The translations under genes and the position numbers were made by a program. The notes beneath the pieces are model-generated. The model was given only the letters and a program-made list of their open reading frames with translations, was not told where the DNA came from and did no database searches. Positions 1-64,000 of a stretch of 64,000 nt of DNA are shown here, in pieces (the first letter of the stretch is position 1; the number at the start of each line of letters is the position of its first letter). This DNA is from Sulfurifustis variabilis. Lineage in GTDB: Bacteria > Pseudomonadota > Gammaproteobacteria > Acidiferrobacterales > Sulfurifustaceae. Where the stretch lies: NCBI RefSeq assembly GCF_002355415.1, contig NZ_AP014936.1, positions 3,633,501-3,697,500 of the forward strand. Reading direction: 5' to 3'.

Positions 1-50
1 AGTACGCCTTCGGCTGGTACGCGAGCATCACCGCGGACGCCTGGGGCTGA
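1..50 (+). CDS. C-terminal end of an unidentified protein (cut by window edge)
   Basis: The frame ending at the TGA at 48-50 reads YAFGWYASITADAWG. It is aromatic-rich and directly followed by an intrinsic terminator, so it is probably a true gene end. Fifteen residues are too few to name the family. Confidence 0.5.
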   Translation, partial: YAFGWYASITADAWG

Positions 51-74
51 TCCGGAGCGGTTCTCCTCGATGTG

Positions 75-102
75 GGGGCGGCGGAAGCCGCCCCTTTTTT
101 TT
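75..102 (+). terminator. Rho-independent terminator
   Basis: A perfect 8-bp stem (GGGGCGGC at 75-82, GCCGCCCC at 87-94) with a GGAA tetraloop is followed by eight T residues. It ends the truncated gene at the left edge. Confidence 0.93.
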
Positions 103-172
103 CGCACGACCGGATGCCCCTCGGTCGTTGCTCGCCTGCACGCCGGGCTTTCGCAACCGATCCCCGCGTCGG

Positions 173-643
173 TTACTTCTCGAGCAGGCTCCGCAGCATC
201 CAGGCGTTCTTCTCGTGTACCTGCATGCGCTGCGTAAGGAGATCGGCGCTCGGCTGGTCGTGCGCGCCCTCGGCAAGCGGAATCACGGCACGCGCCGTGC
301 GCACCACCGCCTCCTGTCCCTGCACCAGCTCGCGGATCATGTCTTCGGCCTTCGGTACGCCCTGTGCCTCCTTGATCGAGCTCAGGCGCGCGAACTCGGC
401 GTAGGTCCCGGGGGCCGGCGACCCGAGCGCGCGGATGCGCTCGGCGATGAGATCGACCGCCGTCGCGAGCTCCGTGTACTCGGTCTCGAACAGCAGGTGC
501 AGCGTCTGGAACATCGGCCCGGTGACGTTCCAGTGAAAGTTGTGCGTCTTGAGGTACAGCGTGTACGTATCGGCGAGCAGGCGCGAGAGGCCCTCGGCGA
601 TCGCCACACGGTCTTTCTCGGCAATGCCTATGTTGATGTCCAT
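173..643 (-). CDS. dps: Dps family DNA-protecting ferritin-like protein
   Basis: A 156-residue protein of usual Dps length. Dps forms a cytoplasmic dodecamer that oxidises Fe(II) with hydrogen peroxide, stores the iron and can bind DNA. The ferroxidase signature is visible in the first helices ([10 protein letters not shown] near residue 33, then FETEYTEL), with the conserved HDQPSADLL segment near the C-terminus. There is no lysine-rich N-terminal tail, so DNA binding may be weak. The start is fixed by an AAAGGAGAA ribosome site just upstream. It lies 40 bp downstream of a ZIP transporter gene on the same strand, so the two are probably co-transcribed as a metal-handling unit. Catalase and OxyR genes next door fit a peroxide/iron defence block. 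Confidence 0.93.
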
Positions 644-683
644 GCTGTTCTCCTTTCGGTTGTCGGTTTTCGTTTCGCCGGCC

Positions 684-1613
684 TCATAACGGCGCCAGGT
701 CGAGCGCCATCATGACGACAAACCCGCCCGTCACGCCCGCCGTGACGCGAAGGTCGTGACCGTGACGGTAGGACTCCGGAATGATGTCGCGAGCCACGAC
801 GAGCAGCATCGCCCCCGCCGCGAACGCGAGCGCCCAGGGAAGAAGCGGCTGCGCGAACGCCACCACCCCGGCGCCGAACGCACCGCCGATCGGCTCCACG
901 AGCCCGCCCGCAAGCGCGACGCCCCACGCTTTCGCCCGCGTATAACCGGCCGCCGCGAGCGCGAGAGCGACGACGAGGCCCTCGGGCATGTTCTGCAGCC
1001 CGATGCCGAGCGCGAGCGCTGCGCCGCGGGCGAGGTCGCCCTCGCCGAACCCGACGCCGACCGCGAGCCCCTCGGGGAAATTGTGCAGCGTGATCGCGGC
1101 GACGAAGAGCCACACGCGCTTGAGCTTTTCCGGTCCCACGCCCGCCGGTCCCGCTACGAAATTCCGCTGCGGGACGAGCTCGTGGCTCAGATACAGGAAC
1201 AGGGCGCCGAGGCCGACGCCGGCAGTCACCGTGAGGCCGGCCACGGCCGTCGCGCCCGTGGACACGACGGCCGCCTCGAAGCCGGGAAGGATCAGGGAGA
1301 AGAAAGACGCCGCGAGCATCACGCCCGCGCCGAAGGCGAGCATCGCGTTCCGGAGTCGCTCGGAGATGCGCGAGACGAAAAAGACGGGCGCGGCACCCGC
1401 CGCCGTCGCGAGCCCGGCCAGGAGGCTCGCGCTCGTGCCGATCCGTGCCAGCGACGCGCCCTCGGCGCCGGCGGTCGCGCTGCCCCAGGACGAAGCGAGC
1501 TCGAGCGCCGCGACGGCAGCGAGGACGCCCGCGAGCACGACGAGGACCGGAGCGCCCGCGAGGGGGATCCGGTCTTCGAGGCGCTGCCTGGCGGCAAGTA
1601 TCGCGGCGGTCAT
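684..1613 (-). CDS. ZIP family divalent metal transporter
   Basis: A 309-residue integral membrane protein with about eight hydrophobic segments. The two ZIP signatures are present: [14 protein letters not shown] in the fourth core helix and the QNMPEG plus EPIGG segments in the fifth. A short loop replaces the long His-rich loop of eukaryotic ZIPs, as in bacterial ZupT/GufA proteins. It should import zinc, iron or manganese across the inner membrane; substrate cannot be read from sequence. The ATG at 1611-1613 has no strong ribosome site. A perfect 9-bp inverted repeat lies just in front of the start (separate entry) and may be its operator. dps follows in the same direction. Confidence 0.9.
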
Positions 1614-1623
1614 GGTCGTGGGC

Positions 1624-1651
1624 GATGTCCGATGTCTCTCTTTCGGACATC
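1624..1651 (-). promoter_or_regulatory. Inverted repeat immediately upstream of the ZIP gene
   Basis: GATGTCCGA at 1624-1632 and TCGGACATC at 1643-1651 are perfect 9-bp arms around a 10-base spacer, 10 bp from the ZIP start codon. The symmetry and position suit a repressor site or a leader hairpin that would hide the ribosome site. The regulator is unknown. Confidence 0.55.
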
Positions 1652-1750
1652 CTAGGGACGCTCCGGCCCGCCTTCCAATGAATCATCGCTACCGCCGCGA
1701 TAGGCTCAGACAATTAGCTTCCCCTCGCCCCGCCACGCACGAGCGCAAAG

Positions 1751-1819
1751 GCCGGACCGGGAGGCGTTCGATCCGGGTCCGGCGACGCGGGCTGCCGGCC
1801 TGGCAGCCGACAGCCCGCG
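1751..1819 (-). terminator. Tandem GC-rich hairpins downstream of katA
   Basis: Two hairpins follow the catalase gene: an 8-bp stem (GCCGGACC with GGTCCGGC, 1751-1783) and a 9-bp stem (CGCGGGCTG at 1786-1794 with CAGCCCGCG at 1811-1819). Neither has a T-tract, so factor-independent termination is uncertain; they may protect the mRNA 3' end. Confidence 0.4.
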
Positions 1820-1828
1820 CTCCGCGTC

Positions 1829-3301
1829 TCAGGCAGCCTTGAGCTCAGCAACGTCGATTCCGAGCCCCCTGGCCACGCCCTCGCCGTAGGCCGGATCCGC
1901 CTTGTAGAAGTGCCGGATCTGGCGCAGCTGGATCGCGTGCGGCACGCCCCGCATCGCGCCCACGATGTTGCCGACGAGCCGTTGCTTCTCCTCGGCGCCC
2001 ATGAGGCGATACAGATTCCCGGCCTGGGTCCAGTAGTCCTCGTTACCGACCCAGTGGTCGTAGCGATCCGCGTTGCCGCTGATCCGAAGGGGCGGCTCCT
2101 TCGCGCTCGGGTCTTCGACCGGGCCGTTGAAGCTGTTCGGCTGGTATACGGGCGTGCGCCCGCCGTTGTCGTCGAAACGCATGTGCCCGTCCCGGTGGTA
2201 GCTGTGCACCGGGCAGCGCGGCCTGTTCACCGGCAGGGCCGCATAGTTGATGCCGATGCGGTAGCGGTGGGCATCGGGGTAGGAGAGCAGCCGCGCCTGC
2301 AGCATCTTGTCCGGAGACGCGCCCATCCCGGGCGGTAGGTTGCCCGGCTCGAACGCCGCCTGCTCGACCTCGGCGAAGTGGTTTTCCGGGTTGCGGTTCA
2401 GCTCCATCACGCCGACCTCGATCAAGGGATAGTCCTTGTGCGGCCAGACCTTGGTGAGATCGAACGGGTGAATGGCATAGGACTCGGCGTCCTTCTCCGG
2501 CATCACCTGCACCATCACGCGCCACTTCGGATAGTCGCCCTTCTCGATCGCGGCATGCAGATCGCGTCGATGGGTGTCCGGGTCCTCGCCGGCGAGCTTC
2601 GTCGCCTCGCCCTGCGTGAGGCACTTGATGCCCTGCATGGTCTTGAAGTGCCACTTCACCCAGAAGCGCTCGCCCTGGGCGTTCCACAGGCTGTAGGTAT
2701 GGCTCGAGAAGCCGTCCATGTTCCGGTAGGTGGCGGGGATCCCGCGGTCGCCGAAGAGCCAGGTGACCTGGTGCAGCGACTCGGGCGACAGCGACCAGAA
2801 GTCCCACTGCATGGTGGCGTCGCGCATGCCGGTGTCCGGCAGGCGCTTCTGCGAGTGGATGAAGTCGGAGAACTTCAGCGGGTCGCGGATGAAGAAGACC
2901 GGGGTGTTGTTGCCCACCATGTCCCAGTTGCCTTCCTCGGTGTAGAACTTGACCGCGAAGCCACGGGGGTCGCGCACGGTGTCCGCGCTGCCGAGCTCGC
3001 CGGCCACGGTCGAGAACCGAACGAACACCGGCGTTTCCTTGCCGATCTTTTCGAACAGGCGGGCGCGCGTGTATCTCGTGATATCGCCGGTCACCCTGAA
3101 GGTGCCGTAGGCGCCCGCGCCCTTGGCGTGCACCACCCGCTCGGGCACGCGCTCGCGGTTGAAGTGCGCCATCTTCTCCATGAGCTGGTAGTCGGCCAGC
3201 ATCGGGCCGCGCGGCCCGGCCGTGAGCGAGTTCTGGTTGTCCGCGACCGGCACGCCGGCGGCGGTGGTCATGACGGGACAACGGGGTTGGTCGTTGGCCA
3301 T
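1829..3301 (-). CDS. katA: Monofunctional haem catalase, small-subunit type
   Basis: A 490-residue catalase converting hydrogen peroxide to water and oxygen. The distal haem His lies in [12 protein letters not shown] (His58), the distal Asn in the [10 protein letters not shown] region, and the proximal Tyr in [14 protein letters not shown]. Length and lack of a C-terminal flavodoxin-like domain place it in the small-subunit class. An in-frame ATG exists 39 bp upstream, but the ATG at 3301 follows a GGAGAG ribosome site and begins the typical N-terminus, so it is preferred. oxyR lies upstream on the same strand, and the 197-bp gap holds an OxyR-type operator and an FNR-type box, so peroxide and oxygen control are both likely. 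Confidence 0.95.
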
Positions 3302-3372
3302 GATGTTCTCTCCATGTTCAGTTGAATTGCTTCCACGCACGGGGAGAATGGCGTTCTCCTGGTGGCGCGACC

Positions 3373-3386
3373 TTGATACCGATCAA
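3373..3386 (-). promoter_or_regulatory. FNR/Anr-type box in the katA promoter
   Basis: The sequence TTGAT-ACCG-ATCAA is a perfect match to the FNR consensus TTGAT-N4-ATCAA. A possible minus-strand -10 element (CATTCT, 3345-3350) lies exactly 22 bases downstream, the spacing of a class II FNR-activated promoter, which would give a leader of about 37 bases. Activation of a catalase gene by Anr is known in Pseudomonas aeruginosa. Confidence 0.7.
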
Positions 3387-3441
3387 AGTCGTTCCGGTGC
3401 GGGCTCGGGGAAAGAGTACGGAGAGGTGGCGGCGACCTCTA

Positions 3442-3478
3442 ATTGAATGTCGCCATGGGGCCAATAGCGACGCGCTAT
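3442..3478 (-). promoter_or_regulatory. OxyR-type operator between oxyR and katA
   Basis: Four tetrads with exact 7-base spacing are present: ATTG, CCAT, ATAG, CTAT. The OxyR consensus is ATAG-N7-CTAT-N7-ATAG-N7-CTAT, so 14 of 16 informative bases match, including both tetrads nearest oxyR. It sits upstream of katA and just downstream of the oxyR stop codon. Confidence 0.82.
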
Positions 3479-3498
3479 CGGCCGGACACGCAGCGGAG

Positions 3499-4437
3499 TC
3501 AGGCCGAGGGACCGCCGAGCAGAGTGACGCCGGGAAGCGCGCAGGCGCGGATCGCCTGGCGCAGCGCCTCGATGGCCTGCGGGCGAGGGAAGCTGACCCG
3601 CCAGGCGAGCGCGACACGCCGGCGGGGCACCGGCTCGCGGAACGGCCGCGTGACCACGACACCCGGCGCGTAGGCGCCGGTGGCCGCTGCCGTCACGGGC
3701 ACCACCGTGATGCCCATGCCCGAGGCGACCATGTGGCGGATGGTCTCGAGCGAGCTTCCTTCCACCGTCTTCTGCAGCCCGCCTTCGGTGAGCACGACGC
3801 GGTCGCAATCCGGGCACGCCGTCAGCACCTGATCGCGGAAACAATGCCCGGCCCCGAGCAGGAGCAGATTCTGGGTCGTCAGCTCATCGACGCCGACGCT
3901 CTCTCGTTCGTGCCAGGCATGCTCGGCCGGCAGCATCACCACGAACGGCTCCTCGTAGAGCGGCAGGGATACGACCCCCGGTTCCTCGAAGGGCAGCGAG
4001 ACGATGATCGCGTCGAGCGCGTTCTGCGCGAGGCGCTCGCGCAGGCGCGCCGTGTAGTTCTCCTCGATCACGAGGGGCATCTTCGGCGCCGCGCCGTGCA
4101 GGATCGGCACGAGATGGGGCAGGAGGTACGGGCCGACGGTGTAGATCGCGCCCAGACGCAGCGGCCCGCTCAGGGGATCGCGCGCCTCCGCGGCGATTTC
4201 CTTCACGCGCTCCATCTCCCCGAGCACGCGCGCCGCCTGCTCTACGATGCGCGTGCCGACGGGCGTGACGTTGACTTCGTTCTTGGCCCGCTCAAAGAGC
4301 GCCACCCCGAGCTCCTCCTCGACCTTCTTCACGGCGACGCTCAAGGTCGGCTGGCTGACGAAGCAGGCTTCGGCGGCGCGGCCGAAGTGCCGCTCGCGCG
4401 CGAGCGCGACGAGGTAGCGCAGTTCAGTGAGCGTCAC
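3499..4437 (-). CDS. oxyR: Hydrogen peroxide-sensing LysR-type regulator OxyR
   Basis: A 312-residue LysR-family activator. The N-terminal winged HTH covers roughly residues 1-60 (FGRAAEACFVSQPTLSVAVKKVEEELG). The redox pair sits in GAGHCFRDQVLTAC; with the GTG start at 4437 these cysteines are Cys199 and Cys208, the same numbers as in E. coli OxyR, which strongly supports that start. A GAAGGA ribosome site lies eight bases upstream of the GTG. Peroxide forms the Cys199-Cys208 disulfide and switches the tetramer to activation. The target katA lies directly downstream behind a near-consensus OxyR operator. A further in-frame upstream extension is possible but unlikely. Confidence 0.95.
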   Translation of the reverse strand: MTLTELRYLVALARERHFGRAAEACFVSQPTLSVAVKKVEEELGVALFERAKNEVNVTPVGTRIVEQAARVLGEMERVKEIAAEARDPLSGPLRLGAIYTVGPYLLPHLVPILHGAAPKMPLVIEENYTARLRERLAQNALDAIIVSLPFEEPGVVSLPLYEEPFVVMLPAEHAWHERESVGVDELTTQNLLLLGAGHCFRDQVLTACPDCDRVVLTEGGLQKTVEGSSLETIRHMVASGMGITVVPVTAAATGAYAPGVVVTRPFREPVPRRRVALAWRVSFPRPQAIEALRQAIRACALPGVTLLGGPSA

Positions 4438-4559
4438 GAAGCGGTCCTTCGGTCGCGCTGCCGTAATTGGGGGAGCCGGACACGGAGCCATTCTGGCCGG
4501 GGCGCCCGGGGGGCGGCAAGCGGGCGGACGCGCAGCAAAAAAGGAGGGCCCCGGAAAGC

Positions 4560-4585
4560 AGAAAGCCCGCTCGCGCGGGCTTTCT
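4560..4585. terminator. Strong hairpin upstream of oxyR
   Basis: Perfect 11-bp arms AGAAAGCCCGC (4560-4570) and GCGGGCTTTCT (4575-4585) with a four-base loop. On the minus strand a run of six T residues follows about 25 bases later; on the plus strand the tract is only TTTCTGTT. It probably ended a gene whose remnant lies at 4605-4787. Confidence 0.6.
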
Positions 4586-4604
4586 GTTCGCTGCCGATCG
4601 ACGC

Positions 4605-4787
4605 GGCACGCGATAGCGCGATGCCGTCGAAGCCGAACGCGTCGGTCTTCGCGCAGCGCGAGCAGGCGGCGATCACGACGTGATTCACGCCCTCCTTCTC
4701 GATGTCGTCCCTGATCATCTGCACGCCATGGCTGTTGCACAGGAAATCGTGCGAGCGCACCACGTTCGCCTTGCCTTCGCGCGAGGC
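4605..4787 (-). pseudogene. Fragment of an HdrA/QmoA-like flavoprotein gene
   Basis: About 61 codons on the minus strand read in the style of the N-terminal part of HdrA-like FAD/iron-sulfur subunits, including the segments ANVVRSHDFLCNSHGVQMI and HVVIAACSRCAKTDAF and ending in IALSRA. Intact proteins of this group have several hundred further residues, which are absent: similarity stops at 4605 and the frame runs into a terminator-like hairpin. There is no start codon with a ribosome site at the 5' end, where similarity begins abruptly at about 4787. The remnant abuts, head to head, a truncated NorD-like fragment. Family assignment is from memory of the motif and is moderate; the broken state is clearer. 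Confidence 0.55.
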
Positions 4788-4796
4788 GATCCGAGG

Positions 4797-5150
4797 ACGT
4801 ACGCCCGGCGCATCGCCGGCATGCGCCCGCAGGACTACACGCGCATGGGCGTGGTCATCCGGCACATGACGCGGCTCTTCGCGGACATCGAGGCGCGCAC
4901 GAAGCTCCTGATCACGCTGTCCGACGGCAAGCCCGACGACTACGACGGCTACCGCGGCGAGTACGGCATCGAGGACACGCGCCAGGCGCTGCTCGAGGCG
5001 AAGCACACGGGCATCCACCCCTTCTGCATCACCATCGACACCGAGGCGCGCGACTACCTGCCGCACATGTACGGCCACGTGAACTACGCGCTGGTCGACG
5101 ACGTGCGCCGGCTGCCGCTCAAGGTCTCCGACATCTATCGGCGGCTGACG
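4797..5150 (+). pseudogene. C-terminal remnant of a NorD/CbbO-type VWA protein
   Basis: About 118 codons match the C-terminal half of the von Willebrand A domain of NorD/CbbO proteins, which with a MoxR ATPase activate nitric oxide reductase or Rubisco. Recognisable pieces are PQDYTRMGVVIRH, the metal-site segment LLITLSDGKPDDYDGY, RGEYGIEDTR, GIHPFCITID and the terminal DIYRRLT. Intact proteins have several hundred residues before this point; here similarity starts abruptly at 4797. The usual stop after the last Thr is missing and the frame runs on without similarity. No partner norQ/cbbQ gene is nearby. It is therefore a decayed gene end joined to an HdrA-like remnant. Confidence 0.72.
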
Positions 5151-5386
5151 CTCAGGGGTCCGGCATCGATCGACGTTGCGAGGGGCGAAGCGAGCCCGCG
5201 CCGCGCTCGAGCCGGGCTCCGCGTCCGACGGCGTCCCGAGCATCCGCGGGATCTGAGCTGCGTCCGCAACGACTCGAGAGCATCGATTCACGGCCCCCCT
5301 CGGCGCGTCACCCTTCCCGGGTACTTCCGTTTCTTGCCACAATGCGGGCGCGCGCGGCTTGCGCGCCCCAACAAGAAAGGTTCTCC

Positions 5387-6319
5387 ATGTCGGCGCTCAT
5401 CTGCGGCTCGTTTGCTTACGACACCATCATGGTTTTCCGCGACCTCTTCCGGCGCCACATTCTTCCGGACCAGGTCCACATCCTGAATGTCTCGTTCCAG
5501 GTCCCCGAGATGCGCCGCGAGTTCGGCGGCTGCGCCGGGAACATCGCCTACAATCTCCGGCTCCTCGGTGGGGACCCGCTGCCGCTCGGCACCGTCGGCA
5601 AGGACTTCGGGCCCTACGCCGAGTGGATGGACCGGTGCGGGATCAGCCGGAAGCACGTCAAGGTGATCGAAGAGACCTACACCGCGCAGGCGTTCATCAC
5701 GACCGACATGGAGGACAACCAGATCACCGCCTTCCACCCCGGCGCCATGAACCACTCGCACGCCGCACGGGTCTCCGATGCCGGCGGGATCACGATCGGC
5801 ACCGTCTCGCCGGACGGACGCGAAGGGATGCTGCAGCACGCGCGCGAGTTCGCCGAGGCGGGGACCCCGTTCATCTTCGACCCGGGGCAGGGCCTGATTC
5901 TCTTCGACGGCGATGAGCTCAAGACCTTCGTGCGCCAGGCCCGCTGGGTCACGGTGAACGACTACGAGGCGCAGCTCTTGCGGGAGCGCACGCAGCGCTC
6001 GATCGAGGAGCTCGCCCGGGACTGCGAGGCCATCGTCGTCACGCTCGGCGCCAAGGGTTCGCAGGTCTACACGGACGGCGAGGTGATCGAGGTCCCTGCC
6101 GCCACGCCGCGCTCGGTCAAGGATCCGACCGGATGCGGTGACGCCTACCGCGCCGGGCTGCTCTACGGGCTCATGCAGGGGCTCGACTGGCCGACGACGG
6201 GCCGAATCGCGTCGCTCATGGGGGCGCTCAAGGTCGAGCATTACGGCACGCAGAACCACCGGTTCACCCGGCCGGAGTTCGACGCGCGCTTCAAGGAAAG
6301 CTTCGGCTACGCGCTCTAG
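5387..6319 (+). CDS. PfkB family carbohydrate/nucleoside kinase (adenosine kinase-like)
   Basis: A 310-residue ribokinase-superfamily protein. The N-terminal glycine pair region (FGGCAGNIAYNLRLLGG, about residues 46-62) and the C-terminal anion hole and catalytic base (KDPTGCGDAYRAG, near residue 246) are present; GCGD replaces the usual GAGD. It should phosphorylate a sugar or nucleoside with ATP in the cytoplasm; adenosine kinase is the common label for this subgroup but the substrate is not proven. The ATG at 5387 is chosen because AGAAAGG lies six bases upstream. The next gene begins 15 bp after the stop, so the two form an operon. Confidence 0.85.
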   Translation: MSALICGSFAYDTIMVFRDLFRRHILPDQVHILNVSFQVPEMRREFGGCAGNIAYNLRLLGGDPLPLGTVGKDFGPYAEWMDRCGISRKHVKVIEETYTAQAFITTDMEDNQITAFHPGAMNHSHAARVSDAGGITIGTVSPDGREGMLQHAREFAEAGTPFIFDPGQGLILFDGDELKTFVRQARWVTVNDYEAQLLRERTQRSIEELARDCEAIVVTLGAKGSQVYTDGEVIEVPAATPRSVKDPTGCGDAYRAGLLYGLMQGLDWPTTGRIASLMGALKVEHYGTQNHRFTRPEFDARFKESFGYAL

Positions 6320-6334
6320 CGACGGGACGGGGAC

Positions 6335-7891
6335 GTGGCGCTGCCTCCCCTCATACGTGCGCTCACCGATCCGGCCCGCCATGCACCGGGGACGAGCGAG
6401 GTGCGCGTGGTCGAGACGCACATCTCCTGGGTCCTCCTGACCGGCTCTCTCGCCTACAAGATCAAGAAGCCGGTCGACCTCGGCTTCCTCGACTTCAGCA
6501 CACTGGAGAAGCGGAGGCACTACTGCGAGGAAGAGGTGCGGCTGAACCGCCGTCTCGCCCCCGAGCTCTACCTCGGCGTCGCGCGCATCACCGGCTCGCC
6601 CGCGGACCCGCGTTTCGACGGCGAGGGCGAGACCGTCGAGTACGCCGTGCGGATGCGCCAGTTCCCTCCGGACGCGCAGCTCGACCGGATGCTCGCCCGT
6701 GGCCAGCTGCGGGCGGAGCACATCGACGCGCTCGCCGCCAGCCTGGCGGCATTCCACGGGCAGGCGGCGGTGGCGGGTTACGACAAGCCGTTCGGCGCCC
6801 CGGAGCGCGTGGTGGAGCCGATGCGCCAGAACTTCGAGCAGCTTCGCGCGCGCCTGGGCGACGCCGATCTCTCCCGGCGGCGGCTGCTCGAGCGATGGAC
6901 CGAGCTGCATTACGACGATCTCCGTCCGATGCTGGAGAACCGGAAGTTTCGGGGTCACATCCGGGAATGCCACGGCGACTGCCACCTGGGGAACATGGCC
7001 TGGCTCGATGGGCACGTGACGCTCTTCGATTGCATCGAGTTCAGCGAGAACCTGCGCTGGATCGACGTCATGAGCGAGATCGCCTTTCTGGTCATGGACC
7101 TCGACGACCGGGGCCGCCCCGATCTCGCCCCGCGGGCGCTCAACGCGTATCTCGAGATCACCGGCGACTACGAGGGCCTGTCCGTGCTGCGTTTCTACCG
7201 CGTGTACCGCGCCCTGGTTCGCGCCAAAGTGGCCGCCATTCGGCTGTCGCAGGCCGGCCCGAAGGACCCGGAACGCGACCGGGCGTACGGCGATTACGAC
7301 GGATATGCCGCGCTGGCCGAACGCTACACGCGCTCGCGCGCGACACCCCTCTTCATCACCCACGGGCTGTCGGGCTCGGGAAAGACGTACTTCACCCAGA
7401 TCTTCCTCGAGCGCTTCGACGTCATCCGGTTGCGGAGCGACGTGGAACGCAAGCGGCTGCACGGCCTCGCCCCGCTCGCGCGCTCCGGGTCCGGCGTCGA
7501 TCGGGGCCTTTACTCTGCGGACGCGAGCGGGCGCACCTACGCGCGTCTGGCGGAGCTCGCGCAGCACGTGCTGCGGGCCGGATACCCGGTGGTCGTCGAC
7601 GCCGCCTTCCTCGAACGGGCGCAGCGCGATCGCCTGAGAAAGGTTGCTTCGGACCTCGGGGCCCCGTTCGTGATCCTGGATGTGGTCGCGCCCGAGGACC
7701 TCCTGAGGGAGCGGGTCGGCCGCCGGGAGCGGGCGGGGACGGATGCCTCGGAGGCGGGGCTCGCGGTCCTCGCGCGCCAGCTCGCGACACGGGAGCCCCT
7801 CCTGCCCGAGGAGGGAGAAGCGGTCGTCATCGACGGGCGAAAGCCGCAGGAAGCATTGGCGCCGTCCGCACCTCTGTCCCGCTTCTTATAA
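6335..7891 (+). CDS. Bifunctional APH-type kinase / P-loop ATPase fusion
   Basis: A 518-residue fusion. Residues about 1-330 are an aminoglycoside-phosphotransferase-like kinase with the Brenner motif HGDCHLGN and the metal-binding FDCIEFSENLRW segment. Residues about 340-500 are a small AAA/zeta-toxin-like kinase domain with the P-loop GLSGSGKT. Proteins with this domain order are widespread in proteobacteria but have no established substrate; antibiotic resistance should not be assumed. The GTG start at 6335 has a GGGACGGGG purine stretch upstream. It lies 15 bp after the PfkB kinase, suggesting that both phosphorylate related small molecules. A 176-bp regulatory gap follows. Confidence 0.88.
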   Translation: MALPPLIRALTDPARHAPGTSEVRVVETHISWVLLTGSLAYKIKKPVDLGFLDFSTLEKRRHYCEEEVRLNRRLAPELYLGVARITGSPADPRFDGEGETVEYAVRMRQFPPDAQLDRMLARGQLRAEHIDALAASLAAFHGQAAVAGYDKPFGAPERVVEPMRQNFEQLRARLGDADLSRRRLLERWTELHYDDLRPMLENRKFRGHIRECHGDCHLGNMAWLDGHVTLFDCIEFSENLRWIDVMSEIAFLVMDLDDRGRPDLAPRALNAYLEITGDYEGLSVLRFYRVYRALVRAKVAAIRLSQAGPKDPERDRAYGDYDGYAALAERYTRSRATPLFITHGLSGSGKTYFTQIFLERFDVIRLRSDVERKRLHGLAPLARSGSGVDRGLYSADASGRTYARLAELAQHVLRAGYPVVVDAAFLERAQRDRLRKVASDLGAPFVILDVVAPEDLLRERVGRRERAGTDASEAGLAVLARQLATREPLLPEEGEAVVIDGRKPQEALAPSAPLSRFL

Positions 7892-7909
7892 AGATCCCCT
7901 CATCAGCGC

Positions 7910-7957
7910 ACCCTATATATAGATAAGCGCAATCCTTGACAGCACTAAACCTTGGGT
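7910..7957 (+). promoter_or_regulatory. Pair of NrdR boxes upstream of nrdJ
   Basis: Box 1 has the core CTATATATAG (7913-7922), a perfect core match to the NrdR consensus. Box 2 has the core CTAAACCTTG (7945-7954), a weaker match (7 of 10). The cores are 32 bp apart, about three helical turns, the usual NrdR spacing. Box 2 lies between the -35 and -10 elements, a position suited to repression when dATP is plentiful. Confidence 0.75.
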
Positions 7958-7962
7958 ATAAT
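7936..7962 (+). promoter_or_regulatory. Sigma-70 promoter of nrdJab
   Basis: Perfect -35 TTGACA (7936-7941) and perfect -10 TATAAT (7957-7962) are separated by only 15 bases. The leader to the nrdJa start is about 100 bases. Confidence 0.75.
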
Positions 7963-8067
7963 TTGCCTTCCCGACCCAATATGTAGTGTCAGGTCGGGAA
8001 GATCGCTTAATAAGATAACCAGGGCGCGCAGGGACGAGCCCACCACCACGAAATTCGGAGGACGTGA

Positions 8068-10194
8068 ATGAAGGCAGTTCAGCTGCAGGCTGTCGAGTCC
8101 GCTCCCGTTGAGATCCCCTTCCAACCCGCTTCCCTCGATATCTGGGACAAGAAGTACCGGCTGAAAACCAAGTCCGGCGAGGTCATTGACCAGGACATGG
8201 GGGCCACGTACGCCCGGGTCGCGCGGGCGCTTGCGGACGTCGAGGCCACTCCGGAGAAGCGGGAGCACTGGTTCGGGCGCTTCGTCTGGGCGCTGCAGAA
8301 CGGAGCGATCCCGGGCGGGCGCATCATCTCGAACGCCGGGGCGCAGGAGCACAAGCCGGCCACGTCCACGATCAACTGCACCGTCTCGCGCACCGTTCCC
8401 GACTCGATGGACGGTATCCTGCGCTCGGTCCACGAAGCGGGTCTCACCCTCAAGGCCGGCTGCGGGATCGGCTACGAGTTCTCTACCCTCCGCCCCAAAG
8501 GGGCGTTTGTGAGCGGGGCCGGAGCCTATACCTCCGGCCCCCTCTCTTTTATGGATATCTTCGACGCCATGTGCTTCACGGTGTCCTCCGCCGGCGGCCG
8601 GCGGGGCGCCCAGATGGGCACCTTCGACATCTCGCATCCGGACGTCGCTGACTTCATCCGCGCCAAGCGCGAGGACGGCCGGCTTCGGCAGTTCAATCTC
8701 TCGTGCCTCATCACCGACGAGTTCATGCAGGCCGTCAAGAACAACGGGCCCTGGGACCTGGTGTTCCCGGCGAGCCAGCACGAGTACGAGGATCCGGAAA
8801 GCCGGATCGTCTGGCGTTACTGGCCCCGGACCGAGGGTTACATCGTGGACTCGGTGGGCAGGGTGGCGTGCAAGGTCTACAAGAGCCTGCCGGCCCGCCG
8901 GCTCTGGGACCTGATCATGGCCTCCACCTATGACTACGCGGAGCCGGGGTTCATCCTCGTCGACCGCATCAACGAGATGAACAACAACTGGTTCTGCGAG
9001 AACATCCGCGCGACCAACCCGTGCGGCGAGCAGCCCCTGCCGGCCTACGGATCCTGCCTGCTCGGGTCTGTGAACCTGACCAAGTTCGTCGAGGCGCCGT
9101 TCACCGAGCAGGCGCGGTTCAACTGGGACCGCTACCGCGAAGTCGTCGGTGTGTTCACGCGCATGCTCGACAACGTGGTCGAGATCAACGGCCTGCCGCT
9201 CGAGCAGCAGCGCCACGAGATCACCTACAAGCGTCGTCACGGCATGGGCTTCCTCGGCCTGGGCTCGACCCTCACCATGTTGCGCATGCGCTACGGTTCC
9301 CCGGAGTCGCTCGAGTTCACGGAGAGGGTCGCCCGCGAGATGGCCGAGGTGGGCTGGGAGATCGGCATCGAGCTGGCCGAGGAGAAGGGCCCCGCCCCGA
9401 TCATGGCGGACGAATTCACCGTGACCGAGGAGATGCTCGCCCGGCGTCCGGAGATGCGCCGCGACGGCTACAAGGTCGGCGACAAGGTGCCGGGGCGGGT
9501 GCTGCTCGCGCGCTACAGCCGGTACATGCAGCAGTTCGACCGTGAACTGACGGAGCGCTTCGCCGAGGTCGGCTGTCGCTTCACGCACCATACGTCCATC
9601 GCCCCGACCGGCACCATCTCGCTTTCGCTCGCCAACAATGCGAGTAACGGCATCGAGCCCTCCTTCGCCCACATGTACTCCCGGAACGTGATCCGCGAGG
9701 GCCGCAAGACCAAGGAGAAGGTCGAGGTGTTCTCCTACGAGCTCCTGGCCTACCGCACGCTCATGAACCCCAAGGCCTCCCCGGACGCCGAGAGCCCGCG
9801 CGACCGGCTGCCCGAGTACTTCGTCACCGCGGACGACATCTCGCCCCGCGAGCACGTCGACATCCAGGCGGCCGCGCAGAAATGGGTGGACTCCTCGATC
9901 TCCAAGACGGCCAATGTCCCCACGGACTTTCCCTACGAGGAGTTCAAGGACATCTACATGTACGCCTACGACAAGGGCCTGAAGGGTTGCACGACCTTCC
10001 GGTTCAACCCCGCGGCCTTCCAGGGCGTGCTGGTCAAGGAGAAGGACCTCGAGAACACGACCTACCGGTTCGCCCTCGCGGACGGCCGGGTGATCGAGGC
10101 CAAAGGCAACGACGAGATCGAGTACGACGGCGAGACGCATACCGCCGCCAACCTTTACGACGCCCTCAAGGAAGGCTATTACGGCCGGTTCTAG
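8068..10194 (+). CDS. nrdJ: Class II (B12-dependent) ribonucleotide reductase, large part
   Basis: A 708-residue adenosylcobalamin-dependent ribonucleotide reductase catalytic chain, reducing ribonucleotides to deoxyribonucleotides with or without oxygen. The active site is visible: NPCGEQP with the thiyl-radical Cys319, Asn317 and Glu321, and the redox pair Cys104 (STINC) and Cys330 (YGSC). The PTGTISL segment near residue 512 belongs to the phosphate-binding loop. The C-terminal Cys pair that shuttles reducing equivalents is missing from this chain and is found instead on the downstream gene, as in the split NrdJa-NrdJb enzymes of Pseudomonas. It is preceded by a sigma-70 promoter with two NrdR boxes; ribosome site GGAGG precedes the ATG. 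Confidence 0.95.
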   Translation: MKAVQLQAVESAPVEIPFQPASLDIWDKKYRLKTKSGEVIDQDMGATYARVARALADVEATPEKREHWFGRFVWALQNGAIPGGRIISNAGAQEHKPATSTINCTVSRTVPDSMDGILRSVHEAGLTLKAGCGIGYEFSTLRPKGAFVSGAGAYTSGPLSFMDIFDAMCFTVSSAGGRRGAQMGTFDISHPDVADFIRAKREDGRLRQFNLSCLITDEFMQAVKNNGPWDLVFPASQHEYEDPESRIVWRYWPRTEGYIVDSVGRVACKVYKSLPARRLWDLIMASTYDYAEPGFILVDRINEMNNNWFCENIRATNPCGEQPLPAYGSCLLGSVNLTKFVEAPFTEQARFNWDRYREVVGVFTRMLDNVVEINGLPLEQQRHEITYKRRHGMGFLGLGSTLTMLRMRYGSPESLEFTERVAREMAEVGWEIGIELAEEKGPAPIMADEFTVTEEMLARRPEMRRDGYKVGDKVPGRVLLARYSRYMQQFDRELTERFAEVGCRFTHHTSIAPTGTISLSLANNASNGIEPSFAHMYSRNVIREGRKTKEKVEVFSYELLAYRTLMNPKASPDAESPRDRLPEYFVTADDISPREHVDIQAAAQKWVDSSISKTANVPTDFPYEEFKDIYMYAYDKGLKGCTTFRFNPAAFQGVLVKEKDLENTTYRFALADGRVIEAKGNDEIEYDGETHTAANLYDALKEGYYGRF

Positions 10195-10232
10195 GCCGAT
10201 GCCCCGAGGGTAGAGAACGGAGGAATAGAGAA

Positions 10233-10922
10233 ATGGCGATCAAGATCGAAGAGCGCATCACGGGCTACGAGGTCGTCAAGAACGACGAGCCGGCCGCGGA
10301 GCCGAAGCGGGAGACGAGCAACGTCGTGCACATGCACGAGAAGCTCGAGCGCCCGGAGACGCTGCTCGGCTCGACCTACAAGATCAAGACCCCCCTGACC
10401 GAGCACGCGCTGTACGTGACCATCAACGACATCCTGCTCAACGAGGGCACCCCCCACGAGAAGCGCCGTCCCTTCGAGATCTTCATCAACTCGAAGGACA
10501 TGGCGCATTTCCAGTGGGTCGTCGCGCTGACCCGGGTCATCTCGGCCGTGTTCCGCAAGGGAGGCGACGTCACGTTCCTGGTGGAGGAGCTGCACAGCGT
10601 GTTCGACCCCCGCGGCGGCTACTTCAAAAAGGGCCGCTACACCCCTTCGCTCGTGGCCGAGCTGGGGGACGTCATCGAACGCCACCTGAAGACCATCGGG
10701 CTCATCCCGACCGAGGAGATGGACACCCATCGCAAGCAGTTTCTCGAGCAGAAGCGCGCCGAGGTGAAGGCGCGCGCAGTCGAGCGCGAGCGCAGCGAGA
10801 GCGGCGAGACCTCGGCCTTTCCCGCCGAAGCGCAGCTCTGCAGCAAGTGCTCGATGAAGGCGGTCGTGATGATGGACGGGTGCATGACCTGCCTCAGCTG
10901 CGGCGACTCGAAGTGCGGATGA
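10233..10922 (+). CDS. Class II ribonucleotide reductase, C-terminal subunit NrdJb (TSCPD domain)
   Basis: A 229-residue protein with a TSCPD domain (about residues 50-160) and a C-terminal cysteine-rich tail, CSKCSMKAVVMMDGCMTC followed by LSCGDSKCG. The tail carries the cysteines expected to re-reduce the active site of NrdJa and may bind zinc. It starts at an ATG behind CGGAGGAA, 38 bp after nrdJa, so it is translated from the same mRNA. A longer frame through this region begins inside nrdJa and is spurious. The split arrangement matches Pseudomonas nrdJa-nrdJb. Confidence 0.9.
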   Translation: MAIKIEERITGYEVVKNDEPAAEPKRETSNVVHMHEKLERPETLLGSTYKIKTPLTEHALYVTINDILLNEGTPHEKRRPFEIFINSKDMAHFQWVVALTRVISAVFRKGGDVTFLVEELHSVFDPRGGYFKKGRYTPSLVAELGDVIERHLKTIGLIPTEEMDTHRKQFLEQKRAEVKARAVERERSESGETSAFPAEAQLCSKCSMKAVVMMDGCMTCLSCGDSKCG

Positions 10923-10927
10923 GCGAA

Positions 10928-10958
10928 CGCATCACGCGCGAACGGCGCGCGTGATGCG
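10928..10958 (+). terminator. Long-stem hairpin after nrdJb
   Basis: Perfect 13-bp arms CGCATCACGCGCG (10928-10940) and CGCGCGTGATGCG (10946-10958) begin six bases after the stop codon. No T-tract follows, so it may be an mRNA-stabilising end or a weak terminator. Confidence 0.5.
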
Positions 10959-11030
10959 TCGTCGCGATGGCGTGTCGCGACAAAAAATTTCAAAAAGGGT
11001 TTGCAATTTTATTTTTCTTCTATTAATGTC

Positions 11031-11059
11031 TTGACACACAAGGGAGATATGCTAAAGAT
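11031..11059 (+). promoter_or_regulatory. Sigma-70-like promoter in an AT-rich stretch
   Basis: TTGACA at 11031-11036, a 17-base spacer and AAAGAT at 11054-11059. The stretch from about 10980 to 11060 is strikingly AT-rich for this genome, as is usual for a strong promoter. Confidence 0.6.
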
Positions 11060-11065
11060 CAGTTG

Positions 11066-11324
11066 AACTTTGACATGGATGTCGCCCGTCGCGCAGCGAA
11101 ACGACGCCACGATACGAAGAGATTGCGGGTCACGCGGCGACGGAAGGAAAACAAGACGAGGTCGACGCAGATTTTGGATCGATTGCGAAGTTCAACAACA
11201 GAGAAGAACTACCGCGCAATTGCGCGGCGGCAGGCGGCTGCCAAGATGTCGTCACCGAGCCGTGTCTCCCTCCCCTCCTCGACCGAATGTCATCCGAAGA
11301 CAGCCGCGGGCTGTCTTTTCTTTT
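11066..11324 (+). ncRNA. Possible non-coding RNA between a promoter and a terminator
   Basis: The stretch lies between the promoter at 11031-11059 and an intrinsic terminator at 11298-11324, giving a predicted RNA of about 260 bases. It contains the 16-base palindrome CCGCGCAATTGCGCGG (11212-11227). The reading frame that opens with TTG at 11063 is Arg/Lys-rich, lacks a ribosome site and runs straight through the terminator, so it is not a good gene. It may be a small RNA or an attenuated leader of the microprotein gene at 11392. No known family was recognised. Confidence 0.35.
11298..11324 (+). terminator. Rho-independent terminator
   Basis: AGACAGCC and GGCTGTCT arms around a GCG loop, followed by TTTTCTTTT. 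It lies upstream of the microprotein gene and could be a true end or an attenuator. Confidence 0.88.
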
Positions 11325-11391
11325 GCGCCCAGAGCAGTACCGCAGGGGCCCGGCCCCTGTTCCCTTAACCACAACCCAACAGGAGCTCATC

Positions 11392-11451
11392 ATGGCAGCG
11401 AAGAAAAAGGCCAAGAAAGCTAAGAAGAAAGCAGCGAAGAAGAAGAAGTAA
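11392..11451 (+). CDS. 19-residue lysine/alanine microprotein
   Basis: The ATG at 11392 opens a complete 19-codon frame, MAAKKKAKKAKKKAAKKKK, ending in TAA. An AGGAG ribosome site lies six bases upstream. It is bounded by a terminator before (11298-11324) and after (11563-11611). The composition resembles the tails of histone H1-like and AlgP-like proteins, so binding to DNA, RNA or ribosomes is conceivable but is inference. It is short enough to be missed by gene finders. It could instead be a decoy or leader peptide. Confidence 0.6.
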   Translation: MAAKKKAKKAKKKAAKKKK

Positions 11452-11562
11452 CGCGACGGGGCGGAATCATCCGGCGGGTTGCGGAGCGTGCGGGTAATCC
11501 GCCGCTCGAGGCCCGCGGGGCAGCAGCCTACGGATGACTCGACCCGCCTCGCAGCGAATGAG

Positions 11563-11611
11563 CCGGTAGCATCGCCCAAACCCCTGTCCGGCGCGGTGCT
11601 ACCGGTTTTTT
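11563..11611 (+). terminator. Rho-independent terminator downstream of the microprotein
   Basis: Perfect arms CCGGTAGCA (11563-11571) and TGCTACCGG (11597-11605), a 25-base loop, then six T residues. Confidence 0.85.
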
Positions 11612-11903
11612 ATCACCCTTAACCACAAAGCCCCGCCTGCCACCGGGCGGCGGAACCCGCAGGCGTATTTTCCCCCCAAGCGGCCGGAACACCTAGGCCG
11701 AAAATAAGCTCCTGAATGTCCTCATATTTCTCGGCTGAGAGCGGCCCGGCGCCGGCCCTCGTCGTCTCGCGACCGACGGCCAAGTAGCACCGCCAGGCGA
11801 ATGCGCCGGCCGTTCCCACAGCTTCCCGTCTCCGGCAGGAACAGCCTGTGCTTCGCGGACCTCGGCAACGCCGGCGAGTCGCTCGCAGGCCGGGGCCCGT
11901 CGA
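11612..11903. other. Non-coding stretch downstream of murU
   Basis: No convincing gene on either strand. A 66-codon minus-strand frame (11619-11819) has no ribosome site and no recognised similarity. No tRNA or repeat was seen. Confidence 0.5.
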
Positions 11904-12569
11904 TCAGGCGAAGCCGCGCAGCATCTGATCGAGGGCGCGCAGGCGATCCGGCGTGCCCACGTCGGTCCATCGGCCGGTGTAGTGCTCGCCGGTTACCTCC
12001 CCCCGCGCGGCGGCGGCGCGCAGCAGCGGAGCGAGCGGAAATCGCCCGGCCGCAAGACCGGAGAAGAGCGCGGAGCGATAAACGCCTATGCCCGAGTAGG
12101 TCAGGCGTGTCCCCGCGTCGACGCCGACGATGCCGCCCCGCAGGGCGAAGTCGCCGATCGGATGGTGGGCGGGGTTGTCGACCAGGATCAGATGAGCGAG
12201 TCCGGCAATCGTTCGTGGCAGGCTCTCGAACCGGAAGTCGGTCCAGATATCGCCGTTCACGACAAGGAAGGGATCGTCGAGCCGGGACAGCGCCTGGCGG
12301 ATCCCTCCCCCCGTCTCCAGGGCGTGCTCCCCTTCCGGCGAGTACGTGATACGGACACCGAAGCGCATGCCGTCGCCGAGCGCTTGCTCGAGCTGCTCGC
12401 CCAGATGGGCATGATTGATCACGAGGTCGCGAAACCCGGCCCGGGCGAGCGATTCGATGAGGTGCACGATGAGGGATTTACCGCCCGCCTCGAGCAGCGG
12501 CTTGGGGGTGGTATCCGTCAGGGGACGCATACGCTCTCCCCGACCGGCAGCCAGGATCATCGCTCTCAC
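11904..12569 (-). CDS. murU: N-acetylmuramate alpha-1-phosphate uridylyltransferase
   Basis: A 221-residue nucleotidyltransferase. The signature [24 protein letters not shown] at the N-terminus binds the nucleotide, and NGDIW near residue 106 supplies the metal-binding Asp. MurU makes UDP-N-acetylmuramate from MurNAc-1-phosphate in the peptidoglycan recycling route that by-passes de novo MurA/MurB synthesis. It overlaps the upstream amgK by four bases (ATGA), and the pair diverges from lptD, the same order as in Pseudomonas. A glucose-1-phosphate or mannose-1-phosphate specificity is the alternative, but context favours MurU. Confidence 0.92.
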
Positions 12570-13552
12570 GGGGGCCCCGCGAGCTCCCCGAGCAGCACCG
12601 CCAGCGGCCTCAGGGCCGGATAGCGGGCACTCACCTCGCGGACGTAACCGAGCGTCCGCGGCACGTCCGCCAGGTAACCGGGCTTCCCGTCACGGTGAAG
12701 CAGCCGCGCGAAGATGCCGGCGGCCTTGAGGTGACGCTGTACGCCCATGAGGTCGAACCATTCCAGAAACTGCTCCTCGCTCTCGCCGACGGGGACGCCC
12801 GACTGCACGCCCAGCTCGTAGTAGCCCTTGGCCCAATCCTCCACGCGCTCGCGCGGCCAGGCGATGTAGCAGTCGCGCAGCAGCGAGACGACGTCGTAGG
12901 TGACCGGCCCTTCGACGGCGTCCTGGAAGTCGAGGATGCCGGGGTTGTTACTTGCCGTGACCATCAGGTTGCGCGAGTGGTAATCGCGGTGGACCCACAC
13001 CCGCGGCTGCTCCAGGGCCGAGGCGACCAGCCGATCGAACACGCGCGAGAGGCCGGAGCGCTGGGCGGTGGTCAGCTCGCGACCCAGGTGCCTCCCGACA
13101 TACCACTCGGGAAAGATCGCGAGCTCGCGCTCGAGCAGCGCCGCGTCATAAGGAGGCAGGAGTCCGGGTTCGACCCGGCTTCCTGCCTGCAACACGATGA
13201 GCGCGCCCAGCGCATCGCCGTAGAGCCGTTCGACGGTCTCCTCGTTGAGGGCGTCGAGGTACGGGCGGCGGCCGAGGTCGGTCACGAGCAGGAACCCCTG
13301 CGCCAGATCCGCGGCCAGGATCTCCGGCACATGGAGTCCCAGAGCGCGAAACGCGCGCGCGACGCGCACATAGCGGCCGCAGTCCTCGCGCTCGGGCGGC
13401 GCATCCACGGCGATACAGGTGCCGTCGTCCGTTTGCACCCGAAAGTAGCGCCGGAAGCTGGCGTCGACCGAGGCCGGGGTCAGCTCGCCGCGGCCTGGCA
13501 ACGCGTCGCCGACCCAGCGGGTCAGCGCTTCGAGACGGGAATCGGGGGTCAC
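12566..13552 (-). CDS. amgK: N-acetylmuramate/N-acetylglucosamine anomeric kinase
   Basis: A 328-residue APH-fold kinase. The Brenner motif is [12 protein letters not shown] and the metal-binding motif is [17 protein letters not shown]. AmgK phosphorylates MurNAc (and GlcNAc) at the anomeric position, feeding MurU. The TGA stop overlaps the murU start. The gene is divergent from lptD, with only 61 bp between the start codons, so both promoters must share this gap. Length and motifs are standard for the family. Confidence 0.93.
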
Positions 13553-13613
13553 GGTGTCGAAAGCTTGATGGCACGCGCATTGTATGCAAACTTACCCGAA
13601 ACATCACAAAACG

Positions 13614-15836
13614 ATGCCTCCCCGCCGCTCCATGTCGATGAGGGCTGCCCGCCTCGTCCTGGGCGCCTTGCTCGGAGCGGCGGCCACGTCCGTGCTCGCT
13701 CAGGCCACTGCACCCGACTGCCCCGCCGACCGACCGACGGCACCCCGTCCCGCTGCACCGCCCCCATCCCCGGACGCGCCGACCCATGCGCGGGCCGACG
13801 AGATGCGCAGCGAAGGCCCCGATGTCAGCGAGCTCGTCGGTGACGCGGAAGTCGAGCGCGGCGGACGACGGATCACGGGGGAGCACCTGCGATACGACAG
13901 CGCGAACCAGCGCGTGAGCGGTTCCGGGGACGTGACGCTGACCGAACCCGACGGCGCGCGCTTCGAGGTCGACGAGGCCGAGCTGGTGCTCGATCGGCGC
14001 GAAGGTCGGACCGGTCCCGGCACCTACCGGCTCCCCCAGGACCTGGGTCGCGGAGACGCACAGGAGATCGAGTTCGCGGGCCCCGACCGCACGGTGCTTT
14101 CCGGCGTGCGATTCACGACGTGCCCCGAGGGCCAGGACGACTGGTTCCTGCGGTCGCGCACCCTCGAGCTCGATACCGCCGAGGACATCGGAACGGCACG
14201 GCACGCGACGCTTGCCTTCAAGGGCGTGCCGTTGTTTTACCTGCCCTACCTGAGCTTCCCTATATCGGACGAGCGCAAGAGCGGCTTCCTCCTGCCTGAA
14301 ATCGGCTACGCCGGGGATCTGGGCCTCGTGATCGGCGCGCCCTACTATTTCAATCTCGCGCCGAACTACGACGCCACCCTCACTCCCCGGCTGTTCACGG
14401 ACCGCGGGCTTCAGCTGCAAAGCGAGTTCCGTTACCTGGGTCACGGTCTCTACGGACAGTTGAACGCGGACTACCTCCCGAGCGACGACCTCACGGATAC
14501 CGACCGCGCGTTCGTGCGATACACGCACAACCAGATGCTGGCGCCCCGCTGGGGCGCACGGCTCGACCTGCAGCGCGTCTCGGACGAGGATTACTTGAGC
14601 GACTTCGGGAACACGCTCGGTCTGACCAGCGCGACCCACCTGCCGCAGATCGCCGAGATCGCGTACGGCGGGCCGGTCTGGCGCTTCGCGGCGCGGGCGA
14701 CCGACTACCAGACGGTGGACCGCACGCTGACGGTCGACCCCTACGCCAGGCTGCCCCAGCTCACCCTCGCCGGTCTGTTACCGGCGGGCCCGGACGACTG
14801 GTTCGAGCCCCGTTTCGAGGGCGAGCTCGTCAATTTTCACCGCGATTCCGGGGTGACGGGGTGGCGGGCCAACGCCGCGCCATCGCTGCGCATGCCCCTC
14901 ACCCGCCCGTACGGTTTCTTCACCCCGCAGGTCGGCGCACGCTACATCGGTTACTCGCTGGAAGACGCCCCCGAGGAACGGCCCTCGGTGTCGGCGCCCT
15001 TCGCCGCGCTCGACACCGGTCTCTACTTCGAACGCGAGGCCGCCTGGGGCGCGGCTGCCTACACCCACACGCTGGAGCCGCGCCTGTTCTACCTTTACGT
15101 GCCGGACCGCCGGCAGGACGACCTCCCCCAGTTCGACACCAGCCTGCCGGACTTCACCTTCGCCAACCTGTTCCGCACCAACCGCTTTCTCGGCGGCGAC
15201 CGGATCGGGGACGCCAACCAGCTGACCGCGGCGCTCACCACCCGCTTCATCGACGAGCGGGACGGCACCGAGCGTCTGCGCGCGAGCATCGGGCGCATCT
15301 ACTACTTCGACGAGCTCGACGTGAACGTGCCGCCTGCCGTGCTCGAGCCGGACGCCTCGGATCTGGCGGCGGAGGCCGTGGCCTGGCTCGTCGCCAACTG
15401 GCACGCGCGCGCGACCGTGCAATGGGGCACGGAGGACGACGCGGTCCGGCGTTCCAGCTATTACCTCCAGTACCAGCCCGGGCGTGATCGCATACTCAAC
15501 ATCGGGCACCGGTACATCCGCGACCAGGTCGAGCAGCTGGACGTCTCCACCGAATGGCCGCTCGGCGGCCGGTGGACCCTGAGGGCGCGCTCGCTCTACT
15601 CGCTGCTCGACAGCCAGAACGTGGAGAGCTACGCGGGGCTCGAGTACAACGCCTGCTGCTGGGCCGCGCGGATATTCCTCGCGCGCCGGCTCACCCAGTC
15701 GAGCGACGCGAGCGGCGAGCTCACCGAGCAGCGCAACCGGATCCTCTTCGAGCTCGAGCTGTCGGGTCTCGCGCGCCTCGGCGCCGCACCGGAAAGTCCG
15801 CTGGCGCAGGGTCTTTTCGGCTTCCCCATGCCCTAG
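13614..15836 (+). CDS. lptD: LPS-assembly outer membrane protein LptD
   Basis: About 740 residues with an N-terminal signal peptide (MRAARLVLGALLGAAATSVL then AQA), an OstA/LptA-like beta-jellyroll (about residues 50-180) and a large C-terminal beta-barrel domain. LptD with LptE inserts lipopolysaccharide into the outer leaflet. The cysteines that form the two structural disulfides in E. coli LptD have counterparts here: one after the signal peptide (APDC), one in FTTCPEGQDDW and the paired cysteines in YNACCW. Start choice is uncertain: ATG codons at 13614, 13632 and further upstream are all without a clear ribosome site. surA follows 49 bp downstream. Confidence 0.94.
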   Translation: MPPRRSMSMRAARLVLGALLGAAATSVLAQATAPDCPADRPTAPRPAAPPPSPDAPTHARADEMRSEGPDVSELVGDAEVERGGRRITGEHLRYDSANQRVSGSGDVTLTEPDGARFEVDEAELVLDRREGRTGPGTYRLPQDLGRGDAQEIEFAGPDRTVLSGVRFTTCPEGQDDWFLRSRTLELDTAEDIGTARHATLAFKGVPLFYLPYLSFPISDERKSGFLLPEIGYAGDLGLVIGAPYYFNLAPNYDATLTPRLFTDRGLQLQSEFRYLGHGLYGQLNADYLPSDDLTDTDRAFVRYTHNQMLAPRWGARLDLQRVSDEDYLSDFGNTLGLTSATHLPQIAEIAYGGPVWRFAARATDYQTVDRTLTVDPYARLPQLTLAGLLPAGPDDWFEPRFEGELVNFHRDSGVTGWRANAAPSLRMPLTRPYGFFTPQVGARYIGYSLEDAPEERPSVSAPFAALDTGLYFEREAAWGAAAYTHTLEPRLFYLYVPDRRQDDLPQFDTSLPDFTFANLFRTNRFLGGDRIGDANQLTAALTTRFIDERDGTERLRASIGRIYYFDELDVNVPPAVLEPDASDLAAEAVAWLVANWHARATVQWGTEDDAVRRSSYYLQYQPGRDRILNIGHRYIRDQVEQLDVSTEWPLGGRWTLRARSLYSLLDSQNVESYAGLEYNACCWAARIFLARRLTQSSDASGELTEQRNRILFELELSGLARLGAAPESPLAQGLFGFPMP

Positions 15837-15885
15837 CCCACGGGCCTGGCGTTCGGTTATCCTCTCGGCCTTCGAGGTCCCGCTC

Positions 15886-17181
15886 ATGCGCCTGCGCGCC
15901 TTCCCGCTCCTGTTCCTGCTCGCCGCCCCGGCCGTCGCCGCGCCCCCGCCGGTGCTCGACGTCGACCGCATCGTTGCGGTCGTCAACAACGACGTGATCA
16001 CCGAGACCGAGCTCGATGCGCGCCTCGACGAGACCAGGCGCAGCCTGGCCAGCCAGCAGATCCGACTGCCGCCGGACGACGTGCTTCGCCGGCAGCTGCT
16101 CGAGCGCATGATCATCGAGCGCGTGCAGGTGCAGCTCGCCTCGCAGACCGGCATCCACGTGACGGACCAGGACGTCGACAACGCCCTGGAAACGATCGCC
16201 TCCCGGAACAAGATGACGGTGGAGAAGCTCTACGCGACCGTCACGCGGGAAGGCCTGGACCGCGCCGCCTACCGGGAGCAGGTCAAGAACCAGATCCTGA
16301 TTCAGCAGCTGGTGGACCGGGAGATCACGAGCCGTGTGACCGTCACCGAGAGCGAGGTGGCGAATCTGCTCGAGGGCGAACAGCAGCGCACGCGGGCCGA
16401 GGAGGAATACAACATTTCGCACATCTACATCGCGGTACCCGAGACCGCCGCGACCGAGCAGGTCCGTCAGGCGAAGGCGCGCGCGGATCAGGTACTGCGC
16501 GAGCTGCGGGAAGGCGGCGATTTCGGCCAGGCCGCCGTCAGTTATTCGCAGGGGCCGGACGCGCTCAAGGGTGGCAGCATCGGCTGGCGGAACAGCGGGC
16601 AGCTGCCCGAACTGTTCGTCGCCGCGCTCGAACGCATGCAGCCGGGCGAGATCAGCGGGGTACTGCGTGGTCCCAACGGCTTTCACATCCTCAAGCTGAA
16701 CGACCGCCGGGGGAAGGAAGGGGCTCAGGCCGTGACGCAGACGCACGTGCGCCACATCCTCCTGAAGCCGAGCGAGATCCAGTCGGCGGCAGAGGCGCGC
16801 AGCAAGCTGGAAGAGCTTCGCGACCGGATCGCCGCCGGCGAGGATTTCGGCGAGCTGGCGCGCACGTACTCGGAGGACACCGTCTCGGCCGCCAAGGGCG
16901 GCGATCTCGGCTGGGTCGCGCCGAAGCAGCTCGTGCCGGAGTTCGAAGGGGCGATGAACGGTCTCGCGACCAACCAGCTGTCGGACCCCGTCCAGACCCC
17001 CTTCGGCCTGCACCTGATCCAGGTCCTGGGGCGCCGGCAGCAGGACGTGAGCGAGGAGCGCGCCCGCCAGGCGGCCCGCAGCCAGATCCACGCGCGCAAG
17101 GCGGACGATCGCTACGCGCAGTGGGTGCGTCAGCTCCGGGACGAGGCCTACGTCGAGTATCTGCTCGACGAGGTGAACTGA
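15886..17181 (+). CDS. surA: Periplasmic chaperone and peptidyl-prolyl isomerase SurA
   Basis: A 431-residue protein with a signal peptide (cleavage after AVAA, about residue 18), an N-terminal chaperone domain (about 20-165, beginning LDVDRIVAVVNNDVITETEL) and two parvulin domains: the first about 172-272 (YNISHIYIAVPE to HILKLND) and the second about 283-383 (HVRHILLKPSE to HLIQVLG), then a C-terminal helix. It escorts outer-membrane proteins such as the upstream LptD through the periplasm. ATG at 15886. pdxA follows after 25 bp. The lptD-surA-pdxA-rsmA order is a gammaproteobacterial hallmark. Confidence 0.96.
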   Translation: MRLRAFPLLFLLAAPAVAAPPPVLDVDRIVAVVNNDVITETELDARLDETRRSLASQQIRLPPDDVLRRQLLERMIIERVQVQLASQTGIHVTDQDVDNALETIASRNKMTVEKLYATVTREGLDRAAYREQVKNQILIQQLVDREITSRVTVTESEVANLLEGEQQRTRAEEEYNISHIYIAVPETAATEQVRQAKARADQVLRELREGGDFGQAAVSYSQGPDALKGGSIGWRNSGQLPELFVAALERMQPGEISGVLRGPNGFHILKLNDRRGKEGAQAVTQTHVRHILLKPSEIQSAAEARSKLEELRDRIAAGEDFGELARTYSEDTVSAAKGGDLGWVAPKQLVPEFEGAMNGLATNQLSDPVQTPFGLHLIQVLGRRQQDVSEERARQAARSQIHARKADDRYAQWVRQLRDEAYVEYLLDEVN

Positions 17182-17206
17182 ACCCCCGGCATCGGGACCC
17201 TTACCC

Positions 17207-18184
17207 ATGCCCGCCGTGATCGCAGTCACACCCGGCGAGCCTGCCGGCATCGGGCCGGACGTCTGCGTCGGCCTGGCCGCCCGCGAGACGGACGCCTGCC
17301 TTGTCTACGTCGGCGACCCGGCGGTAATCGCCGCCCGCGCGCAGCTCCTCGGACGTTCGTTCGCATACTCCCCGTGGCGCGGACGGGCGCTGGCGACGCC
17401 CGGCCACTACGTGCTTCCCGTGTCGGCGGCACATCCGGTCGCCGCCGGTCGACTGGACCCCGGCAACGCGGCATACGTGGTCGCGACGCTCGAGCAGGCG
17501 ATCGACGGCTGCCTCGCCCGCGAGTTCGACGCCCTCGTGACGGGACCGGTGCACAAGGGGGCCATTAACGACGCGGGAATCGCGTTCACGGGACACACCG
17601 AGCTCCTGGGCGACCGCTGTGGGGCGGAGCCCGTGATGATGCTCGCGTGCCCGGGCCTGCGCGTGGCGCTCGCCACCACGCATCTCCCGCTCCGAGAGGT
17701 GAGCCGGCACATCACGCGCGAGCGGCTCGAGCGTGTGATCCGCGTGCTCCACCGTGACCTCGTCCGCCGCTTCGGCCTTGCCGACCCCGTGATCGCCGTC
17801 TGCGGTCTCAATCCCCACGCGGGGGAGTCCGGGCACCTGGGTAGCGAGGAGACGGAGGTGATCGGACCTGCGCTCGACCGGCTGCGCGCGCAGGGCCTGA
17901 GGTTGCGGGGGCCGCTTCCCGCCGACACCGCGTTCATCCCGCAGCAGCTCGAAGGTGTCGACGCCGTGCTCGCGATGTACCACGACCAGGGTCTGCCGGT
18001 CCTCAAACACCACGATTTCGCGCATGCGGTCAATATCACCCTCGGACTTCCCTTTCCCCGCACGTCGGTCGACCACGGTACCGCGCTCGAGCTCGCCGGG
18101 ACGGGTCGTGCCGATCCTTCCAGCCTGTATGCGGCGGTGCAAGCAGCGCTGAAGATGGTCAGGGCTGCACATGAACGCGGATAA
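17207..18184 (+). CDS. pdxA: 4-hydroxythreonine-4-phosphate dehydrogenase
   Basis: A 325-residue PdxA, NAD-dependent enzyme of the DXP-dependent pyridoxal phosphate pathway. The N-terminus reads VIAVTPGEPAGIGPD. The metal-ligand histidines appear in FTGHTELL, TTHLPLREV and MYHDQGLPVLK. Length is normal. The gene sits between surA and rsmA in the conserved cluster. No unusual features. Confidence 0.95.
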   Translation: MPAVIAVTPGEPAGIGPDVCVGLAARETDACLVYVGDPAVIAARAQLLGRSFAYSPWRGRALATPGHYVLPVSAAHPVAAGRLDPGNAAYVVATLEQAIDGCLAREFDALVTGPVHKGAINDAGIAFTGHTELLGDRCGAEPVMMLACPGLRVALATTHLPLREVSRHITRERLERVIRVLHRDLVRRFGLADPVIAVCGLNPHAGESGHLGSEETEVIGPALDRLRAQGLRLRGPLPADTAFIPQQLEGVDAVLAMYHDQGLPVLKHHDFAHAVNITLGLPFPRTSVDHGTALELAGTGRADPSSLYAAVQAALKMVRAAHERG

Positions 18185-18262
18185 ACGCCGGGGGACGGCG
18201 GCGCGGTCGCGCTTCTCGTCCCCGAAAGGCGTTCGTCGGCGTTGATCGGCGCTTCGGCTCGC

Positions 18263-19057
18263 ATGGCCTTCAGGCCGCGCAAGCGCTTCGGGCAGCACTT
18301 CCTGCGCGACCGAAACGTCATCGAACGCATTCTCGCCGCCTTCGACCCGCGCCCCGGCGACTCCGTCGTCGAGATCGGGCCGGGCCAGGGTGCCCTGACG
18401 CTGCCGCTTCTCGATCGCCTCGGCCGCCTCCATGTGATCGAGCTCGACCGCGACCTCGCGGCCGAGATCCCGCACCTGTGTGCAGGGCGCGGGGAGGTCG
18501 AGGTGCACCCGGCCGACGCGCTGCGGTTCGATTTCGCGGGGCTCGCCGCCGGCCGGCGCCTGCGGATCATCGGCAACCTGCCGTACAACATCTCGACACC
18601 GCTGCTCTTTCACCTTCTCGAACAGGCCGACGCGATCGAGGACATGCTCTTCATGGTGCAAAAGGAGGTGGGCGAACGGCTTGCCGCCCCGCCCGGAGGC
18701 AGGGACTACGGGCGCCTCAGCGTGATGATCCAGTGGCGCTTCGAGGTGGAGCGTCTCTTCGACGTCGGCCCCGGCTCCTTCTCGCCGCCGCCGCGGGTCG
18801 ATTCCACGGTCGTGCGGTTGCGCCCGCGTGCCGCGGATGATTGCCTCGTGCGCGATGCGCAACGACTGAGCCGACTGGTACAGGCCGCCTTCGCCCAGCG
18901 GCGCAAGACGCTGCGCAATTCCCTGCGAGGGCTGGCGAGCGTCGAGCAGATGGCCCGGGCGGGCATCGACCCGGACCGCCGGGCCGAGACGCTCAGTCCG
19001 CGGGAGTTCGTGCGCCTGAGCGACGAGGTCATCGCCCCCGCGGGCACAGGCGTTTAG
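18263..19057 (+). CDS. rsmA: 16S rRNA dimethyladenosine transferase
   Basis: A 264-residue KsgA/RsmA enzyme that dimethylates A1518 and A1519 of 16S rRNA. The start region RKRFGQHFLRD, the SAM motif VVEIGPGQGALT and the catalytic NLPYNIS motif are all intact. The ATG at 18263 gives the usual short N-terminus; an in-frame TTG at 18242 is less likely. Unlike many gammaproteobacteria, apaG and apaH do not follow; a small exported protein gene comes next. Confidence 0.95.
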   Translation: MAFRPRKRFGQHFLRDRNVIERILAAFDPRPGDSVVEIGPGQGALTLPLLDRLGRLHVIELDRDLAAEIPHLCAGRGEVEVHPADALRFDFAGLAAGRRLRIIGNLPYNISTPLLFHLLEQADAIEDMLFMVQKEVGERLAAPPGGRDYGRLSVMIQWRFEVERLFDVGPGSFSPPPRVDSTVVRLRPRAADDCLVRDAQRLSRLVQAAFAQRRKTLRNSLRGLASVEQMARAGIDPDRRAETLSPREFVRLSDEVIAPAGTGV

Positions 19058-19092
19058 ACAGACCGGGACCCACCATCACGAGGGAGATCGCC

Positions 19093-19401
19093 ATGATGAG
19101 ACGTCTGATCCTTTCCGCCTGCTTGCTCCTGAGCCCCGCGGCCTTCGCCACGTCCTGGGACAGCGCGGCGTTTCGCACCGACTCGGGGCTCCTCGTCCAG
19201 CGCGGAATGAGGATGACCGAGGTTCTGCGCGACGCGGGCAAGCCGCTCGAACGGCGCGTGCTGTCCCGCGGCGTGAACGCCGGCCCGGCGGCGGCCGGCG
19301 AGACGAAGGAGGTATGGACGTATCGGGGCGCCGACGGCTTTTACGACATCACGTTCGTGGGGGACCGCGTGACCGGGATTGTCGTCAGCCCCGACCGCTG
19401 A
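19093..19401 (+). CDS. Small periplasmic DUF2845-like protein
   Basis: A 102-residue protein with a signal peptide (MMRRLILSACLLLSPAAFA) and a compact beta-rich mature domain. The pattern LLVQRGMRMTEVLRDAGKP, then KEVWTYRG and ITFVGDRVTGI, resembles DUF2845 proteins; the family's usual Cys pair is absent. Function unknown. A GGGAG ribosome site precedes the tandem ATGs at 19093/19096. Its 3' end overlaps the convergent plsC gene by 17 bp. Confidence 0.75.
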   Translation: MMRRLILSACLLLSPAAFATSWDSAAFRTDSGLLVQRGMRMTEVLRDAGKPLERRVLSRGVNAGPAAAGETKEVWTYRGADGFYDITFVGDRVTGIVVSPDR

Positions 19402-20134
19402 CCCGACGAGGCGCATCGGCCGCGCCGACACGCTCGAGCGAGGACATCGCGCCCTCGACCCACTCCTGCGCGAGCTTCTGGATTTGGTCGGGAGTCCGTC
19501 CGCGGCTCTCTATGACCGGTCCGATCACCACCTCGATCGTTCCGGGCCGCTTCAGAAAGCCGCGGCGCGGCCAGTAGAGCCCGGCGTTGTGGGCGACGGG
19601 TACCACCGGATATCCGGTCTCCGCCGCGAGCATCGCGCCGCCGATGCCCCAGCGCCGGCGCGTGCCGGGGGGCACGCGCGTGCCCTCGGGAAACACCGTC
19701 ACCCAGATCCCGGCGTCGAGCCGCTCGCGCCCCTGGCTCACGACCTGCTCCACGGCCTTGCGGCCGGCGCCGCGGTCGATGGCGATGGGTTTCAGGAGCG
19801 CCAGCGCCCAGCCGAAGAGCGGCACCCACATCAGCTCGCGCTTGAGCACCCAAGTCTGCGCCGGAAAGATCGACTGGAAGGCGAGCGTCTCCCAGGTCGA
19901 CTGGTGCTTGGCGAGAACGATCGCGGCGCCCCCAGGCAAGTGCTCCCGCCCGCTGACCCGGTAGTCGAGCCCGCACAGCGTGCGCAGCAACCAGATGTGG
20001 AAGCGCGCCCACCGGGAAATGAAGCGGTACCGCCGCGCGTAAGGGAACGGAAACGTCAGTAGTGCGAGCGGTGCGTAAACGAGCACCGATACCCACATGA
20101 CGAGGTTGAACAGGGCCGAGCGGAGGTACTGCAT
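19385..20134 (-). CDS. plsC: 1-acyl-sn-glycerol-3-phosphate acyltransferase
   Basis: A 249-residue inner-membrane-associated acyltransferase producing phosphatidic acid. An N-terminal hydrophobic segment (about residues 8-30) precedes motif I, AKHQSTWET, where Glu stands in place of the common Asp of HX4D, as in a known subgroup; motif III is VFPEGTR, and the IVVP-like motif IV is YPVVPVAHNAG. The start ATG shares one base with the gmhB stop codon (TGATG), so translation is coupled. Convergent overlap with the DUF2845-like gene. Confidence 0.9.
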   Translation of the reverse strand: MQYLRSALFNLVMWVSVLVYAPLALLTFPFPYARRYRFISRWARFHIWLLRTLCGLDYRVSGREHLPGGAAIVLAKHQSTWETLAFQSIFPAQTWVLKRELMWVPLFGWALALLKPIAIDRGAGRKAVEQVVSQGRERLDAGIWVTVFPEGTRVPPGTRRRWGIGGAMLAAETGYPVVPVAHNAGLYWPRRGFLKRPGTIEVVIGPVIESRGRTPDQIQKLAQEWVEGAMSSLERVGAADAPRRVSGRG

Positions 20135-20682
20135 CAGGCGGGAAGGCTGCCGGTCAGGAGCGCGTCGGCGAACCCGGCGAGGTCGTCGTACACCGGCACG
20201 CCCGCGAGCTCCTTGCTGCGGGCGAGCGTCTTGCGACCCTTGCCGGTCTTGACGAGTACGGGCCGCGCCTGCGCCGCGCGGGCGGCGATGATGTCGCGCT
20301 CGGTATCGCCGATCGCGTATACGCCGGTGAGGCTGGTGCCGAGCCGATCGGCAATCTCCTCGAACAGCCCGGGCAGGGGCTTGCGGCACCGGCAACCGTC
20401 GTCGGGGCCGTGCGGGCAGAAGAAAACGGCTTCGAGCTCGCCCCCCTTCGCCCGCACGGCCTCTACCATCTTGAGCTGGATCTTGACCAGCGTGTCGATG
20501 TCGAAGAGTCCGCGCGCCACGCCCGACTGGTTGCTCGCGACGATCAGCCGGTAACCCTCGCGATAGAGCCGCGAGATCGCCTCCAGGCTGCCCGGTATGG
20601 GCACCCACTCCTCGGGCGATTTGACGTACGCGTCGGAGTCGTAATTGATCACTCCATCGCGGTCCAGAATGACGAGTTTCAT
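20134..20682 (-). CDS. gmhB: D-glycero-beta-D-manno-heptose 1,7-bisphosphate 7-phosphatase
   Basis: A 182-residue HAD-superfamily phosphatase for ADP-heptose synthesis, needed for the LPS inner core. The nucleophile motif is ILDRDGVINYDS, motif II is ASNQSG, and the zinc-binding loop is CPHGPDDGCRCRKP with Cys, His and two more Cys. GDTERDI is the last motif. It is translationally coupled to plsC. In many relatives gmhB lies beside glyS as here. Confidence 0.94.
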   Translation of the reverse strand: MKLVILDRDGVINYDSDAYVKSPEEWVPIPGSLEAISRLYREGYRLIVASNQSGVARGLFDIDTLVKIQLKMVEAVRAKGGELEAVFFCPHGPDDGCRCRKPLPGLFEEIADRLGTSLTGVYAIGDTERDIIAARAAQARPVLVKTGKGRKTLARSKELAGVPVYDDLAGFADALLTGSLPA

Positions 20683-20760
20683 GCGATGTGCCGGGCTGTG
20701 GGATACGTGGGAGGGGACAAAGGCAACACGACGCTCATGGTCGCCCTGCGGCGGACTTCC

Positions 20761-21090
20761 TTATTCGCGAAACTCCGAGACGCGGATCCGGCCGTTGACC
20801 ATGCGGCCGGTGCGCGACTCGAGCTTCGCCATCTTGTCCCAGAACGCCTGCTTCAGGTCGAAACCCGCGGCGATCGCCGTACCGAGGAGCAGGATGTAGA
20901 GATCCGCGACCTCCTCGGCGAGGTTCTCCGTGCCCTTGCCCTTGGTCACGCACTCGGCGATTTCGCCGAGCTCCTCGGCCATCAGCGCCAGGCGGTAGGT
21001 CATCTCCTCGCCGCCACGTCCCTTGAAGTCGTGCTTCTCGTGGAAGGCGCGGACGGCGGCGAGCATCGAGTCGTACGAGTCGCGGTTCAT
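20761..21090 (-). CDS. MazG-like nucleotide pyrophosphohydrolase
   Basis: A 109-residue all-alpha NTP pyrophosphohydrolase. The metal-binding signature is EELGEIAE (about residues 39-46) and EEVADLY (about residues 59-65). Such proteins hydrolyse (d)NTPs to monophosphates, cleaning the nucleotide pool; the exact substrate is unknown. It is three bases downstream of glyS on the same strand, so co-transcribed with it. Length is that of single-domain MazG-like proteins, not of the two-domain MazG. Confidence 0.85.
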   Translation of the reverse strand: MNRDSYDSMLAAVRAFHEKHDFKGRGGEEMTYRLALMAEELGEIAECVTKGKGTENLAEEVADLYILLLGTAIAAGFDLKQAFWDKMAKLESRTGRMVNGRIRVSEFRE

Positions 21091-21093
21091 GGA

Positions 21094-23316
21094 TCAGCTC
21101 TGCAGGCGTGAGATATCGGCTGCGCCGAGGAAGAGGCGGCTCAAGCTCTCGAGCAGCGCGAGACGGTTGCGCTTGAGCGCCTCGTCCTCGGCCATCACCA
21201 TCACTTCGTCGAAGAAGAGGTCGACCGGCCCGCGCAGCGCCGCCAGCCGCTTGAGTGCCGCGGCATATTCGCCGGCGGCGTACAGCGGCTCCACCTCGGC
21301 CCGCCGCGCGCTCACCTCGTGGGCGAGCGTGCGCTCGGCCTCCTCGCACAGCAAAGCGGGATCCACGGTGATGGCGGGCGCGCCGCCCGCCTGGCGGAGT
21401 ATGTTGCGGATACGTTTGTTCGCGGCCGCCAGCGCCTCGGCCTCCGGCAGGCGCCGGAACGTCTGCAGGGCCTCCAGGCGTTTGACCGCCAGATCGAGCC
21501 GGCCCGGCCGCAGGCTGAGGACCGCCTCGATCTCGTCCGGCCTGAATTCGCGCTCGCGCAGGTAGGGCCGCACGCGGTCGAGCACGAAATCGTAGACCTC
21601 GTCGGCCACCTTCTCCGACAGCAGACCGGCGGGAAATGCGTCCCGCGCCGTCGCGATCAGGTCCGGCAGCTCGAGGGGCAGCGCGCGTTCGATCAGGATA
21701 CGGGCGACGCCGAGGGCGTGACGCCGCAGCGCGTAGGGGTCCTTGTCTCCCGTCGGAACGTGCCCGATGCCGTAGATGCCGACGATCGACTCGAGCCTGT
21801 CGGCCAGCGCGACGGAGAGCGATACGGGCCCGAGCGGCAAGGAGTCACCGGCGTGTCGCGGCCGGTAATGCGCCTCGATCGCACGTGCGACCTCGCGCGC
21901 CTCCCCGTCGTGTGCGGCGTAGTACGCGCCCATCTCGCCTTGCAGCTCCGGAAACTCACCGACCATGTCGCTGACGAGATCGGCCTTGCACAGGAGCGCC
22001 GCCCGATCCGCATGCTCGACGTGCTCGCTCGAAAGATGCATCCGCTCGGCGAAAGCGACGGCGATGCGCCGCAGGCGCTCGACGCGGTCGAGCTGGCTGC
22101 CGAGCTTGTGTAGGTAGACGACGGATTTGAGTCGCGGCACGCGCGCCTCGAGGCTCGTCTTCTTGTCGGTCTCGAAGAAGAAGCGCGCGTCCGCGAGGCG
22201 GGCGCGCAGCACGCGTTCGTTGCCGTGCACGATCTGCTTCGGTTTGCGCGTCACGATGTTGCTTACGACCAGATAGGTAGGCAGAAGCTTTGCCTCGGGA
22301 CTTACGAGTGCGAGGTACTTCTGATTCTTCTGCATCGTGAGACTGATCACTTGCGGCGGAACCGCGAGGAATGCGGGATCGAAATCGCCGGCATAAACCG
22401 CCGGCCACTCGACGATGGCCGTCACCTCGTCCAGTAGCTCTTCGTTACTCCCGAGGATCCATTGCGCGATCCGGATTCGGCGCATCATCTCGCTATCATC
22501 GGACGTCCCGTCGCCGGTCCAGTCGCGCGGCAAGAAGGCATGCGCCTTGCGCCGCTTCGCCTCGGCCTGCGCAGCACGCCGGATCGCCTCGCGCCGCTCT
22601 TCGAAGTCTGCGATCACGCTCGCGCGACGCAGCGTGTCCTCGTACTTTTCGGCGCTCGGGATCGCCGTCGGCCCGCGGCTCAGGAAGCGGTGCCCGAGTG
22701 TCCGGTTGCCGCTCCTGACGCCGAGCACGGCGCCGGAGATCACCTTCGCGCCATGCAGCAGGACGAGCCCGTGCACCGGACGCACGAACTGCGCCTCGCC
22801 CGCACCCCAGCGCATGAGCTTCGCGACAGGAAGCTTCTTGAGACTCGATTCGACGGCCGCGGCGAGATGCGTCCCGAGGGGCTCGCCCTTCTGCTTGCTC
22901 CGATAAACGAAGTACTCGCCCTTCTCGCCCGCCTGACGCTCGAGCATCGCGGGCTCGACGCCGCAGGAGCGCGCGAAGCCGAGCAGGGCGGGCGTGGGCT
23001 TCCCGGCCGCGTCGAGCCCCGCCGCCACGGCCGGGCCGCGCCGCTCGAGGACGCGATCGGGCTGGCGCGGGAGCACGCCCGTGATGCGCACCGCGAGCCG
23101 GCGCGGCGTCGCAAAGGCCTGCGCGCGGCTCTCGGGCGTGAGGAGGGCGAGCGCGCCGAGCGCCTCGTGCAGGGCGTCGCGAAAGGCTTCCGACAGCCGC
23201 CGGAGCGACTTGGGCGGCAGCTCCTCGGTCAGAAGCTCGACGAGCAGGCTCGCCGGCCGCGCCACCGGGGCAGCCGTGCGACGCGCCTTTTTCGTGCGCG
23301 GACGTTTGGCCGCCAT
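21094..23316 (-). CDS. glyS: Glycyl-tRNA synthetase beta subunit
   Basis: A 740-residue beta chain of the alpha2beta2 bacterial GlyRS. The N-terminus after a Lys/Arg-rich extension reads LLVELLTEELPPKSL, characteristic of GlyS. Typical segments follow (YFVYRSKQKGEPL, FVRPVHGLVLLHG, GIYGIGHVPTGDKDPYALRRHALG) and the C-terminal anticodon-binding helical domain. ATG at 23316 lies two bases after the glyQ stop. A longer in-frame extension upstream overlaps glyQ and is rejected. The basic 20-residue N-terminal extension is unusual and may aid tRNA binding. Confidence 0.96.
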   Translation of the reverse strand: MAAKRPRTKKARRTAAPVARPASLLVELLTEELPPKSLRRLSEAFRDALHEALGALALLTPESRAQAFATPRRLAVRITGVLPRQPDRVLERRGPAVAAGLDAAGKPTPALLGFARSCGVEPAMLERQAGEKGEYFVYRSKQKGEPLGTHLAAAVESSLKKLPVAKLMRWGAGEAQFVRPVHGLVLLHGAKVISGAVLGVRSGNRTLGHRFLSRGPTAIPSAEKYEDTLRRASVIADFEERREAIRRAAQAEAKRRKAHAFLPRDWTGDGTSDDSEMMRRIRIAQWILGSNEELLDEVTAIVEWPAVYAGDFDPAFLAVPPQVISLTMQKNQKYLALVSPEAKLLPTYLVVSNIVTRKPKQIVHGNERVLRARLADARFFFETDKKTSLEARVPRLKSVVYLHKLGSQLDRVERLRRIAVAFAERMHLSSEHVEHADRAALLCKADLVSDMVGEFPELQGEMGAYYAAHDGEAREVARAIEAHYRPRHAGDSLPLGPVSLSVALADRLESIVGIYGIGHVPTGDKDPYALRRHALGVARILIERALPLELPDLIATARDAFPAGLLSEKVADEVYDFVLDRVRPYLREREFRPDEIEAVLSLRPGRLDLAVKRLEALQTFRRLPEAEALAAANKRIRNILRQAGGAPAITVDPALLCEEAERTLAHEVSARRAEVEPLYAAGEYAAALKRLAALRGPVDLFFDEVMVMAEDEALKRNRLALLESLSRLFLGAADISRLQS

Positions 23317-23318
23317 CC

Positions 23319-24194
<876 letters not shown>

Positions 24195-24283
24195 GAATAT
24201 GGGATCGGCCTGGCGCCTGTTGTTCTGTTACGCGTCGCGGAGCCCGGGATTATAGCCGCACGGCCCGGAAGACGCGCAGCCGT

Positions 24284-25135
24284 TCAGATCGTGTCCGGTG
24301 GCATCCGTTCGGCGGGTTCAGCCGAGCGCACGCCGGCGGGCTCGTCCTCGACGGGCGGCGCCAGCTCCCGGGATACGATATCCGCGGCCTCGCCCGGATA
24401 ACGGAGCAGGCGCCCGTAGATCTTGCGGGCGCGCTTCTCGAACTGGGGCGTGCGGGTTGCCGGGTTGTGCCGCGCCGGACTCGGCAGGCTGGCCGCAAGC
24501 TCGACGGCCTGGTCAAGCGACAGCGTCGAGACGTCCCTTCCCCAGTAGGCCCGTGCCGCTGCCTGAACGCCGTACACGCCCGGTCCGAATTCCGCGACGT
24601 TGAGATACAGCTCGAGGATGCGTCGCTTCGTGAGGTGTTGCTCCATCCCCCAGGTAAGGATCAGCTCGTGCCACTTCCGGAGCGGGTTGCGGGCCGACGA
24701 GAGAAACACGTTCTTGACCGTCTGTTGCGAGATGGTGCTCGCGCCGAAGGCGAACCGCCCCTCGTTGAGGTTGTAGTTCATCGCCTCCTTGAAGGCGACG
24801 AGGTCGAAACCGCTGTGCTGGTAGAAGCGCGCGTCCTCCGCGAGAATCACCGCGCGGACGACGTGACGCGGGATGCGCGCGAGGGGCACGGCCTGCCACT
24901 GGAGGCGCGGCATGCTGCGGTCCCCGGCCCGCCGCTCCTCGTACTCGCGGATGAAGTTGGATTTCGGCACGGGGCCGGCAGCGACGGTCTTCCAGTCGGG
25001 CCAGATGAGCGCGAGGTAGAAAAGATCGGCGGCCAGGAGGATCAGGGCGAGGCGCACGGTCCATCGGAGCACGGACCCGGTGCGGTTCAGTGCGTCGAGA
25101 AACCTCCATCTTCGGCGTGGTCGTCGACTGGGCAT
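24284..25135 (-). CDS. mtgA: Monofunctional biosynthetic peptidoglycan transglycosylase
   Basis: A 283-residue GT51 enzyme polymerising lipid II. An N-terminal transmembrane helix (about residues 25-48) anchors it in the inner membrane with the catalytic domain outside. GT51 motifs are EDARFYQHSGFD (catalytic Glu), FGASTISQQTVKN, KRRILELYLNVAEFG and AASLPSP. The C-terminus carries an acidic, proline-rich extension of about 30 residues beyond the family core. It is 89 bp upstream of glyQ; co-transcription is possible. Confidence 0.94.
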   Translation of the reverse strand: MPSRRPRRRWRFLDALNRTGSVLRWTVRLALILLAADLFYLALIWPDWKTVAAGPVPKSNFIREYEERRAGDRSMPRLQWQAVPLARIPRHVVRAVILAEDARFYQHSGFDLVAFKEAMNYNLNEGRFAFGASTISQQTVKNVFLSSARNPLRKWHELILTWGMEQHLTKRRILELYLNVAEFGPGVYGVQAAARAYWGRDVSTLSLDQAVELAASLPSPARHNPATRTPQFEKRARKIYGRLLRYPGEAADIVSRELAPPVEDEPAGVRSAEPAERMPPDTI

Positions 25136-25509
25136 GGGATCGCCCGGGACCCCGGGCGGGCGCTATTCTAATCGAGACCCGCGCCCGCTCGCGCGGGACC
25201 TGGTCGGCCGAATCCCCGCGAATAGACAATCGCCTCCCTTTCCGTTATCGTCACCGGCGCGTCAGGGCACTCGCCCGAATCACCACACTAGGAAAAAACC
25301 GGCCTGGCGCCGGACCAAGAAGCCGGCGCACGCCGCCGGACGAACCGGCAGGCCGCCGGACGAGCGGTCCCAGCACCGCCCGAATCCGTCGGAACCATGC
25401 CGGACGAGGAGCCCGGTCACCGCACCGGCAGCAACAACAACGGGCCCGCGAGGGCCCGTTGTTGTTGCGACGCGATCCGCGTCGCGCGGGCACCCGTGAG
25501 GAACGCACA
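25136..25509. other. Intergenic stretch with hairpins and a short GC-rich repeat
   Basis: No convincing gene. Three copies of GCCGGACGA occur between about 25335 and 25410. On the minus strand CCGGC and GCCGG arms are followed by six T residues near 25290, a possible terminator for an antisense transcript. A very strong tandem hairpin occupies 25431-25485 (separate entry). Confidence 0.5.
25431..25485 (+). terminator. Tandem perfect hairpins upstream of the PP-loop gene
   Basis: A 17-bp perfect stem (GCAACAACAACGGGCCC, 25431-25447, with its complement at 25452-25468, loop GCGA) is followed by an 8-bp stem (GCGACGCG at 25467-25474 and CGCGTCGC at 25478-25485) that shares two bases with the first, so the two are mutually exclusive. 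The second ends 24 bases before the GTG start codon. It may be a terminator, an attenuator or a folding switch. Confidence 0.55.
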
Positions 25510-26571
25510 GTGAGCTCCGCCTCCCCCACACCTTCCACACGCAAGGCCGTCGCCCTGATCTCCGGGGGACTGGACTCCATGCTGGCCGCCCGCCTCGTTC
25601 TCGACCAGGGCATACATGTCGAGGGCATCAACTTCTATACCGGCTTCTGCGTCGAAGGCCACACGCATGCCATTCGGCGGGTGCACCTCGACAAGCCCAA
25701 GCGCAACAACGCCCTCTGGGTGGCGGAGCAGCTCGGCATCCGGCTGCACATCGTGGAGGTCATCGAGGAGTACAAGGAAATCGTGCTCCACCCGAAGCAC
25801 GGCTATGGCGCGCACCTCAATCCCTGCCTCGACTGCAAGGGGTTCATGGTCCGCAAGGCGCGGGAATGGATGGAAACCCACGGCTTCGACTTCATCGTGA
25901 CCGGGGAAGTCATCGGGCAGCGGCCGATGTCCCAGCGGCGCGACACGATGCCCGTGGTGGCGCGGGAGTCCGGGGCGTTCGACCGGCTGCTCCGGCCGTT
26001 GTGCGCCAAACTGCTGCCGCCGACGCTGCCCGAGCAGGAGGGCTGGGTCGACCGCGAGCGCCTGCTCGACATCAACGGCCGCTCCCGAAAGGTGCAGATG
26101 GCGCTCGCCGAGCAGTACGGCTACCGCGACTACGCCCAGCCGGCGGGAGGCTGCTGTTTCCTGACCAACGAGCAGTACAGCCGGAAGCTGTCCGATCTGT
26201 GGACGGCGCGCGGCGAGAAGCGTTACGAGCTCGAGGATATTCTCCTGCTGAAGATCGGCCGGCATCTCCGGCCACGCCCGCACTACAAGCTCATCGTGGC
26301 CCGCGACGAGGGGGAGAACAATTTCCTCCTCGGATTCCGCAAGCGGTACACCCACCTGCAGGCGACGAGCCATGCGGGTCCGCTCGTCCTCGTCGACGGC
26401 GCGCCGGACGAGTCGGACCTGGAGCTGGCCGCCCGACTCACCGCCCGTTTCGGCAAGGGGCGTGAGGCGGAGCGCGTGACGGTCGCGATCACGGACACCG
26501 AGGGACGGACGCAGGCGCGCGAGGTCGCCCCGCTGCCGCCCCAGGAGATTCCCGAGAGCTGGTATCTATGA
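25510..26571 (+). CDS. PP-loop ATPase, tRNA-thiolation-like protein
   Basis: A 353-residue protein with the PP-loop SGGLDS (residues 18-23) that adenylates a substrate, as in MnmA, ThiI and TtcA. HLNPCLDCKGFMVRKAREW supplies a CxxC, and QPAGGCCFLTNEQYSRKL another Cys pair, candidates for persulfide transfer or metal binding. It lacks the THUMP domain of ThiI and is not a standard MnmA. Proteins of this type are usually annotated as tRNA methyltransferase or thiouridylase, unproven. The GTG at 25510 has a GAGGAA ribosome site. Its stop overlaps the TusA start (ATGA), so TusA is the obvious sulfur donor. Confidence 0.8.
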   Translation: MSSASPTPSTRKAVALISGGLDSMLAARLVLDQGIHVEGINFYTGFCVEGHTHAIRRVHLDKPKRNNALWVAEQLGIRLHIVEVIEEYKEIVLHPKHGYGAHLNPCLDCKGFMVRKAREWMETHGFDFIVTGEVIGQRPMSQRRDTMPVVARESGAFDRLLRPLCAKLLPPTLPEQEGWVDRERLLDINGRSRKVQMALAEQYGYRDYAQPAGGCCFLTNEQYSRKLSDLWTARGEKRYELEDILLLKIGRHLRPRPHYKLIVARDEGENNFLLGFRKRYTHLQATSHAGPLVLVDGAPDESDLELAARLTARFGKGREAERVTVAITDTEGRTQAREVAPLPPQEIPESWYL

Positions 26572-26798
26572 GCCATCGCGTGCTGGACGTCCGCTACCTC
26601 CTCTGTCCGTTGCCGGTCATCCGCACTCAGGACACGGTCGCCGCCTGCATGCCGGGAGACACGCTCGAGGTTCGGGCGACCGATCCGGGCGCGCTGCACG
26701 ATATCCCGGCATGGTGTCGGGTGCATGGGCACAGCGTGATCTCCGCCGGGCGCGAAGGCGGCGAGGTGCGAGTCACCCTGCGCGTGGGAGACGCATGA
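26568..26798 (+). CDS. TusA family sulfurtransferase
   Basis: A 76-residue sulfur carrier. The family motif is present as LDVRYLLCPLPVIRTQ, with the active Cys13 of CPxP. TusA proteins accept persulfide sulfur and hand it to tRNA-thiolation or sulfur-oxidation enzymes. A second and third Cys (AACM and PAWCRV) are not family hallmarks. Overlaps of four bases on both sides link it to the PP-loop ATPase and to the cation-efflux gene, so this TusA probably serves the PP-loop protein rather than a Dsr/Hdr pathway. Confidence 0.9.
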   Translation: MSHRVLDVRYLLCPLPVIRTQDTVAACMPGDTLEVRATDPGALHDIPAWCRVHGHSVISAGREGGEVRVTLRVGDA

Positions 26799-27964
26799 GC
26801 GGAGATCATTCCGCCGCCGCCATCGACACCACCGACCCGACGCGCTACCGGGCGAGCCGCCGGGTGACATGGGTCAGCGTCCTTACCAACGTCGTGTTGA
26901 GCGCGGCGCAGATCGTGATCGGCGTCGTCGGCCACTCGCAGGCGCTGGTCGCCGACGGCGTTCATACGCTTTCCGATCTCGTGACCGACGGCCTCGTGCT
27001 GTTCGCGCTCGAACACAGTTCCAAGGAGGCCGACGAGGAGCACCCTTACGGGCACGGGCGCATCGAGACAGCCGTGACGATGATCCTCGGAGGCATGCTT
27101 CTGGCCGTCGGCATCGGGATCGCCTGGCAGGCAGGCACGCGCCTGTGGGAAGCGGAATCGTTCGTCTCGCCCTCGGCCCTGACGCTGTGGGTTGCGATCT
27201 TCACCCTGGCGGCGAAAGAGGGCCTGTACCGCTACACGATCGCTACGGCGAACCGCTACGGGTCGGCGATGCTCAAGGCGAACGCGTGGCACCACCGATC
27301 GGACGCGATTTCCTCCTTCATCGTGGTCGCGGGCATCGCCGGCAGCCTTCTCGGATTCGGGTATCTCGACGGCGTCGCTGCCGTGCTCGTCGCGGGGATG
27401 ATCGCCAAGATCGGCACGGAGCTCGCCTGGCACGCGCTGCGCGAGTTGATCGACACGGGGCTCGATCCGGAAGAACGGGAGGCGATCCGGCGCACGATCG
27501 CCAACGTGTGCGGAGTGAAGGCGTTGCATTCGCTGCGCACCCGCCGCATCGCCGGCCAGGCTCTGGTGGACGTGCACATCATGGTGGACTCGCGGTTGAG
27601 CGTCTCGGAGGGCCACCAGATCGGGGAGGCGGTGCGGGCTCGCCTGATCAAGGAGATCGCGCCCGTCACCGACGTGATGGTGCATATCGACACGGAGGAG
27701 GATCTCGACGACGAGCGCCGGGCGTCCCTGCCCCTCCGCGACGAGATCCTGGCTCGTCTCGAGGCTTACTTTCGGGCCATTCCGGAGGCGCGGCACATCG
27801 ACCGGATCACGCTTCATTACACGAACGGGCACGTGGACATCGAGATCCGGCTCCCGCTCGGGCTCCTCGCCGAGACCGCGGATGCGGACGATTTGAGGTC
27901 CAGGTTCAGGGCGGCCGCGCGGCCGGATCTACATATAGGTAGCGTCGAGCTCGTCTTCCACTGA
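26795..27964 (+). CDS. Cation diffusion facilitator family transporter
   Basis: A 389-residue CDF protein exporting divalent metal with proton antiport. Six hydrophobic segments occupy about residues 25-220. Metal-site residues are visible in VADGVHTLSDLVTD (Asp54, His57, Asp61) and HHRSDAISS (His166, Asp170). The cytoplasmic C-terminal domain is longer than usual: after the normal fold (about 220-300) a second similar ferredoxin-like segment (about 310-389) follows, with its own HIDRITLHYTNGHVDIEI. The start overlaps the tusA stop by four bases. Substrate is unknown. A CDF in a thiolation operon is odd. Confidence 0.9.
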   Translation: MSGDHSAAAIDTTDPTRYRASRRVTWVSVLTNVVLSAAQIVIGVVGHSQALVADGVHTLSDLVTDGLVLFALEHSSKEADEEHPYGHGRIETAVTMILGGMLLAVGIGIAWQAGTRLWEAESFVSPSALTLWVAIFTLAAKEGLYRYTIATANRYGSAMLKANAWHHRSDAISSFIVVAGIAGSLLGFGYLDGVAAVLVAGMIAKIGTELAWHALRELIDTGLDPEEREAIRRTIANVCGVKALHSLRTRRIAGQALVDVHIMVDSRLSVSEGHQIGEAVRARLIKEIAPVTDVMVHIDTEEDLDDERRASLPLRDEILARLEAYFRAIPEARHIDRITLHYTNGHVDIEIRLPLGLLAETADADDLRSRFRAAARPDLHIGSVELVFH

Positions 27965-27985
27965 CGCCCCATAATGGTGCTCATA

Positions 27986-28002
27986 TGCACTATATTGGTG
28001 CA
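27986..28002 (+). promoter_or_regulatory. NtrC enhancer site upstream of glnA
   Basis: TGCACTATATTGGTGCA matches the NtrC consensus TGCACYANNTNNGTGCA at every defined position. A weaker half-conserved copy is at 28089-28105. The main site is about 87 bp upstream of the start point predicted from the sigma-54 promoter. Confidence 0.88.
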
Positions 28003-28055
28003 TAACACCGGCCCAATGACGGGCTGTTTCCCATAAATTCAATCACTTGTATACA

Positions 28056-28070
28056 GGCATGCTTTCTGCA
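28056..28070 (+). promoter_or_regulatory. Sigma-54 promoter of glnA
   Basis: AGGCAT-GCTTT-CTGCA keeps the invariant GG (28056-28057) and GC (28068-28069) with the exact 10-base spacing, and most flanking consensus bases. With the NtrC site upstream this is a typical nitrogen-regulated promoter. Confidence 0.75.
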
Positions 28071-28147
28071 CTAGTAACGGCCCAAAGATGCACTCAAGCG
28101 GCGCACGTCCCATTCGACCCATTTAACCCTCCGAGGAGGAACTGAAG

Positions 28148-29557
28148 ATGTCCCCCGCCGAAGTACTCAAGATGATCCAGGACAAGAAGGTGAAGTTCGT
28201 GGACTACCGGTTCACGGACACCAAGGGCAAGGAGCAGCACGTCACGGTCCCGGTGAGCCAGGTCGACAAGTCCACCTTCGAGGAGGGCAAGATGTTCGAC
28301 GGCTCGTCGATTTCCGGATGGAAGGGCATTCAGGAGTCCGACATGATCCTGATGCCCGAGGCGGCGTCGGCCGTCATGGACCCGTTCATGGAGGAGCCGA
28401 CCCTCATCATCCGCTGCGACGTGGTCGAGCCGTCGACCATGCAGGGCTACGAGCGCTGCCCGCGCTCGCTCGCCAAGCGCGCGGAGGCGTACCTCAAGAG
28501 CAGCGGCGTCGCCGACACCGCGTTCTTCGGGCCGGAGGCCGAGTTCTTCATTCTCGATGACGTGCGCTGGGGCGCCGACATGAGCGGCAGCTTCGTCAAG
28601 ATCGACTCCGAAGAGGCGTCCTGGAACACCGAGAAGGTGTACGAGGGCGGCAACCTCGGCCACCGTCCGAGCGTGAAGGGCGGCTACTTCCCGGTCCCGC
28701 CCGTCGACTCGCAGCAGGACATCCGCTCCGCCATGTGCCTCGCCATGATGGAGATGGGCCTCGACATCGAGACCCACCATCACGAGGTCGCGACCGCCGG
28801 CCAGAACGAGATCGGCATGAAGTTCAACACGCTGGTGAAGAAGGCCGACGAGCTGCAGATCTACAAGTACTGCGTGCACAACGTCGCGCACAGCTACGGC
28901 AAGACCGCAACCTTCATGCCGAAGCCCATCGTCGGTGACAACGGTTCCGGCATGCACGTGCACCAGTCGCTCGCGAAGGACGGCAAGAACCTCTTCAGCG
29001 GGAACGAGTACGGCGGCCTGTCGCAGACGGCGCTCTATTACATCGGCGGCATCATCAAGCACGCCCGGGCGCTCAACGCCTTCACCAACTCGCTCACCAA
29101 CAGCTACAAGCGCCTGGTACCGGGCTTCGAGGCGCCGGTCATGCTCGCCTACTCCGCGCGCAACCGCTCCGCTTCGATCCGCGTGCCCTACGTGCCGAAC
29201 CCGAAGGCGCGGCGCATCGAGGTGCGCTTCCCCGACGCGGGCAGCAACCCCTACCTCGCGTTCGCGGCGATGATGCTCGCGGGTCTCGACGGGATCCAGA
29301 ACAAGATCCACCCGGGCGAGGCGATGGACAAGGACCTCTACGACCTGCCGCCCGAAGAGGAGAAGAAGATCCCGACCGTGTGCCACTCGCTCGACATGGC
29401 GCTCGACGCGCTCGACAAGGACCGCGACTTCCTCAAGGCCGGGGGCGTCTTCACCGACGACGTCATCGACGCCTACATCGCCCTGAAGATGCAGGAAGTC
29501 ACGCGGCTGCGGATGACCACCCACCCGGTCGAGTTCGACATGTACTACAGCGTCTGA
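28148..29557 (+). CDS. glnA: Glutamine synthetase type I
   Basis: A 469-residue dodecameric ammonia-assimilating enzyme. The N-terminal grasp domain includes [11 protein letters not shown], the catalytic core has the metal ligands in [12 protein letters not shown] and [14 protein letters not shown], and the ATP site is in [16 protein letters not shown]. The adenylylation Tyr398 lies in [14 protein letters not shown], so GlnE control is expected. A GGAGGAA ribosome site precedes the ATG. The gene has an NtrC/sigma-54 promoter and its own terminator, followed by ntrBC. Confidence 0.97.
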
Positions 29558-29586
29558 GGAGCACCCCGGGGAATGGACCGGACGAC

Positions 29587-29614
29587 GACGCCCCCGCTGG
29601 GGGCGTCTTCGTTT
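29587..29614 (+). terminator. Rho-independent terminator after glnA
   Basis: GACGCCCCC (29587-29595) pairs with GGGGGCGTC (29599-29607) around GCT, followed by TTCGTTT. Confidence 0.8.
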
Positions 29615-29631
29615 CGGGCACAGCGAATGCG

Positions 29632-29648
29632 TGCACTATTTTGGTGCG
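29632..29648 (+). promoter_or_regulatory. NtrC site in the ntrB promoter
   Basis: TGCACTATTTTGGTGCG matches the NtrC consensus except for the last base. A -10-like TATAGT lies at 29654-29659, so the NtrC site covers the -35 region, as in the E. coli glnL promoter where NtrC represses. Confidence 0.8.
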
Positions 29649-29747
29649 TCCGCTATAGTGGCTAGGACCGGAATGGAAGTAAATAGCTCTAGTGAAAGGA
29701 AAAAGTATTCCGGCGCGGTTATTGCTGACCGTCCGCCAGGTGAGCCC

Positions 29748-30821
29748 ATGACGACCGTCGAGCCGCCGCAGCGCATCCTGGACAACCTCACCACCGCGGT
29801 CCTCGCGGTGGACCGCGGGCTGCGCCTTACGGCGATCAACCCGGCGGGCGAAGCCCTGCTGGAAGCGAGCGCGAAGAAAGTGCTCGGCCATCGGCTGAGC
29901 GAGCTGCTCGCGCCGCAACAACCCCTCCTCGCCGCGCTCGACGAGGTGCGCGCGAGCCGCCAGCCGCTGACAGCGCGGGGAGTCATTCTCGAGCTGCCGG
30001 GTAATCGCTCGCTGACGCTCGACTGTACGGTGACGCCGCTCCCCGACAGCGGCAAGGGCGAGGGTCCGCCGGCCCTGCTCATCGAGCTCAACCAGGTCGA
30101 CCGAATTCTGCGGCTGACCCGCGAGGAAAGCCTGCTGGACCGACAGGCTGCCAACCGCGTCGTCATGCGCGGGCTCGCACACGAGATCAAGAATCCGCTG
30201 GGAGGCCTGCGCGGGGCGGCACAGCTGCTCGAACGCGAGCTGGCCAGCGCCGAGCTCAAGGAGTACACCCGGGTCATCATCCACGAGGCGGACCGGCTGC
30301 GAAATCTCGTGGACCGCATGATGGGGCCGCACCAGCCCCCTCGGAAGCGGCATATCAACGTGCACGAGGTCCTGGAGCACGTACGCCTGCTCGTGCTCGC
30401 CGAGGTCCCCGCGGGCCTCACCATCGAGCGGGACTACGATCCGTCGCTCCCGGAGGTCCATGCGGATTCCGAGCAGCTGATCCAGGCGGTGCTCAACGTG
30501 GTGCGCAATTCCGTCGAGGCGCTCGAGGGCAAGGGCACGATCCGGCTGCGCACCCGCGTAGAGCGCGGCTTCACGATCGGCGGCCATCGGCACCGGCTCG
30601 TGCTGCGTGCCGAAATCGAGGACGACGGACCGGGCGTCCCGCCCGATCTGCTCGAGCACATCTTCTACCCGATGGTGACGGGCCGCGCGCACGGCAGCGG
30701 GCTCGGGCTCTCCATCGCGCAGGACATCGTCACCAAGCACGGCGGCCTGATCGAGTGCGCGAGTCGCCCCGGGCGTACCGTGTTCATGTTGTACCTACCT
30801 CTGGAGAACGGCCATGGCTAA
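29748..30821 (+). CDS. ntrB: Nitrogen-regulation sensor kinase NtrB
   Basis: A 357-residue soluble histidine kinase. A PAS domain occupies about residues 5-110, the dimerisation/phosphoacceptor domain has His145 in GLAHEIKNPLGGLRGA, and the ATPase domain has NVVRNSVEAL (N box), DDGPGVP (G1) and GSGLGLSIAQ (G2). PII controls its kinase/phosphatase balance toward NtrC. The ATG at 29748 is chosen for the AGGTGAG ribosome site; an in-frame upstream extension crosses the promoter and NtrC site and is rejected. It overlaps ntrC by eight bases. Confidence 0.95.
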   Translation: MTTVEPPQRILDNLTTAVLAVDRGLRLTAINPAGEALLEASAKKVLGHRLSELLAPQQPLLAALDEVRASRQPLTARGVILELPGNRSLTLDCTVTPLPDSGKGEGPPALLIELNQVDRILRLTREESLLDRQAANRVVMRGLAHEIKNPLGGLRGAAQLLERELASAELKEYTRVIIHEADRLRNLVDRMMGPHQPPRKRHINVHEVLEHVRLLVLAEVPAGLTIERDYDPSLPEVHADSEQLIQAVLNVVRNSVEALEGKGTIRLRTRVERGFTIGGHRHRLVLRAEIEDDGPGVPPDLLEHIFYPMVTGRAHGSGLGLSIAQDIVTKHGGLIECASRPGRTVFMLYLPLENGHG

Positions 30822-32202
30822 GCCGGACATCGTCTGGATCATCGACGACGACCGCTCGATCCGCTGGGTGCTGCAGAAGGCGCTCGAGCAGGCGGGCATG
30901 AACGTGCGCGCATTCGAATCGGCCGACGAGATCGAGGAGCTGCTCGATCGCATGCAGCCCGACGTCGTGGTCACCGACATCCGCATGCCGGGCACGAGCG
31001 GCATCGACCTGCTGTCGGCGGTGCAGCGCAAGGCTCCGCAGGTGCCGGTGATCGTCATGACCGCCTACACGGACCTCGACAGCGCCGTCGCCTCCTATCG
31101 CAGCGGAGCGTTCGAGTACCTCCCTAAACCCTTCGACGTGGACGAGGCCGTCAATCTCGTGCGCCGCGCGCTCGAGCAGCGGCGTCACCAGCGGGTCGAT
31201 ACGACCGCCACGGAGCGCGTCCCCGAGATCATCGGCGCCGCCCCGGCCATGCAGGAGGTGTTCCGGGCCATCGGCCGGCTCTCCACGTCGCACCTCAACG
31301 TGCTCATCAACGGCGAGTCGGGCACGGGCAAGGAGCTCGTGGCGCGCGCCCTGCACACCCACAGCCCGCGCGCGGGCCGGCCCTTCATCGCCATCAACAT
31401 CGCGGCGGTGCCGAGCGAGCTGCTCGAGTCGGAGCTTTTTGGCCACGAGAAGGGCGCCTTTACCGGCGCCGTCGCCATGCGCAAGGGGCGGTTCGAGCAG
31501 GCGGACGGCGGCACGCTCTTCCTCGACGAGATCGGCGACATGCCGATCGAGCTGCAGACGCGACTGCTGCGGGTGCTCTCGGACGGCAAGTTCTACCGGG
31601 TGGGCGGCCACGAGCAGGTGTCGACCGACGTCCGCATCGTCGCGGCGACCAACCAGAACCTCGAGGAGCGCGTGCGCCAGGGTCGCTTTCGCGAGGACCT
31701 GTTCCATCGCCTGAACGTGATCCGCATCCACCTGCCGGCGCTGCGCGAGCGGCGTGAGGACATCCCGAGTCTGGCGCGGTACTTTTTGAAGCAGTCGGCG
31801 ACCGAGCTCGGTGTCGAGCCGAAGCGGTTCGCCCCGGAAACGGAAATCTATGTCACGCAGCTTCCGTGGCCCGGCAACGTGCGCCAGCTCGAGAACGCCT
31901 GCCGCTGGCTCACCGTCATGGCGCCCGGCCAGGTGATCCGGATCGAGGACCTGCCTCCGGAGCTGCGCACCGCGGAGGCGGAGCGCGAGGAAGCAAGCTG
32001 GGAACAGATACTGAAGGACGTGGTGGAACAGCGCCTCACCCGCGGCCAGGGGCGCATCTACCAGGACATGAACGCCAGCTTCGAGCGCATCCTGATACAA
32101 ACCGCGCTCAAACACACGGGCGGGCGCAAGCAGGACGCGGCCCGCAAGCTCGGCTGGGGTCGGAACACGCTCACTCGCAAGCTCAAGGAACTCGGGATGT
32201 AA
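30814..32202 (+). CDS. ntrC: Sigma-54 activator NtrC
   Basis: A 462-residue response regulator. The receiver domain (about 1-125) has the phosphoacceptor Asp55 in VVTDIRMPG. The AAA+ domain (about 140-380) has Walker A GESGTGKE (167-174), the sigma-54-contacting GAFTGA loop (214-219) and FLDEIGDMP. The Fis-type HTH is at the C-terminus (GRKQDAARKLGWGRNTLTRKL). It activates glnA from the upstream NtrC site. A small membrane-protein gene converges 15 bp after the stop. Confidence 0.97.
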   Translation: MAKPDIVWIIDDDRSIRWVLQKALEQAGMNVRAFESADEIEELLDRMQPDVVVTDIRMPGTSGIDLLSAVQRKAPQVPVIVMTAYTDLDSAVASYRSGAFEYLPKPFDVDEAVNLVRRALEQRRHQRVDTTATERVPEIIGAAPAMQEVFRAIGRLSTSHLNVLINGESGTGKELVARALHTHSPRAGRPFIAINIAAVPSELLESELFGHEKGAFTGAVAMRKGRFEQADGGTLFLDEIGDMPIELQTRLLRVLSDGKFYRVGGHEQVSTDVRIVAATNQNLEERVRQGRFREDLFHRLNVIRIHLPALRERREDIPSLARYFLKQSATELGVEPKRFAPETEIYVTQLPWPGNVRQLENACRWLTVMAPGQVIRIEDLPPELRTAEAEREEASWEQILKDVVEQRLTRGQGRIYQDMNASFERILIQTALKHTGGRKQDAARKLGWGRNTLTRKLKELGM

Positions 32203-32217
32203 CGCGCCGCCTGCCGC

Positions 32218-32487
32218 TCAAAAGGAGTAATGAGCGAGATAGGAGAAGTCGCTCAGCCAGGCGAGCGCCATCACGCAGAGGACCAGGATGCCGACGGCCA
32301 CCCAGTAGCGGCGAGCGTACTTCCGGCCCTTCTCGGGCAGCGCCTTGTACGGCGGGAAGCTGAACAGCGCCCCGAAGGTGTTTTCCCGCACGCCGTTCTG
32401 CTTCTCGTAGTAGAACTTCACGAGCAGCCGGTAGTACACGATCGCGTAACCGACGGCGAACAGCGCGACCGCGAAGAACGCCCGCAT
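32218..32487 (-). CDS. Small two-helix membrane protein, unknown function
   Basis: An 89-residue protein with hydrophobic segments at about residues 1-24 and 62-82 separated by a basic, aromatic cytoplasmic loop (RLLVKFYYEKQNGVREN, then a Pro/Lys-rich stretch). Not recognised. It lies 12 bp downstream of the Crp/Fnr regulator gene on the same strand and may be co-expressed with it. Confidence 0.65.
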   Translation of the reverse strand: MRAFFAVALFAVGYAIVYYRLLVKFYYEKQNGVRENTFGALFSFPPYKALPEKGRKYARRYWVAVGILVLCVMALAWLSDFSYLAHYSF

Positions 32488-32499
32488 CGTCGGCCGGCG

Positions 32500-33201
32500 T
32501 CAGTTCAGCGCCCGCGCGTCCGCGACCAGACGCTCCAGCATTTCCGGCCGGTGGATGCACAGGTGGTGATCCTCCACGTCGATTACTCCGCTGCGCCGCA
32601 GCTCGCTCAGGACTCCGGTCACCGTGGGGCGCGTCGCACCGATCATGTCGGCGAGCTCCTGGTGGGTCAGCTTGATACTGAGGCGCAGGTGCGCGGGCGT
32701 CACGCGTTGCCCGTAACGCGCCGACAGGCGGATAAGGAGCTTGGCGAGCCGGGTCGTCACGTCGTCGGCCGTGAGGTTCTTCACCATGTCGCCGAGGATG
32801 CGCAGGCGGCAGGAGAGGAGCTCGATCACCAGCATCGCGGTCGAGGGGTGGTCGATCAGAAAATCCTTGAACAGGCGCTGAGGGACGGCGTAGAGCCGGC
32901 AGTCGCTGCACGCCTGCGCGTAAACCTCGCGCGGCCCGCCTCGGGGCATCTCGGCGATCCCGAACACTTCGCCCGGGAAGCAGAACCAGAGAATCACTTC
33001 CTTCCCGAGCGACGACATGCCGAAGATTTTGACCCGGCCCCGCTCCAGGATGTAAACGGTTTCACCCGGGGAACCGGCCTGGAAAACGAAGTCTCCGTTC
33101 CGGGCCAGGCGCGCGTCGGCCACCCCGAGCAGATCCCGCCGGTCGGCGGGCGGCAGGCGGCCGAGAAAATCCGATGGGGACAGAAACCAGAGCTCGCTCA
33201 T
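32500..33201 (-). CDS. Crp/Fnr family transcriptional regulator
   Basis: A 233-residue regulator. The cyclic-nucleotide-binding-like domain (about 10-125) contains GETVYILERGRVKIFGMSS and FCFPGEVFGIAEM. A C-terminal winged HTH (about 150-225) has the recognition region LTHQELADMIGATRPTVTGVLSELRRSGVI. It lacks the N-terminal Cys cluster of FNR, so it is not an iron-sulfur oxygen sensor; CSDC at mid-protein is a different arrangement. The ATG at 33201 has a GGAGG site. It diverges from the SLC13 transporter gene, whose promoter it may control. Confidence 0.88.
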   Translation of the reverse strand: MSELWFLSPSDFLGRLPPADRRDLLGVADARLARNGDFVFQAGSPGETVYILERGRVKIFGMSSLGKEVILWFCFPGEVFGIAEMPRGGPREVYAQACSDCRLYAVPQRLFKDFLIDHPSTAMLVIELLSCRLRILGDMVKNLTADDVTTRLAKLLIRLSARYGQRVTPAHLRLSIKLTHQELADMIGATRPTVTGVLSELRRSGVIDVEDHHLCIHRPEMLERLVADARALN

Positions 33202-33401
33202 CCTTAACCTCCGACGATCCATTGCTCGGGCATGTCGGCCAGCCGACAGAATTGCGCCGCCTTCTTTTGATGTAGTACGCGCGGAAGCTTGTCCACGCAC
33301 GATTAGGCGCTATTTTCAAAGTGGGGTCAATCTGGTAAGTAAGCCCCAGCCATCAGTTGCAGGACACGGACAAGTTAACAACAGCCAATGAGGTGGCCGC
33401 T

Positions 33402-34955
33402 ATGGCGATAGCAGTGGAAACGAGACGAGGTGGGAATGGCGTTATCGGTTATCTGACAGACAACGTGAGAGAGAGCGGGCGCAATCCCACCCGCGTCTTC
33501 ACCGGCTTCCTCCTCGCCTGGATAAGCTTCGCTCTCATCATGTGGGTCCTCCCCCGGCCCGAGGGGCTGTCGGCGGAGGGCATGGCGGTTCTCGCGATCG
33601 TCGTCTGGGCCTCGGTCATGTGGGTGTCGGAGGCCATGCCGGTCGGCATTACCGCGCTCGGCATCCCCTCCCTCCTGATCCTGACCCACGCCATCCCCTG
33701 GCAAAAGAACCAACCGCCCCTCGACTTCGTGCTGCAAGGCTTCACGCGCCACGTCGTCTGGATCCTGCTGTTCGGCATGATGATCGGCGCCCTCATGCAG
33801 CTGCTCAAGCTCGACCGGCGCCTCGCGCTGTCGATCCTCGACAAGATCAAGGCGTCCAATGCGGGCCGTGTCATCTGGGGTTTCTTTTTCGTCCAGCTGA
33901 TTCTCTCGTTCTTCATTCCGGCGGCGGTCGCGCGCTCGGCCACGATCATGCCGATCGTCCAGGGCGTGACGAACCTGCTGGGCGACACGGAGGAGGAGCA
34001 GGCGGCGAAGAAAGCCATCATCATCCAGTCCCTCGTCTACACCAGCATGATCGCCGGCATGTTCATCATGACGGCGCACCTGCCGAACATGATCCTGGTC
34101 GGCCTCTTCGGGCAGAACGGCTTCGCGCTCGGTTACCTCGACTGGATGCTGCTGCAGTTCCCCTACCTCGGCATGTTCGTGCTGACGCAGTGGTGGGTAC
34201 GCTACCACTTCAAGACGGCGCGGGTGGAGATCGCGGGGGGTCATAACTCGATCCACCAGATGCACAAGGAGCTCGGCCCGATGACGACGGCCGAGTGGGT
34301 GCTGATCGCCATGTTCTCCGGCATCGCGCTCTTCTTCGTGCTCGGCAAGAACAGCCCGATCTACCCGGTGCACAGCTTCCAGCTCGGCATCATCGCCCTG
34401 ATCGGCATCTCCCTGGTGATGTTCGTCCCCGGCCTGTTCCCGTTCAAATGGAAGCAGGTCCAGGACCGCACGATGTGGGGCACGTTCCTGCTCCTCGGGG
34501 GCGCGATCACCATGACCGGCGCGATGACCAAGTCCGGTCTTGCCGCGTGGCTGGCGGACCACGTGCACGCGATGGTGACCGGTCATACTTGGTGGATGGT
34601 GCTGCTCATGATGATGGTCGGCACCCACATCATGCGAATCGGCATGCTGTCCAACGTGGCGGCTATCGCCATGCTGGCGCCGATCCTGTTCGAGCTCGGC
34701 AAGCAGCTCGGGCTGCATCCCGTCGCTTTCACGATGCTGGTGGCCGATACCGATACCTTCGCTTACCTGCTGCCGACCCAGATCACTGCGGCGGTTGTCG
34801 CCTACGGCACGGACACGTTCAGCACGACCGATTACTTCAAGGTCGGATGGGCTTGCGTGCTGATCGCGATCGCGTACGGCATTCTGATCATGGCGCCCTG
34901 GTACGCCATCCTCGGCATGCCGGTCTGGAATCCGGGCGCCCCCTGGCCGTTCTGA
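33402..34955 (+). CDS. SLC13/DASS family anion:sodium symporter
   Basis: A 517-residue inner-membrane protein with about 12-13 hydrophobic segments. DASS features include AVVWASVMWVSEAMPVGITAL near the N-terminus, SFFIPAAVARSATIMPIV in the first hairpin-associated region and MLVADTDTFAYLLPTQIT near the C-terminus. Family members import sulfate, dicarboxylates or citrate with sodium; the substrate here is unknown. The ATG at 33402 has GAGGTGG upstream; a TTG 45 bp earlier is less likely. A terminator-like hairpin separates it from the PHP-type hydrolase gene. The divergent Crp/Fnr gene is the likely regulator. Confidence 0.9.
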   Translation: MAIAVETRRGGNGVIGYLTDNVRESGRNPTRVFTGFLLAWISFALIMWVLPRPEGLSAEGMAVLAIVVWASVMWVSEAMPVGITALGIPSLLILTHAIPWQKNQPPLDFVLQGFTRHVVWILLFGMMIGALMQLLKLDRRLALSILDKIKASNAGRVIWGFFFVQLILSFFIPAAVARSATIMPIVQGVTNLLGDTEEEQAAKKAIIIQSLVYTSMIAGMFIMTAHLPNMILVGLFGQNGFALGYLDWMLLQFPYLGMFVLTQWWVRYHFKTARVEIAGGHNSIHQMHKELGPMTTAEWVLIAMFSGIALFFVLGKNSPIYPVHSFQLGIIALIGISLVMFVPGLFPFKWKQVQDRTMWGTFLLLGGAITMTGAMTKSGLAAWLADHVHAMVTGHTWWMVLLMMMVGTHIMRIGMLSNVAAIAMLAPILFELGKQLGLHPVAFTMLVADTDTFAYLLPTQITAAVVAYGTDTFSTTDYFKVGWACVLIAIAYGILIMAPWYAILGMPVWNPGAPWPF

Positions 34956-34970
34956 AACGCCGCTGGACCG

Positions 34971-35005
34971 CGCCCTCCCGCCAGGGAGGGCGTCTCTCCC
35001 TTTTT
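34971..35005 (+). terminator. Terminator or attenuator between transporter and hydrolase genes
   Basis: CGCCCTCCC (34971-34979) pairs with GGGAGGGCG (34984-34992) around GCCA, followed by TCTCTCCCTTTTT. The next start codon is 24 bases on, so read-through would be needed for co-transcription. Confidence 0.75.
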
Positions 35006-35028
35006 CCGGTAAGACATGAGGTAGCACC

Positions 35029-37482
35029 ATGAAGACCTTTACCGACAACGAACTGAAAAAGAAGCTGGACGACGCCCCGAACGGCGGCACGGCGGCCGCC
35101 AAGCCGCGAACGGCGGCCGAAATCCGCCAGGCGCTCGGCGACTACCATGCGCCCGACGGCCTGTACGAGAAGCTGAAGGGCATGTCGTTCCTCGGCGCCG
35201 TGAAATGCAATGTCGAGAAGATCATCGCGGGCTCGTGGCAGGAGATCGTTCTCGATTTCGAGGTGGGCTCCTCCGGCATGGCGGACGGCTCCTGGTTCAA
35301 GGCGACCTTCCGCTTCTATTCCGACTGGGCGCTGTTCCAGACGACGGATCCCGCCGGGGCCAACTACATCTCGGCCGAGTACCACGCCGGCGGCCTCGTC
35401 CCCGGACAGAGCCCGGCCACGGTGCAGGCGCTCAAGGTGCGCTTCGACCAGAAGGGTCACGAGCGTCCCTTCCAGAAAGCGGTCATCGTCGACACGGTCG
35501 ACGGCTACGTGAAGGCGGGCGACCACATCGTGATCCGCCTGGGCGACCGCCGCTTCGGCGGCCCGGGCACCCGGGTGCAGACCTTCGTGGAGGAGAACTT
35601 CCGGATCCGCTGCTACGTGGACCCCCTCGGCACATCGCGCTTTTCCGCCGTACCGGGCGACATCGTGATCCAGATCGTGCCGGGACCGGTCGCGCAGCTC
35701 GTCTGGGCCGGCTCCCGCATGGTCCGGGCGGGCACGCCCGTGCCGCTGCGCGTGCGCGCCGAGGACGAGTGGGGCAACACCTGCTGGAACGCGCCGGAAA
35801 AGATCGAGATCACGGCGACCCGGGACGGCAAACCGGTTTACGAGAAGAAGGCGACGCTCGCCGACAAGGGCTGGGCGGTGCTGCTGCTGAAGGACCTGCC
35901 GACCGACAAGCCGGGAGAGCTGGCTGTCACCGCGCGCCTTCTCGATCATCCGTTTATCAAGCCGCAGACCTTCTATCTCTCGATTGAACAGGAGCTCGTC
36001 AGTCCGCGCATTTACTACTGCGACCTGCACGTGCACTCCGACGACACGATCGGCACCAACAGCACCCGCTACAACCTCACCTACGGCCGCGACGTCTCGG
36101 GGCTCGACGTGCTGGCGTTCGCGCACAACGACTTCAACATCACGACCGAACGCTGGAACAAGACCGTCGAGCTGATCCACGAGATCACGCAGGACGGCAG
36201 CTTCGTCGCCTTCCCGGGCACGGAATGGTGCGGCAGCTCGTGCGTGGGCGGCGACCACAACGTGGTGTTCCTGCACGGCAAGACGCCGGAGTTCCCGTTC
36301 CTCAAGACCGGCGAGCACGTGCGGTCGGTCGACTGGAACGAGGACACCAAGTCCAACGAAGCGGTCCCCGGCGCCTGGCCGCTCGAGGACCTGTGGCTCG
36401 CGTACGCCAAGGACCCCGAGGGCCATCTGCTGATTCCGCACGTGGGCGGGCGCCGCTGCATCCTCGACTGGCACTACCCCAAGCTCGAGCGGCTGATCGA
36501 GATCGGTTCCAGTTGGGGCCACTTCGGCTGGCTCTACCAGGAGGCCATGGAGCGCGGCTACAAGATCGGCGCCTCGATGGCCGGCGACGAGCACCGCGGC
36601 CGCTGCGGCGGCGGCGTCCCGGGCACGGCCGTGTTCGGCACCAAGGGCGGCGTGTCCGGCGTGCTCGCGAAGGAACTGACGCGCGTCGAGATCGGAAGAG
36701 CGCTGCGCGCCCGTCACACCTACGCGACCACCGGCGAGCGCACGGTCGCCCTCGCCCGCTGCGGCGAGCACATCCAGGGCGACGAGTTCGAGCACCAGGG
36801 CAAGGCCGTCATCGACTACCGGCTGCTCGGCGACGCGGGCTGGGACGAGGTGGTCGCGTACGACCACACCGGACCGATCTGGCGGCGCGACCTCCAGGAG
36901 GAGCTCGGCTACTCCGAGCGAAAGATCCGCTTCCGCTGGGGCGGCGCCCGCGTGAAGGACCGCTACCGCTGGGCGGCCTGGAAGGGAAAGATCACCATTC
37001 GGGGCGCCGTGATCAACGACTTCCAGGGCCGCGGCTTCGAGCACATCGAGGAGACCTCCTGGCGCGAGAGCGCGACCCAGGTCGGCTTCAAGAGCGACAC
37101 CTACGGCGACGTCGACGCGATCGAGATGGACGTGACCGGCCTCGCGAACGCCACGATCCGCGTGGAGGGCACCATCGACGGCTACGTGAAGGTCGGCGAT
37201 CCGCTCAAGGGCAATCCCTTCGCGCACTGCCCGACCTTCGAGTGGGAGATCACGGGCCGCGAGCTGCTCGAAGCGGCGAAGCTCAGGAAGGACCTGCCCG
37301 GGGTGGAGATGTTCCTCGCCTTCGAGCGCATGAGCGAAAAGGCCGCGCCCCGGGACGTGTCGGGGCGCATCGAGGTGGAACCGAAGAACGGCCCCCACGG
37401 CTTCCGGCCGGTATACCTCTACGGGCGTCAGGTCGACGACGCGAAGGTCTGGACGTCGGCGCTCTTCATTACGTTCAAGTAG
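35029..37482 (+). CDS. DUF3604-like PHP-type metal-dependent hydrolase, 817 residues
   Basis: A large cytoplasmic protein without signal peptide. Residues about 40-315 form beta-rich Ig-like modules (GSSGMADGSWFKATFRFYSD; a WGNTCWN segment near 247). From about 328 a PHP-like domain begins: CDLHVHSDDT with His334 and His336, LDVLAFAHND, GTEWCGSSCVGGDHNVVF, LLIPHVGG, then MAGDEHRGRCG with a DxH pair. The metal ligands look intact, so phosphoesterase or related hydrolysis is plausible. The C-terminal 200 residues are again beta-rich. It resembles DUF3604 proteins, which have no assigned substrate. Its position after an SLC13 anion importer suggests that it handles the imported compound. Terminators flank it on both sides. 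Confidence 0.75.
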   Translation: MKTFTDNELKKKLDDAPNGGTAAAKPRTAAEIRQALGDYHAPDGLYEKLKGMSFLGAVKCNVEKIIAGSWQEIVLDFEVGSSGMADGSWFKATFRFYSDWALFQTTDPAGANYISAEYHAGGLVPGQSPATVQALKVRFDQKGHERPFQKAVIVDTVDGYVKAGDHIVIRLGDRRFGGPGTRVQTFVEENFRIRCYVDPLGTSRFSAVPGDIVIQIVPGPVAQLVWAGSRMVRAGTPVPLRVRAEDEWGNTCWNAPEKIEITATRDGKPVYEKKATLADKGWAVLLLKDLPTDKPGELAVTARLLDHPFIKPQTFYLSIEQELVSPRIYYCDLHVHSDDTIGTNSTRYNLTYGRDVSGLDVLAFAHNDFNITTERWNKTVELIHEITQDGSFVAFPGTEWCGSSCVGGDHNVVFLHGKTPEFPFLKTGEHVRSVDWNEDTKSNEAVPGAWPLEDLWLAYAKDPEGHLLIPHVGGRRCILDWHYPKLERLIEIGSSWGHFGWLYQEAMERGYKIGASMAGDEHRGRCGGGVPGTAVFGTKGGVSGVLAKELTRVEIGRALRARHTYATTGERTVALARCGEHIQGDEFEHQGKAVIDYRLLGDAGWDEVVAYDHTGPIWRRDLQEELGYSERKIRFRWGGARVKDRYRWAAWKGKITIRGAVINDFQGRGFEHIEETSWRESATQVGFKSDTYGDVDAIEMDVTGLANATIRVEGTIDGYVKVGDPLKGNPFAHCPTFEWEITGRELLEAAKLRKDLPGVEMFLAFERMSEKAAPRDVSGRIEVEPKNGPHGFRPVYLYGRQVDDAKVWTSALFITFK

Positions 37483-37503
37483 CCGGCCCCCTGCGCAGGC
37501 CTC

Positions 37504-37535
37504 GAGGAGCGCCCTTCGGGCGCTCCTCTTTTCTT
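37504..37535 (+). terminator. Rho-independent terminator after the hydrolase gene
   Basis: Perfect 11-bp arms GAGGAGCGCCC (37504-37514) and GGGCGCTCCTC (37518-37528), loop TTC, then TTTTCTT. It lies just beyond the stop of the convergent solute-binding gene and could serve both. Confidence 0.92.
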
Positions 37536-37537
37536 CC

Positions 37538-38410
37538 TCACTCGGCGCGCGCGAGCCCGTGGTGCGCGTAAATGCCGGCCGCCTCCTCCCCGAGCAGGAA
37601 ATCGAGCAGCGCGCGGCCGTGCGCGCCGCCGTCGCCGACGAGTCCGGCGTGCAGCCGCGTCACGACGTTGTCGGCCGAGGCGCGCTCGGGCGCGCCGTCC
37701 AGCGACACGAGGTCGAACCGCTCCGGGAAGATCCGCGTGTAACGCAGCGCCAGGTGGTAGTAGACGAGGGCGGCGTCGGCCCGTCCGTCCGCGACCGCCT
37801 CGGGCGCCTCGCGATGGTGGATGCGTTCTCCGTAGACCACGCGCCCGGCGTCGGCGAGCAGCGCGAGCCGGATGCCCGCCTGCCGCGCGAGCCCGGCAAG
37901 GGTATCGCGGTACACTTCGTAGCTCGCCGCCTCCCGCTCCGGATTCGAAAGGAACAGCCGCACGCCGGGACGGTCGAGGTCGGTCAGGCGCCGGATCCCC
38001 TTCGGGTTGCCCTTGACCACCAGCAACACGTTGCCTCGAGATCGCATGAACGGCATGTGCCCGGCCATCGCGCCTTTCGCGACCGCGCGATCGAGGACAC
38101 CCGGCGGGCTGATGAAGACGTGCGGACGGGCTGCGATCACGAGATTACCGAGCCGCAGCCGCCCGGCATCGAGCAGCGCGAGCAGCACGCCCGGCGGGGT
38201 CGTGGCGTAGAACGGCTCGCCGGCCGCGGGATGGCGGCGCCGGAACGCGGCCAGGCACGCGCGCAGCGCCATGTGGTGGTTGCCGTCAGAGTAGACCGCG
38301 AGGCTGGCGGCGGGATCGCCGTGGAAATCCAGGCACAGGTTGGAGCCGGGTTGATACCAGCGCGGCGCCGTATCTTCCTCGGCTGCTCGTTCTTCGGGCC
38401 AGTCCAGCAT
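37538..38410 (-). CDS. Molybdate/tungstate-like solute-binding domain protein without signal peptide
   Basis: A 290-residue protein with the type II periplasmic-binding fold pattern: LCLDFHGDPAASLAVYSDG at the first ligand loop, LRLGNLVIAARPHVFISPPG, VLLVVKGNPKGIRRLTDLDRPGVRLFLSNPEREAASYEVYR, and ADAALVYYHLALRY. The last pieces are like ModA/WtpA-type proteins. No signal peptide or lipobox is present, and no permease or ATPase gene is adjacent, so it may be a cytoplasmic ligand sensor or a decayed transporter part. It is divergent from the PhnD-like gene. The function is not established. Confidence 0.6.
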   Translation of the reverse strand: MLDWPEERAAEEDTAPRWYQPGSNLCLDFHGDPAASLAVYSDGNHHMALRACLAAFRRRHPAAGEPFYATTPPGVLLALLDAGRLRLGNLVIAARPHVFISPPGVLDRAVAKGAMAGHMPFMRSRGNVLLVVKGNPKGIRRLTDLDRPGVRLFLSNPEREAASYEVYRDTLAGLARQAGIRLALLADAGRVVYGERIHHREAPEAVADGRADAALVYYHLALRYTRIFPERFDLVSLDGAPERASADNVVTRLHAGLVGDGGAHGRALLDFLLGEEAAGIYAHHGLARAE

Positions 38411-38598
38411 GGATCGCCTCCGTGTCGTCGATTCGGCCGTTCGATGCCGTCCGGGGATTTAAGCACGACCGTCCATCGGCCGTCCCGGCGGGCGCTGGAC
38501 AAATTCAAAGGCGCGGCTACGTTCAGTTATTGCCACTCGGTGGTGGGTGCGGCTCCTGGATGCCGCAAAAACGGAATCTTCAAGACAGGGAGGTAACG

Positions 38599-39519
38599 AT
38601 GGAACGTCCTCGTGTTTTCTTCCGGTTGCTGCTCGGCTTCGGCCTGCTTTCCTCGGCTCTCGGCAGCGTGGCGGACAGCGGGCCGCGCGCCGCCGGCGCC
38701 ACCAAAGTCGCGTTCATTCCCCCGGACAGTCCGCTCGACAAGGTCATGGAGAAGGCCCCTGCGGCCGCGATGACCGAGGGCGGGGACTTCGTGTTCAGCG
38801 CACCGCCGCGCGGGAGCTACGAGGAGGAAGTGGCGACCTACCAGCCGATCACGGAGTACCTGAGCAAGATCACCGGCAAGCGTTTCGTTTACAAGTATTC
38901 CGACAACTGGCTGAGCTACAGCAGGGACATGACCAACGGCGTCTATGACCTGGTCTTCGATGGTCCGGCGTTCAACGGCTGGCGCATGGACAAGATGAGC
39001 CATACTCCCCTCGTGAAGCTGCCGGAGGACTTCGTGTTCGTCGTGATCACCCGCAAGGACAACGCGCAGATCACGGAGCTGAAGCAACTCGCCGGCCGCA
39101 AGGTCTGCGCCCATGCGCCGCCCAATCTCGGCACCCTGACGATGCTGTCTCAGTTCGACAACCCGGCGCGTCAGCCGGTCATCCAGCAGGTCAAGGGCTG
39201 GGACAACAACTACAGGGCGATGATCGAAGGGAAATGCGCGGGCACCGTCGTCCCGATCAAGAACTTCGAAAAGAACGACAAGGGCATGGCGAAGATCCTC
39301 TACCGCCACCGCGCGATGCCGAACCAGGCCTTCTCGGCCGGTCCGCGCATTACGCCCGAGATGCGGAGCAAGATTCAGCAGGCGCTGCTCTCGCAGGAAG
39401 GCAAGTCGGCGACGGCGAAGCTGCGCTCCGTCTATGCCGGCAAGGACTTCGTCCCCGCAAGAGCCGAGGAGTACGCAGGGCTGGGCCGGCTGCTCAAGGA
39501 CAGCCTCTACTACTACTAG
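38599..39519 (+). CDS. PhnD-like periplasmic phosphate/phosphonate-type binding protein
   Basis: A 306-residue exported protein: signal peptide at residues about 1-27 (RLLLGFGLLSSALGSVADS), then a PhnD/type II binding fold with YEEEVATYQPITEYLSKITG, GVYDLVFDGPAFNGW, FVFVVITRKDN, and LAGRKVCAHAPPNLGTLTML. The ATG at 38599 follows a strong GGGAGG site; a longer frame upstream is rejected. No ABC permease or ATPase gene is adjacent, so it is an orphan binding protein; such proteins can also feed sensor kinases. It ends in a strong terminator. Confidence 0.82.
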   Translation: MERPRVFFRLLLGFGLLSSALGSVADSGPRAAGATKVAFIPPDSPLDKVMEKAPAAAMTEGGDFVFSAPPRGSYEEEVATYQPITEYLSKITGKRFVYKYSDNWLSYSRDMTNGVYDLVFDGPAFNGWRMDKMSHTPLVKLPEDFVFVVITRKDNAQITELKQLAGRKVCAHAPPNLGTLTMLSQFDNPARQPVIQQVKGWDNNYRAMIEGKCAGTVVPIKNFEKNDKGMAKILYRHRAMPNQAFSAGPRITPEMRSKIQQALLSQEGKSATAKLRSVYAGKDFVPARAEEYAGLGRLLKDSLYYY

Positions 39520-40157
39520 ACCGAGCACCCCCCCGTAGACGCCGCCGGGTTCATCCCGGCGGCTTTTTTTTGCAAAACGAGCCGCGCCACGGCGGCCGGG
39601 CCCCGGTGAAAGAGGCCCTCGCGCAGCTCCGTGACGGTCTCCTCGAGACCGAGGATATCCATCCCGCGAAAGTCTTCGCGCAGCATCTCCCCGGTGTAGA
39701 GCATCTCCCGCACCGGGGGCCCGCCGGTGCCGTACTCGAGCTGTCCGGGCGTGAAGCACTCCATGATGAGCAGCCCGCCCGGTTTCAGCGCCCGTGCCAT
39801 CGCCGCATGCATGCGCGCGCGGTCCGGCGGCATGAAATGGATGAAGATCGCGACGAGCACGTCGTACGCCGCGCTGGGCCACGCCCAATCCAGCAGGTTC
39901 GCGACTTCGAAGCGCAACGCGACGCCGCGCGCCGCGGCGAGCCGGCGCGCCTTTTCGATCGCCACCGGCGAGCCATCGACCGCGAGCACATCGAGCCCCA
40001 ATGCGGCGAGCCAGACGCCGTTGCGGCCCTCGCCATCGGCGACCGCGAGGGCTTTCATCCCCGGATGCAGTCGGTGTCGTTGCGAGGCGAGGAAGGCGTT
40101 CGGGTCCGTCCCGTAGACGTAGTCGGCGACGTCGTAGCGCCGGTCCCAGAAGCTCAC
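39516..40157 (-). CDS. Class I SAM-dependent methyltransferase
   Basis: A 213-residue cytoplasmic methyltransferase. The SAM-binding motif is degenerate, ALAVADGEGRNGVWLA, followed by LDVLAVDGSPVAIEKARR and VLVAIFIHFMPP; GGLLIMECFTPGQL is post-motif. This pattern is like TehB/thiopurine-type small-molecule methyltransferases. It starts four bases inside the ubiI reading frame end (overlap ATGA), so it is co-translated with the ubiquinone hydroxylase genes. Its last 18 codons contain the plus-strand terminator; they read KKAAGMNPAASTGG and may be a non-essential tail. Confidence 0.8.
   Translation of the reverse strand: MSFWDRRYDVADYVYGTDPNAFLASQRHRLHPGMKALAVADGEGRNGVWLAALGLDVLAVDGSPVAIEKARRLAAARGVALRFEVANLLDWAWPSAAYDVLVAIFIHFMPPDRARMHAAMARALKPGGLLIMECFTPGQLEYGTGGPPVREMLYTGEMLREDFRGMDILGLEETVTELREGLFHRGPAAVARLVLQKKAAGMNPAASTGGCSV
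39541..39571 (+). terminator. Rho-independent terminator after the PhnD-like gene
   Basis: GCCGCCGGG (39541-39549) and CCCGGCGGC (39555-39563) around TTCAT, then eight T residues. It lies inside the 3' end of the convergent methyltransferase gene. Confidence 0.95.
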
Positions 40158-41377
40158 GATGCGACGCCGCGCCGCGCCAGGCGCGGAAGATCGCCATCGA
40201 GGCCCGCCGCGCGCCGCATGATGAAACGCTTGAGCGGCGAGGCGCCGTCGGCGAACGAAAGGCCAAGATTGCGCAGCGTGGTCACCCCCGGCCAGGCGTT
40301 GCCGAAGAGATAGCGGAAGCCGCCGGTCACGGCCATCATCGTGAGGTTCTCGCCCTTGCGCCAGCGCTCGTACCGGCGCAGCACGTGGAAGGCGCCGATG
40401 TCCTTGTGCGAGCTTTCCGCGTCGAGCACCACCTCCGCCAGCGCCGCCGCGTCGAGCAGCCCGAGGTTCACTCCTTGTCCGGCCAGGGGATGGACCGTGT
40501 GCGCCGCGTCGCCGACGAGGGCCAGCCCCTCCTCGACGTAGCGCTTCGCGTGTGACAGCGCCAGCGGAAAGGCGACACGCCGGCTGGCGCTGCGCAGCTC
40601 GCCGAGACGGTCGCCGAACGCCGCGGCAAGCTCGCTGACAAAGGCGTCGTCATCCAGCGCGAGCAGCTCGTCGGCGCGCTCGTCGTCCGCCGACCAGACG
40701 ATCGAGCAGGCGTGCGGATCGGGCAGAGGCAGGAACGCGAGCGGTCCGGTCGGCAGAAACCGCTGCCAGGCCGTTTGCCCGTGTGGGCGCCCGGTCCGCA
40801 CGGTCGCGACGATGCCTTTCTGGCGCATGGGAAGCGCCTGCGAATCGATGCCCGCCGCCAGGCGGACCAGGGAGCCTGCCCCGTCCGCGCCGACGAGCAG
40901 GCGCGTCGCGAGCCGCCGACCGTCCAGCAGCTGCACCTCCGCCGGCCGGCTCGGAACCACGGCGGCAACTTCTCCGGCCACGACGTGCACGTTCGTGAAC
41001 CGGGCAAGACGTTCCTGGAGCGCGGCCACGATCACGGAATTCTCGACGATATGGGCGAGGCAGTCCTCGCCCATTTCCGCCGCCGCGAAGTGGATCTCGC
41101 CGCTGCCGCCCGCATCCCAAACCCGCATCTCGCGCACGCAGCTGACGCGCCTGCGCTCGATGCCGGGCCAGGCGCCGATCGACTCGAAGAGCGTGCGCGA
41201 GGCGAGCGTGATCGCGCTCACGCGCAAGTCGTAGTCGTCCCCGGGCGGCGTACCCGGCGCCTGCCGTTCGAGCACCGCCACCTTAAGCAGGGAGCCGCCC
41301 AGCGTGCACGCGAGTGTCGCCCCGACCATGCCGCCGCCGACGATGACGACATCGTATTCGGCGCTAGCGCCCGCCAT
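40154..41377 (-). CDS. ubiI: UbiI/VisC-type FAD-dependent ubiquinone hydroxylase
   Basis: A 407-residue flavoprotein monooxygenase of the UbiH/UbiF/UbiI/Coq6 family. The N-terminal FAD motif is DVVIVGGGMVGATLA; the DG motif is RLLVGADGAGSLVRLAAG; the second FAD motif is GLALVGDAAHTVHPLAGQGVNLGLLDA. It should hydroxylate the benzoquinone ring in ubiquinone synthesis, most likely at C5 given its pairing with UbiH. It overlaps the upstream ubiH by 14 bases and the downstream methyltransferase by four. Which position it modifies cannot be settled by sequence alone. Confidence 0.87.
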   Translation of the reverse strand: MAGASAEYDVVIVGGGMVGATLACTLGGSLLKVAVLERQAPGTPPGDDYDLRVSAITLASRTLFESIGAWPGIERRRVSCVREMRVWDAGGSGEIHFAAAEMGEDCLAHIVENSVIVAALQERLARFTNVHVVAGEVAAVVPSRPAEVQLLDGRRLATRLLVGADGAGSLVRLAAGIDSQALPMRQKGIVATVRTGRPHGQTAWQRFLPTGPLAFLPLPDPHACSIVWSADDERADELLALDDDAFVSELAAAFGDRLGELRSASRRVAFPLALSHAKRYVEEGLALVGDAAHTVHPLAGQGVNLGLLDAAALAEVVLDAESSHKDIGAFHVLRRYERWRKGENLTMMAVTGGFRYLFGNAWPGVTTLRNLGLSFADGASPLKRFIMRRAAGLDGDLPRLARRGVAS

Positions 41378-42647
41378 CGTCCGCCCCGGTAAGCGGTAGG
41401 CCCAGCGCGAGACGCGGGAGCCGCCCCGATTGCCCGCTCGTCACGCGGATGAGCCTGCGTTTGATCGCCGGCAGGAGATCGATCGCCACCAGCGCGGCGT
41501 TGCGCGCGAGCGCGATCGGAAGGTAATCGTTGGAGAAAAGCCGGATAAGCGAGTGCGTGAACCCGGCCGTGACCCGGTTGTCTCGGCGCCGCCATGCGGC
41601 GTAGCGCTCGAGGAGCGCCAGCTCGCCCGGATCCCGGCCGGAAACGTGCGCCTCGAGCAGCAACTCGGCGAGCGCGGCGACGTCGCGCAGGCCCAGGTTG
41701 AAGCCCTGGCCCGCGACGGGGTGCACCGTGTGGGCCGCGTTGCCGATGAGCGCGAGGCGAGACCGCACGTGCTCGTCGACTCGCGTGAGCGCGAGCGGGT
41801 AGGCCCGACGCGCGCCGATTCGACCGAACGGTCCGAGCCGCTGCCCGAACCGCTCCTGCAGGGCGGCGCGGAAGGTGTCGTCGTCCCACGCCAGTATCTC
41901 GCTCGCTTCTTCGGTGCGCGCGCTCCACACGACCGCGCAGCGGTCCGGTCCCGCGGGCAGAACGGCGAGTGGGCCGGAGTCGGTGAAGCGCTCGTAAGCG
42001 GTATCGCGATGCGGCAGCCCGGGAGCGACGTTGCTGACGACGGCGGTCTGCCCGTACTCGATGCGCCGCGCCGCGATACCCGCCATCTCGCGGACGGGCG
42101 AGTCCGCCCCGTCCGCCGCCACCACGAGCCGCGCCGACAGGATCTCGGTCTGTTCGTTCCGGCGTATCGTGACCCGGGCCCCGGACGCCTCGAACGCGAT
42201 CGCCTCGACGCGGGCCGGGCAACGCAGCTCGATGGCGGGCTCGCGCTCGAGCACCGCGAGCAGCGCCGCGCCCAACTCGCGGGCGGTGACGACGTAACCC
42301 AGCGCAGGAAGGCCCGCCTCCCGCGCCTCCAGTCGGGCGACGCCAAAGCGGCCACGGTCCGAGATATGGATGCGTCGTATGGGCGAGACGCGCGGTTCGA
42401 TGGCGATCCAGACCCCTATGCCCTCGAAAATGCGGCGCGAACCAAAGGCGAGCGCGAGATGCCGGTCGTCGTAGCTCGGCTGCATCGCGGAGGCGAGGGG
42501 AACGGCCTCGACCACGCCGATCGAGTACGGCCCGCCGCGAAGCGCGCAGGCCAGGCTGGCGCCGACGAGCCCGCCGCCCACGATCAGGATGTCGAAATCG
42601 GATCTCACTTTCCGGGAACGAAGCGGTTGCGGCGGTGAATGATCCAC
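41364..42647 (-). CDS. ubiH: UbiH-type FAD-dependent ubiquinone hydroxylase
   Basis: A 427-residue family member. Motifs are DILIVGGGLVGASLACAL, RLVVAADGADSPVREMAGI and RLALIGNAAHTVHPVAGQGFNLGLRDVAAL. The N-terminal half carries YDDRHLALAFGSRRIFEGIG, typical of UbiH (2-octaprenyl-6-methoxyphenol 4-hydroxylase). pepP lies 59 bp upstream on the same strand; the pepP-ubiH-ubiI order is conserved in gammaproteobacteria. It overlaps ubiI by 14 bases. Confidence 0.9.
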   Translation of the reverse strand: MDHSPPQPLRSRKVRSDFDILIVGGGLVGASLACALRGGPYSIGVVEAVPLASAMQPSYDDRHLALAFGSRRIFEGIGVWIAIEPRVSPIRRIHISDRGRFGVARLEAREAGLPALGYVVTARELGAALLAVLEREPAIELRCPARVEAIAFEASGARVTIRRNEQTEILSARLVVAADGADSPVREMAGIAARRIEYGQTAVVSNVAPGLPHRDTAYERFTDSGPLAVLPAGPDRCAVVWSARTEEASEILAWDDDTFRAALQERFGQRLGPFGRIGARRAYPLALTRVDEHVRSRLALIGNAAHTVHPVAGQGFNLGLRDVAALAELLLEAHVSGRDPGELALLERYAAWRRRDNRVTAGFTHSLIRLFSNDYLPIALARNAALVAIDLLPAIKRRLIRVTSGQSGRLPRLALGLPLTGADDGGR

Positions 42648-42706
42648 GGTGAGCCGGCGGCTCGCGAGTCGACAGTCCCCCTCACCGCGAGAGCCGCGCT
42701 CGCGCC

Positions 42707-44047
42707 TCAGCGTCCGACCGAGACCTGCGCGCGGCCGCGCGCGGCGCCTTCGCGCATGAGCGCCTCGATCTCGTCGACCGATTTGGGCGCGTCGCGTGAA
42801 AGCACCTCGTTGCCCTCCCGCGTCACGAGCACGTCGTCCTCGATGCGGATGCCGGTATTCCAGAATCGCTCCGGAATGTCCGAACCCTCCGCGATGTATA
42901 GCCCGGGCTCCACCGTAAGCACCATGCCGGGCTCGAGCAGGCGCCAGGCGTCCTCGACCTTGTAATCACCGACGTCGTGAACGTCCATGCCGAGCCAATG
43001 CCCGGTGCGGTGCATGTAGAAGCGCTTGTAGTCGCCCTTCTCGATATGCGCGTCCACGTCGCCGCTCAGAAGACCGAGGTCCTTGAGCCCCTGGGTGAGG
43101 ATGCGCACCGCGTTGTCGTGCGGCTCGTTCCAGTGTCGACCCGGCTTCACCTGGTCAATCGCTGCCCGCTGCGCCGCAAGCACGATCTCGTAGATCGCGC
43201 GCTGCTCTCCGCTGTAGCGTCCATTCACCGGAAAGGTGCGCGTGATGTCCGCGGCATATCCGTCGAGCTCGGCGCCGGCGTCGATCAGGAGCAGCTCGCC
43301 ATCGCGCAGCTCCGCACCGTTCTCGGTGTAGTGCAGAATGCAGCCGTTCGCACCGCCCCCTACGATCGGCGGATACGCCGGGAATTCCGACCCGCCCCTG
43401 CGGAACTCGTACAGAAGCTCCGCCTCGATCTCGTACTCATGCAGACCCGGGCGGCACGAGTGCATGGCGCGCCGATGCGCCGCGGCCGAGATCTTCGCCG
43501 CACGCCGCATCAGCCGGATCTCCTCCGCATCCTTGATGAGGCGCATTTCGTGCAGGATGTGGTTCAGATCGACGAACTCCCCCGGCGCGTGCACGCCGGT
43601 GCGCGCCTTGCCGCGCACCTCGTTGACCCAGCGCATCATGCGGGCGTCGAATTCCGCGTACCGGCCGATCGAGTAGAAAACCTTCTCGCGGTTCTCGAGC
43701 AGACCGGGCAGTATCTCGTCGATGTCGGCGATCGGGAATGCGTCGTCGGCCCCGTAGAGCGAGCGCGCGCCCTCGAGACCGGCGCGGCGGCCCTCCCAGA
43801 TCTCCTTCTCGGGGTTCTTTTCCCGGCAGAAAAGGATGTACTCGCCGTGCTCGCGTCCCGGCACCAGCACCGCGACCGCCTCGGGCTCCGGAAAGTGCGT
43901 GAGGTAATAGAAGTCGCTGTCCGGGCGGAACGGATAGTCCACGTCCCGGTTGCGGTTGCGTACGGGCGCCGTCGGCAGAATGGCCACGCCCTCGCTCATG
44001 TGATTCATGAGCTCCTTGCGACGACGTTCGAAAACTCTCAAATCCAT
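42707..44047 (-). CDS. pepP: Xaa-Pro aminopeptidase
   Basis: A 446-residue dinuclear-metal M24 peptidase releasing an N-terminal residue before proline. Metal ligands are visible in ELLLIDAGAELDGYAADITRTFPVNG (two Asp), HRTGHWLGMDVHDVGDY (His), LEPGMVLTVEPGLYI (Glu) and NTGIRIEDDVLVT (Glu). The ATG at 44047 (MDLRVFERRRKELMNHM) matches the E. coli start pattern; a TTG seven codons upstream is less likely. First gene of the pepP-ubiH-ubiI-methyltransferase run. Confidence 0.95.
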   Translation of the reverse strand: MDLRVFERRRKELMNHMSEGVAILPTAPVRNRNRDVDYPFRPDSDFYYLTHFPEPEAVAVLVPGREHGEYILFCREKNPEKEIWEGRRAGLEGARSLYGADDAFPIADIDEILPGLLENREKVFYSIGRYAEFDARMMRWVNEVRGKARTGVHAPGEFVDLNHILHEMRLIKDAEEIRLMRRAAKISAAAHRRAMHSCRPGLHEYEIEAELLYEFRRGGSEFPAYPPIVGGGANGCILHYTENGAELRDGELLLIDAGAELDGYAADITRTFPVNGRYSGEQRAIYEIVLAAQRAAIDQVKPGRHWNEPHDNAVRILTQGLKDLGLLSGDVDAHIEKGDYKRFYMHRTGHWLGMDVHDVGDYKVEDAWRLLEPGMVLTVEPGLYIAEGSDIPERFWNTGIRIEDDVLVTREGNEVLSRDAPKSVDEIEALMREGAARGRAQVSVGR

Positions 44048-44201
44048 GGTCGTGACATTATGCCGCAAAGCCGAATGCGGGAGCGACCCCGCTGGAGGGC
44101 GGGGGAGCCGCTGTTATAATCGATTCGCTTCCGCCGCCCGCGTTCACAGCCTGCGCGCAAGGCTGAGGTACTCCCAGGCTGGACAACCCGGGGAAAGAAC
44201 C

Positions 44202-44648
44202 ATGACCAGCAAACGCCCCCGGACCACGGAGACCTTGCTCATGGACACGCTTCGTCGCCTATCCCGCCCGTTGAGCCACCTCGTCGTACTCGGCCTTCTC
44301 GCCCTCTCGGTACACGTGCCCGCCGCACAGGCGGCGATCGTGACGACCGACGCGATCGTCAGCGCTCAACAGGCAGACGAGGATCGCGCACGCGTCAAGG
44401 GATTGCTGGATCGCGAGGACGTCAAGCGGCGTCTCGCGGCTGCCGGTGTGAACCCGACGGACGTCGCCGCCCGCGTCGACGCCCTGAGCGATACCGAGGT
44501 GCACGCGCTTGCCGGAAAGATGGACGAGTTGCCCGCGGGAGGCGACGCGCTCGGCGTGCTCGTCTTCGTCTTCGTGGTGCTGCTCATTACCGACATCCTC
44601 GGCTTCACGGACATCTTCCCCTTCGTGAAGAAACCCGTGCGGCGCTGA
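44202..44648 (+). CDS. PA2779-family exported membrane protein
   Basis: A 148-residue protein with a hydrophobic signal/anchor (about residues 28-46, LVVLGLLALSVHVPAAQAA), an Ala-rich helical region (QADEDRARVKGLLDREDVKRRL) and a C-terminal transmembrane segment (ALGVLVFVFVVLLITDILG). This is the pattern of the Pseudomonas PA2779 family, function unknown. The PA2778-type cysteine peptidase gene follows 15 bp later, the usual pairing. Confidence 0.8.
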   Translation: MTSKRPRTTETLLMDTLRRLSRPLSHLVVLGLLALSVHVPAAQAAIVTTDAIVSAQQADEDRARVKGLLDREDVKRRLAAAGVNPTDVAARVDALSDTEVHALAGKMDELPAGGDALGVLVFVFVVLLITDILGFTDIFPFVKKPVRR

Positions 44649-44663
44649 ACGGGCGAAGGAAGA

Positions 44664-45629
44664 ATGCGCTCCGGAAAGGCCGCCCGGCGATTGCCGGGCG
44701 GCCTTGTGCTGTTCTGTCTCTGGATTGCCGGCTGCTCCACGCCGATGACGGCGGAACTGGTGGCGAAGCGGCCCGATCTCTCTCCGCGCGTCGAGCTCGA
44801 TCGCGTTCCGTTCTTTCCCCAGGACGCCTACCAGTGCGGGCCGGCCGCGCTGGCGACCGTGCTCGCCGCGGCGGGCGTGGAGACGACCGCCGAGGCACTG
44901 GTTCCGCAAGTGTACCTGCCCGATCGCCGCGGCAGTCTGCAGATCGAGCTCGTGGCTGCCGTCCGCCGCCACGATCGGGTGCCGTACGTGCTCGCTCCCC
45001 GGCTCGAATCGCTGCTCGCCGAAGTCGCGGCGGGGAACCCGGTCCTCGTGCTGCAGAATCTCGCTCTCCCCTGGTACCCGAAATGGCACTACGCCGTCGT
45101 CGTGGGCTATGACGTGGACCGTGCCGAGATCGTCCTGCGCTCGGGGCTCGAACGCCGGCACGTCGTCCCGCTCGGGGTATTCGAGCGCACCTGGCGCCGG
45201 GGGAATCACTGGGCGATGGTCGCGCTCGTCCCGGATCGACTGCCGCGCACCGCCGAGGAAACGTCCTATCTGCAGTCAGTCGCGGCGCTCGAGCGACTCG
45301 GGCGCAACCGTGAAGCCGAGCGGGCGTACCGTGCGGCCCTCGCACGATGGCCGCTCAGCCTCGCTGCGCGAATGGGCCTCGGGAACAGCCTCTACGCGGC
45401 GGGTGATCTGGAAGGCGCGGAGCGGGCCTACCGGGAGGTCACCGAGGCGCACCCGAACGCGGGCGCGGCCTTCAACAACCTCGCCCAAACCCTCGCCGAT
45501 CAGGGTCGTTTCGCCGCCGCCGAGGCGGCGGCCAACCGTGCGGTCGCCCTCGGTGGACCGCTCGCCGAAACGTTTCGTGCCACGCTCAGCGAGATCCGTC
45601 GCCGCGCCGGGAATGCGGCCGCCGACTGA
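44664..45629 (+). CDS. PA2778-family C39-like cysteine peptidase lipoprotein with TPRs
   Basis: A 321-residue lipoprotein: hydrophobic leader with lipobox IAGC (Cys24), a C39-like papain-fold domain (about 44-195) with the catalytic Cys in DAYQCGPAALATVL and His in KWHYAVVVGYD, then TPR repeats (about 210-300: NREAERAYRAALARWPLSLAARMGLG; GDLEGAERAYREVTEAHPNAGAAFNNLA). Bacteriocin exporters use C39 domains to trim leaders, but this family stands alone and its substrate is unknown. It is operonic with the PA2779-type gene and convergent with ygfB. Confidence 0.87.
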   Translation: MRSGKAARRLPGGLVLFCLWIAGCSTPMTAELVAKRPDLSPRVELDRVPFFPQDAYQCGPAALATVLAAAGVETTAEALVPQVYLPDRRGSLQIELVAAVRRHDRVPYVLAPRLESLLAEVAAGNPVLVLQNLALPWYPKWHYAVVVGYDVDRAEIVLRSGLERRHVVPLGVFERTWRRGNHWAMVALVPDRLPRTAEETSYLQSVAALERLGRNREAERAYRAALARWPLSLAARMGLGNSLYAAGDLEGAERAYREVTEAHPNAGAAFNNLAQTLADQGRFAAAEAAANRAVALGGPLAETFRATLSEIRRRAGNAAAD

Positions 45630-45641
45630 CTCGTCGTCCCG

Positions 45642-46214
45642 TCATTCCGGGCCGGGATCGGTGGACAGCGGGTCCGGCCTTCCGTGCAGCTCCTCGTATA
45701 CCAGCTGCACGCCGATACGGACGTACTCCACGATCTCGGCGAGATCGCGCTCCTGCTCTTCCTCGCTCTCGTCGGGGCTCGTCTCTGCCTCGCTGATCTG
45801 GAGCGCGTCGCCGAGGAATTCGCCCGCGTCGCCATTGAGCGCGCCCGGATCCCGCACGCCCCCCGCGGCGATGCCGTAGATGAAGCCGCGACACCAATCG
45901 GCCAGCGCCTCGACGCGTTGGTCGAGACTTGCCTCGGCGGGCAGCATCGGCTCGAAACCGAACTCCATCCCGCGCAGCCGATACTCGGTTTCGCGTGCCG
46001 CATCCTCGAGGGCGGCGAGCAGCTGCCGGCCTCCGGGTGAGGAAAATCCGTCGCCGGTGCCGAAGAAGAGGCGCGCCGGCGCCGGCGGCGACGGCGAGAC
46101 GATCGCGCCGGTCAGCAAACCGTGTGCCTCCGCTGCGCTCATGTCGACATCGGCGGATGACAGGGCTTCCGTCAGTTGCGCGTAGTCCGGGCCGATCGGC
46201 TCGGCCGTGCTCAC
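45642..46214 (-). CDS. UPF0149 family protein (YgfB)
   Basis: A 190-residue mainly helical acidic protein. The N-terminus AEAHGLLTGAIVS and the DWCRGFIYGI segment are signature parts of the UPF0149/YgfB family. In Pseudomonas, YgfB affects ampDh3 and beta-lactam tolerance; no such link is shown here. The GTG start at 46214 is supported by AAGGGG upstream; a longer ATG version is possible. Its neighbours (zapB-like, zapA, pepP) are the usual ones. Confidence 0.87.
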   Translation of the reverse strand: MSTAEPIGPDYAQLTEALSSADVDMSAAEAHGLLTGAIVSPSPPAPARLFFGTGDGFSSPGGRQLLAALEDAARETEYRLRGMEFGFEPMLPAEASLDQRVEALADWCRGFIYGIAAGGVRDPGALNGDAGEFLGDALQISEAETSPDESEEEQERDLAEIVEYVRIGVQLVYEELHGRPDPLSTDPGPE

Positions 46215-46384
46215 GGCGGACCCCTTCGGGCGGAACGTTCCCGGCCGCATCGGCCGGCGGGCGCGGCGCTGCGTCGCCCTGCCGTTCGGACGACGACACG
46301 GGGTTGCGGGCGGATGGATGGAGGGTGAATCGTCAGCACGTTCGAGACCGGCAAGGCAGTGTAGCACGGCGGGCCGGGCCGCCG

Positions 46385-46413
46385 TTGACCGCCTCTTGCC
46401 CCGGACATATATT
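46385..46413 (+). promoter_or_regulatory. Sigma-70 promoter for the zapB-like/zapA genes
   Basis: TTGACC (46385-46390), a 17-base spacer and TATATT (46408-46413). The predicted start point is about 20 bases upstream of the first gene. Confidence 0.8.
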
Positions 46414-46442
46414 GTAAAAACCGCGCAATCAACGGGGCCGGT

Positions 46443-46649
46443 GTGGAAAGCGACGACATCAAGCAGCTCGAAAGCCGCATTGACCAGTTGATCCAGGCCT
46501 GTCAGCGCCTCAAGAGCGAGAACGCCTCGCTCCAGAGCGAGCGACAGGAACTGGACGCCGAGCATGCGAAGCTCGTCGAGAAGACGCGCATCGCGCGTGA
46601 GCGCATCGAATCCATGATCGACCGACTCAAGGCGCTGGAGCGCGGCTGA
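46443..46649 (+). CDS. TIGR02449 coiled-coil protein (ZapB-like)
   Basis: A 68-residue protein that is one continuous coiled coil (heptads from LESRIDQLIQACQRLKSEN through RIARERIESMIDRLKALE). TIGR02449 proteins are always next to zapA and are thought to act in division, similar to ZapB. The start is GTG at 46443. Its stop overlaps the zapA start by one base (TGATG), showing coupling. Confidence 0.85.
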   Translation: MESDDIKQLESRIDQLIQACQRLKSENASLQSERQELDAEHAKLVEKTRIARERIESMIDRLKALERG

Positions 46650-46960
46650 TGAAAGAATCCACTGACGGCGTGGTCGTCAATCTCCTCGGCAAGGAATTCA
46701 TGGTCGCGTGTCCGCCTGCGGAGCGCGACTCGTTGATCGCAGCCGCCGCTTACCTCGACCGCAAGATGCGCGAGATCCAGGGAAGCGGCCGCGTCATCGG
46801 AACCGAACGCACGGCGATCATGGCGGCGCTGAATATCGCCCATGAGCTCGTCGAGCTTCGCACGCACGGCGGCCTGTCGGAAGGCATGAGCCAGAAGCTC
46901 AAGTTTCTACAAAGCAAAATCGATGCCGCGCTGCGGCGGGATGCGCACCCTTCCCAATAG
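46649..46960 (+). CDS. zapA: Cell division protein ZapA
   Basis: A 103-residue FtsZ-associated protein that bundles FtsZ filaments at midcell. The N-terminal domain VVVNLLGKEFMVACPPAERDSLIAAA and the helix YLDRKMREIQ, then GTERTAIMAALNIAHELV and a coiled-coil C-terminus, are standard. 6S RNA begins just downstream, as in many gammaproteobacteria. Confidence 0.95.
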   Translation: MKESTDGVVVNLLGKEFMVACPPAERDSLIAAAAYLDRKMREIQGSGRVIGTERTAIMAALNIAHELVELRTHGGLSEGMSQKLKFLQSKIDAALRRDAHPSQ

Positions 46961-46975
46961 GTATATTATTGGTGT

Positions 46976-47161
46976 GCGCCCCCTGCGGTGTGCGTGCTGT
47001 ACCAGCAATCCTTCGAACCTATCAACTTGCTTCGGGAGCCGGAAAGCAGGTGCTGTGTGCAGGTCCGCCTCGTGAGCGGAAAGCCTAAGGCATCTCTAAG
47101 GCTCCCACTTGAACCGTACGGTTCAAGGTGAACGGTGCAGCACGGCATGCGCGGAGGGCGC
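46976..47161 (+). ncRNA. ssrS: 6S RNA
   Basis: The stretch starts GCGCCCCCTGCGGTG and ends GCGCGGAGGGCGC; the two ends can pair along about 28 bases with few mismatches, forming the closing stem of 6S RNA. The interior has the expected elements, including GGGAGCC, the AAGCCTAAGGC stretch and CTTGAACCGTACGGTTCAAGG near the 3' side. It lies between zapA and fau (ygfA), the conserved 6S position. 6S RNA binds sigma-70 RNA polymerase in stationary phase. A -10-like TATATT lies at 46962-46967. Ends are approximate. Confidence 0.92.
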
Positions 47162-47200
47162 CTCTCTTCCTTGATCCTCGATCGAAGCCCTGATTCGACG

Positions 47201-47458
47201 ATGGCGATCCGCGGGTGCACGTTCGTTCTCTCACTCGTTCTGGCGGCTTCCGCGCAGGCGACGAGCGGCTCGGACGATCCGCGCGACAAGCGGGCGCCGA
47301 CGCGGGGCGAGAATCGGGACACCTCCGCTTTCCTGGTGGTAGGACCCGTCGTCTCCCCGAAAGCCGACACGCGCGGCACGCACCGGCCGTCCGAAGGCAT
47401 GTACGAATACCCGAGCGGCGACGCGACACCGATTTGCGTCAACCCTCCCCCGCGCTGA
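47201..47458 (+). CDS. Small exported protein, unknown
   Basis: An 85-residue frame between 6S RNA and fau. It begins with a credible signal peptide (MAIRGCTFVLSLVLAASAQA) followed by a hydrophilic, likely disordered mature part (SGSDDPRDKRAPTRGENRD; later GMYEYPSGDATPIC). No ribosome site is obvious, so expression is uncertain. No family was recognised. Confidence 0.45.
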   Translation: MAIRGCTFVLSLVLAASAQATSGSDDPRDKRAPTRGENRDTSAFLVVGPVVSPKADTRGTHRPSEGMYEYPSGDATPICVNPPPR

Positions 47459-47502
47459 GCCGCCCTGTGCGCGCGCACCGCGCACCCGCCCTTCCCCGTA
47501 GC

Positions 47503-48105
47503 GTGGCTTCCGCCGATCCGAAATCCGACCTGCGCCGCGCGCTGCGCGCCAAGCGACGTGCGTTGACGGCGACCGAGCAGCGGCGGGCGTCCGCGCGTCT
47601 CGCTGCAAATCTGTCGCGCATGCGACTCTTTCGCGTGTCCCGCCGGATCGCGGCTTATCTGCCGAACGACGGAGAGATCGACCCGGGCGACATTCTGGAG
47701 CGCGCGTGGCGCATGAAGAAGAAAGTGTACTTGCCGGTGCTGTCGCGCCTGCGTCACGATCGGCTCTGGTTCGCGGAAGCCTCGCCCGGCATGGAGCTCC
47801 GCCCCAACCGATTCGGCATCCCGGAACCCGTGGTGAAGGCGTCGGCGCTCGTGCGCGCCGGGGAGCTCGATCTCGTGCTCCTGCCACTGGTCGCGTTCGA
47901 CGAGCGCGGCAACCGCATCGGCATGGGCGGAGGCTTTTACGACAAGAGCCTCGCCTTTCTGCGGTATCGCACGCTGCTCACGAAGCCGCACGTCATCGGG
48001 CTGGCGCATGACTTTCAGCGCGTCGACCGGCTGCCGGTCGATCCCTGGGACGTGCGGCTCGCCGGCGTCGTTACCGACGAAGGCGTCTACACGGCCCGCT
48101 CGTAA
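47503..48105 (+). CDS. fau: 5-formyltetrahydrofolate cyclo-ligase
   Basis: About 200 residues. The enzyme converts 5-formyl-THF to 5,10-methenyl-THF with ATP. The N-terminus KSDLRRALRAKRRALTATEQ, IAAYLPNDGEIDP and the ligand loop FDERGNRIGMGGGFYDKSLAFL are diagnostic. The start is uncertain: GTG codons at 47467 and 47503 are both in frame without a ribosome site; 47503 gives the usual length. Position after 6S RNA is the classical ssrS-ygfA arrangement, where the RNA and mRNA may be co-transcribed. Confidence 0.9.
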   Translation: MASADPKSDLRRALRAKRRALTATEQRRASARLAANLSRMRLFRVSRRIAAYLPNDGEIDPGDILERAWRMKKKVYLPVLSRLRHDRLWFAEASPGMELRPNRFGIPEPVVKASALVRAGELDLVLLPLVAFDERGNRIGMGGGFYDKSLAFLRYRTLLTKPHVIGLAHDFQRVDRLPVDPWDVRLAGVVTDEGVYTARS

Positions 48106-48129
48106 ACACCACTTTCACACCGACCACAC

Positions 48130-48909
48130 ATGAACCTTCTTTTCATTGGCGACGTCATGGGCGCGCCCGGTCGTCGTGCGATCGCGGCCAACCTCCCGGC
48201 ACTGCGCGAGCGGCTAAAGCTCGACATCGTCATCGCCAACGGCGAAAACGCGGCAAACGGCTACGGGATCACGGGTGAGGTCGCTCGCGATCTCTTCGGG
48301 CTCGGCGTCGATGTGATCACGAACGGAAACCACGCGTGGGACAAGCGCGATGCGCTCGGGTACATCCTCACCGAACCGCGCCTGCTGCGTCCGCACAACT
48401 ATCCTCCCGGGACGCCGGGAAGCGGCTGGTACGTTGCCGAGGCGCGCGGACGGGCGGTCGGCGTGCTCAATGTCATGGGTACCGTATACATGCATCCCAC
48501 GCTCGACTGTCCGTTTCGCGCGGTCGATGAGGCGCTCGCCGCCAGGCCCGAGGGCGTCAAAGTGGTGCTCGTCGACTTCCACGCCGAAACGACGAGCGAG
48601 AAGTGGGCCATGGCCTGGCACCTGAATGGCCGCGTGAGCGCCGTCGTGGGGACACACACGCATGTCCCGACCGCCGACGAGCGCGTGCTGCCCGGAGGCA
48701 CCGCCTACATCACGGACGTGGGCATGAGCGGGTGTTACGACTCGGTCATCGGCATGGATACCGAGAAGACGCTCAAGCGCCTGATGCATAAGCTGCCCGA
48801 ACGCTTCGAAACCGCCCAGGGCAAGGGGACGCTGTGCGCGGTTTACATCGACATCGACGAGAACACGGGAAGGAGCCGGACGATCCGGCGCATCTGTCTG
48901 GACGAGTAA
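48130..48909 (+). CDS. TIGR00282 family metallophosphoesterase (YmdB-like)
   Basis: A 259-residue metallophosphoesterase. Metal ligands are seen in NLLFIGDVMGAPGRRA, IVIANGENAANGYGI, VITNGNHAWDKRD, VDFHAETTSEK and GTHTHVPTADE. B. subtilis YmdB hydrolyses cyclic nucleotides and affects development; the role in proteobacteria is unclear. It lies 24 bp after fau, probably the same transcript. Confidence 0.9.
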   Translation: MNLLFIGDVMGAPGRRAIAANLPALRERLKLDIVIANGENAANGYGITGEVARDLFGLGVDVITNGNHAWDKRDALGYILTEPRLLRPHNYPPGTPGSGWYVAEARGRAVGVLNVMGTVYMHPTLDCPFRAVDEALAARPEGVKVVLVDFHAETTSEKWAMAWHLNGRVSAVVGTHTHVPTADERVLPGGTAYITDVGMSGCYDSVIGMDTEKTLKRLMHKLPERFETAQGKGTLCAVYIDIDENTGRSRTIRRICLDE

Positions 48910-49041
48910 AGGCCGTGGGACGGCCCGCGCATGCGCGAGGAGTGACAAGCGCAGGGCGATCGGTGATAAGTTCATGAACGCGCGAAGCGCGCATCGTCAA
49001 CGCATCGCTCGGAACTTGGCACTCATTACTGGTTTTCGATT

Positions 49042-49503
49042 ATGCAGTACTGGTTGATGAAGTCCGAGCCCGACGTCTTCTCGATCGACGACCTGAAGGC
49101 GCGGCCGGGGAAAACCGAGCACTGGGACGGCGTGCGCAACTTCCAGGCGCGCAACTTCATGCAGGCCATGCGCCGGGGCGATCTCGCCTTCTTCTACCAT
49201 TCGAGCTGCCCCGAACCGGGCGTCGCCGGCGTCGTCGAGATCGTGCGCGAGGCCTATCCCGACTTCAGCGCCTGGGACCCGAAGAGCGCCTACCGGGACG
49301 CCCGAAGCCGCCCGGACAAGCCCGTGTGGTACATGGTGGACGTGCGCTACAAGCGAAAGCTCAAGCGCCTCGTGCCACTCGCGGAGCTGCGCGAGAACCG
49401 CGCGCTCGCCCGAATGCGCCTGCTCGCTCGCGGTAACCGCCTGTCGATCATGCCGGTCACCCCCGAGGAATGGAAAGCCATCCTCGAGATGGAGCTGTCC
49501 TAG
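49042..49503 (+). CDS. EVE domain protein
   Basis: A 153-residue single-domain EVE (PUA-like) protein. The family pattern is [63 protein letters not shown] and [15 protein letters not shown] domains bind modified bases; the human relative is THYN1. No restriction-type partner lies nearby. It is 132 bp after the phosphoesterase gene and 50 bp before the cyclophilin gene. Confidence 0.92.
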
Positions 49504-49553
49504 AAGACCGCCCGGGAAGAAACGACGACAATCTCTCGAGGAGAAACCGAACC

Positions 49554-50144
49554 ATGAAGCTGTTCGCGCGCCTTGCCGTGCTGTGCTCTCTTGCGGCCCT
49601 GCCCTTCGCCGGCCACGCGGAGGAAGCCCGTCCGGCAGCCCACCCCAAGGTGCGATTGACGACGAGCGCCGGAGTGATCGAGCTCGAGCTGGACGGCATG
49701 CGCGCCCCCGTTTCGGTCGCGAACTTCCTGCGTTACGTCGACAGGGGTTTCTACGACGGAACCGTCTTCCATCGCGTGATCCCGGGATTCATGATCCAGG
49801 GCGGCGGCTTCGAGACCGGAATGAAACAGAAGAAGACCGATGAGCCGATCCAGAACGAGGCGGACAACGGTCTCCGGAACGTCGCCGGGACGGTCGCCAT
49901 GGCACGCACCATGGAGCCGCATTCGGCATCGGCGCAATTCTTCATCAACACCGTGGACAATCCCTCGCTCGACCACCGCGACAAGTCGAGGCAGGGCTGG
50001 GGCTATGCGGTGTTCGGCAAGGTGACGCGGGGCATGGACGTCGTGAAGAAGATCGAGTCGGTGCCGACCGGACGCTTCGGCCCGTTCGAGAACGTCCCCA
50101 GGGAACCGGTGGTGATCCGCAAGGCGGAGCGCGTCGCGAGGTGA
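49554..50144 (+). CDS. ppiA: Periplasmic cyclophilin-type peptidyl-prolyl isomerase
   Basis: A 196-residue protein with signal peptide (cleavage after GHAEEA region, about residue 21) and a cyclophilin domain: [43 protein letters not shown] with the catalytic Arg, and [13 protein letters not shown]. It assists proline isomerisation during periplasmic folding. A GAGGAG ribosome site precedes the ATG at 49554. Convergent with the hybrid kinase gene 19 bp away. Confidence 0.93.
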
Positions 50145-50163
50145 GGCGCACGCACCTGTCGAC

Positions 50164-53100
50164 TCACGCGCGGAGATACTCCTCGAGCAGCACGAAGAAC
50201 TGGCGCGTGTCGATCGGTTTTCTCACCAGGGCGCGGACGCCCGCGGCCCTCGTCTGCTCCTCGGTCAGCCGCTCCGCGTAGCCGGTATAGAGCAGGACCG
50301 GCAATCCCGGGCGCAGCGCCGAGAGCGCGCGGGCAAGCTCGAGGCCGGTCAGCTTGGGCATCGTCTGGTCGGTCACCACGAGATCGAAGCGATCGGGGTG
50401 CTCGGCGAAGAGCGCCTGGGCTTCGACGGGATTGTTCCGCACCGTCACTTCGACACCCCAGCTCTCGAGCAGCTCCTGCATGAACTCGGCGACTGCCGGC
50501 TCGTCGTCCACGACGAGTGCGCGACCCCGAAGCCGGCGGGTCGAGGCGGCCGATGTGTCCGCGGCGCCCGGCGTCGCGGCGGATTGCGCGGCTTCGGGCA
50601 TGGCCCGGAACAGCACGCGGAAGCGGGCACCGGCGCCCGGCGCCGTCTCCACCACCACGTGGCCGCCGTGCTCGTGCACGATGCCGTGCACGGTGGAAAG
50701 CCCCATGCCGCTGCCCTTGCCCGGCTCCTTGGTCGTGAAGAAAGGCTCGAACATGCGGTCGAGCACCTCGGGCGCGATGCCCGCGCCGGTATCGCCGACG
50801 GCCAGCTCGACGAAGTCGCCCCTGACCTGTTGACGGCACGACGAACAGACAACCGCACCGTGCCGCACGCGCCGCAGCCCCACGTGCAGGACGCCGCTGC
50901 CGTCCATGGCGTCGCGGGCGTTGATACAGAGGTTCATGAGCACCTGGTCGAGCTGCACCGGGTCGAGCTGCACGGCCGGGAGCGCGGAATCGAACGCCGT
51001 CTCGAACTCGATGCTCGACGGCAGCGTCGAACGCAGCAGCTTGACCGATTCGTTGACGAGCGGCGCGAGCGCCAGCGGCCGCGGGGCACCGCGCTGGCCG
51101 CGGCTGAAGGTGAGCAGCTGCTGGATCAGATCGCGCGCCTGCCGGCCGGAGCGCAGCGCGCGCTCGAGGTAGCGCTCCAGCTTATCGTCGGGGGCGCGGG
51201 CCAGGCGCTCCTGCGCCATGGCGATGTAGCCCATCACGGTCGTGAGGATGTTGTTGAAGTCGTGGGCGATGCCGCCGGAGAGGTGGCCGATCGCCTCCAT
51301 CTTCTGCGCCTGGCGCAGCTGCGCCTCGAGCTGAGCCCGCGCCTCCTCCGCCCGCTTGCGCTCGGTGATGTCGCGAATGGCGGCCAGCATGATCTTGCGG
51401 CCGTGCAGCTCGAAAAAGTTGGCCGTGATCTCGACGGGGAACAGGGTGCCGTCCTTCTTGCGGTGGTAGCGCAGCGGCACGCGCACGAAGCCCGTGCCGC
51501 TGCGCATGGCCGCCTGCGTCTTCTCGCTCTCCGCCGAGAGGTCCGTGGACTTGAGCCGCAGCAGCTCCTCGCGTGTGTAGCCGTAGAGGTCGACCGCCGC
51601 GCGGTTGACGTCGAGGTGCTCGAAGGTCTCGGCGTCGACCAGCACGATCGCGTCCGATTCCATCTCGAACAGCAGCCGGTAGCGCTCCTCGCTCTGGCGA
51701 AGCCGATTCTCGCTCCGGCGCAGCGCCTCCTCGCGCTCCTTCCGCTCGGTGATGTCGCGCGTGATGATGAGCAGGTGCGGCTGGCCCTGGTACTGCACGT
51801 GCACGCCGTGAACCTCGGCGTCGAAGGTGGTCCCGTCCTTGCGTTGCGCCTTGGCCTCGGTGCTGATCGGACGGCCCTGGGAGACCGCCTCGAAGAACGC
51901 CCAGCAGCGGATGTGGCTGTCGGGATGCAGGAACTGGAACGACTCGGTCGCGAGCAGCTCCTCGCGCGTGTAGCCGTGCAACCGGCAGAACGCGGGGTTC
52001 GCGTCGACCACGCGCCCGTCGAACGCGCACAGCCCGAGACCGTCGACCGAAGAGTTGAAGATCGCGCGGTACTGCTCCTCGCTCGCGCGCAGCGCCTCCT
52101 CGGCGTGCTTGCGCTCGGTGATCTCGCGCGTGAACGCGACGATGCGATTCTCGCCGGCGATCTCCGCCGCGCGGATGTACACCTCGTCCCAGTGCAGGCT
52201 GCCGTCCTTGTTACGCCGGTGCCACTCGATCCGCTGCGGTTCCCCCCGCTTCACTTTCTCGAACAGCCGTCCGGCTTCCTCGAGCGTGTACGGCGGCTCG
52301 CCCGAGCTCAGGTCGCCGACGTTGATCCGGCGCATCTCGTCGTAGCTGTAGCCGTAGGCCGCGCACGCCTTCGGGTTGACGTCGACGATCGCGCCGGTGT
52401 CCCAGTCGTGCACGAAGATCGCGTCCTCGGAGGCCTCGAAGATGGATCGGTAGCTCGCCTCCGAGTACATGCGCTCCAGCTCCGCCGCGGCCCGGACCGA
52501 GAAGATCTTCAGCATCGACTCCGCCAGCCGCTCGTCGGCGAGCGGCCGGTCGTGCAGCGCCCCCATCAGGCCCATCGGCCGTCCGCGGGAATCGAAGAGC
52601 GGAATGGCCGCGTACCCCTCGATGGCGTAGCGCGACAGCATCGAGTCGCCCGGGAACATCCGGCAGGTGTCCCGCGCAAAGAAGCGGAACTGCTGCCCGA
52701 CCACCCGCGAGCACGGGCTGCCGGCCAGGTCGTACTCCGTGCTCTCGGCGATCTCGCCCCGAACGTACAGCGCGAGCGTGCGCATCCGCCCTGGCTTCCC
52801 CGGGATCGGCAGCGCGATGAACGCGAAGTCGACGCCGAGCGCGGTCGCGAGGTAGCGCGCCAGCGCCGGAAACACGTCGCGGCCGCGCGCGCCGGAGACG
52901 CCGAGCGCGGCGTGGCGCAGGGCTTCGGCCGTGCGCTTCCGCTCGGTGATGTCGGTCGAAATCCCGCAGACCGCGTAGGCCTCACCCTGCGTGTTGAACA
53001 GCGGAAACTTGATCGAGAGGTACGCGCGCTCGGCACCGTCGAGCATCGCGCTCTCCTCGAACTCGATCGCGGCGTTCCGCTCGAGCACGAGCCGGTCGTT

Positions 53101-53685
53101 GTCGGCGTACTCGGCGGCCTGCGCGGACGGGAAGATGTCGGCGTCCGTCCGACCGACGACGTCCTGCTCGCCGCGCCGGAACACGCGCAGGAAGTGCCGG
53201 TTCGCGAACAGGAACCGGCCTTCGCGGTCCTTGACGTAGATGAGCGCGGTGGTGTTGTCCAGGATCTGCTGCAGGCGCGTCTCGCTCTCGGCGAGCGCGG
53301 ACTCGGCGCGGCGCAGGTGCGTGAGATCGCGGACGCGTGCGAGCAGCAGGGCTCGTCCGTCGGACTCGACGGGCTCGAGCGAAAGCAGTGTGTCGAGCGG
53401 CTCGCCGTTGCCGCCGACGAAGCGCCACTCGAAGCACTGCTCGAGCCCGCTCGCGGCGGCCTGCGCGCGCCGCGCCCATCGCTCCGCGGAAGCGCCGCCG
53501 TCCGGCTGCCGCGACGGGGAAAGTTCGGGCAGCGTGCGCCCGATCAGGCGTTCCCGCGAGAGGCCGAGCACGGCGACCGTCCTGTCGTTGCAGTCCTCGA
53601 TGCCTTCGGCAAGCAGGAACGTCGCCTCCGTCGCGCTCTCGAGGAGCGCACGAGGGTCGCCGTGGTCACGGGTCATCGGCTGCAT
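50164..53685 (-). CDS. Soluble hybrid sensor histidine kinase with multiple PAS and a GAF domain
   Basis: About 1173 residues, no transmembrane segment. Order: PAS (about 12-120), PAS (about 130-255, [28 protein letters not shown]), GAF (about 265-420), three PAS domains (about 425-545, 550-665, 680-795), HisKA with His808 in [11 protein letters not shown], HATPase (about 920-1035, [23 protein letters not shown]) and a receiver with Asp1106 in [14 protein letters not shown] pair sits in the ATPase domain ([11 protein letters not shown]). The ATG at 53685 is preferred over the TTG 96 bp upstream. The OmpR-type regulator gene is 120 bp upstream on the same strand. Cytosolic signal, ligand unknown. 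Confidence 0.9.
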
Positions 53686-53805
53686 CGCCTTCGCTCCGGT
53701 GGGGTTCGCCGAGGACGAGTCCAGCCCATAGTCTAACCGTGCCCGCGGCTGCGGAAAGCCGGGGTTACAAACCGGAAACAATTGAAACGGCGGGTTTACG
53801 CCGGG

Positions 53806-54522
53806 TCAGCCGGAGGCCGGGACGTACATGTATCCGGCGCCGCGGATGGTCTTGATGCTCTGCGGGTGATCGGGATCCGGCTCGATTTTCTTGCGCAGCC
53901 GCGCGATCTGGATGTCGATGCTGCGGTCGAACGGGTCCCAGCCGCGGTTGCGCGTGAGGGTGAGGAGCTGATCGCGCGACAGGACGCGGTTCGGCCTTTC
54001 GGCGAACACCCTGAGCAGGTCGAATTCCATGCTGGTGAGCGGCACCTCCTTGCCGTCGCCGTCCACCATCCGGCGCGCCTCCAGATCGAGGCGGCAACGG
54101 CCGAAGCGCACGCGGCCCCCCTCGGGCTCGGCCGCTGCGGCCGGCTCGGCGGCGCGCCGGTAGCGCCGCAGCACACTCTTCAGGCGCGCGCGCAGCTCGC
54201 GCGGATCGAAGGGCTTCGTGATGTAGTCGTCGGCGCCGACCTCGAGACCGACCACCCGATCCACGACCTCGTCGGCGGCCGTCACCATGATGATGGGAAG
54301 ATCGAACCGCTCGCGCACGTGGCGGGCGAGCGAGACCCCGTCCTCACCGGGCATGTTGACGTCGAGGAGAATCACGTCCGGGACGCTCTGTTCGAGCGCG
54401 GTGCGCATCGCCTCGCCGCCGTCCGCCGCCGTGACTTCGTACCCGTGCCCGCTCAGGTACTCGGCGAGCATCTCGCGGATCTGGGGCTCGTCGTCGACGA
54501 TCAGAACGCGGGTTTTGTTCAT
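53806..54522 (-). CDS. OmpR/PhoB-family response regulator
   Basis: A 238-residue regulator: receiver domain (about 1-120) with acidic pocket VDDEPQ, phosphoacceptor Asp54 in LLDVNMPG and KPFDPREL, then a winged-helix DNA-binding domain (about 140-235; LTSMEFDLLRVFAERPNRVLSRDQLL and IRGAGYMYVP). Most similar in style to OmpR. The ATG at 54522 gives a standard N-terminus. It is transcribed divergently from the mddA-led operon, with a 167-bp gap between starts, and is followed by the hybrid kinase gene, so it is the natural candidate controller of that operon. Confidence 0.93.
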   Translation of the reverse strand: MNKTRVLIVDDEPQIREMLAEYLSGHGYEVTAADGGEAMRTALEQSVPDVILLDVNMPGEDGVSLARHVRERFDLPIIMVTAADEVVDRVVGLEVGADDYITKPFDPRELRARLKSVLRRYRRAAEPAAAAEPEGGRVRFGRCRLDLEARRMVDGDGKEVPLTSMEFDLLRVFAERPNRVLSRDQLLTLTRNRGWDPFDRSIDIQIARLRKKIEPDPDHPQSIKTIRGAGYMYVPASG

Positions 54523-54621
54523 GATCGGTCCGCGGGCTCGCGCAGGGGAAGCGACCGGATTATAGCAACACGTCGATACAAACCGACAACAAAGTCGCGT
54601 TTCTCCGACATCGCCGCGATA

Positions 54622-54666
54622 CACGCCGCGCCTAGAGTTCGCGGCGTGCGGGTCGTTCGGACCCGC
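54622..54666 (+). promoter_or_regulatory. Two hairpins in front of the mddA-like operon
   Basis: CACGCCGCG (54622-54630) pairs with CGCGGCGTG (54640-54648), and GCGGGTC (54648-54654) pairs with GACCCGC (54660-54666). Both lie just upstream of the ribosome site of the first gene. They could be regulator binding sites or a structured mRNA leader. Confidence 0.45.
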
Positions 54667-54689
54667 CACCGACCACCCAGGAGGACGTC

Positions 54690-55457
54690 ATGAAGAGAAT
54701 CGGTGTGTTCGTCTACGGCGCCGTCGCCTACGCCGTGTTTTTCGCCACGTTCCTGTACGCCATCGGCTTCGTCGGCGGCTTCGTCGTGCCGAAGTCGATC
54801 GACTCGGCGCCGACGTCGCCGCTGGCGCAGGCGCTCCTCGTCAACGCGCTGCTGCTCGGTGTCTTCGCACTGCAGCACAGCGTCATGGCGCGGCCGGCCT
54901 TCAAGCGGCTCCTCACCCGTTTCGTCCCCGAGCCGGCCGAGCGCAGCACTTATGTGCTCGCGTCGAGCCTGGCGCTGATCGCGCTCTTCGCCTTCTGGCA
55001 GCCGATCGGCGGCGTGGTCTGGGACGTGCAGGATCCCGTCTGGCGCGCCGTGCTCCATGGCCTGTTCGCGTTCGGCTGGGGCCTTGTGCTCGTCACTACC
55101 TTCATCATCAATCATTTCGACCTGTTCGGTCTGCGCCAGGTGTGGCTGTACCTGCGCGGCAGGCCGTACACGCGCCTCGCGTTCGTGACGCCCGGGCCGT
55201 ACAGGCTCGTGCGCCATCCGCTCTATGTCGGCTGGTTCTTCGCCTTCTGGGCGACGCCGACCATGACCGCGGCACATCTCTTCTTCGCCGTCGCGACCAC
55301 CGCCTACATCCTGGTCGCGATACGTCTCGAGGAGCGTGATCTGACGGCCGAGCACGGCGCGTCGTACACGGACTATCGGCGCCGCGTGCCGATGCTGATT
55401 CCCCGGCTTTCGCGCCGGCGTCCCGGCATCGGTCAGCCCAAACCGACCGCCGCCTGA
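54690..55457 (+). CDS. mddA: MddA-like methanethiol S-methyltransferase
   Basis: A 255-residue membrane methyltransferase with about six hydrophobic segments. The N-terminus (YAIGFVGGFVVPKSID), FALQHSVMARPAFKRLLTRF, ERSTYVLASS and the SAM-site region TPGPYRLVRHPLYVGW followed by the conserved EERDL and GASYTDYRRRVPM match MddA of Pseudomonas deceptionensis, which methylates methanethiol (or hydrogen sulfide) to volatile sulfides. The NnrU/ICMT-like fold alone does not fix the substrate. AGGAGG lies directly upstream of the ATG. It leads a five-gene run and faces a two-component system. Confidence 0.85.
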   Translation: MKRIGVFVYGAVAYAVFFATFLYAIGFVGGFVVPKSIDSAPTSPLAQALLVNALLLGVFALQHSVMARPAFKRLLTRFVPEPAERSTYVLASSLALIALFAFWQPIGGVVWDVQDPVWRAVLHGLFAFGWGLVLVTTFIINHFDLFGLRQVWLYLRGRPYTRLAFVTPGPYRLVRHPLYVGWFFAFWATPTMTAAHLFFAVATTAYILVAIRLEERDLTAEHGASYTDYRRRVPMLIPRLSRRRPGIGQPKPTAA

Positions 55458-55508
55458 TTCACCGGGCCACGCCGCTCGCGGCGCGGCCCTACTCGAGGAG
55501 CAGCGATC

Positions 55509-55655
55509 ATGCAGGCCATCCAGACACCGAACCGGACGACCAGCGGCAGCGCGGGGCAGTGGCTCAGGCGCGCGGGCGCGGCGGGTTTCGCCTTCTTCCT
55601 GATCAAGGGTCTCGCCTGGCTCGTCGTCCCGTTCGTCGTCGCCAGGCTCTGGTAG
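55509..55655 (+). CDS. 48-residue single-helix membrane protein
   Basis: A complete 48-codon frame with a GAGGAG site nine bases upstream of the ATG. A basic N-terminal part (QWLRRAGAAG) precedes one hydrophobic helix, FAFFLIKGLAWLVVPFVVA, ending in RLW. Spacing of about 50 bp on each side equals that of its neighbours, which supports expression. Function unknown; it may be a small partner of the adjacent membrane proteins. Confidence 0.7.
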   Translation: MQAIQTPNRTTSGSAGQWLRRAGAAGFAFFLIKGLAWLVVPFVVARLW

Positions 55656-55701
55656 GGCGACGAAACCGACCCCCCTTCAACCCGGAAACAGGAGCATTGT
55701 C

Positions 55702-55935
55702 ATGAGCAAGATCAACGCGAACGTCATCGTTCATCTCGTGGAGGCGCGCGATCGCGCTCAGATCCGCGAACTGGGCCTCGCCCTCGCGAACCTCGTCGGC
55801 GTGGTGCGCGCTCAACCGAGCAGACGCCTCGAGCGCATGATGCTGGTCGACTACGACCCCCGCATCATCGACGCGCAGGCGATACTCGCGCGGGTCCGCC
55901 GCCGCGGTCTCGAGGCCCGGCTGATCGGGATGTAG
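55702..55935 (+). CDS. Small ferredoxin-fold (HMA-like) protein without CxxC
   Basis: A 77-residue protein with beta-alpha-beta-beta-alpha-beta spacing like heavy-metal-associated domains (NVIVHLVEARDRAQIRELG; MMLVDYDPRIIDAQAILARVRRRG; LEARLIGM). The metal-binding CxxC is absent, so it should not carry copper in the usual way. An ACAGGAGC site lies upstream. Function unknown. Confidence 0.72.
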   Translation: MSKINANVIVHLVEARDRAQIRELGLALANLVGVVRAQPSRRLERMMLVDYDPRIIDAQAILARVRRRGLEARLIGM

Positions 55936-55992
55936 CCGCGACCGGACGCACTTTCCGCGTCTCGACCCTCAAGAGCATTCCAAGGAGACTTC

Positions 55993-56781
55993 ATGGCCGC
56001 CACCTGCCCCATCGGATTCGACGTCGACCGCCTGCGTGCGCAGGTGCTCGCCACCTATGATCGTGTCGCCCGCGATCCGCACGGCGACTTCCACTTCCAC
56101 CGCGGCGCGGACTACGCCGCGCAGTACCTGCTCTACGACCGCGCCGAGCTCGCGCTGTTGCCGGCGTCCGCCACCGCGCGCTTCGCGGGCGTCGGCAACC
56201 CGCACCGCATCGGGCCGATCCGCCCGGGCGAGGTGGTGCTCGACCACGCCTGCGGCGCCGGCACGGATCTCCTGCTCGCCGCACGGCGCGTGGGGCCCAC
56301 CGGCCGGGCGATCGGTGTGGACATGACACCGGCCATGCGCCACCAGGCCAGAACCGCCGCGCGCGAGGCCGGGCTCGACGGGATCGTCGACGTACGCGCC
56401 GGCGTGTACGAGGCGCTGCCGGTCGAGGACGCGAGCGTGGACGTCGTGATCTCGAACGGGGTGGTGAACCTCGCGCCCGACAAGACGCGGGTGCTCGAGG
56501 AAATCGCGCGGGTGCTCAAGCCTGGCGGGCGCCTGCACCTCGCGGACGTCGTCGTGCAGCGCGAGCTCAAGCTCGAGGCCCGCAGCAATCCGGACCTCTG
56601 GGCCGCGTGCATCGGGGGCGCACTGCCCGAGCCCGAGCTCTACGGGATCGTCGCGGCGGCCGGGCTCGTGGGCGGACGCATCGTGGAGCGCTTCGACTGC
56701 TTTCGCAACACCTCCGCCGAAGTCAAGGTGTCCAGAGACCTGCGCGTGCAGGGCGTCAACTTCCATGCGCACAAACCCTGA
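55993..56781 (+). CDS. SAM-dependent methyltransferase, arsenite-methyltransferase-like
   Basis: A 262-residue class I methyltransferase. Motif I is VLDHACGAGTDLLLAARRVG, then GVDMTPAMRHQARTAA, EALPVEDASVDVVISNGVVNLAPDK and the EIARVLKPGGRLHLADVV post-motif. This order, especially NGVVNLAPDK and LADVV, is that of ArsM-type proteins that methylate arsenic, but the three catalytic cysteines of ArsM are not all in place. Candidate cysteines are in TCPIG, DHACG, AACIG and FDCFRN. It follows the HMA-like gene by 57 bp. Substrate unknown. Confidence 0.85.
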   Translation: MAATCPIGFDVDRLRAQVLATYDRVARDPHGDFHFHRGADYAAQYLLYDRAELALLPASATARFAGVGNPHRIGPIRPGEVVLDHACGAGTDLLLAARRVGPTGRAIGVDMTPAMRHQARTAAREAGLDGIVDVRAGVYEALPVEDASVDVVISNGVVNLAPDKTRVLEEIARVLKPGGRLHLADVVVQRELKLEARSNPDLWAACIGGALPEPELYGIVAAAGLVGGRIVERFDCFRNTSAEVKVSRDLRVQGVNFHAHKP

Positions 56782-56797
56782 GAACGGAGGTTGAACC

Positions 56798-57217
56798 ATG
56801 AATCGTTTTCGTCAGATCGGCTACTGGTACTGGCTGGCGCTCGACATTCTGCTCGCGGTCGGCCTGTTCGGCATCGCGCCGCAGGCCCTGCTCGTCGCGA
56901 TCGGTCTCGGTGCGTTCCAGAGCTTCCACTACCTGATCCGTCAGGGCCGGCTGTCGGCGTTCCCGGTGCAGGTGCGGATCGCCTACCTCGGGCTGCTCGC
57001 GATCGGGCAGCTCGGCGGCGTGTTCCTGATCGTCAACTGGATCCAGCTGATCGGCACGACCGCCCTGCTCCTGTTCGATTACTGCCCGCTCGCGCGTATC
57101 GTCTCCCTCATGCCGTGGAACCGGACGCGGCCGTTCACCTGGCGCCTGATGTGGAGGACGTTCTGCTCTCGCCCGGTCTCCGGCAGCTTCCTCGACGCAC
57201 GCCCGGCGGAGCGCTGA
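56798..57217 (+). CDS. Four-helix membrane protein, unknown
   Basis: A 139-residue protein with about four hydrophobic segments (YWLALDILLAVGLFGIAP; ALLVAIGLGAFQSFHYLI; IAYLGLLAIGQLGGVFLIV; IGTTALLLFDYCPLARIV) and a basic C-terminus. A GGAGG-type site precedes the ATG, only 16 bp after the methyltransferase stop. It is the last gene of the run. No family recognised. Confidence 0.75.
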   Translation: MNRFRQIGYWYWLALDILLAVGLFGIAPQALLVAIGLGAFQSFHYLIRQGRLSAFPVQVRIAYLGLLAIGQLGGVFLIVNWIQLIGTTALLLFDYCPLARIVSLMPWNRTRPFTWRLMWRTFCSRPVSGSFLDARPAER

Positions 57218-57251
57218 TCGGGGGACCGCAACCTCCGGCGCGCGATTTCCG

Positions 57252-58169
57252 ATGCATACATCGACATCGACCCCCGGTAACATCGGGACCGGCTCACTCC
57301 CGCGGGGACCGGCCCCGATGCCTGCTGCGTTGCGAACCGCCCTGCTCACGACCGCGGCGATGATCGCCTTCGCGACGAACTCGATCCTCTGCCGTCTCGC
57401 GCTCGCGAACCCGGCGATCGACCCCGCCAGCTTCACCAGCCTGCGGCTCGCCTCCGGCGCCGCGGCCCTCGCGCTGATCGTGGGCGGGATGCGGGGGCGA
57501 TATCGCGCCGGCGGCGACTGGACGGCCGCCGCGATGCTCTTCCTGTACGCGGTGCTCTTCTCGTTCGCCTATCTCTACCTGACCGCCGGCACCGGAGCGC
57601 TGATCCTGTTCGGCGCGGTGCAGCTCACGATGTTCGCGGTCGGTCTGCGCGCGGGCGAGCGGTTCCGGCCGCTCTCCTGGCTCGGCCTCGCGCTGGCGGT
57701 CGCGGGGCTCGTCTACCTCGTCTTGCCGGGAGTCGCCGCGCCCTCGCCGCTCGGGGCCGGGCTCATGGCGGTGGCCGGTGTGGCCTGGGGCGTGTACTCG
57801 TTGCGCGGTCGGGGCACGAGCGATCCATTGGGGGCGACGGCGGGGAACTTCGCGCGGGCGGCGCCGCTCGCGCTGCTGGTCAGCGTGGTGTTCATCGCGG
57901 ACTTCGACCTGACGGCCGGCGGCGCCGCGCTCGCCGTCGCCTCCGGGGCCCTTGCATCGGGGCTCGGCTACGTGATCTGGTACGCGGCGCTCGGCGGCTT
58001 GAGCGCAACGCGCGCGGCCACCGTGCAGCTCTCCGTGCCGGTGATCGCGGCGTTCGGCGGCGTCCTGCTGCTCTCGGAGGCGATTACGTTGCGGCTGCTC
58101 GTGTCGACGGTGGCGACGCTCGGCGGGATCGCGCTCGTGCTCAGCCAGCGCGGTAAGAAGCGATGTTGA
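57252..58169 (+). CDS. EamA/DMT family transporter
   Basis: A 305-residue membrane protein of ten predicted helices in two EamA repeats (first ending about VYLVLPG, second beginning GLMAVAGVAWGVYSLRGRG). DMT proteins export metabolites or amino acids; here the substrate is unknown. ATGs at 57252 and 57318 are both possible, neither with a good ribosome site. It comes 34 bp after the mddA-led run and may belong to it. A hairpin terminator separates it from the convergent oxidoreductase gene. Confidence 0.85.
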   Translation: MHTSTSTPGNIGTGSLPRGPAPMPAALRTALLTTAAMIAFATNSILCRLALANPAIDPASFTSLRLASGAAALALIVGGMRGRYRAGGDWTAAAMLFLYAVLFSFAYLYLTAGTGALILFGAVQLTMFAVGLRAGERFRPLSWLGLALAVAGLVYLVLPGVAAPSPLGAGLMAVAGVAWGVYSLRGRGTSDPLGATAGNFARAAPLALLVSVVFIADFDLTAGGAALAVASGALASGLGYVIWYAALGGLSATRAATVQLSVPVIAAFGGVLLLSEAITLRLLVSTVATLGGIALVLSQRGKKRC

Positions 58170-58178
58170 GTCCTTAAT

Positions 58179-58229
58179 GTTGAATTTTGAACCGATGACA
58201 CGCGCGCTGCGCGCGCTCCACAATTCAAC
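58179..58229. terminator. Hairpin between convergent genes
   Basis: GTTGAATT (58179-58186) and AATTCAAC (58222-58229) form the outer stem, with an inner GCGCGC self-complementary stretch. AT-rich flanks make it a plausible bidirectional terminator. Confidence 0.5.
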
Positions 58230-58236
58230 TCAACGT

Positions 58237-59427
58237 TCAACCTTGGTCTTTAATCCGCCCCTTGAGCTGCGTCGTCGTCTCGATGCTCTCGCCGGAGGCG
58301 ATGAGGCGCCGGGCCGCGTCGACCTGGCCCCAGGTGTTCCACAACAGCACGCCGCGCACGCGCCCGTCGCGCAGATAGTAGACGACGCCCTTGCGGAACG
58401 GATCCTTCCAGTCCTCGACGATGTCGTAGCGCGAGTCCGTTTCGCCGACCGCCTCGTAACCGAGGTCGAACAGGTCCGAATAGAAGAACGGCAGATGATC
58501 GTAGCGCTCGCCGGCTCCGGCCATGTTGCGCCCCGCCGTCCGGCCCATCGTATCGGCGTTGTCCTGGTGCTCGACGCGCAGCCGCACGCCGAGCGCCGCG
58601 TTGTGAAAGCTCGCGACGTCGCCGGCCGCGTGGATGTCCGGGCTCGACGTGCGGCAGTACTCGTCCACCTCGACCCCGTTGCCCACCTTGAGGCCCGCCG
58701 CCTCGGCGAGGCCGACGTTCGGCTCGATGCCGAGCCCGGCGACCACGCCGTCGGCCTCCACCGTCCGGCCGCTTTCGAGGCTCACGACGAAGCGGCCGGG
58801 TCGGGGCTGACGGACGTCCCGAACGCTCTCGCCCGAAAGAACGGTCACGCCGCGGGCCCGATAGTAGTCGTTGACGAACTGCGACAGCCGCCCCGGGTAA
58901 ACCCGGCCGCCGATGCCGGCGTCCGGAAAGACGAGCGTGACCCGCTTGCCGTTCATGGCGAGCGCGGCCGCGATCTCCGAGCCGATGAATCCCCCGCCGA
59001 TCACGGCGAACTCGTCGCGCTGCCCCGCGGCGTCGCGCAGCGCGAGGTAGTCGTCCAGGGTGCGGAAATAGATGACGCCTTCGCCGGCGCCGGGCAGGCG
59101 CCTCGGCGCGCCTCCTGTGGCGAGCAAGAGCTTCTCGTAACCGTGCGTCTCCCCGTCCCGGTCCTGCACGACCTTGCGTTCGGGGTCGATCGCCGCGATC
59201 GTGCGATCGAGCCGGAGCGTGGCGCCCGTCTCCGCCGTACCGCGCCACACGGTCTCGACCGCTTTGCCCTTCCACAGTCCCTTGGTCAGCGGCGGCCGGT
59301 TATAGGGGGGATGCCTTTCGGCGGCGAAGATCGCAATCGTTCCCTGCGGGTCGACCTCGCGTATCCCTTTCGCGGCGGCGTCCGCCGTCATGCCGCCCCC
59401 GACGATGATGTACTGGTAGCGCTCCAT
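58237..59427 (-). CDS. FAD-dependent NAD(P)H oxidoreductase (ferredoxin reductase/AIF-like)
   Basis: A 396-residue flavoprotein with two Rossmann motifs: YIIVGGGMTADAAAKGI for FAD near the start and EFAVIGGGFIGSEIAAALAMNG for NAD(P) at about 145-165, then SPDIHAAGDVASF. The C-terminal domain (LPFFYSDLFDLGYEAVGE) is that of ferredoxin/rubredoxin reductases and AIF-like proteins. It should pass electrons from NAD(P)H to an iron-sulfur protein or quinone; the partner is not encoded nearby. Confidence 0.88.
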   Translation of the reverse strand: MERYQYIIVGGGMTADAAAKGIREVDPQGTIAIFAAERHPPYNRPPLTKGLWKGKAVETVWRGTAETGATLRLDRTIAAIDPERKVVQDRDGETHGYEKLLLATGGAPRRLPGAGEGVIYFRTLDDYLALRDAAGQRDEFAVIGGGFIGSEIAAALAMNGKRVTLVFPDAGIGGRVYPGRLSQFVNDYYRARGVTVLSGESVRDVRQPRPGRFVVSLESGRTVEADGVVAGLGIEPNVGLAEAAGLKVGNGVEVDEYCRTSSPDIHAAGDVASFHNAALGVRLRVEHQDNADTMGRTAGRNMAGAGERYDHLPFFYSDLFDLGYEAVGETDSRYDIVEDWKDPFRKGVVYYLRDGRVRGVLLWNTWGQVDAARRLIASGESIETTTQLKGRIKDQG

Positions 59428-59575
59428 GCCCGTTTCCCCGCTGTGACCCCGGCACTTTACTCGATGAACCCGTCCGAACCCAGCCGGAGTTGCTCCGATA
59501 GACCCTGGCCTCGCGGGTAGTTTGGGCCAAGGGTGCGGCCGGCTAAAGTAGCCGCTTCCTGTCCGGGGAGCGCGC

Positions 59576-60865
59576 ATGGAAATTCTGGTTATCCTGTCCC
59601 TGATCCTTCTGAACGGCGCTTTCGCCATGTCCGAGATCGCCGTCGTCTCGTCGCGGCCGGCCCGGCTGCGCCGGCTGGCGCGGCACGATCGCGCCACCGC
59701 GATCGCCCTGGAGCTGCACAACTCGCCGAACGTTTTTCTTTCGACGATCCAGATCGGGATCACGCTCATCGGCATCCTCGCCGGTGCGATCGGCGAGGCG
59801 GCGATCGCGGACGATATCGCGGAATGGCTCCGGCGTTTTCCGGCGCTGACCAGGTACAGCGACGGGATCGCGCTCGGCATCGTCGTGGCGGGCATCACGT
59901 ACGCTTCGCTGGTGATCGGCGAGCTGGTCCCGAAGCGCCTGGGTCTGCTGCGCCCCGAGCGCGTGGCGCGCGTGATCGCCGCGCCCATGAGGTTGCTGTC
60001 GCGCATCGCGTATCCCCTCGTGCGCGTGCTCAGCCTCTCCGTCGACGGGGTCCTGCGGCTCCTGCGCGTGCGCACGCTGCCCGAGCCGGCGATCACCGAG
60101 GAGGAGATCAAGACGCTGATCGAGGAGGGCGCCCGCTCCGGGGTGTTCCTGCGCACCGAGCGCGACCTGCTGCGCAACGTCATCCGGCTCGCCGACATGC
60201 CGATTGAGCTCGTCATGACCCCGCGCTCCGAGATCGAGTGGCTCGATGCCGACGATCCGCCCGAGGTGAATCGGCGCCGGCTTGCCGGGCTGCGCTATTC
60301 GCGCCTGCCGCTCGCGCGGGGCGAGCTCGACCGCGCGATCGGGATCGTCCAGACGAAGGACTTGCTGGGCCACATCCTGGCCGACGGACAGCTCGATCTC
60401 GCCGCCGTCTGCCGGCCCGTGGTCCGGGTCGGACTCGACGCCTCGCCGCTGCGCCTTCTCGAGATCTTCAAGAAGTCCCCGCTGCACATCGCCCTGGTGA
60501 CGAGCGCGACCGGCGAGGTGCGGGGTCTGGTGACGCTGCACGACGTCCTGGAGGCCATCGTCGGCGGGCTGCCGATCGAGGGCGAGGCCCCCGAGCCGAG
60601 AATCGCCCAGCGCGCGGACGGCTCCTGGCTGGTCGACGGAATGCTGTCGACCGAGGAGCTGAAGGAGCTCCTCGGCGTCGCCCGTCTGCCCGACGAGGAG
60701 TCGGCCGACTACGAGACGCTCGCGGGCTTCGTGCTCGCGCAGCTCGGCCATCTTCCCCGGATCGGCGAGCATTTCGAGTGGGAGGGCTGGCGCATGGAGA
60801 TCATCGACATGGACGGACGGCGCATCGATCGTGTGCTCATCGGCAGCAGCCGCCGGAGCGCCTGA
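59576..60865 (+). CDS. CorC/CNNM-type membrane protein (DUF21-CBS-CorC)
   Basis: A 429-residue protein: DUF21 membrane domain (about 1-180; NGAFAMSEIAVVSSRPARLRRL, NVFLSTIQIGITLIGILAGAIGE), two CBS domains (about 200-325; VMTPRSEIEWLDADD; RGLVTLHDVLEAIVGGLP) and a C-terminal CorC_HlyC domain (about 345-425; DYETLAGFVLAQLGHLPRIGEHFEWEGW). Members are labelled hemolysins but act in magnesium or other metal transport. ATG at 59576 is preceded by a GGGGAG site. Confidence 0.93.
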   Translation: MEILVILSLILLNGAFAMSEIAVVSSRPARLRRLARHDRATAIALELHNSPNVFLSTIQIGITLIGILAGAIGEAAIADDIAEWLRRFPALTRYSDGIALGIVVAGITYASLVIGELVPKRLGLLRPERVARVIAAPMRLLSRIAYPLVRVLSLSVDGVLRLLRVRTLPEPAITEEEIKTLIEEGARSGVFLRTERDLLRNVIRLADMPIELVMTPRSEIEWLDADDPPEVNRRRLAGLRYSRLPLARGELDRAIGIVQTKDLLGHILADGQLDLAAVCRPVVRVGLDASPLRLLEIFKKSPLHIALVTSATGEVRGLVTLHDVLEAIVGGLPIEGEAPEPRIAQRADGSWLVDGMLSTEELKELLGVARLPDEESADYETLAGFVLAQLGHLPRIGEHFEWEGWRMEIIDMDGRRIDRVLIGSSRRSA

Positions 60866-60904
60866 GGACCCCGAGCGGCGGGAGCGCCGGCCGGAGGACC
60901 GCCG

Positions 60905-61387
60905 TCAAAAGCGCTCTTCGCGCGTCCCGACCCCGTCCGCGCCGTAATAGCTCACGACCGTGGTCTTGAGACTGCCTTGCCTGCGCAGACGTACTTCACG
61001 CAGCAGCGCGTCCTGTTGCCGTGAGTCAGTTTCGTTGCGCACCCGGACGTGGAGAACGAGCCGGTTCGAGCACAGTTCCACGGTTCCGCCGCCCGGCGCC
61101 GTGACGCCGTTGAGATCGTCCTGGAGCCGACGCAGCTCCGCGTCCAGCCGCGGCACCGGCCGGCCGCAGTCCACGAGCGTCATGAAGTGCCACCAGGCGA
61201 GACCGCCCGCGTAGATCGCGACCACGACCCCGACGAGGTTCACGAGCCAGCTCCCCTTACGGCGCAGCCATACCACCAGGGCATAGGCGCCGCCGGCGAG
61301 CAGCGCGACGGCCAGCACGAGCAGGCCGAGTGCCAGGTCGGACGAAAGCAGTTTCCAGAGCTGATAGTTCACCGCGCGTGCCGCCAC
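60905..61387 (-). CDS. Membrane protein with soluble C-terminal domain, unknown
   Basis: A 160-residue protein: two hydrophobic helices (about 18-40 LALGLLVLAVALLAGGAYALVV and 48-68) then a soluble domain of about 90 residues with DLNGVTAPGGGTVELCSNRLVLHVRV. GTG start. It is 54 bp after the DsrC-like gene on the same strand. Not recognised. Confidence 0.65.
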   Translation of the reverse strand: MAARAVNYQLWKLLSSDLALGLLVLAVALLAGGAYALVVWLRRKGSWLVNLVGVVVAIYAGGLAWWHFMTLVDCGRPVPRLDAELRRLQDDLNGVTAPGGGTVELCSNRLVLHVRVRNETDSRQQDALLREVRLRRQGSLKTTVVSYYGADGVGTREERF

Positions 61388-61441
61388 TCCCGATCGATTA
61401 GCCGCGGCACTTTCGCAGGCCTCGCGGCCGTCATCCTTGAC

Positions 61442-61834
61442 TCAACTCAAGCGCCCCGCGGGCGGGTAATGGGGAACGGCAGGCGGATGCCGGTACGTTT
61501 CGGATGCGCGCGCGCCGAGCCAGAGAAGCCCGCACAGCCGTCTTCCGGGACTGGGGAGACCGGAAACGCGCCAGGCCCCGAGAAAAGAACGGAACAACCG
61601 GCAGATGGCGCGCTGCTCGTCCTCGCCGCAGACGGAGAGCAGTCGAACCGCCAGCACGCTTCCCGCGACCCTGTGATCGGCCCGCAGCCACCGAATGACG
61701 GCCCAGTGCTCGGGCGTCAGCTCGCCCACGCCGTCGACGCGGGCGATCGCGCGCGCCATCGCCTCGTTCCACGCGTTCGGCTGAGCGAGCAGCCCGTCGT
61801 CATCGAACTTCGGCAACGTGTGTTGCGGAATCAT
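61442..61834 (-). CDS. DsrC/TusE-like protein with an altered C-terminus
   Basis: A 130-residue protein. Its first 100 residues follow the DsrC/TusE pattern: LPKFDDDGLLAQPNAWNEAM, LTPEHWAVIRWLRADHR, VLAVRLLSVCG and FRSFLGAWRVSGLPSP. In DsrC the chain ends a few residues later with the conserved penultimate Cys; here GRRLCGLLWLG is followed by about 30 more residues. The second conserved Cys of DsrC ten residues before the end is not in place. Thus it may be a TusE/RspA-like paralogue with another partner rather than a sulfite-reductase substrate. No dsrAB in the window. Confidence 0.75.
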   Translation of the reverse strand: MIPQHTLPKFDDDGLLAQPNAWNEAMARAIARVDGVGELTPEHWAVIRWLRADHRVAGSVLAVRLLSVCGEDEQRAICRLFRSFLGAWRVSGLPSPGRRLCGLLWLGARASETYRHPPAVPHYPPAGRLS

Positions 61835-61969
61835 GGCAAGCGCCCCCGGCCTTGAATGCCGTCCCGGGAAAGGACGATAGGCGTCGGACACCCGGAAAAC
61901 GTTGACGCGTCTCAAGGGAAAACTTGATCCCGGTCAGAAACGGTCGCGAGCGGAGGCTCGTGAGCCCGC

Positions 61970-62461
61970 TCAGCGCATGTAGGCATAGCCTTCGTCGGTC
62001 TGGAGCCGGATGATCTCGGCGTCGGCCATCGGTACCAGGGTGAGAAAGCCGTGCACGTCTTCGGCGCCGTACCCGCGCATCCGGGCGGCGGCGCGGCAGA
62101 GGCGGAACCGGATGATCCCGCCGACCGAGAGGCTCTGCGCGCGCGCCATGAGCTCCCGATGGCGGGCGTGATTCCGGTTGGCGAAAAGCTCGATGGCGTC
62201 GCCGTGCACGACGAGCACGATCGCGCCGTCGAAAGGATCGGCGCCGTACAGCGTGCTCACGAAGCTCGCGCGATCCAGGACATTCGCGAGCACCGCGGGA
62301 TCGCGGGAGACCACATCGTAGATCACCTTCCGGGGCGGGTACCGGGTTTCCTCCACCCGTGCCGTGCCCCACGGAGAAGCGGAGGCGGGACCGGAGTCCC
62401 CCGACGACGGGACAGCGGCCAGCGCGAGCCAGACGGCGAGCAGCGTGGCGAGTAAACGCAT
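61970..62461 (-). CDS. Exported DsrE family protein
   Basis: A 163-residue protein with signal peptide (MRLLATLLAVWLALAAVPSSG) and a DsrE-like domain: KVIYDVVSRDPAVLANVLD, GAIVLVVHGDAIELFANR, RFRLCRAAARMRGYG and IIRLQTDEGYAYMR. The Cys of FRLC is at the position of the persulfide-carrying Cys of DsrE. Periplasmic DsrE-like proteins are common in sulfur oxidisers; role not established. ATG at 62461 with GGGGTG upstream. Confidence 0.83.
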   Translation of the reverse strand: MRLLATLLAVWLALAAVPSSGDSGPASASPWGTARVEETRYPPRKVIYDVVSRDPAVLANVLDRASFVSTLYGADPFDGAIVLVVHGDAIELFANRNHARHRELMARAQSLSVGGIIRFRLCRAAARMRGYGAEDVHGFLTLVPMADAEIIRLQTDEGYAYMR

Positions 62462-62507
62462 GGGCGACACCCCAAGCCTTAGTAATCGAGGAACAGCCCG
62501 GACCGGC

Positions 62508-63245
62508 TCAGCCGATCGGGCGGTTCGGCGACGTGAGCTTCCGCCGGCGGAGCAGCCTCAGAAGCACGTGGAGCTTGCTGACACAGATGAAGTCGTGCGT
62601 GCACCGTACGAACCCGCGTCGGCGCAAGGCGCCGAGCGTCATCCGCACCTGCGGGAGGATCGCCCCGGACAGATCCGCGAGCTCCCGCGCGCTCAGGCGG
62701 AGGTGCATCGCCTCGCCGTGCCCGCACGGCGCGCCGTGGTGCACCAGAAGCTCGGCGAGAGTGGCGAGCACCCGCTGCGGCGCCGGGAGCGGCGCCAGGT
62801 TCTCGATGCGGCGCGCGAGCACTTGCCGGCGAGCGCGCACGACCCGCAGCGAGCGGGTCGCGAACGGTGCACCGAGCGCGATCGCACGGCGAAACTCGGC
62901 TCCCGGCACCCGGTACACGCGCGCGGGGCCCTTCGCGAAGGCCGATTCGCCCGCGCGGGCGGCGCCGTCGAGGCCGGGGCCGAAGACGTGACGCGCGCCG
63001 AGGATGGCCGAGGTGATCTCGCGCCCCCGCACGCCGGGCGCGGCGAGGCGCACGTACCCGCTCTCGACCACGTAGATGCAATCGACGTCGTCGCCGCGAC
63101 GGTATATCGGCGCGCCGTCCTCCAGATCGCGGATACGGAGCCCCGCGAACTCCTGCTTCCAGGCGTCGGGCGTCAGCGCGAGCGAAAGTACCGACGGCGC
63201 TTCGGCCTCTTCCCGTCGGACGCGCGCGGTCGCCTCGCGGGTCAC
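62508..63245 (-). CDS. Crp/Fnr family transcriptional regulator
   Basis: A 245-residue regulator. Cyclic-nucleotide-binding-like domain at about 35-140 (GAPIYRRGDDVDCIYVVESGYVRLAAP), C-terminal winged HTH at about 180-230 with LSARELADLSGAILPQVRMTLGALRRRGFV. There is no FNR-type N-terminal Cys cluster. The GTG start overlaps the rnk stop (GTGA), so both are translated from one mRNA; the DsrE-like gene begins 46 bp downstream and may be in the same operon. Confidence 0.85.
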   Translation of the reverse strand: MTREATARVRREEAEAPSVLSLALTPDAWKQEFAGLRIRDLEDGAPIYRRGDDVDCIYVVESGYVRLAAPGVRGREITSAILGARHVFGPGLDGAARAGESAFAKGPARVYRVPGAEFRRAIALGAPFATRSLRVVRARRQVLARRIENLAPLPAPQRVLATLAELLVHHGAPCGHGEAMHLRLSARELADLSGAILPQVRMTLGALRRRGFVRCTHDFICVSKLHVLLRLLRRRKLTSPNRPIG

Positions 63246-63664
63246 AGGTGGTAGTCCCCCGCCGCCTCGGGCTGGTAGAGGATCTTCTCGACCCGCATCT
63301 GCTTCTCGCCCGTCGGGACCCGCCAGACGATACGCTCATGCACGCGCGCCCCGAGCAGCGCCGCGCCCAGGGGCGCGAGCACCGAAATCCTGTCGTTCGC
63401 GGGATCGGCGTTTTCCGGGAACACGAGCGTATAGGCGTGGACCGACCCGACCTCCTCGTCGCGCAGCTCGACCTTCGAGTTCATCGTGACGATGTCCGGG
63501 GGCACCGCCCGCGTTTCCACCCGCTCGGCGCGCTCGAGCTTGGCCTCGAGCCGATCGAGATAATCCGCATCCATGTCCGAATCCCGCCGGGCGTTGACGA
63601 TGAGCTGCTGCAGGCGTGCGAGGTCGAGTCCTGAAACATAAATCTCGTGAGCGACGGTTTCCAT
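63242..63664 (-). CDS. rnk: Nucleoside diphosphate kinase regulator Rnk (GreA/B C-terminal domain)
   Basis: A 140-residue protein with a short N-terminal coiled coil (about residues 15-50) and a GreA/GreB FKBP-like C-terminal domain (about 55-135: VTMNSKVELRDEEVGSVHAYTLVFPENAD; ISVLAPLGAALLGARVHERIVWRVP). Rnk binds RNA polymerase in the secondary channel. TAGGAGAG precedes the ATG. It heads a minus-strand run with the Crp/Fnr gene. Confidence 0.9.
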   Translation of the reverse strand: METVAHEIYVSGLDLARLQQLIVNARRDSDMDADYLDRLEAKLERAERVETRAVPPDIVTMNSKVELRDEEVGSVHAYTLVFPENADPANDRISVLAPLGAALLGARVHERIVWRVPTGEKQMRVEKILYQPEAAGDYHL

Positions 63665-64000
63665 GCTGCTCTCCTATTACTTTTAGTAGAAATCGGCGGC
63701 GACCGCCGGGTCGGAGGAAAGGCGGGCGACGGGCTCGCCAGGAAATCGGATAGGGGGTCGCCCGGGGGCGAAGACCCCCTCAGGAATGCGTGACGGGGTC
63801 GGAACCTCGGGTGCGAACCGGCTGCGGGACTGGCGTATCCGCCGCCCGCAGCCCCGGCGCGGCGCGGGCGGGCGCGCGGGTGCAAATCAGACGATGCGCT
63901 GCAGCGACCATCGACCTTCGCCTTTCGACTTTCGCTGGAAACCCGTCAGGTCGGGGAGCCGGATTCATAATAAGTAGTTCAAGCAGCCGGGGCAAACGCG
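63665..64000. other. Intergenic stretch at the right edge
   Basis: It holds the rnk leader and a hairpin (AGGGGGTC at 63752-63759 with GACCCCCT at 63773-63780) that has no clear T-tract. A minus-strand frame at 63780-63995 begins with TTG and has no support. No gene is called. Confidence 0.45.

Follow-up and report, generated by a model that had tools for sequence, protein, structure and literature searches.

The 64,000-nucleotide window analysed here (positions 3,633,501 to 3,697,500 of contig NZ_AP014936.1 of Sulfurifustis variabilis) holds an anion importer, an 817-residue putative metallohydrolase and two binding proteins next to a divergent Crp/Fnr-family gene, raising the question of whether these genes act together and, if so, on which compound. 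A sequence-only reading had proposed an uptake-and-hydrolysis system for an anion, perhaps a phosphorus or sulfur compound. The four genes and the divergent regulator that it described are all present where it placed them, and they are part of a conserved module.

Gene block and predicted operator

The plus strand encodes an SLC13/DASS anion importer of 517 aa (33402–34955) and the DUF3604-like putative metallohydrolase (35029–37482). Convergent with the latter, on the minus strand, is the gene for a 290-aa ModA-like protein of the SBP_bac_11 family (37538–38410), beyond which a PhnD-like exported binding protein is encoded on the plus strand (38596–39519). The Crp/Fnr-family regulator (cNMP_binding and HTH_Crp_2) lies on the minus strand at 32500–33201, counted from an ATG, or up to 33222, in an open reading frame that extends to 33300; it is adjoined by a gene for a small membrane protein of 89 aa (32218–32487, minus strand). 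Homologues of this small protein are encoded beside the regulator in 7 of 88 loci, and one of them, scanned against Pfam, gave no match; the gene is a peripheral member of the module.

A search returned 290 relatives of the hydrolase, of which the best 80 loci were read. The neighbourhood recurs across many loci, which is more than chance would give. A Crp/Fnr gene is found in 56 of the 88 loci, on the strand opposite to the hydrolase in 55 of the 56, and belongs to the module. The palindrome TGTCRGCTRGCYGACA lies between the regulator and the operon in 52 of 55 loci, with ~8 expected (at most two mismatches; expectation 7.95, sd 2.5, maximum 14 in 100 resamples). Palindromes with one mismatch reach a density of 1.28 per kb in this interval, compared with 0.023 per kb elsewhere, and the palindrome-bearing loci comprise 30 with SLC13, 13 with TctCBA (scored TTT), 8 with ABC and 1 with no assigned transporter. 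In the window, the pattern TGTCRN6YGACA has a single match (0.19 expected), the palindrome TGTCGGCCAGCCGACA at 33233–33248 (no strand assigned), across which the longer Crp/Fnr reading frame would run. The palindrome is thus the probable operator of the regulator. Genome-wide, two further sites were found, one by alaS and an aspartokinase gene and one by a DsrE-like/aldolase-like pair, naming no pathway; a reversed-pattern control gave 0 sites. We claim no regulon, since by our own estimate about one match is expected by chance. A generic search for FNR/CRP half-sites was noisy.

Transporters around one hydrolase

The importer of the window exceeds the cut-off of TIGR00785 (202.2 versus 198.6 bits) and matches Na_sulph_symp (PF00939) with 216 bits. 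A transporter of one of three unrelated types accompanies the hydrolase in 79 of the 88 loci: SLC13 in 41, which settles the doubt as to whether relatives of the hydrolase are ever found near SLC13 genes, TctCBA in 22 and an SsuA-like ABC importer in 16. Where the upstream sequence exceeds 3.5 kb, the proportion is 63 of 67 loci. The nine loci without an assigned type are at contig ends or carry other transporters; L032 and L034, both in this group, do have ABC genes close by. The assignments include L116, scored ABC though the gene is 6.2 kb away, L101, scored TTT at 2.6 kb, and L037, scored TTT with a hydrolase only ~30% identical.

On the hydrolase tree (79 genome and window rows, 74 with an assigned type), the transporter type changed at least 14 times; for example, L075 with a TctA-type transporter branches beside L078 with SLC13, and L090 and L091, both ABC, lie near the TctA-type L093. 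Because the quick tree flagged long branches for L037, L032 and L033, plasmid rows were left out, and the count was still 14. Such repeated swapping makes one substrate common to the three transporter types likely. Inspection of SLC13 motifs gave no pointer to the substrate, and the ABC binding protein of L091 falls just short of SsuA_fam (158.7 bits, cut-off 163.5), with CmpC/NrtC nitrate/bicarbonate-type proteins matched as well as SsuA.

Taken together, the conserved neighbourhood, the repeated exchange of transporters with the hydrolase kept and the shared operator make a dedicated importer with a putative intracellular hydrolase for one anion a well-supported assignment at the sequence level, and we are highly confident that the block is a single module, proposed to be a self-contained system for uptake and cleavage. 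The original proposal is partly supported, with hydrolysis itself still putative.

The hydrolase and its ModA-like partner

In the AlphaFold model of the hydrolase (pLDDT 83), a PHP-fold domain at residues ~325–570 is flanked on both sides by large beta-rich regions. This domain superimposes on 2anu (TM0559) with Z 19.1 and 2.7 Å over 195 residues, and 3e38 is matched with Z 18.9, placing it in the PHP fold. Plain Foldseek with the whole model returned mainly beta-sandwich proteins, and in sequence searches neither the hydrolase by itself nor its profile matched any solved structure. The Pfam DUF3604 model (PF12228) is passed with 32.2 bits (cut-off 20.4) in an alignment spanning just 38 residues, 538–575; the genome search gave 20.9 bits. 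Six residues, H334, H336, E399, H471, D520 and H522, do not vary among 48 hydrolase sequences, the one from the window included, so that the HxH, Glu, His and DxH ligands of the PHP superfamily are all there and the HxH and DxH motifs are indeed intact, as had been read from the letters; the geometry is poorly modelled at the DxH loop (522–534, H522 included), where pLDDT drops below 50, leaving the structural side of the metal site weaker than its conservation. By hand alignment, motif II, which we take to be the position of the usual second PHP histidine, is N367–D368, invariant in the same 48 sequences, and Asn-Asp is also invariant there in 13 rows including distant relatives. None of the 48 N-termini tested is of the export type. 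Fold and conserved ligands together suggest a putative metal-dependent cleavage activity. The literature searched described no function for the module or for the DUF3604 family and gave nothing tying the family to sulfur or transporters; for a sulfite-releasing lactone hydrolase it yielded just one unrelated paper.

The ModA-like protein, modelled with pLDDT 92, has the ModA fold (4kd5, Z 21.8; SubI, Z 20.6), and sequence searches of solved structures gave only two weak matches. Its lack of a signal peptide, noted in the window, extends to the family: 34 of 34 homologues are without an export-type N-terminus by a hydropathy test (highest 13-residue value in the first 45 residues), peaking at 1.43 with a median of 0.52, compared with medians of at least 2.2 in exported-family binding proteins. 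No fixed ABC permease or ATPase partner was found for it, and it occurs alike at SLC13, TctCBA and ABC loci. Strong matches are confined to hydrolase-clade genomes (13 of 14 versus 0 of 309 others), and roughly one in two close relatives with the hydrolase lacks the protein. Of the two binding proteins first described as orphans, this one is therefore no orphan and is, judging from its sequence and distribution, a cytosolic partner of the hydrolase.

Candidate substrates and known systems

The module occurs largely in sulfur-oxidising bacteria, with SoxB or AprA in all 14 hydrolase genomes checked. Among the hydrolase-clade genomes, 13 of 14 have SoxB above its cut-off and 10 of 14 have AprA, compared with 122 and 86, respectively, of the 309 others (p 7e-5 and p 0.001, kinship ignored in both); the link to sulfur oxidation is confounded by kinship. 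SoeABC-like genes adjoin the module in L082, L107 and L113 (3 of 88 loci), with molybdopterin and 4Fe-4S domains in the scanned representatives and three DmsC-type neighbours; the catalytic genes are 51–54% identical to each other, the L082 product begins without a Tat signal evident by eye, and no curated SoeA model was matched by the genes of these three loci. Other neighbours include TauE/SafE-family genes (L113, L038, L138), soxC (L032), sfnB/sfnG/msuE (L035), ssuD/sfnG/msuE (L034) and an NtaA/DmoA-family monooxygenase (L137, L149). Of the remaining flanking families that were identified, most are unrelated (dnaA, gyrB, topA, dprA, MdoG, methyltransferases). A hydrolase >50% identical is encoded on 12 annotated plasmid stretches, 6 of which, among them those of Klebsiella, Pantoea and two A. 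brasilense, carry no gene annotated as sulfur-related. Of 16 further stretches, L127, L133, L136, L137 and L138 were read; an L136 oxidoreductase considered as a sulfite oxidase proved to be a formate dehydrogenase. The SoxB/AprA record and the sulfite- and sulfonate-metabolism neighbours favour a sulfur compound, for which we see an even chance.

In the strongest competitor, to which we give about half that weight, the bacteria would draw carbon or nitrogen from a carboxylate, amide or carbamate by means of a CehA-like enzyme, and the sulfur context would reflect the hosts only. Carboxylates are the more usual cargo of SLC13 and TctCBA, GntR regulators are found in plasmid copies, and a CoA-transferase and an acyl-CoA dehydrogenase are encoded near the divergent L037. 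The block of the window also adjoins glnA-ntrBC, as does L043 and partly L044, but this adjacency is limited to few loci, whereas sulfite and sulfonate neighbours appear in several unrelated hosts and SoxB or AprA is universal in the genomes checked. The match to CehA/McbA (NF038032) is weak and below the cut-off of 80 bits, with 22.5 bits over residues 329–624 and 30.5 bits for the L091 hydrolase.

A phosphate ester or phosphonate, cleaved by a PHP-fold phosphoesterase and scavenged with the PhnD-like protein as receptor, is improbable. The fold match is to a predicted phosphoesterase, PF12974 was the most frequent Pfam family in the neighbour proteins scanned (9 of 118), and PhnD/SsuA-type genes also occur near L032 and L148, but the PhnD-like family is present in only 8 of 88 loci (the window and seven others) and the protein of the window passes only the broad PF12974 (87.8 bits), scoring 13.9 bits against a cut-off of 261.1 for the PhnD receptor TIGR03431. 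It is thus a peripheral companion of the module. SLC13, TctCBA and SsuA-like ABC systems are not usual phosphorus carriers, and the neighbour families listed, including the 25 commonest of 114, contain no other phosphorus gene. Between the two elements first suggested, host physiology and some neighbours favour sulfur. Less probable still is that hydrolase and transporter are tied by regulation only, with SLC13 exporting sulfate and the large protein serving another role: DASS proteins can carry sulfate and sulfur oxidisers must export it, but binding-protein-dependent importers (ABC, TctCBA) fill the same slot beside closely related hydrolases.

Our preferred reading, a regulated uptake-and-cleavage module for a sulfur-bearing anion, has in our estimate a probability of roughly 50%. 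The Crp/Fnr regulator would bind the palindrome at 33233–33248 and control the divergent operon, as the conserved site suggests; the SLC13 permease would import a small anion, a task that, judging from the repeated exchange, TctCBA or the SsuA-like ABC importer may perform elsewhere; the PHP-fold metalloprotein would cleave it in the cytoplasm; and the cytosolic ModA-fold protein, given its fold and co-occurrence, may bind substrate or product as an intracellular receptor or carrier. A sulfonate or other sulfur-bearing anion might be cleaved, with sulfite or another sulfur oxyanion feeding the cytoplasmic sulfur oxidation of the host; sulfite as the product is a tentative suggestion. More speculative, and rather unlikely, is that the hydrolase founds a new class of sulfite-releasing metallohydrolases, an abundant organosulfonate or bisulfite adduct being imported into sulfur lithotrophs by interchangeable carriers and hydrolysed in the cytoplasm, the sulfite burnt by Soe or Apr, and the anion sensed or carried by the ModA-fold protein together with a dedicated Crp/Fnr switch. 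A trithionate hydrolase, which would yield sulfate and thiosulfate, was rejected on that ground.

The module is thus recurrent and common among sulfur oxidisers, and its parts point to one shared substrate, which, once named, could point to a source of nutrition or energy not yet recognised in these bacteria, provide a first function for this DUF3604 branch and explain an ABC-type binding protein working inside the cell. Three unrelated transporters exchanged round one enzyme also provide a natural test of carriers for one compound.

Among the closest known systems are DUF3604 proteins: the hydrolase and five distant relatives have NDF, EW, GGD, HxGGR and SDxH-type motifs in common, whereas the HxH of the window's clade is replaced by HxQ in four of these relatives and by QxQ in the remaining one. 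CehA/McbA carbamate hydrolases resemble it in profile, far below their cut-off, and differ in that the hydrolase here has a fixed transporter partner and a regulator. PHP-fold phosphoesterases such as TM0559 share the fold of the 325–570 domain but not the Asn-Asp in place of the motif-II histidine (hand alignment) or the large flanking beta-rich regions. The partner has the fold of ModA and sulfate-binding proteins (Z 20–22), but is without their export-type N-terminus and a fixed ABC partner, contains conserved SDGNHHMAL and HHRE stretches and is tied to the hydrolase. Finally, the ABC variant of the module recalls SsuABC sulfonate uptake, and the SoeABC-like genes beside three copies recall SoeABC sulfite oxidation, whereas the module has no constant desulfonating monooxygenase or lyase.

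A conserved module around alternating transporters

The genes that the sequence-only reading had placed in the window (3,633,501-3,697,500 of the single-contig 3.96-Mb genome) are present at the positions it gave, including an SLC13/DASS importer gene (33402-34955, +), the gene for a putative 817-residue DUF3604-like hydrolase (35029-37482, +), a Crp/Fnr regulator gene (32500-33201, -) divergent from this operon, and a gene for a 290-residue ModA-like protein (37538-38410, -), on the strand opposite to the hydrolase gene and convergent with it. A pattern scan of GTDB, built on 19 aligned hydrolases, yielded 342 stretches, 290 of which encode a relative; the best 80 of these relatives, the window and seven plasmid loci made up 88 loci (L numbers, which also label further stretches), in which ORFs were called and then clustered by blastp, with transporter identities taken from Pfam. 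In these loci, whose fractions apply to the clade of the 80 closest relatives and not to DUF3604 as a whole, the Crp/Fnr gene was found in 56 of 88, on the strand opposite to the hydrolase in 55 of the 56, and the transporter was of the SLC13 type in 41, TctCBA in 22, SsuA-like ABC in 16 and unassigned in nine. Among the 67 loci with more than 3.5 kb upstream, 63 carry one of the three transporters and 52 the Crp/Fnr gene; with long flanks on both sides (n = 46), the Crp/Fnr gene is present in 35 and the ModA-like gene in 28.

In a maximum-likelihood tree with 86 hydrolases the transporter class switches at least 14 times; the minimum is likewise 14 when the plasmid rows are dropped, which leaves 79 rows, 74 of them of assigned transporter type. 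Close hydrolases have different carriers in L075 versus L078, L096 versus L101 and L054 versus L064, as well as in L090/L091, L093 and L100. The hydrolase of another genome, G183, is 89% identical to that of the ABC-linked L090, yet its transporter gene is of the SLC13 type, and in G693 a GntR regulator occurs together with SLC13. Because three unrelated carriers alternate around the same enzyme, the pattern is best explained by a single imported substrate.

An 89-residue membrane protein, probably with two helices, is encoded beside the Crp/Fnr gene (32218-32487, -); homologues occupy this place in 7 of the 88 loci (downstream in six, upstream in L041), and a Pfam scan of one of them gave no match. 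In 15 loci, most of them betaproteobacterial to judge from their record titles, a gene for a signal-bearing protein of ~194 residues (for example, L050:7797-8393) sits upstream of SLC13; two representatives of this protein had no match in a Pfam scan. A second permease family, possibly a product exporter, occurs near the module in L094, L097 and L109, the L109 member having CitMHS and TrkA-C domains.

The distribution of the hydrolase family is patchy. It was found in 5 of 398 genomes of a phylum-wide sample at E 1e-150 or better, and in 14 of 323 genomes of a class sample (evenly drawn, filtered at 90% completeness) at >1400 bits, a limit placed, like that for strong matches to the ModA-like protein, at a visible score gap; both counts include the window's own genome, and eight more class genomes have weaker matches. 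Plasmid records with a match number 59, 46 of them with at least 80% query coverage, all below 60% identity. GntR-ABC-hydrolase copies on Klebsiella and Pantoea plasmids (L033, L121, L150, L151) are ~52% identical to the window protein and annotated as hypothetical. DUF3604 is mentioned in a single paper of those searched, on Chlamydia transposon mutants; the literature searched, mostly open-access and without preprints, yielded no described function for it, and a report elsewhere is possible.

A candidate operator between regulator and operon

The region that separates the operon from the Crp/Fnr gene contains a palindrome with the consensus TGTCRGCTRGCYGACA. Sites matching TGTCA-N6-TGACA with at most two mismatches were found in 52 of the 55 loci tested, where 7.95 would be expected (no more than 14 in any of 100 first-order resamples), and with at most one mismatch in 28 versus 0.64; since the pattern was picked after viewing some of these regions, the exact expectation is optimistic, but the contrast is still very large. 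The 52 site-bearing loci comprise 30 with SLC13, 13 with TctCBA and eight with ABC transporters and one unassigned, and the density of one-mismatch sites is ~56 times that elsewhere in the same loci. The window copy, TGTCGGCCAGCCGACA (33233-33248), is the sole TGTCRN6YGACA match in 64 kb, where 0.19 is expected. Eight loci without a Crp/Fnr gene have no site with at most one mismatch upstream of the hydrolase operon; the only such site found in them, in L035, is placed behind the hydrolase.

The exact 16-base window palindrome recurs at L146:6057-6072 (1,449,556-1,449,571 of the own genome), between genes that by eye are alaS and an aspartokinase gene; this copy is either a second genuine target or a chance occurrence. 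The operator pattern is matched a third time at L147:4981-4996, between two genes whose products, by eye, are a small exported protein resembling DsrE and a protein like class II aldolases.

Hosts, neighbours and the substrate

SoxB and AprA exceed their cut-offs in the window's own genome, which also encodes a 969-residue frame with 54% identity to the SoeA-like protein of L113, and the host is therefore a sulfur oxidiser. A complete genome exists for Sulfurifustis variabilis, and soeABC, the genes for a cytoplasmic sulfite oxidase, are described as conserved in core pathways without SoxCD (PMC6397845). In the class sample, SoxB is above cut-off in 13 of the 14 hydrolase-clade genomes versus 122 of 309 others, and AprA in 10 of 14 versus 86 of 309, shared ancestry being ignored in both comparisons; each of the 14 has at least one of the two.

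The gene order in L113 is ModA-like partner, TauE-like, SoeABC-like, Crp/Fnr, SLC13, hydrolase, and SoeABC-like genes are likewise present in L082 and L107. Sulfite or sulfonate/sulfone-type annotation lies near the hydrolase in 5 of 12 annotated plasmid stretches (hydrolase >50% identical), namely soxC in L032 (Methylosinus), TauE/SafE in L038 (Rhizobium), sulfone/sulfonate genes in L034 and L035, and, in L149, a monooxygenase of the NtaA/DmoA family; one further stretch, L148, carries an LLM flavin oxidoreductase of unspecified kind, and the remaining six have no annotation of the sulfite/sulfonate type. Of three more distant copies, L123 has a TauE/SafE gene, absent from L037 and L122. Two other copies also have such neighbours: L137 an NtaA/DmoA monooxygenase, L138 a gene of the TauE/SafE type. 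A small control of 147 kb elsewhere on the plasmids of L034, L035 and L149, which were chosen for sulfur genes in their hydrolase stretches and read from an incomplete PLSDB gene table, contained no annotated sulfonate/sulfone monooxygenase or sulfite exporter, which demonstrates no more than that these three plasmids do not carry such genes throughout. In the ABC variant, the binding protein resembles SsuA_fam and, to an equal degree, CmpC/NrtC-type proteins. Overall, these observations favour a sulfur-bearing substrate.

The ModA-like partner and the hydrolase compared with known folds

The sequence-only reading regarded the ModA-like protein as an orphan, a view overturned by its co-occurrence with the hydrolase. 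Partner matches at E 1e-30 occur in 28 of the 323 class genomes; 13 are strong (≥320 bits, the next best being 184), all within the 14 hydrolase-clade genomes and none among the 309 without the clade, and the remaining 15 are weaker. The two genes are on separate contigs in genomes G154, G210 and G352, so that the tie does not stem from adjacency alone. Among 145 relatives, each of the 13 full-length strong partner matches is in a hydrolase-positive genome; the 28 hydrolase-clade genomes in this set comprise 13 with the full-length partner, two with a partial one (G002, G031), and others with none or only a weaker paralogue (~155 bits, up to 191) of a kind also found in genomes without the hydrolase. 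The partner thus accompanies the hydrolase, which can exist without it, and we regard it as a dedicated but non-essential companion. None of 34 homologues has an export-signal-like N-terminus, and the protein is accordingly regarded as cytosolic; SDGNHHMAL and HHRE are both invariant. The confident model of the partner (pLDDT 92) has the fold of ModA and sulfate-binding proteins, with Z scores of 21.8 to 4kd5 and 20.6 to SubI.

The hydrolase does not reach the CehA/McbA cut-off, and a sequence search of solved structures gave no match to it. Its AlphaFold model (mean pLDDT 83) comprises N-terminal beta-rich regions, a PHP-fold domain (~325-570) and a C-terminal beta-rich part, and the PHP-fold domain resembles 2anu (Z 19.1) and 3e38 (Z 18.9). 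All 48 sequences compared have the same residue at H334, H336, N367, D368, E399, D409, H471, D520 and H522; the loop 522-534, including H522, has pLDDT <50, so that the predicted geometry of the site is only tentative. By hand alignment to the motif pattern, N367-D368 presumably takes the position of the usual PHP motif-II histidine. The NDF stretch is common to the hydrolase and five distant DUF3604 relatives, whereas the HxH of the hydrolase clade is replaced in these relatives by HxQ (four) or QxQ (one).
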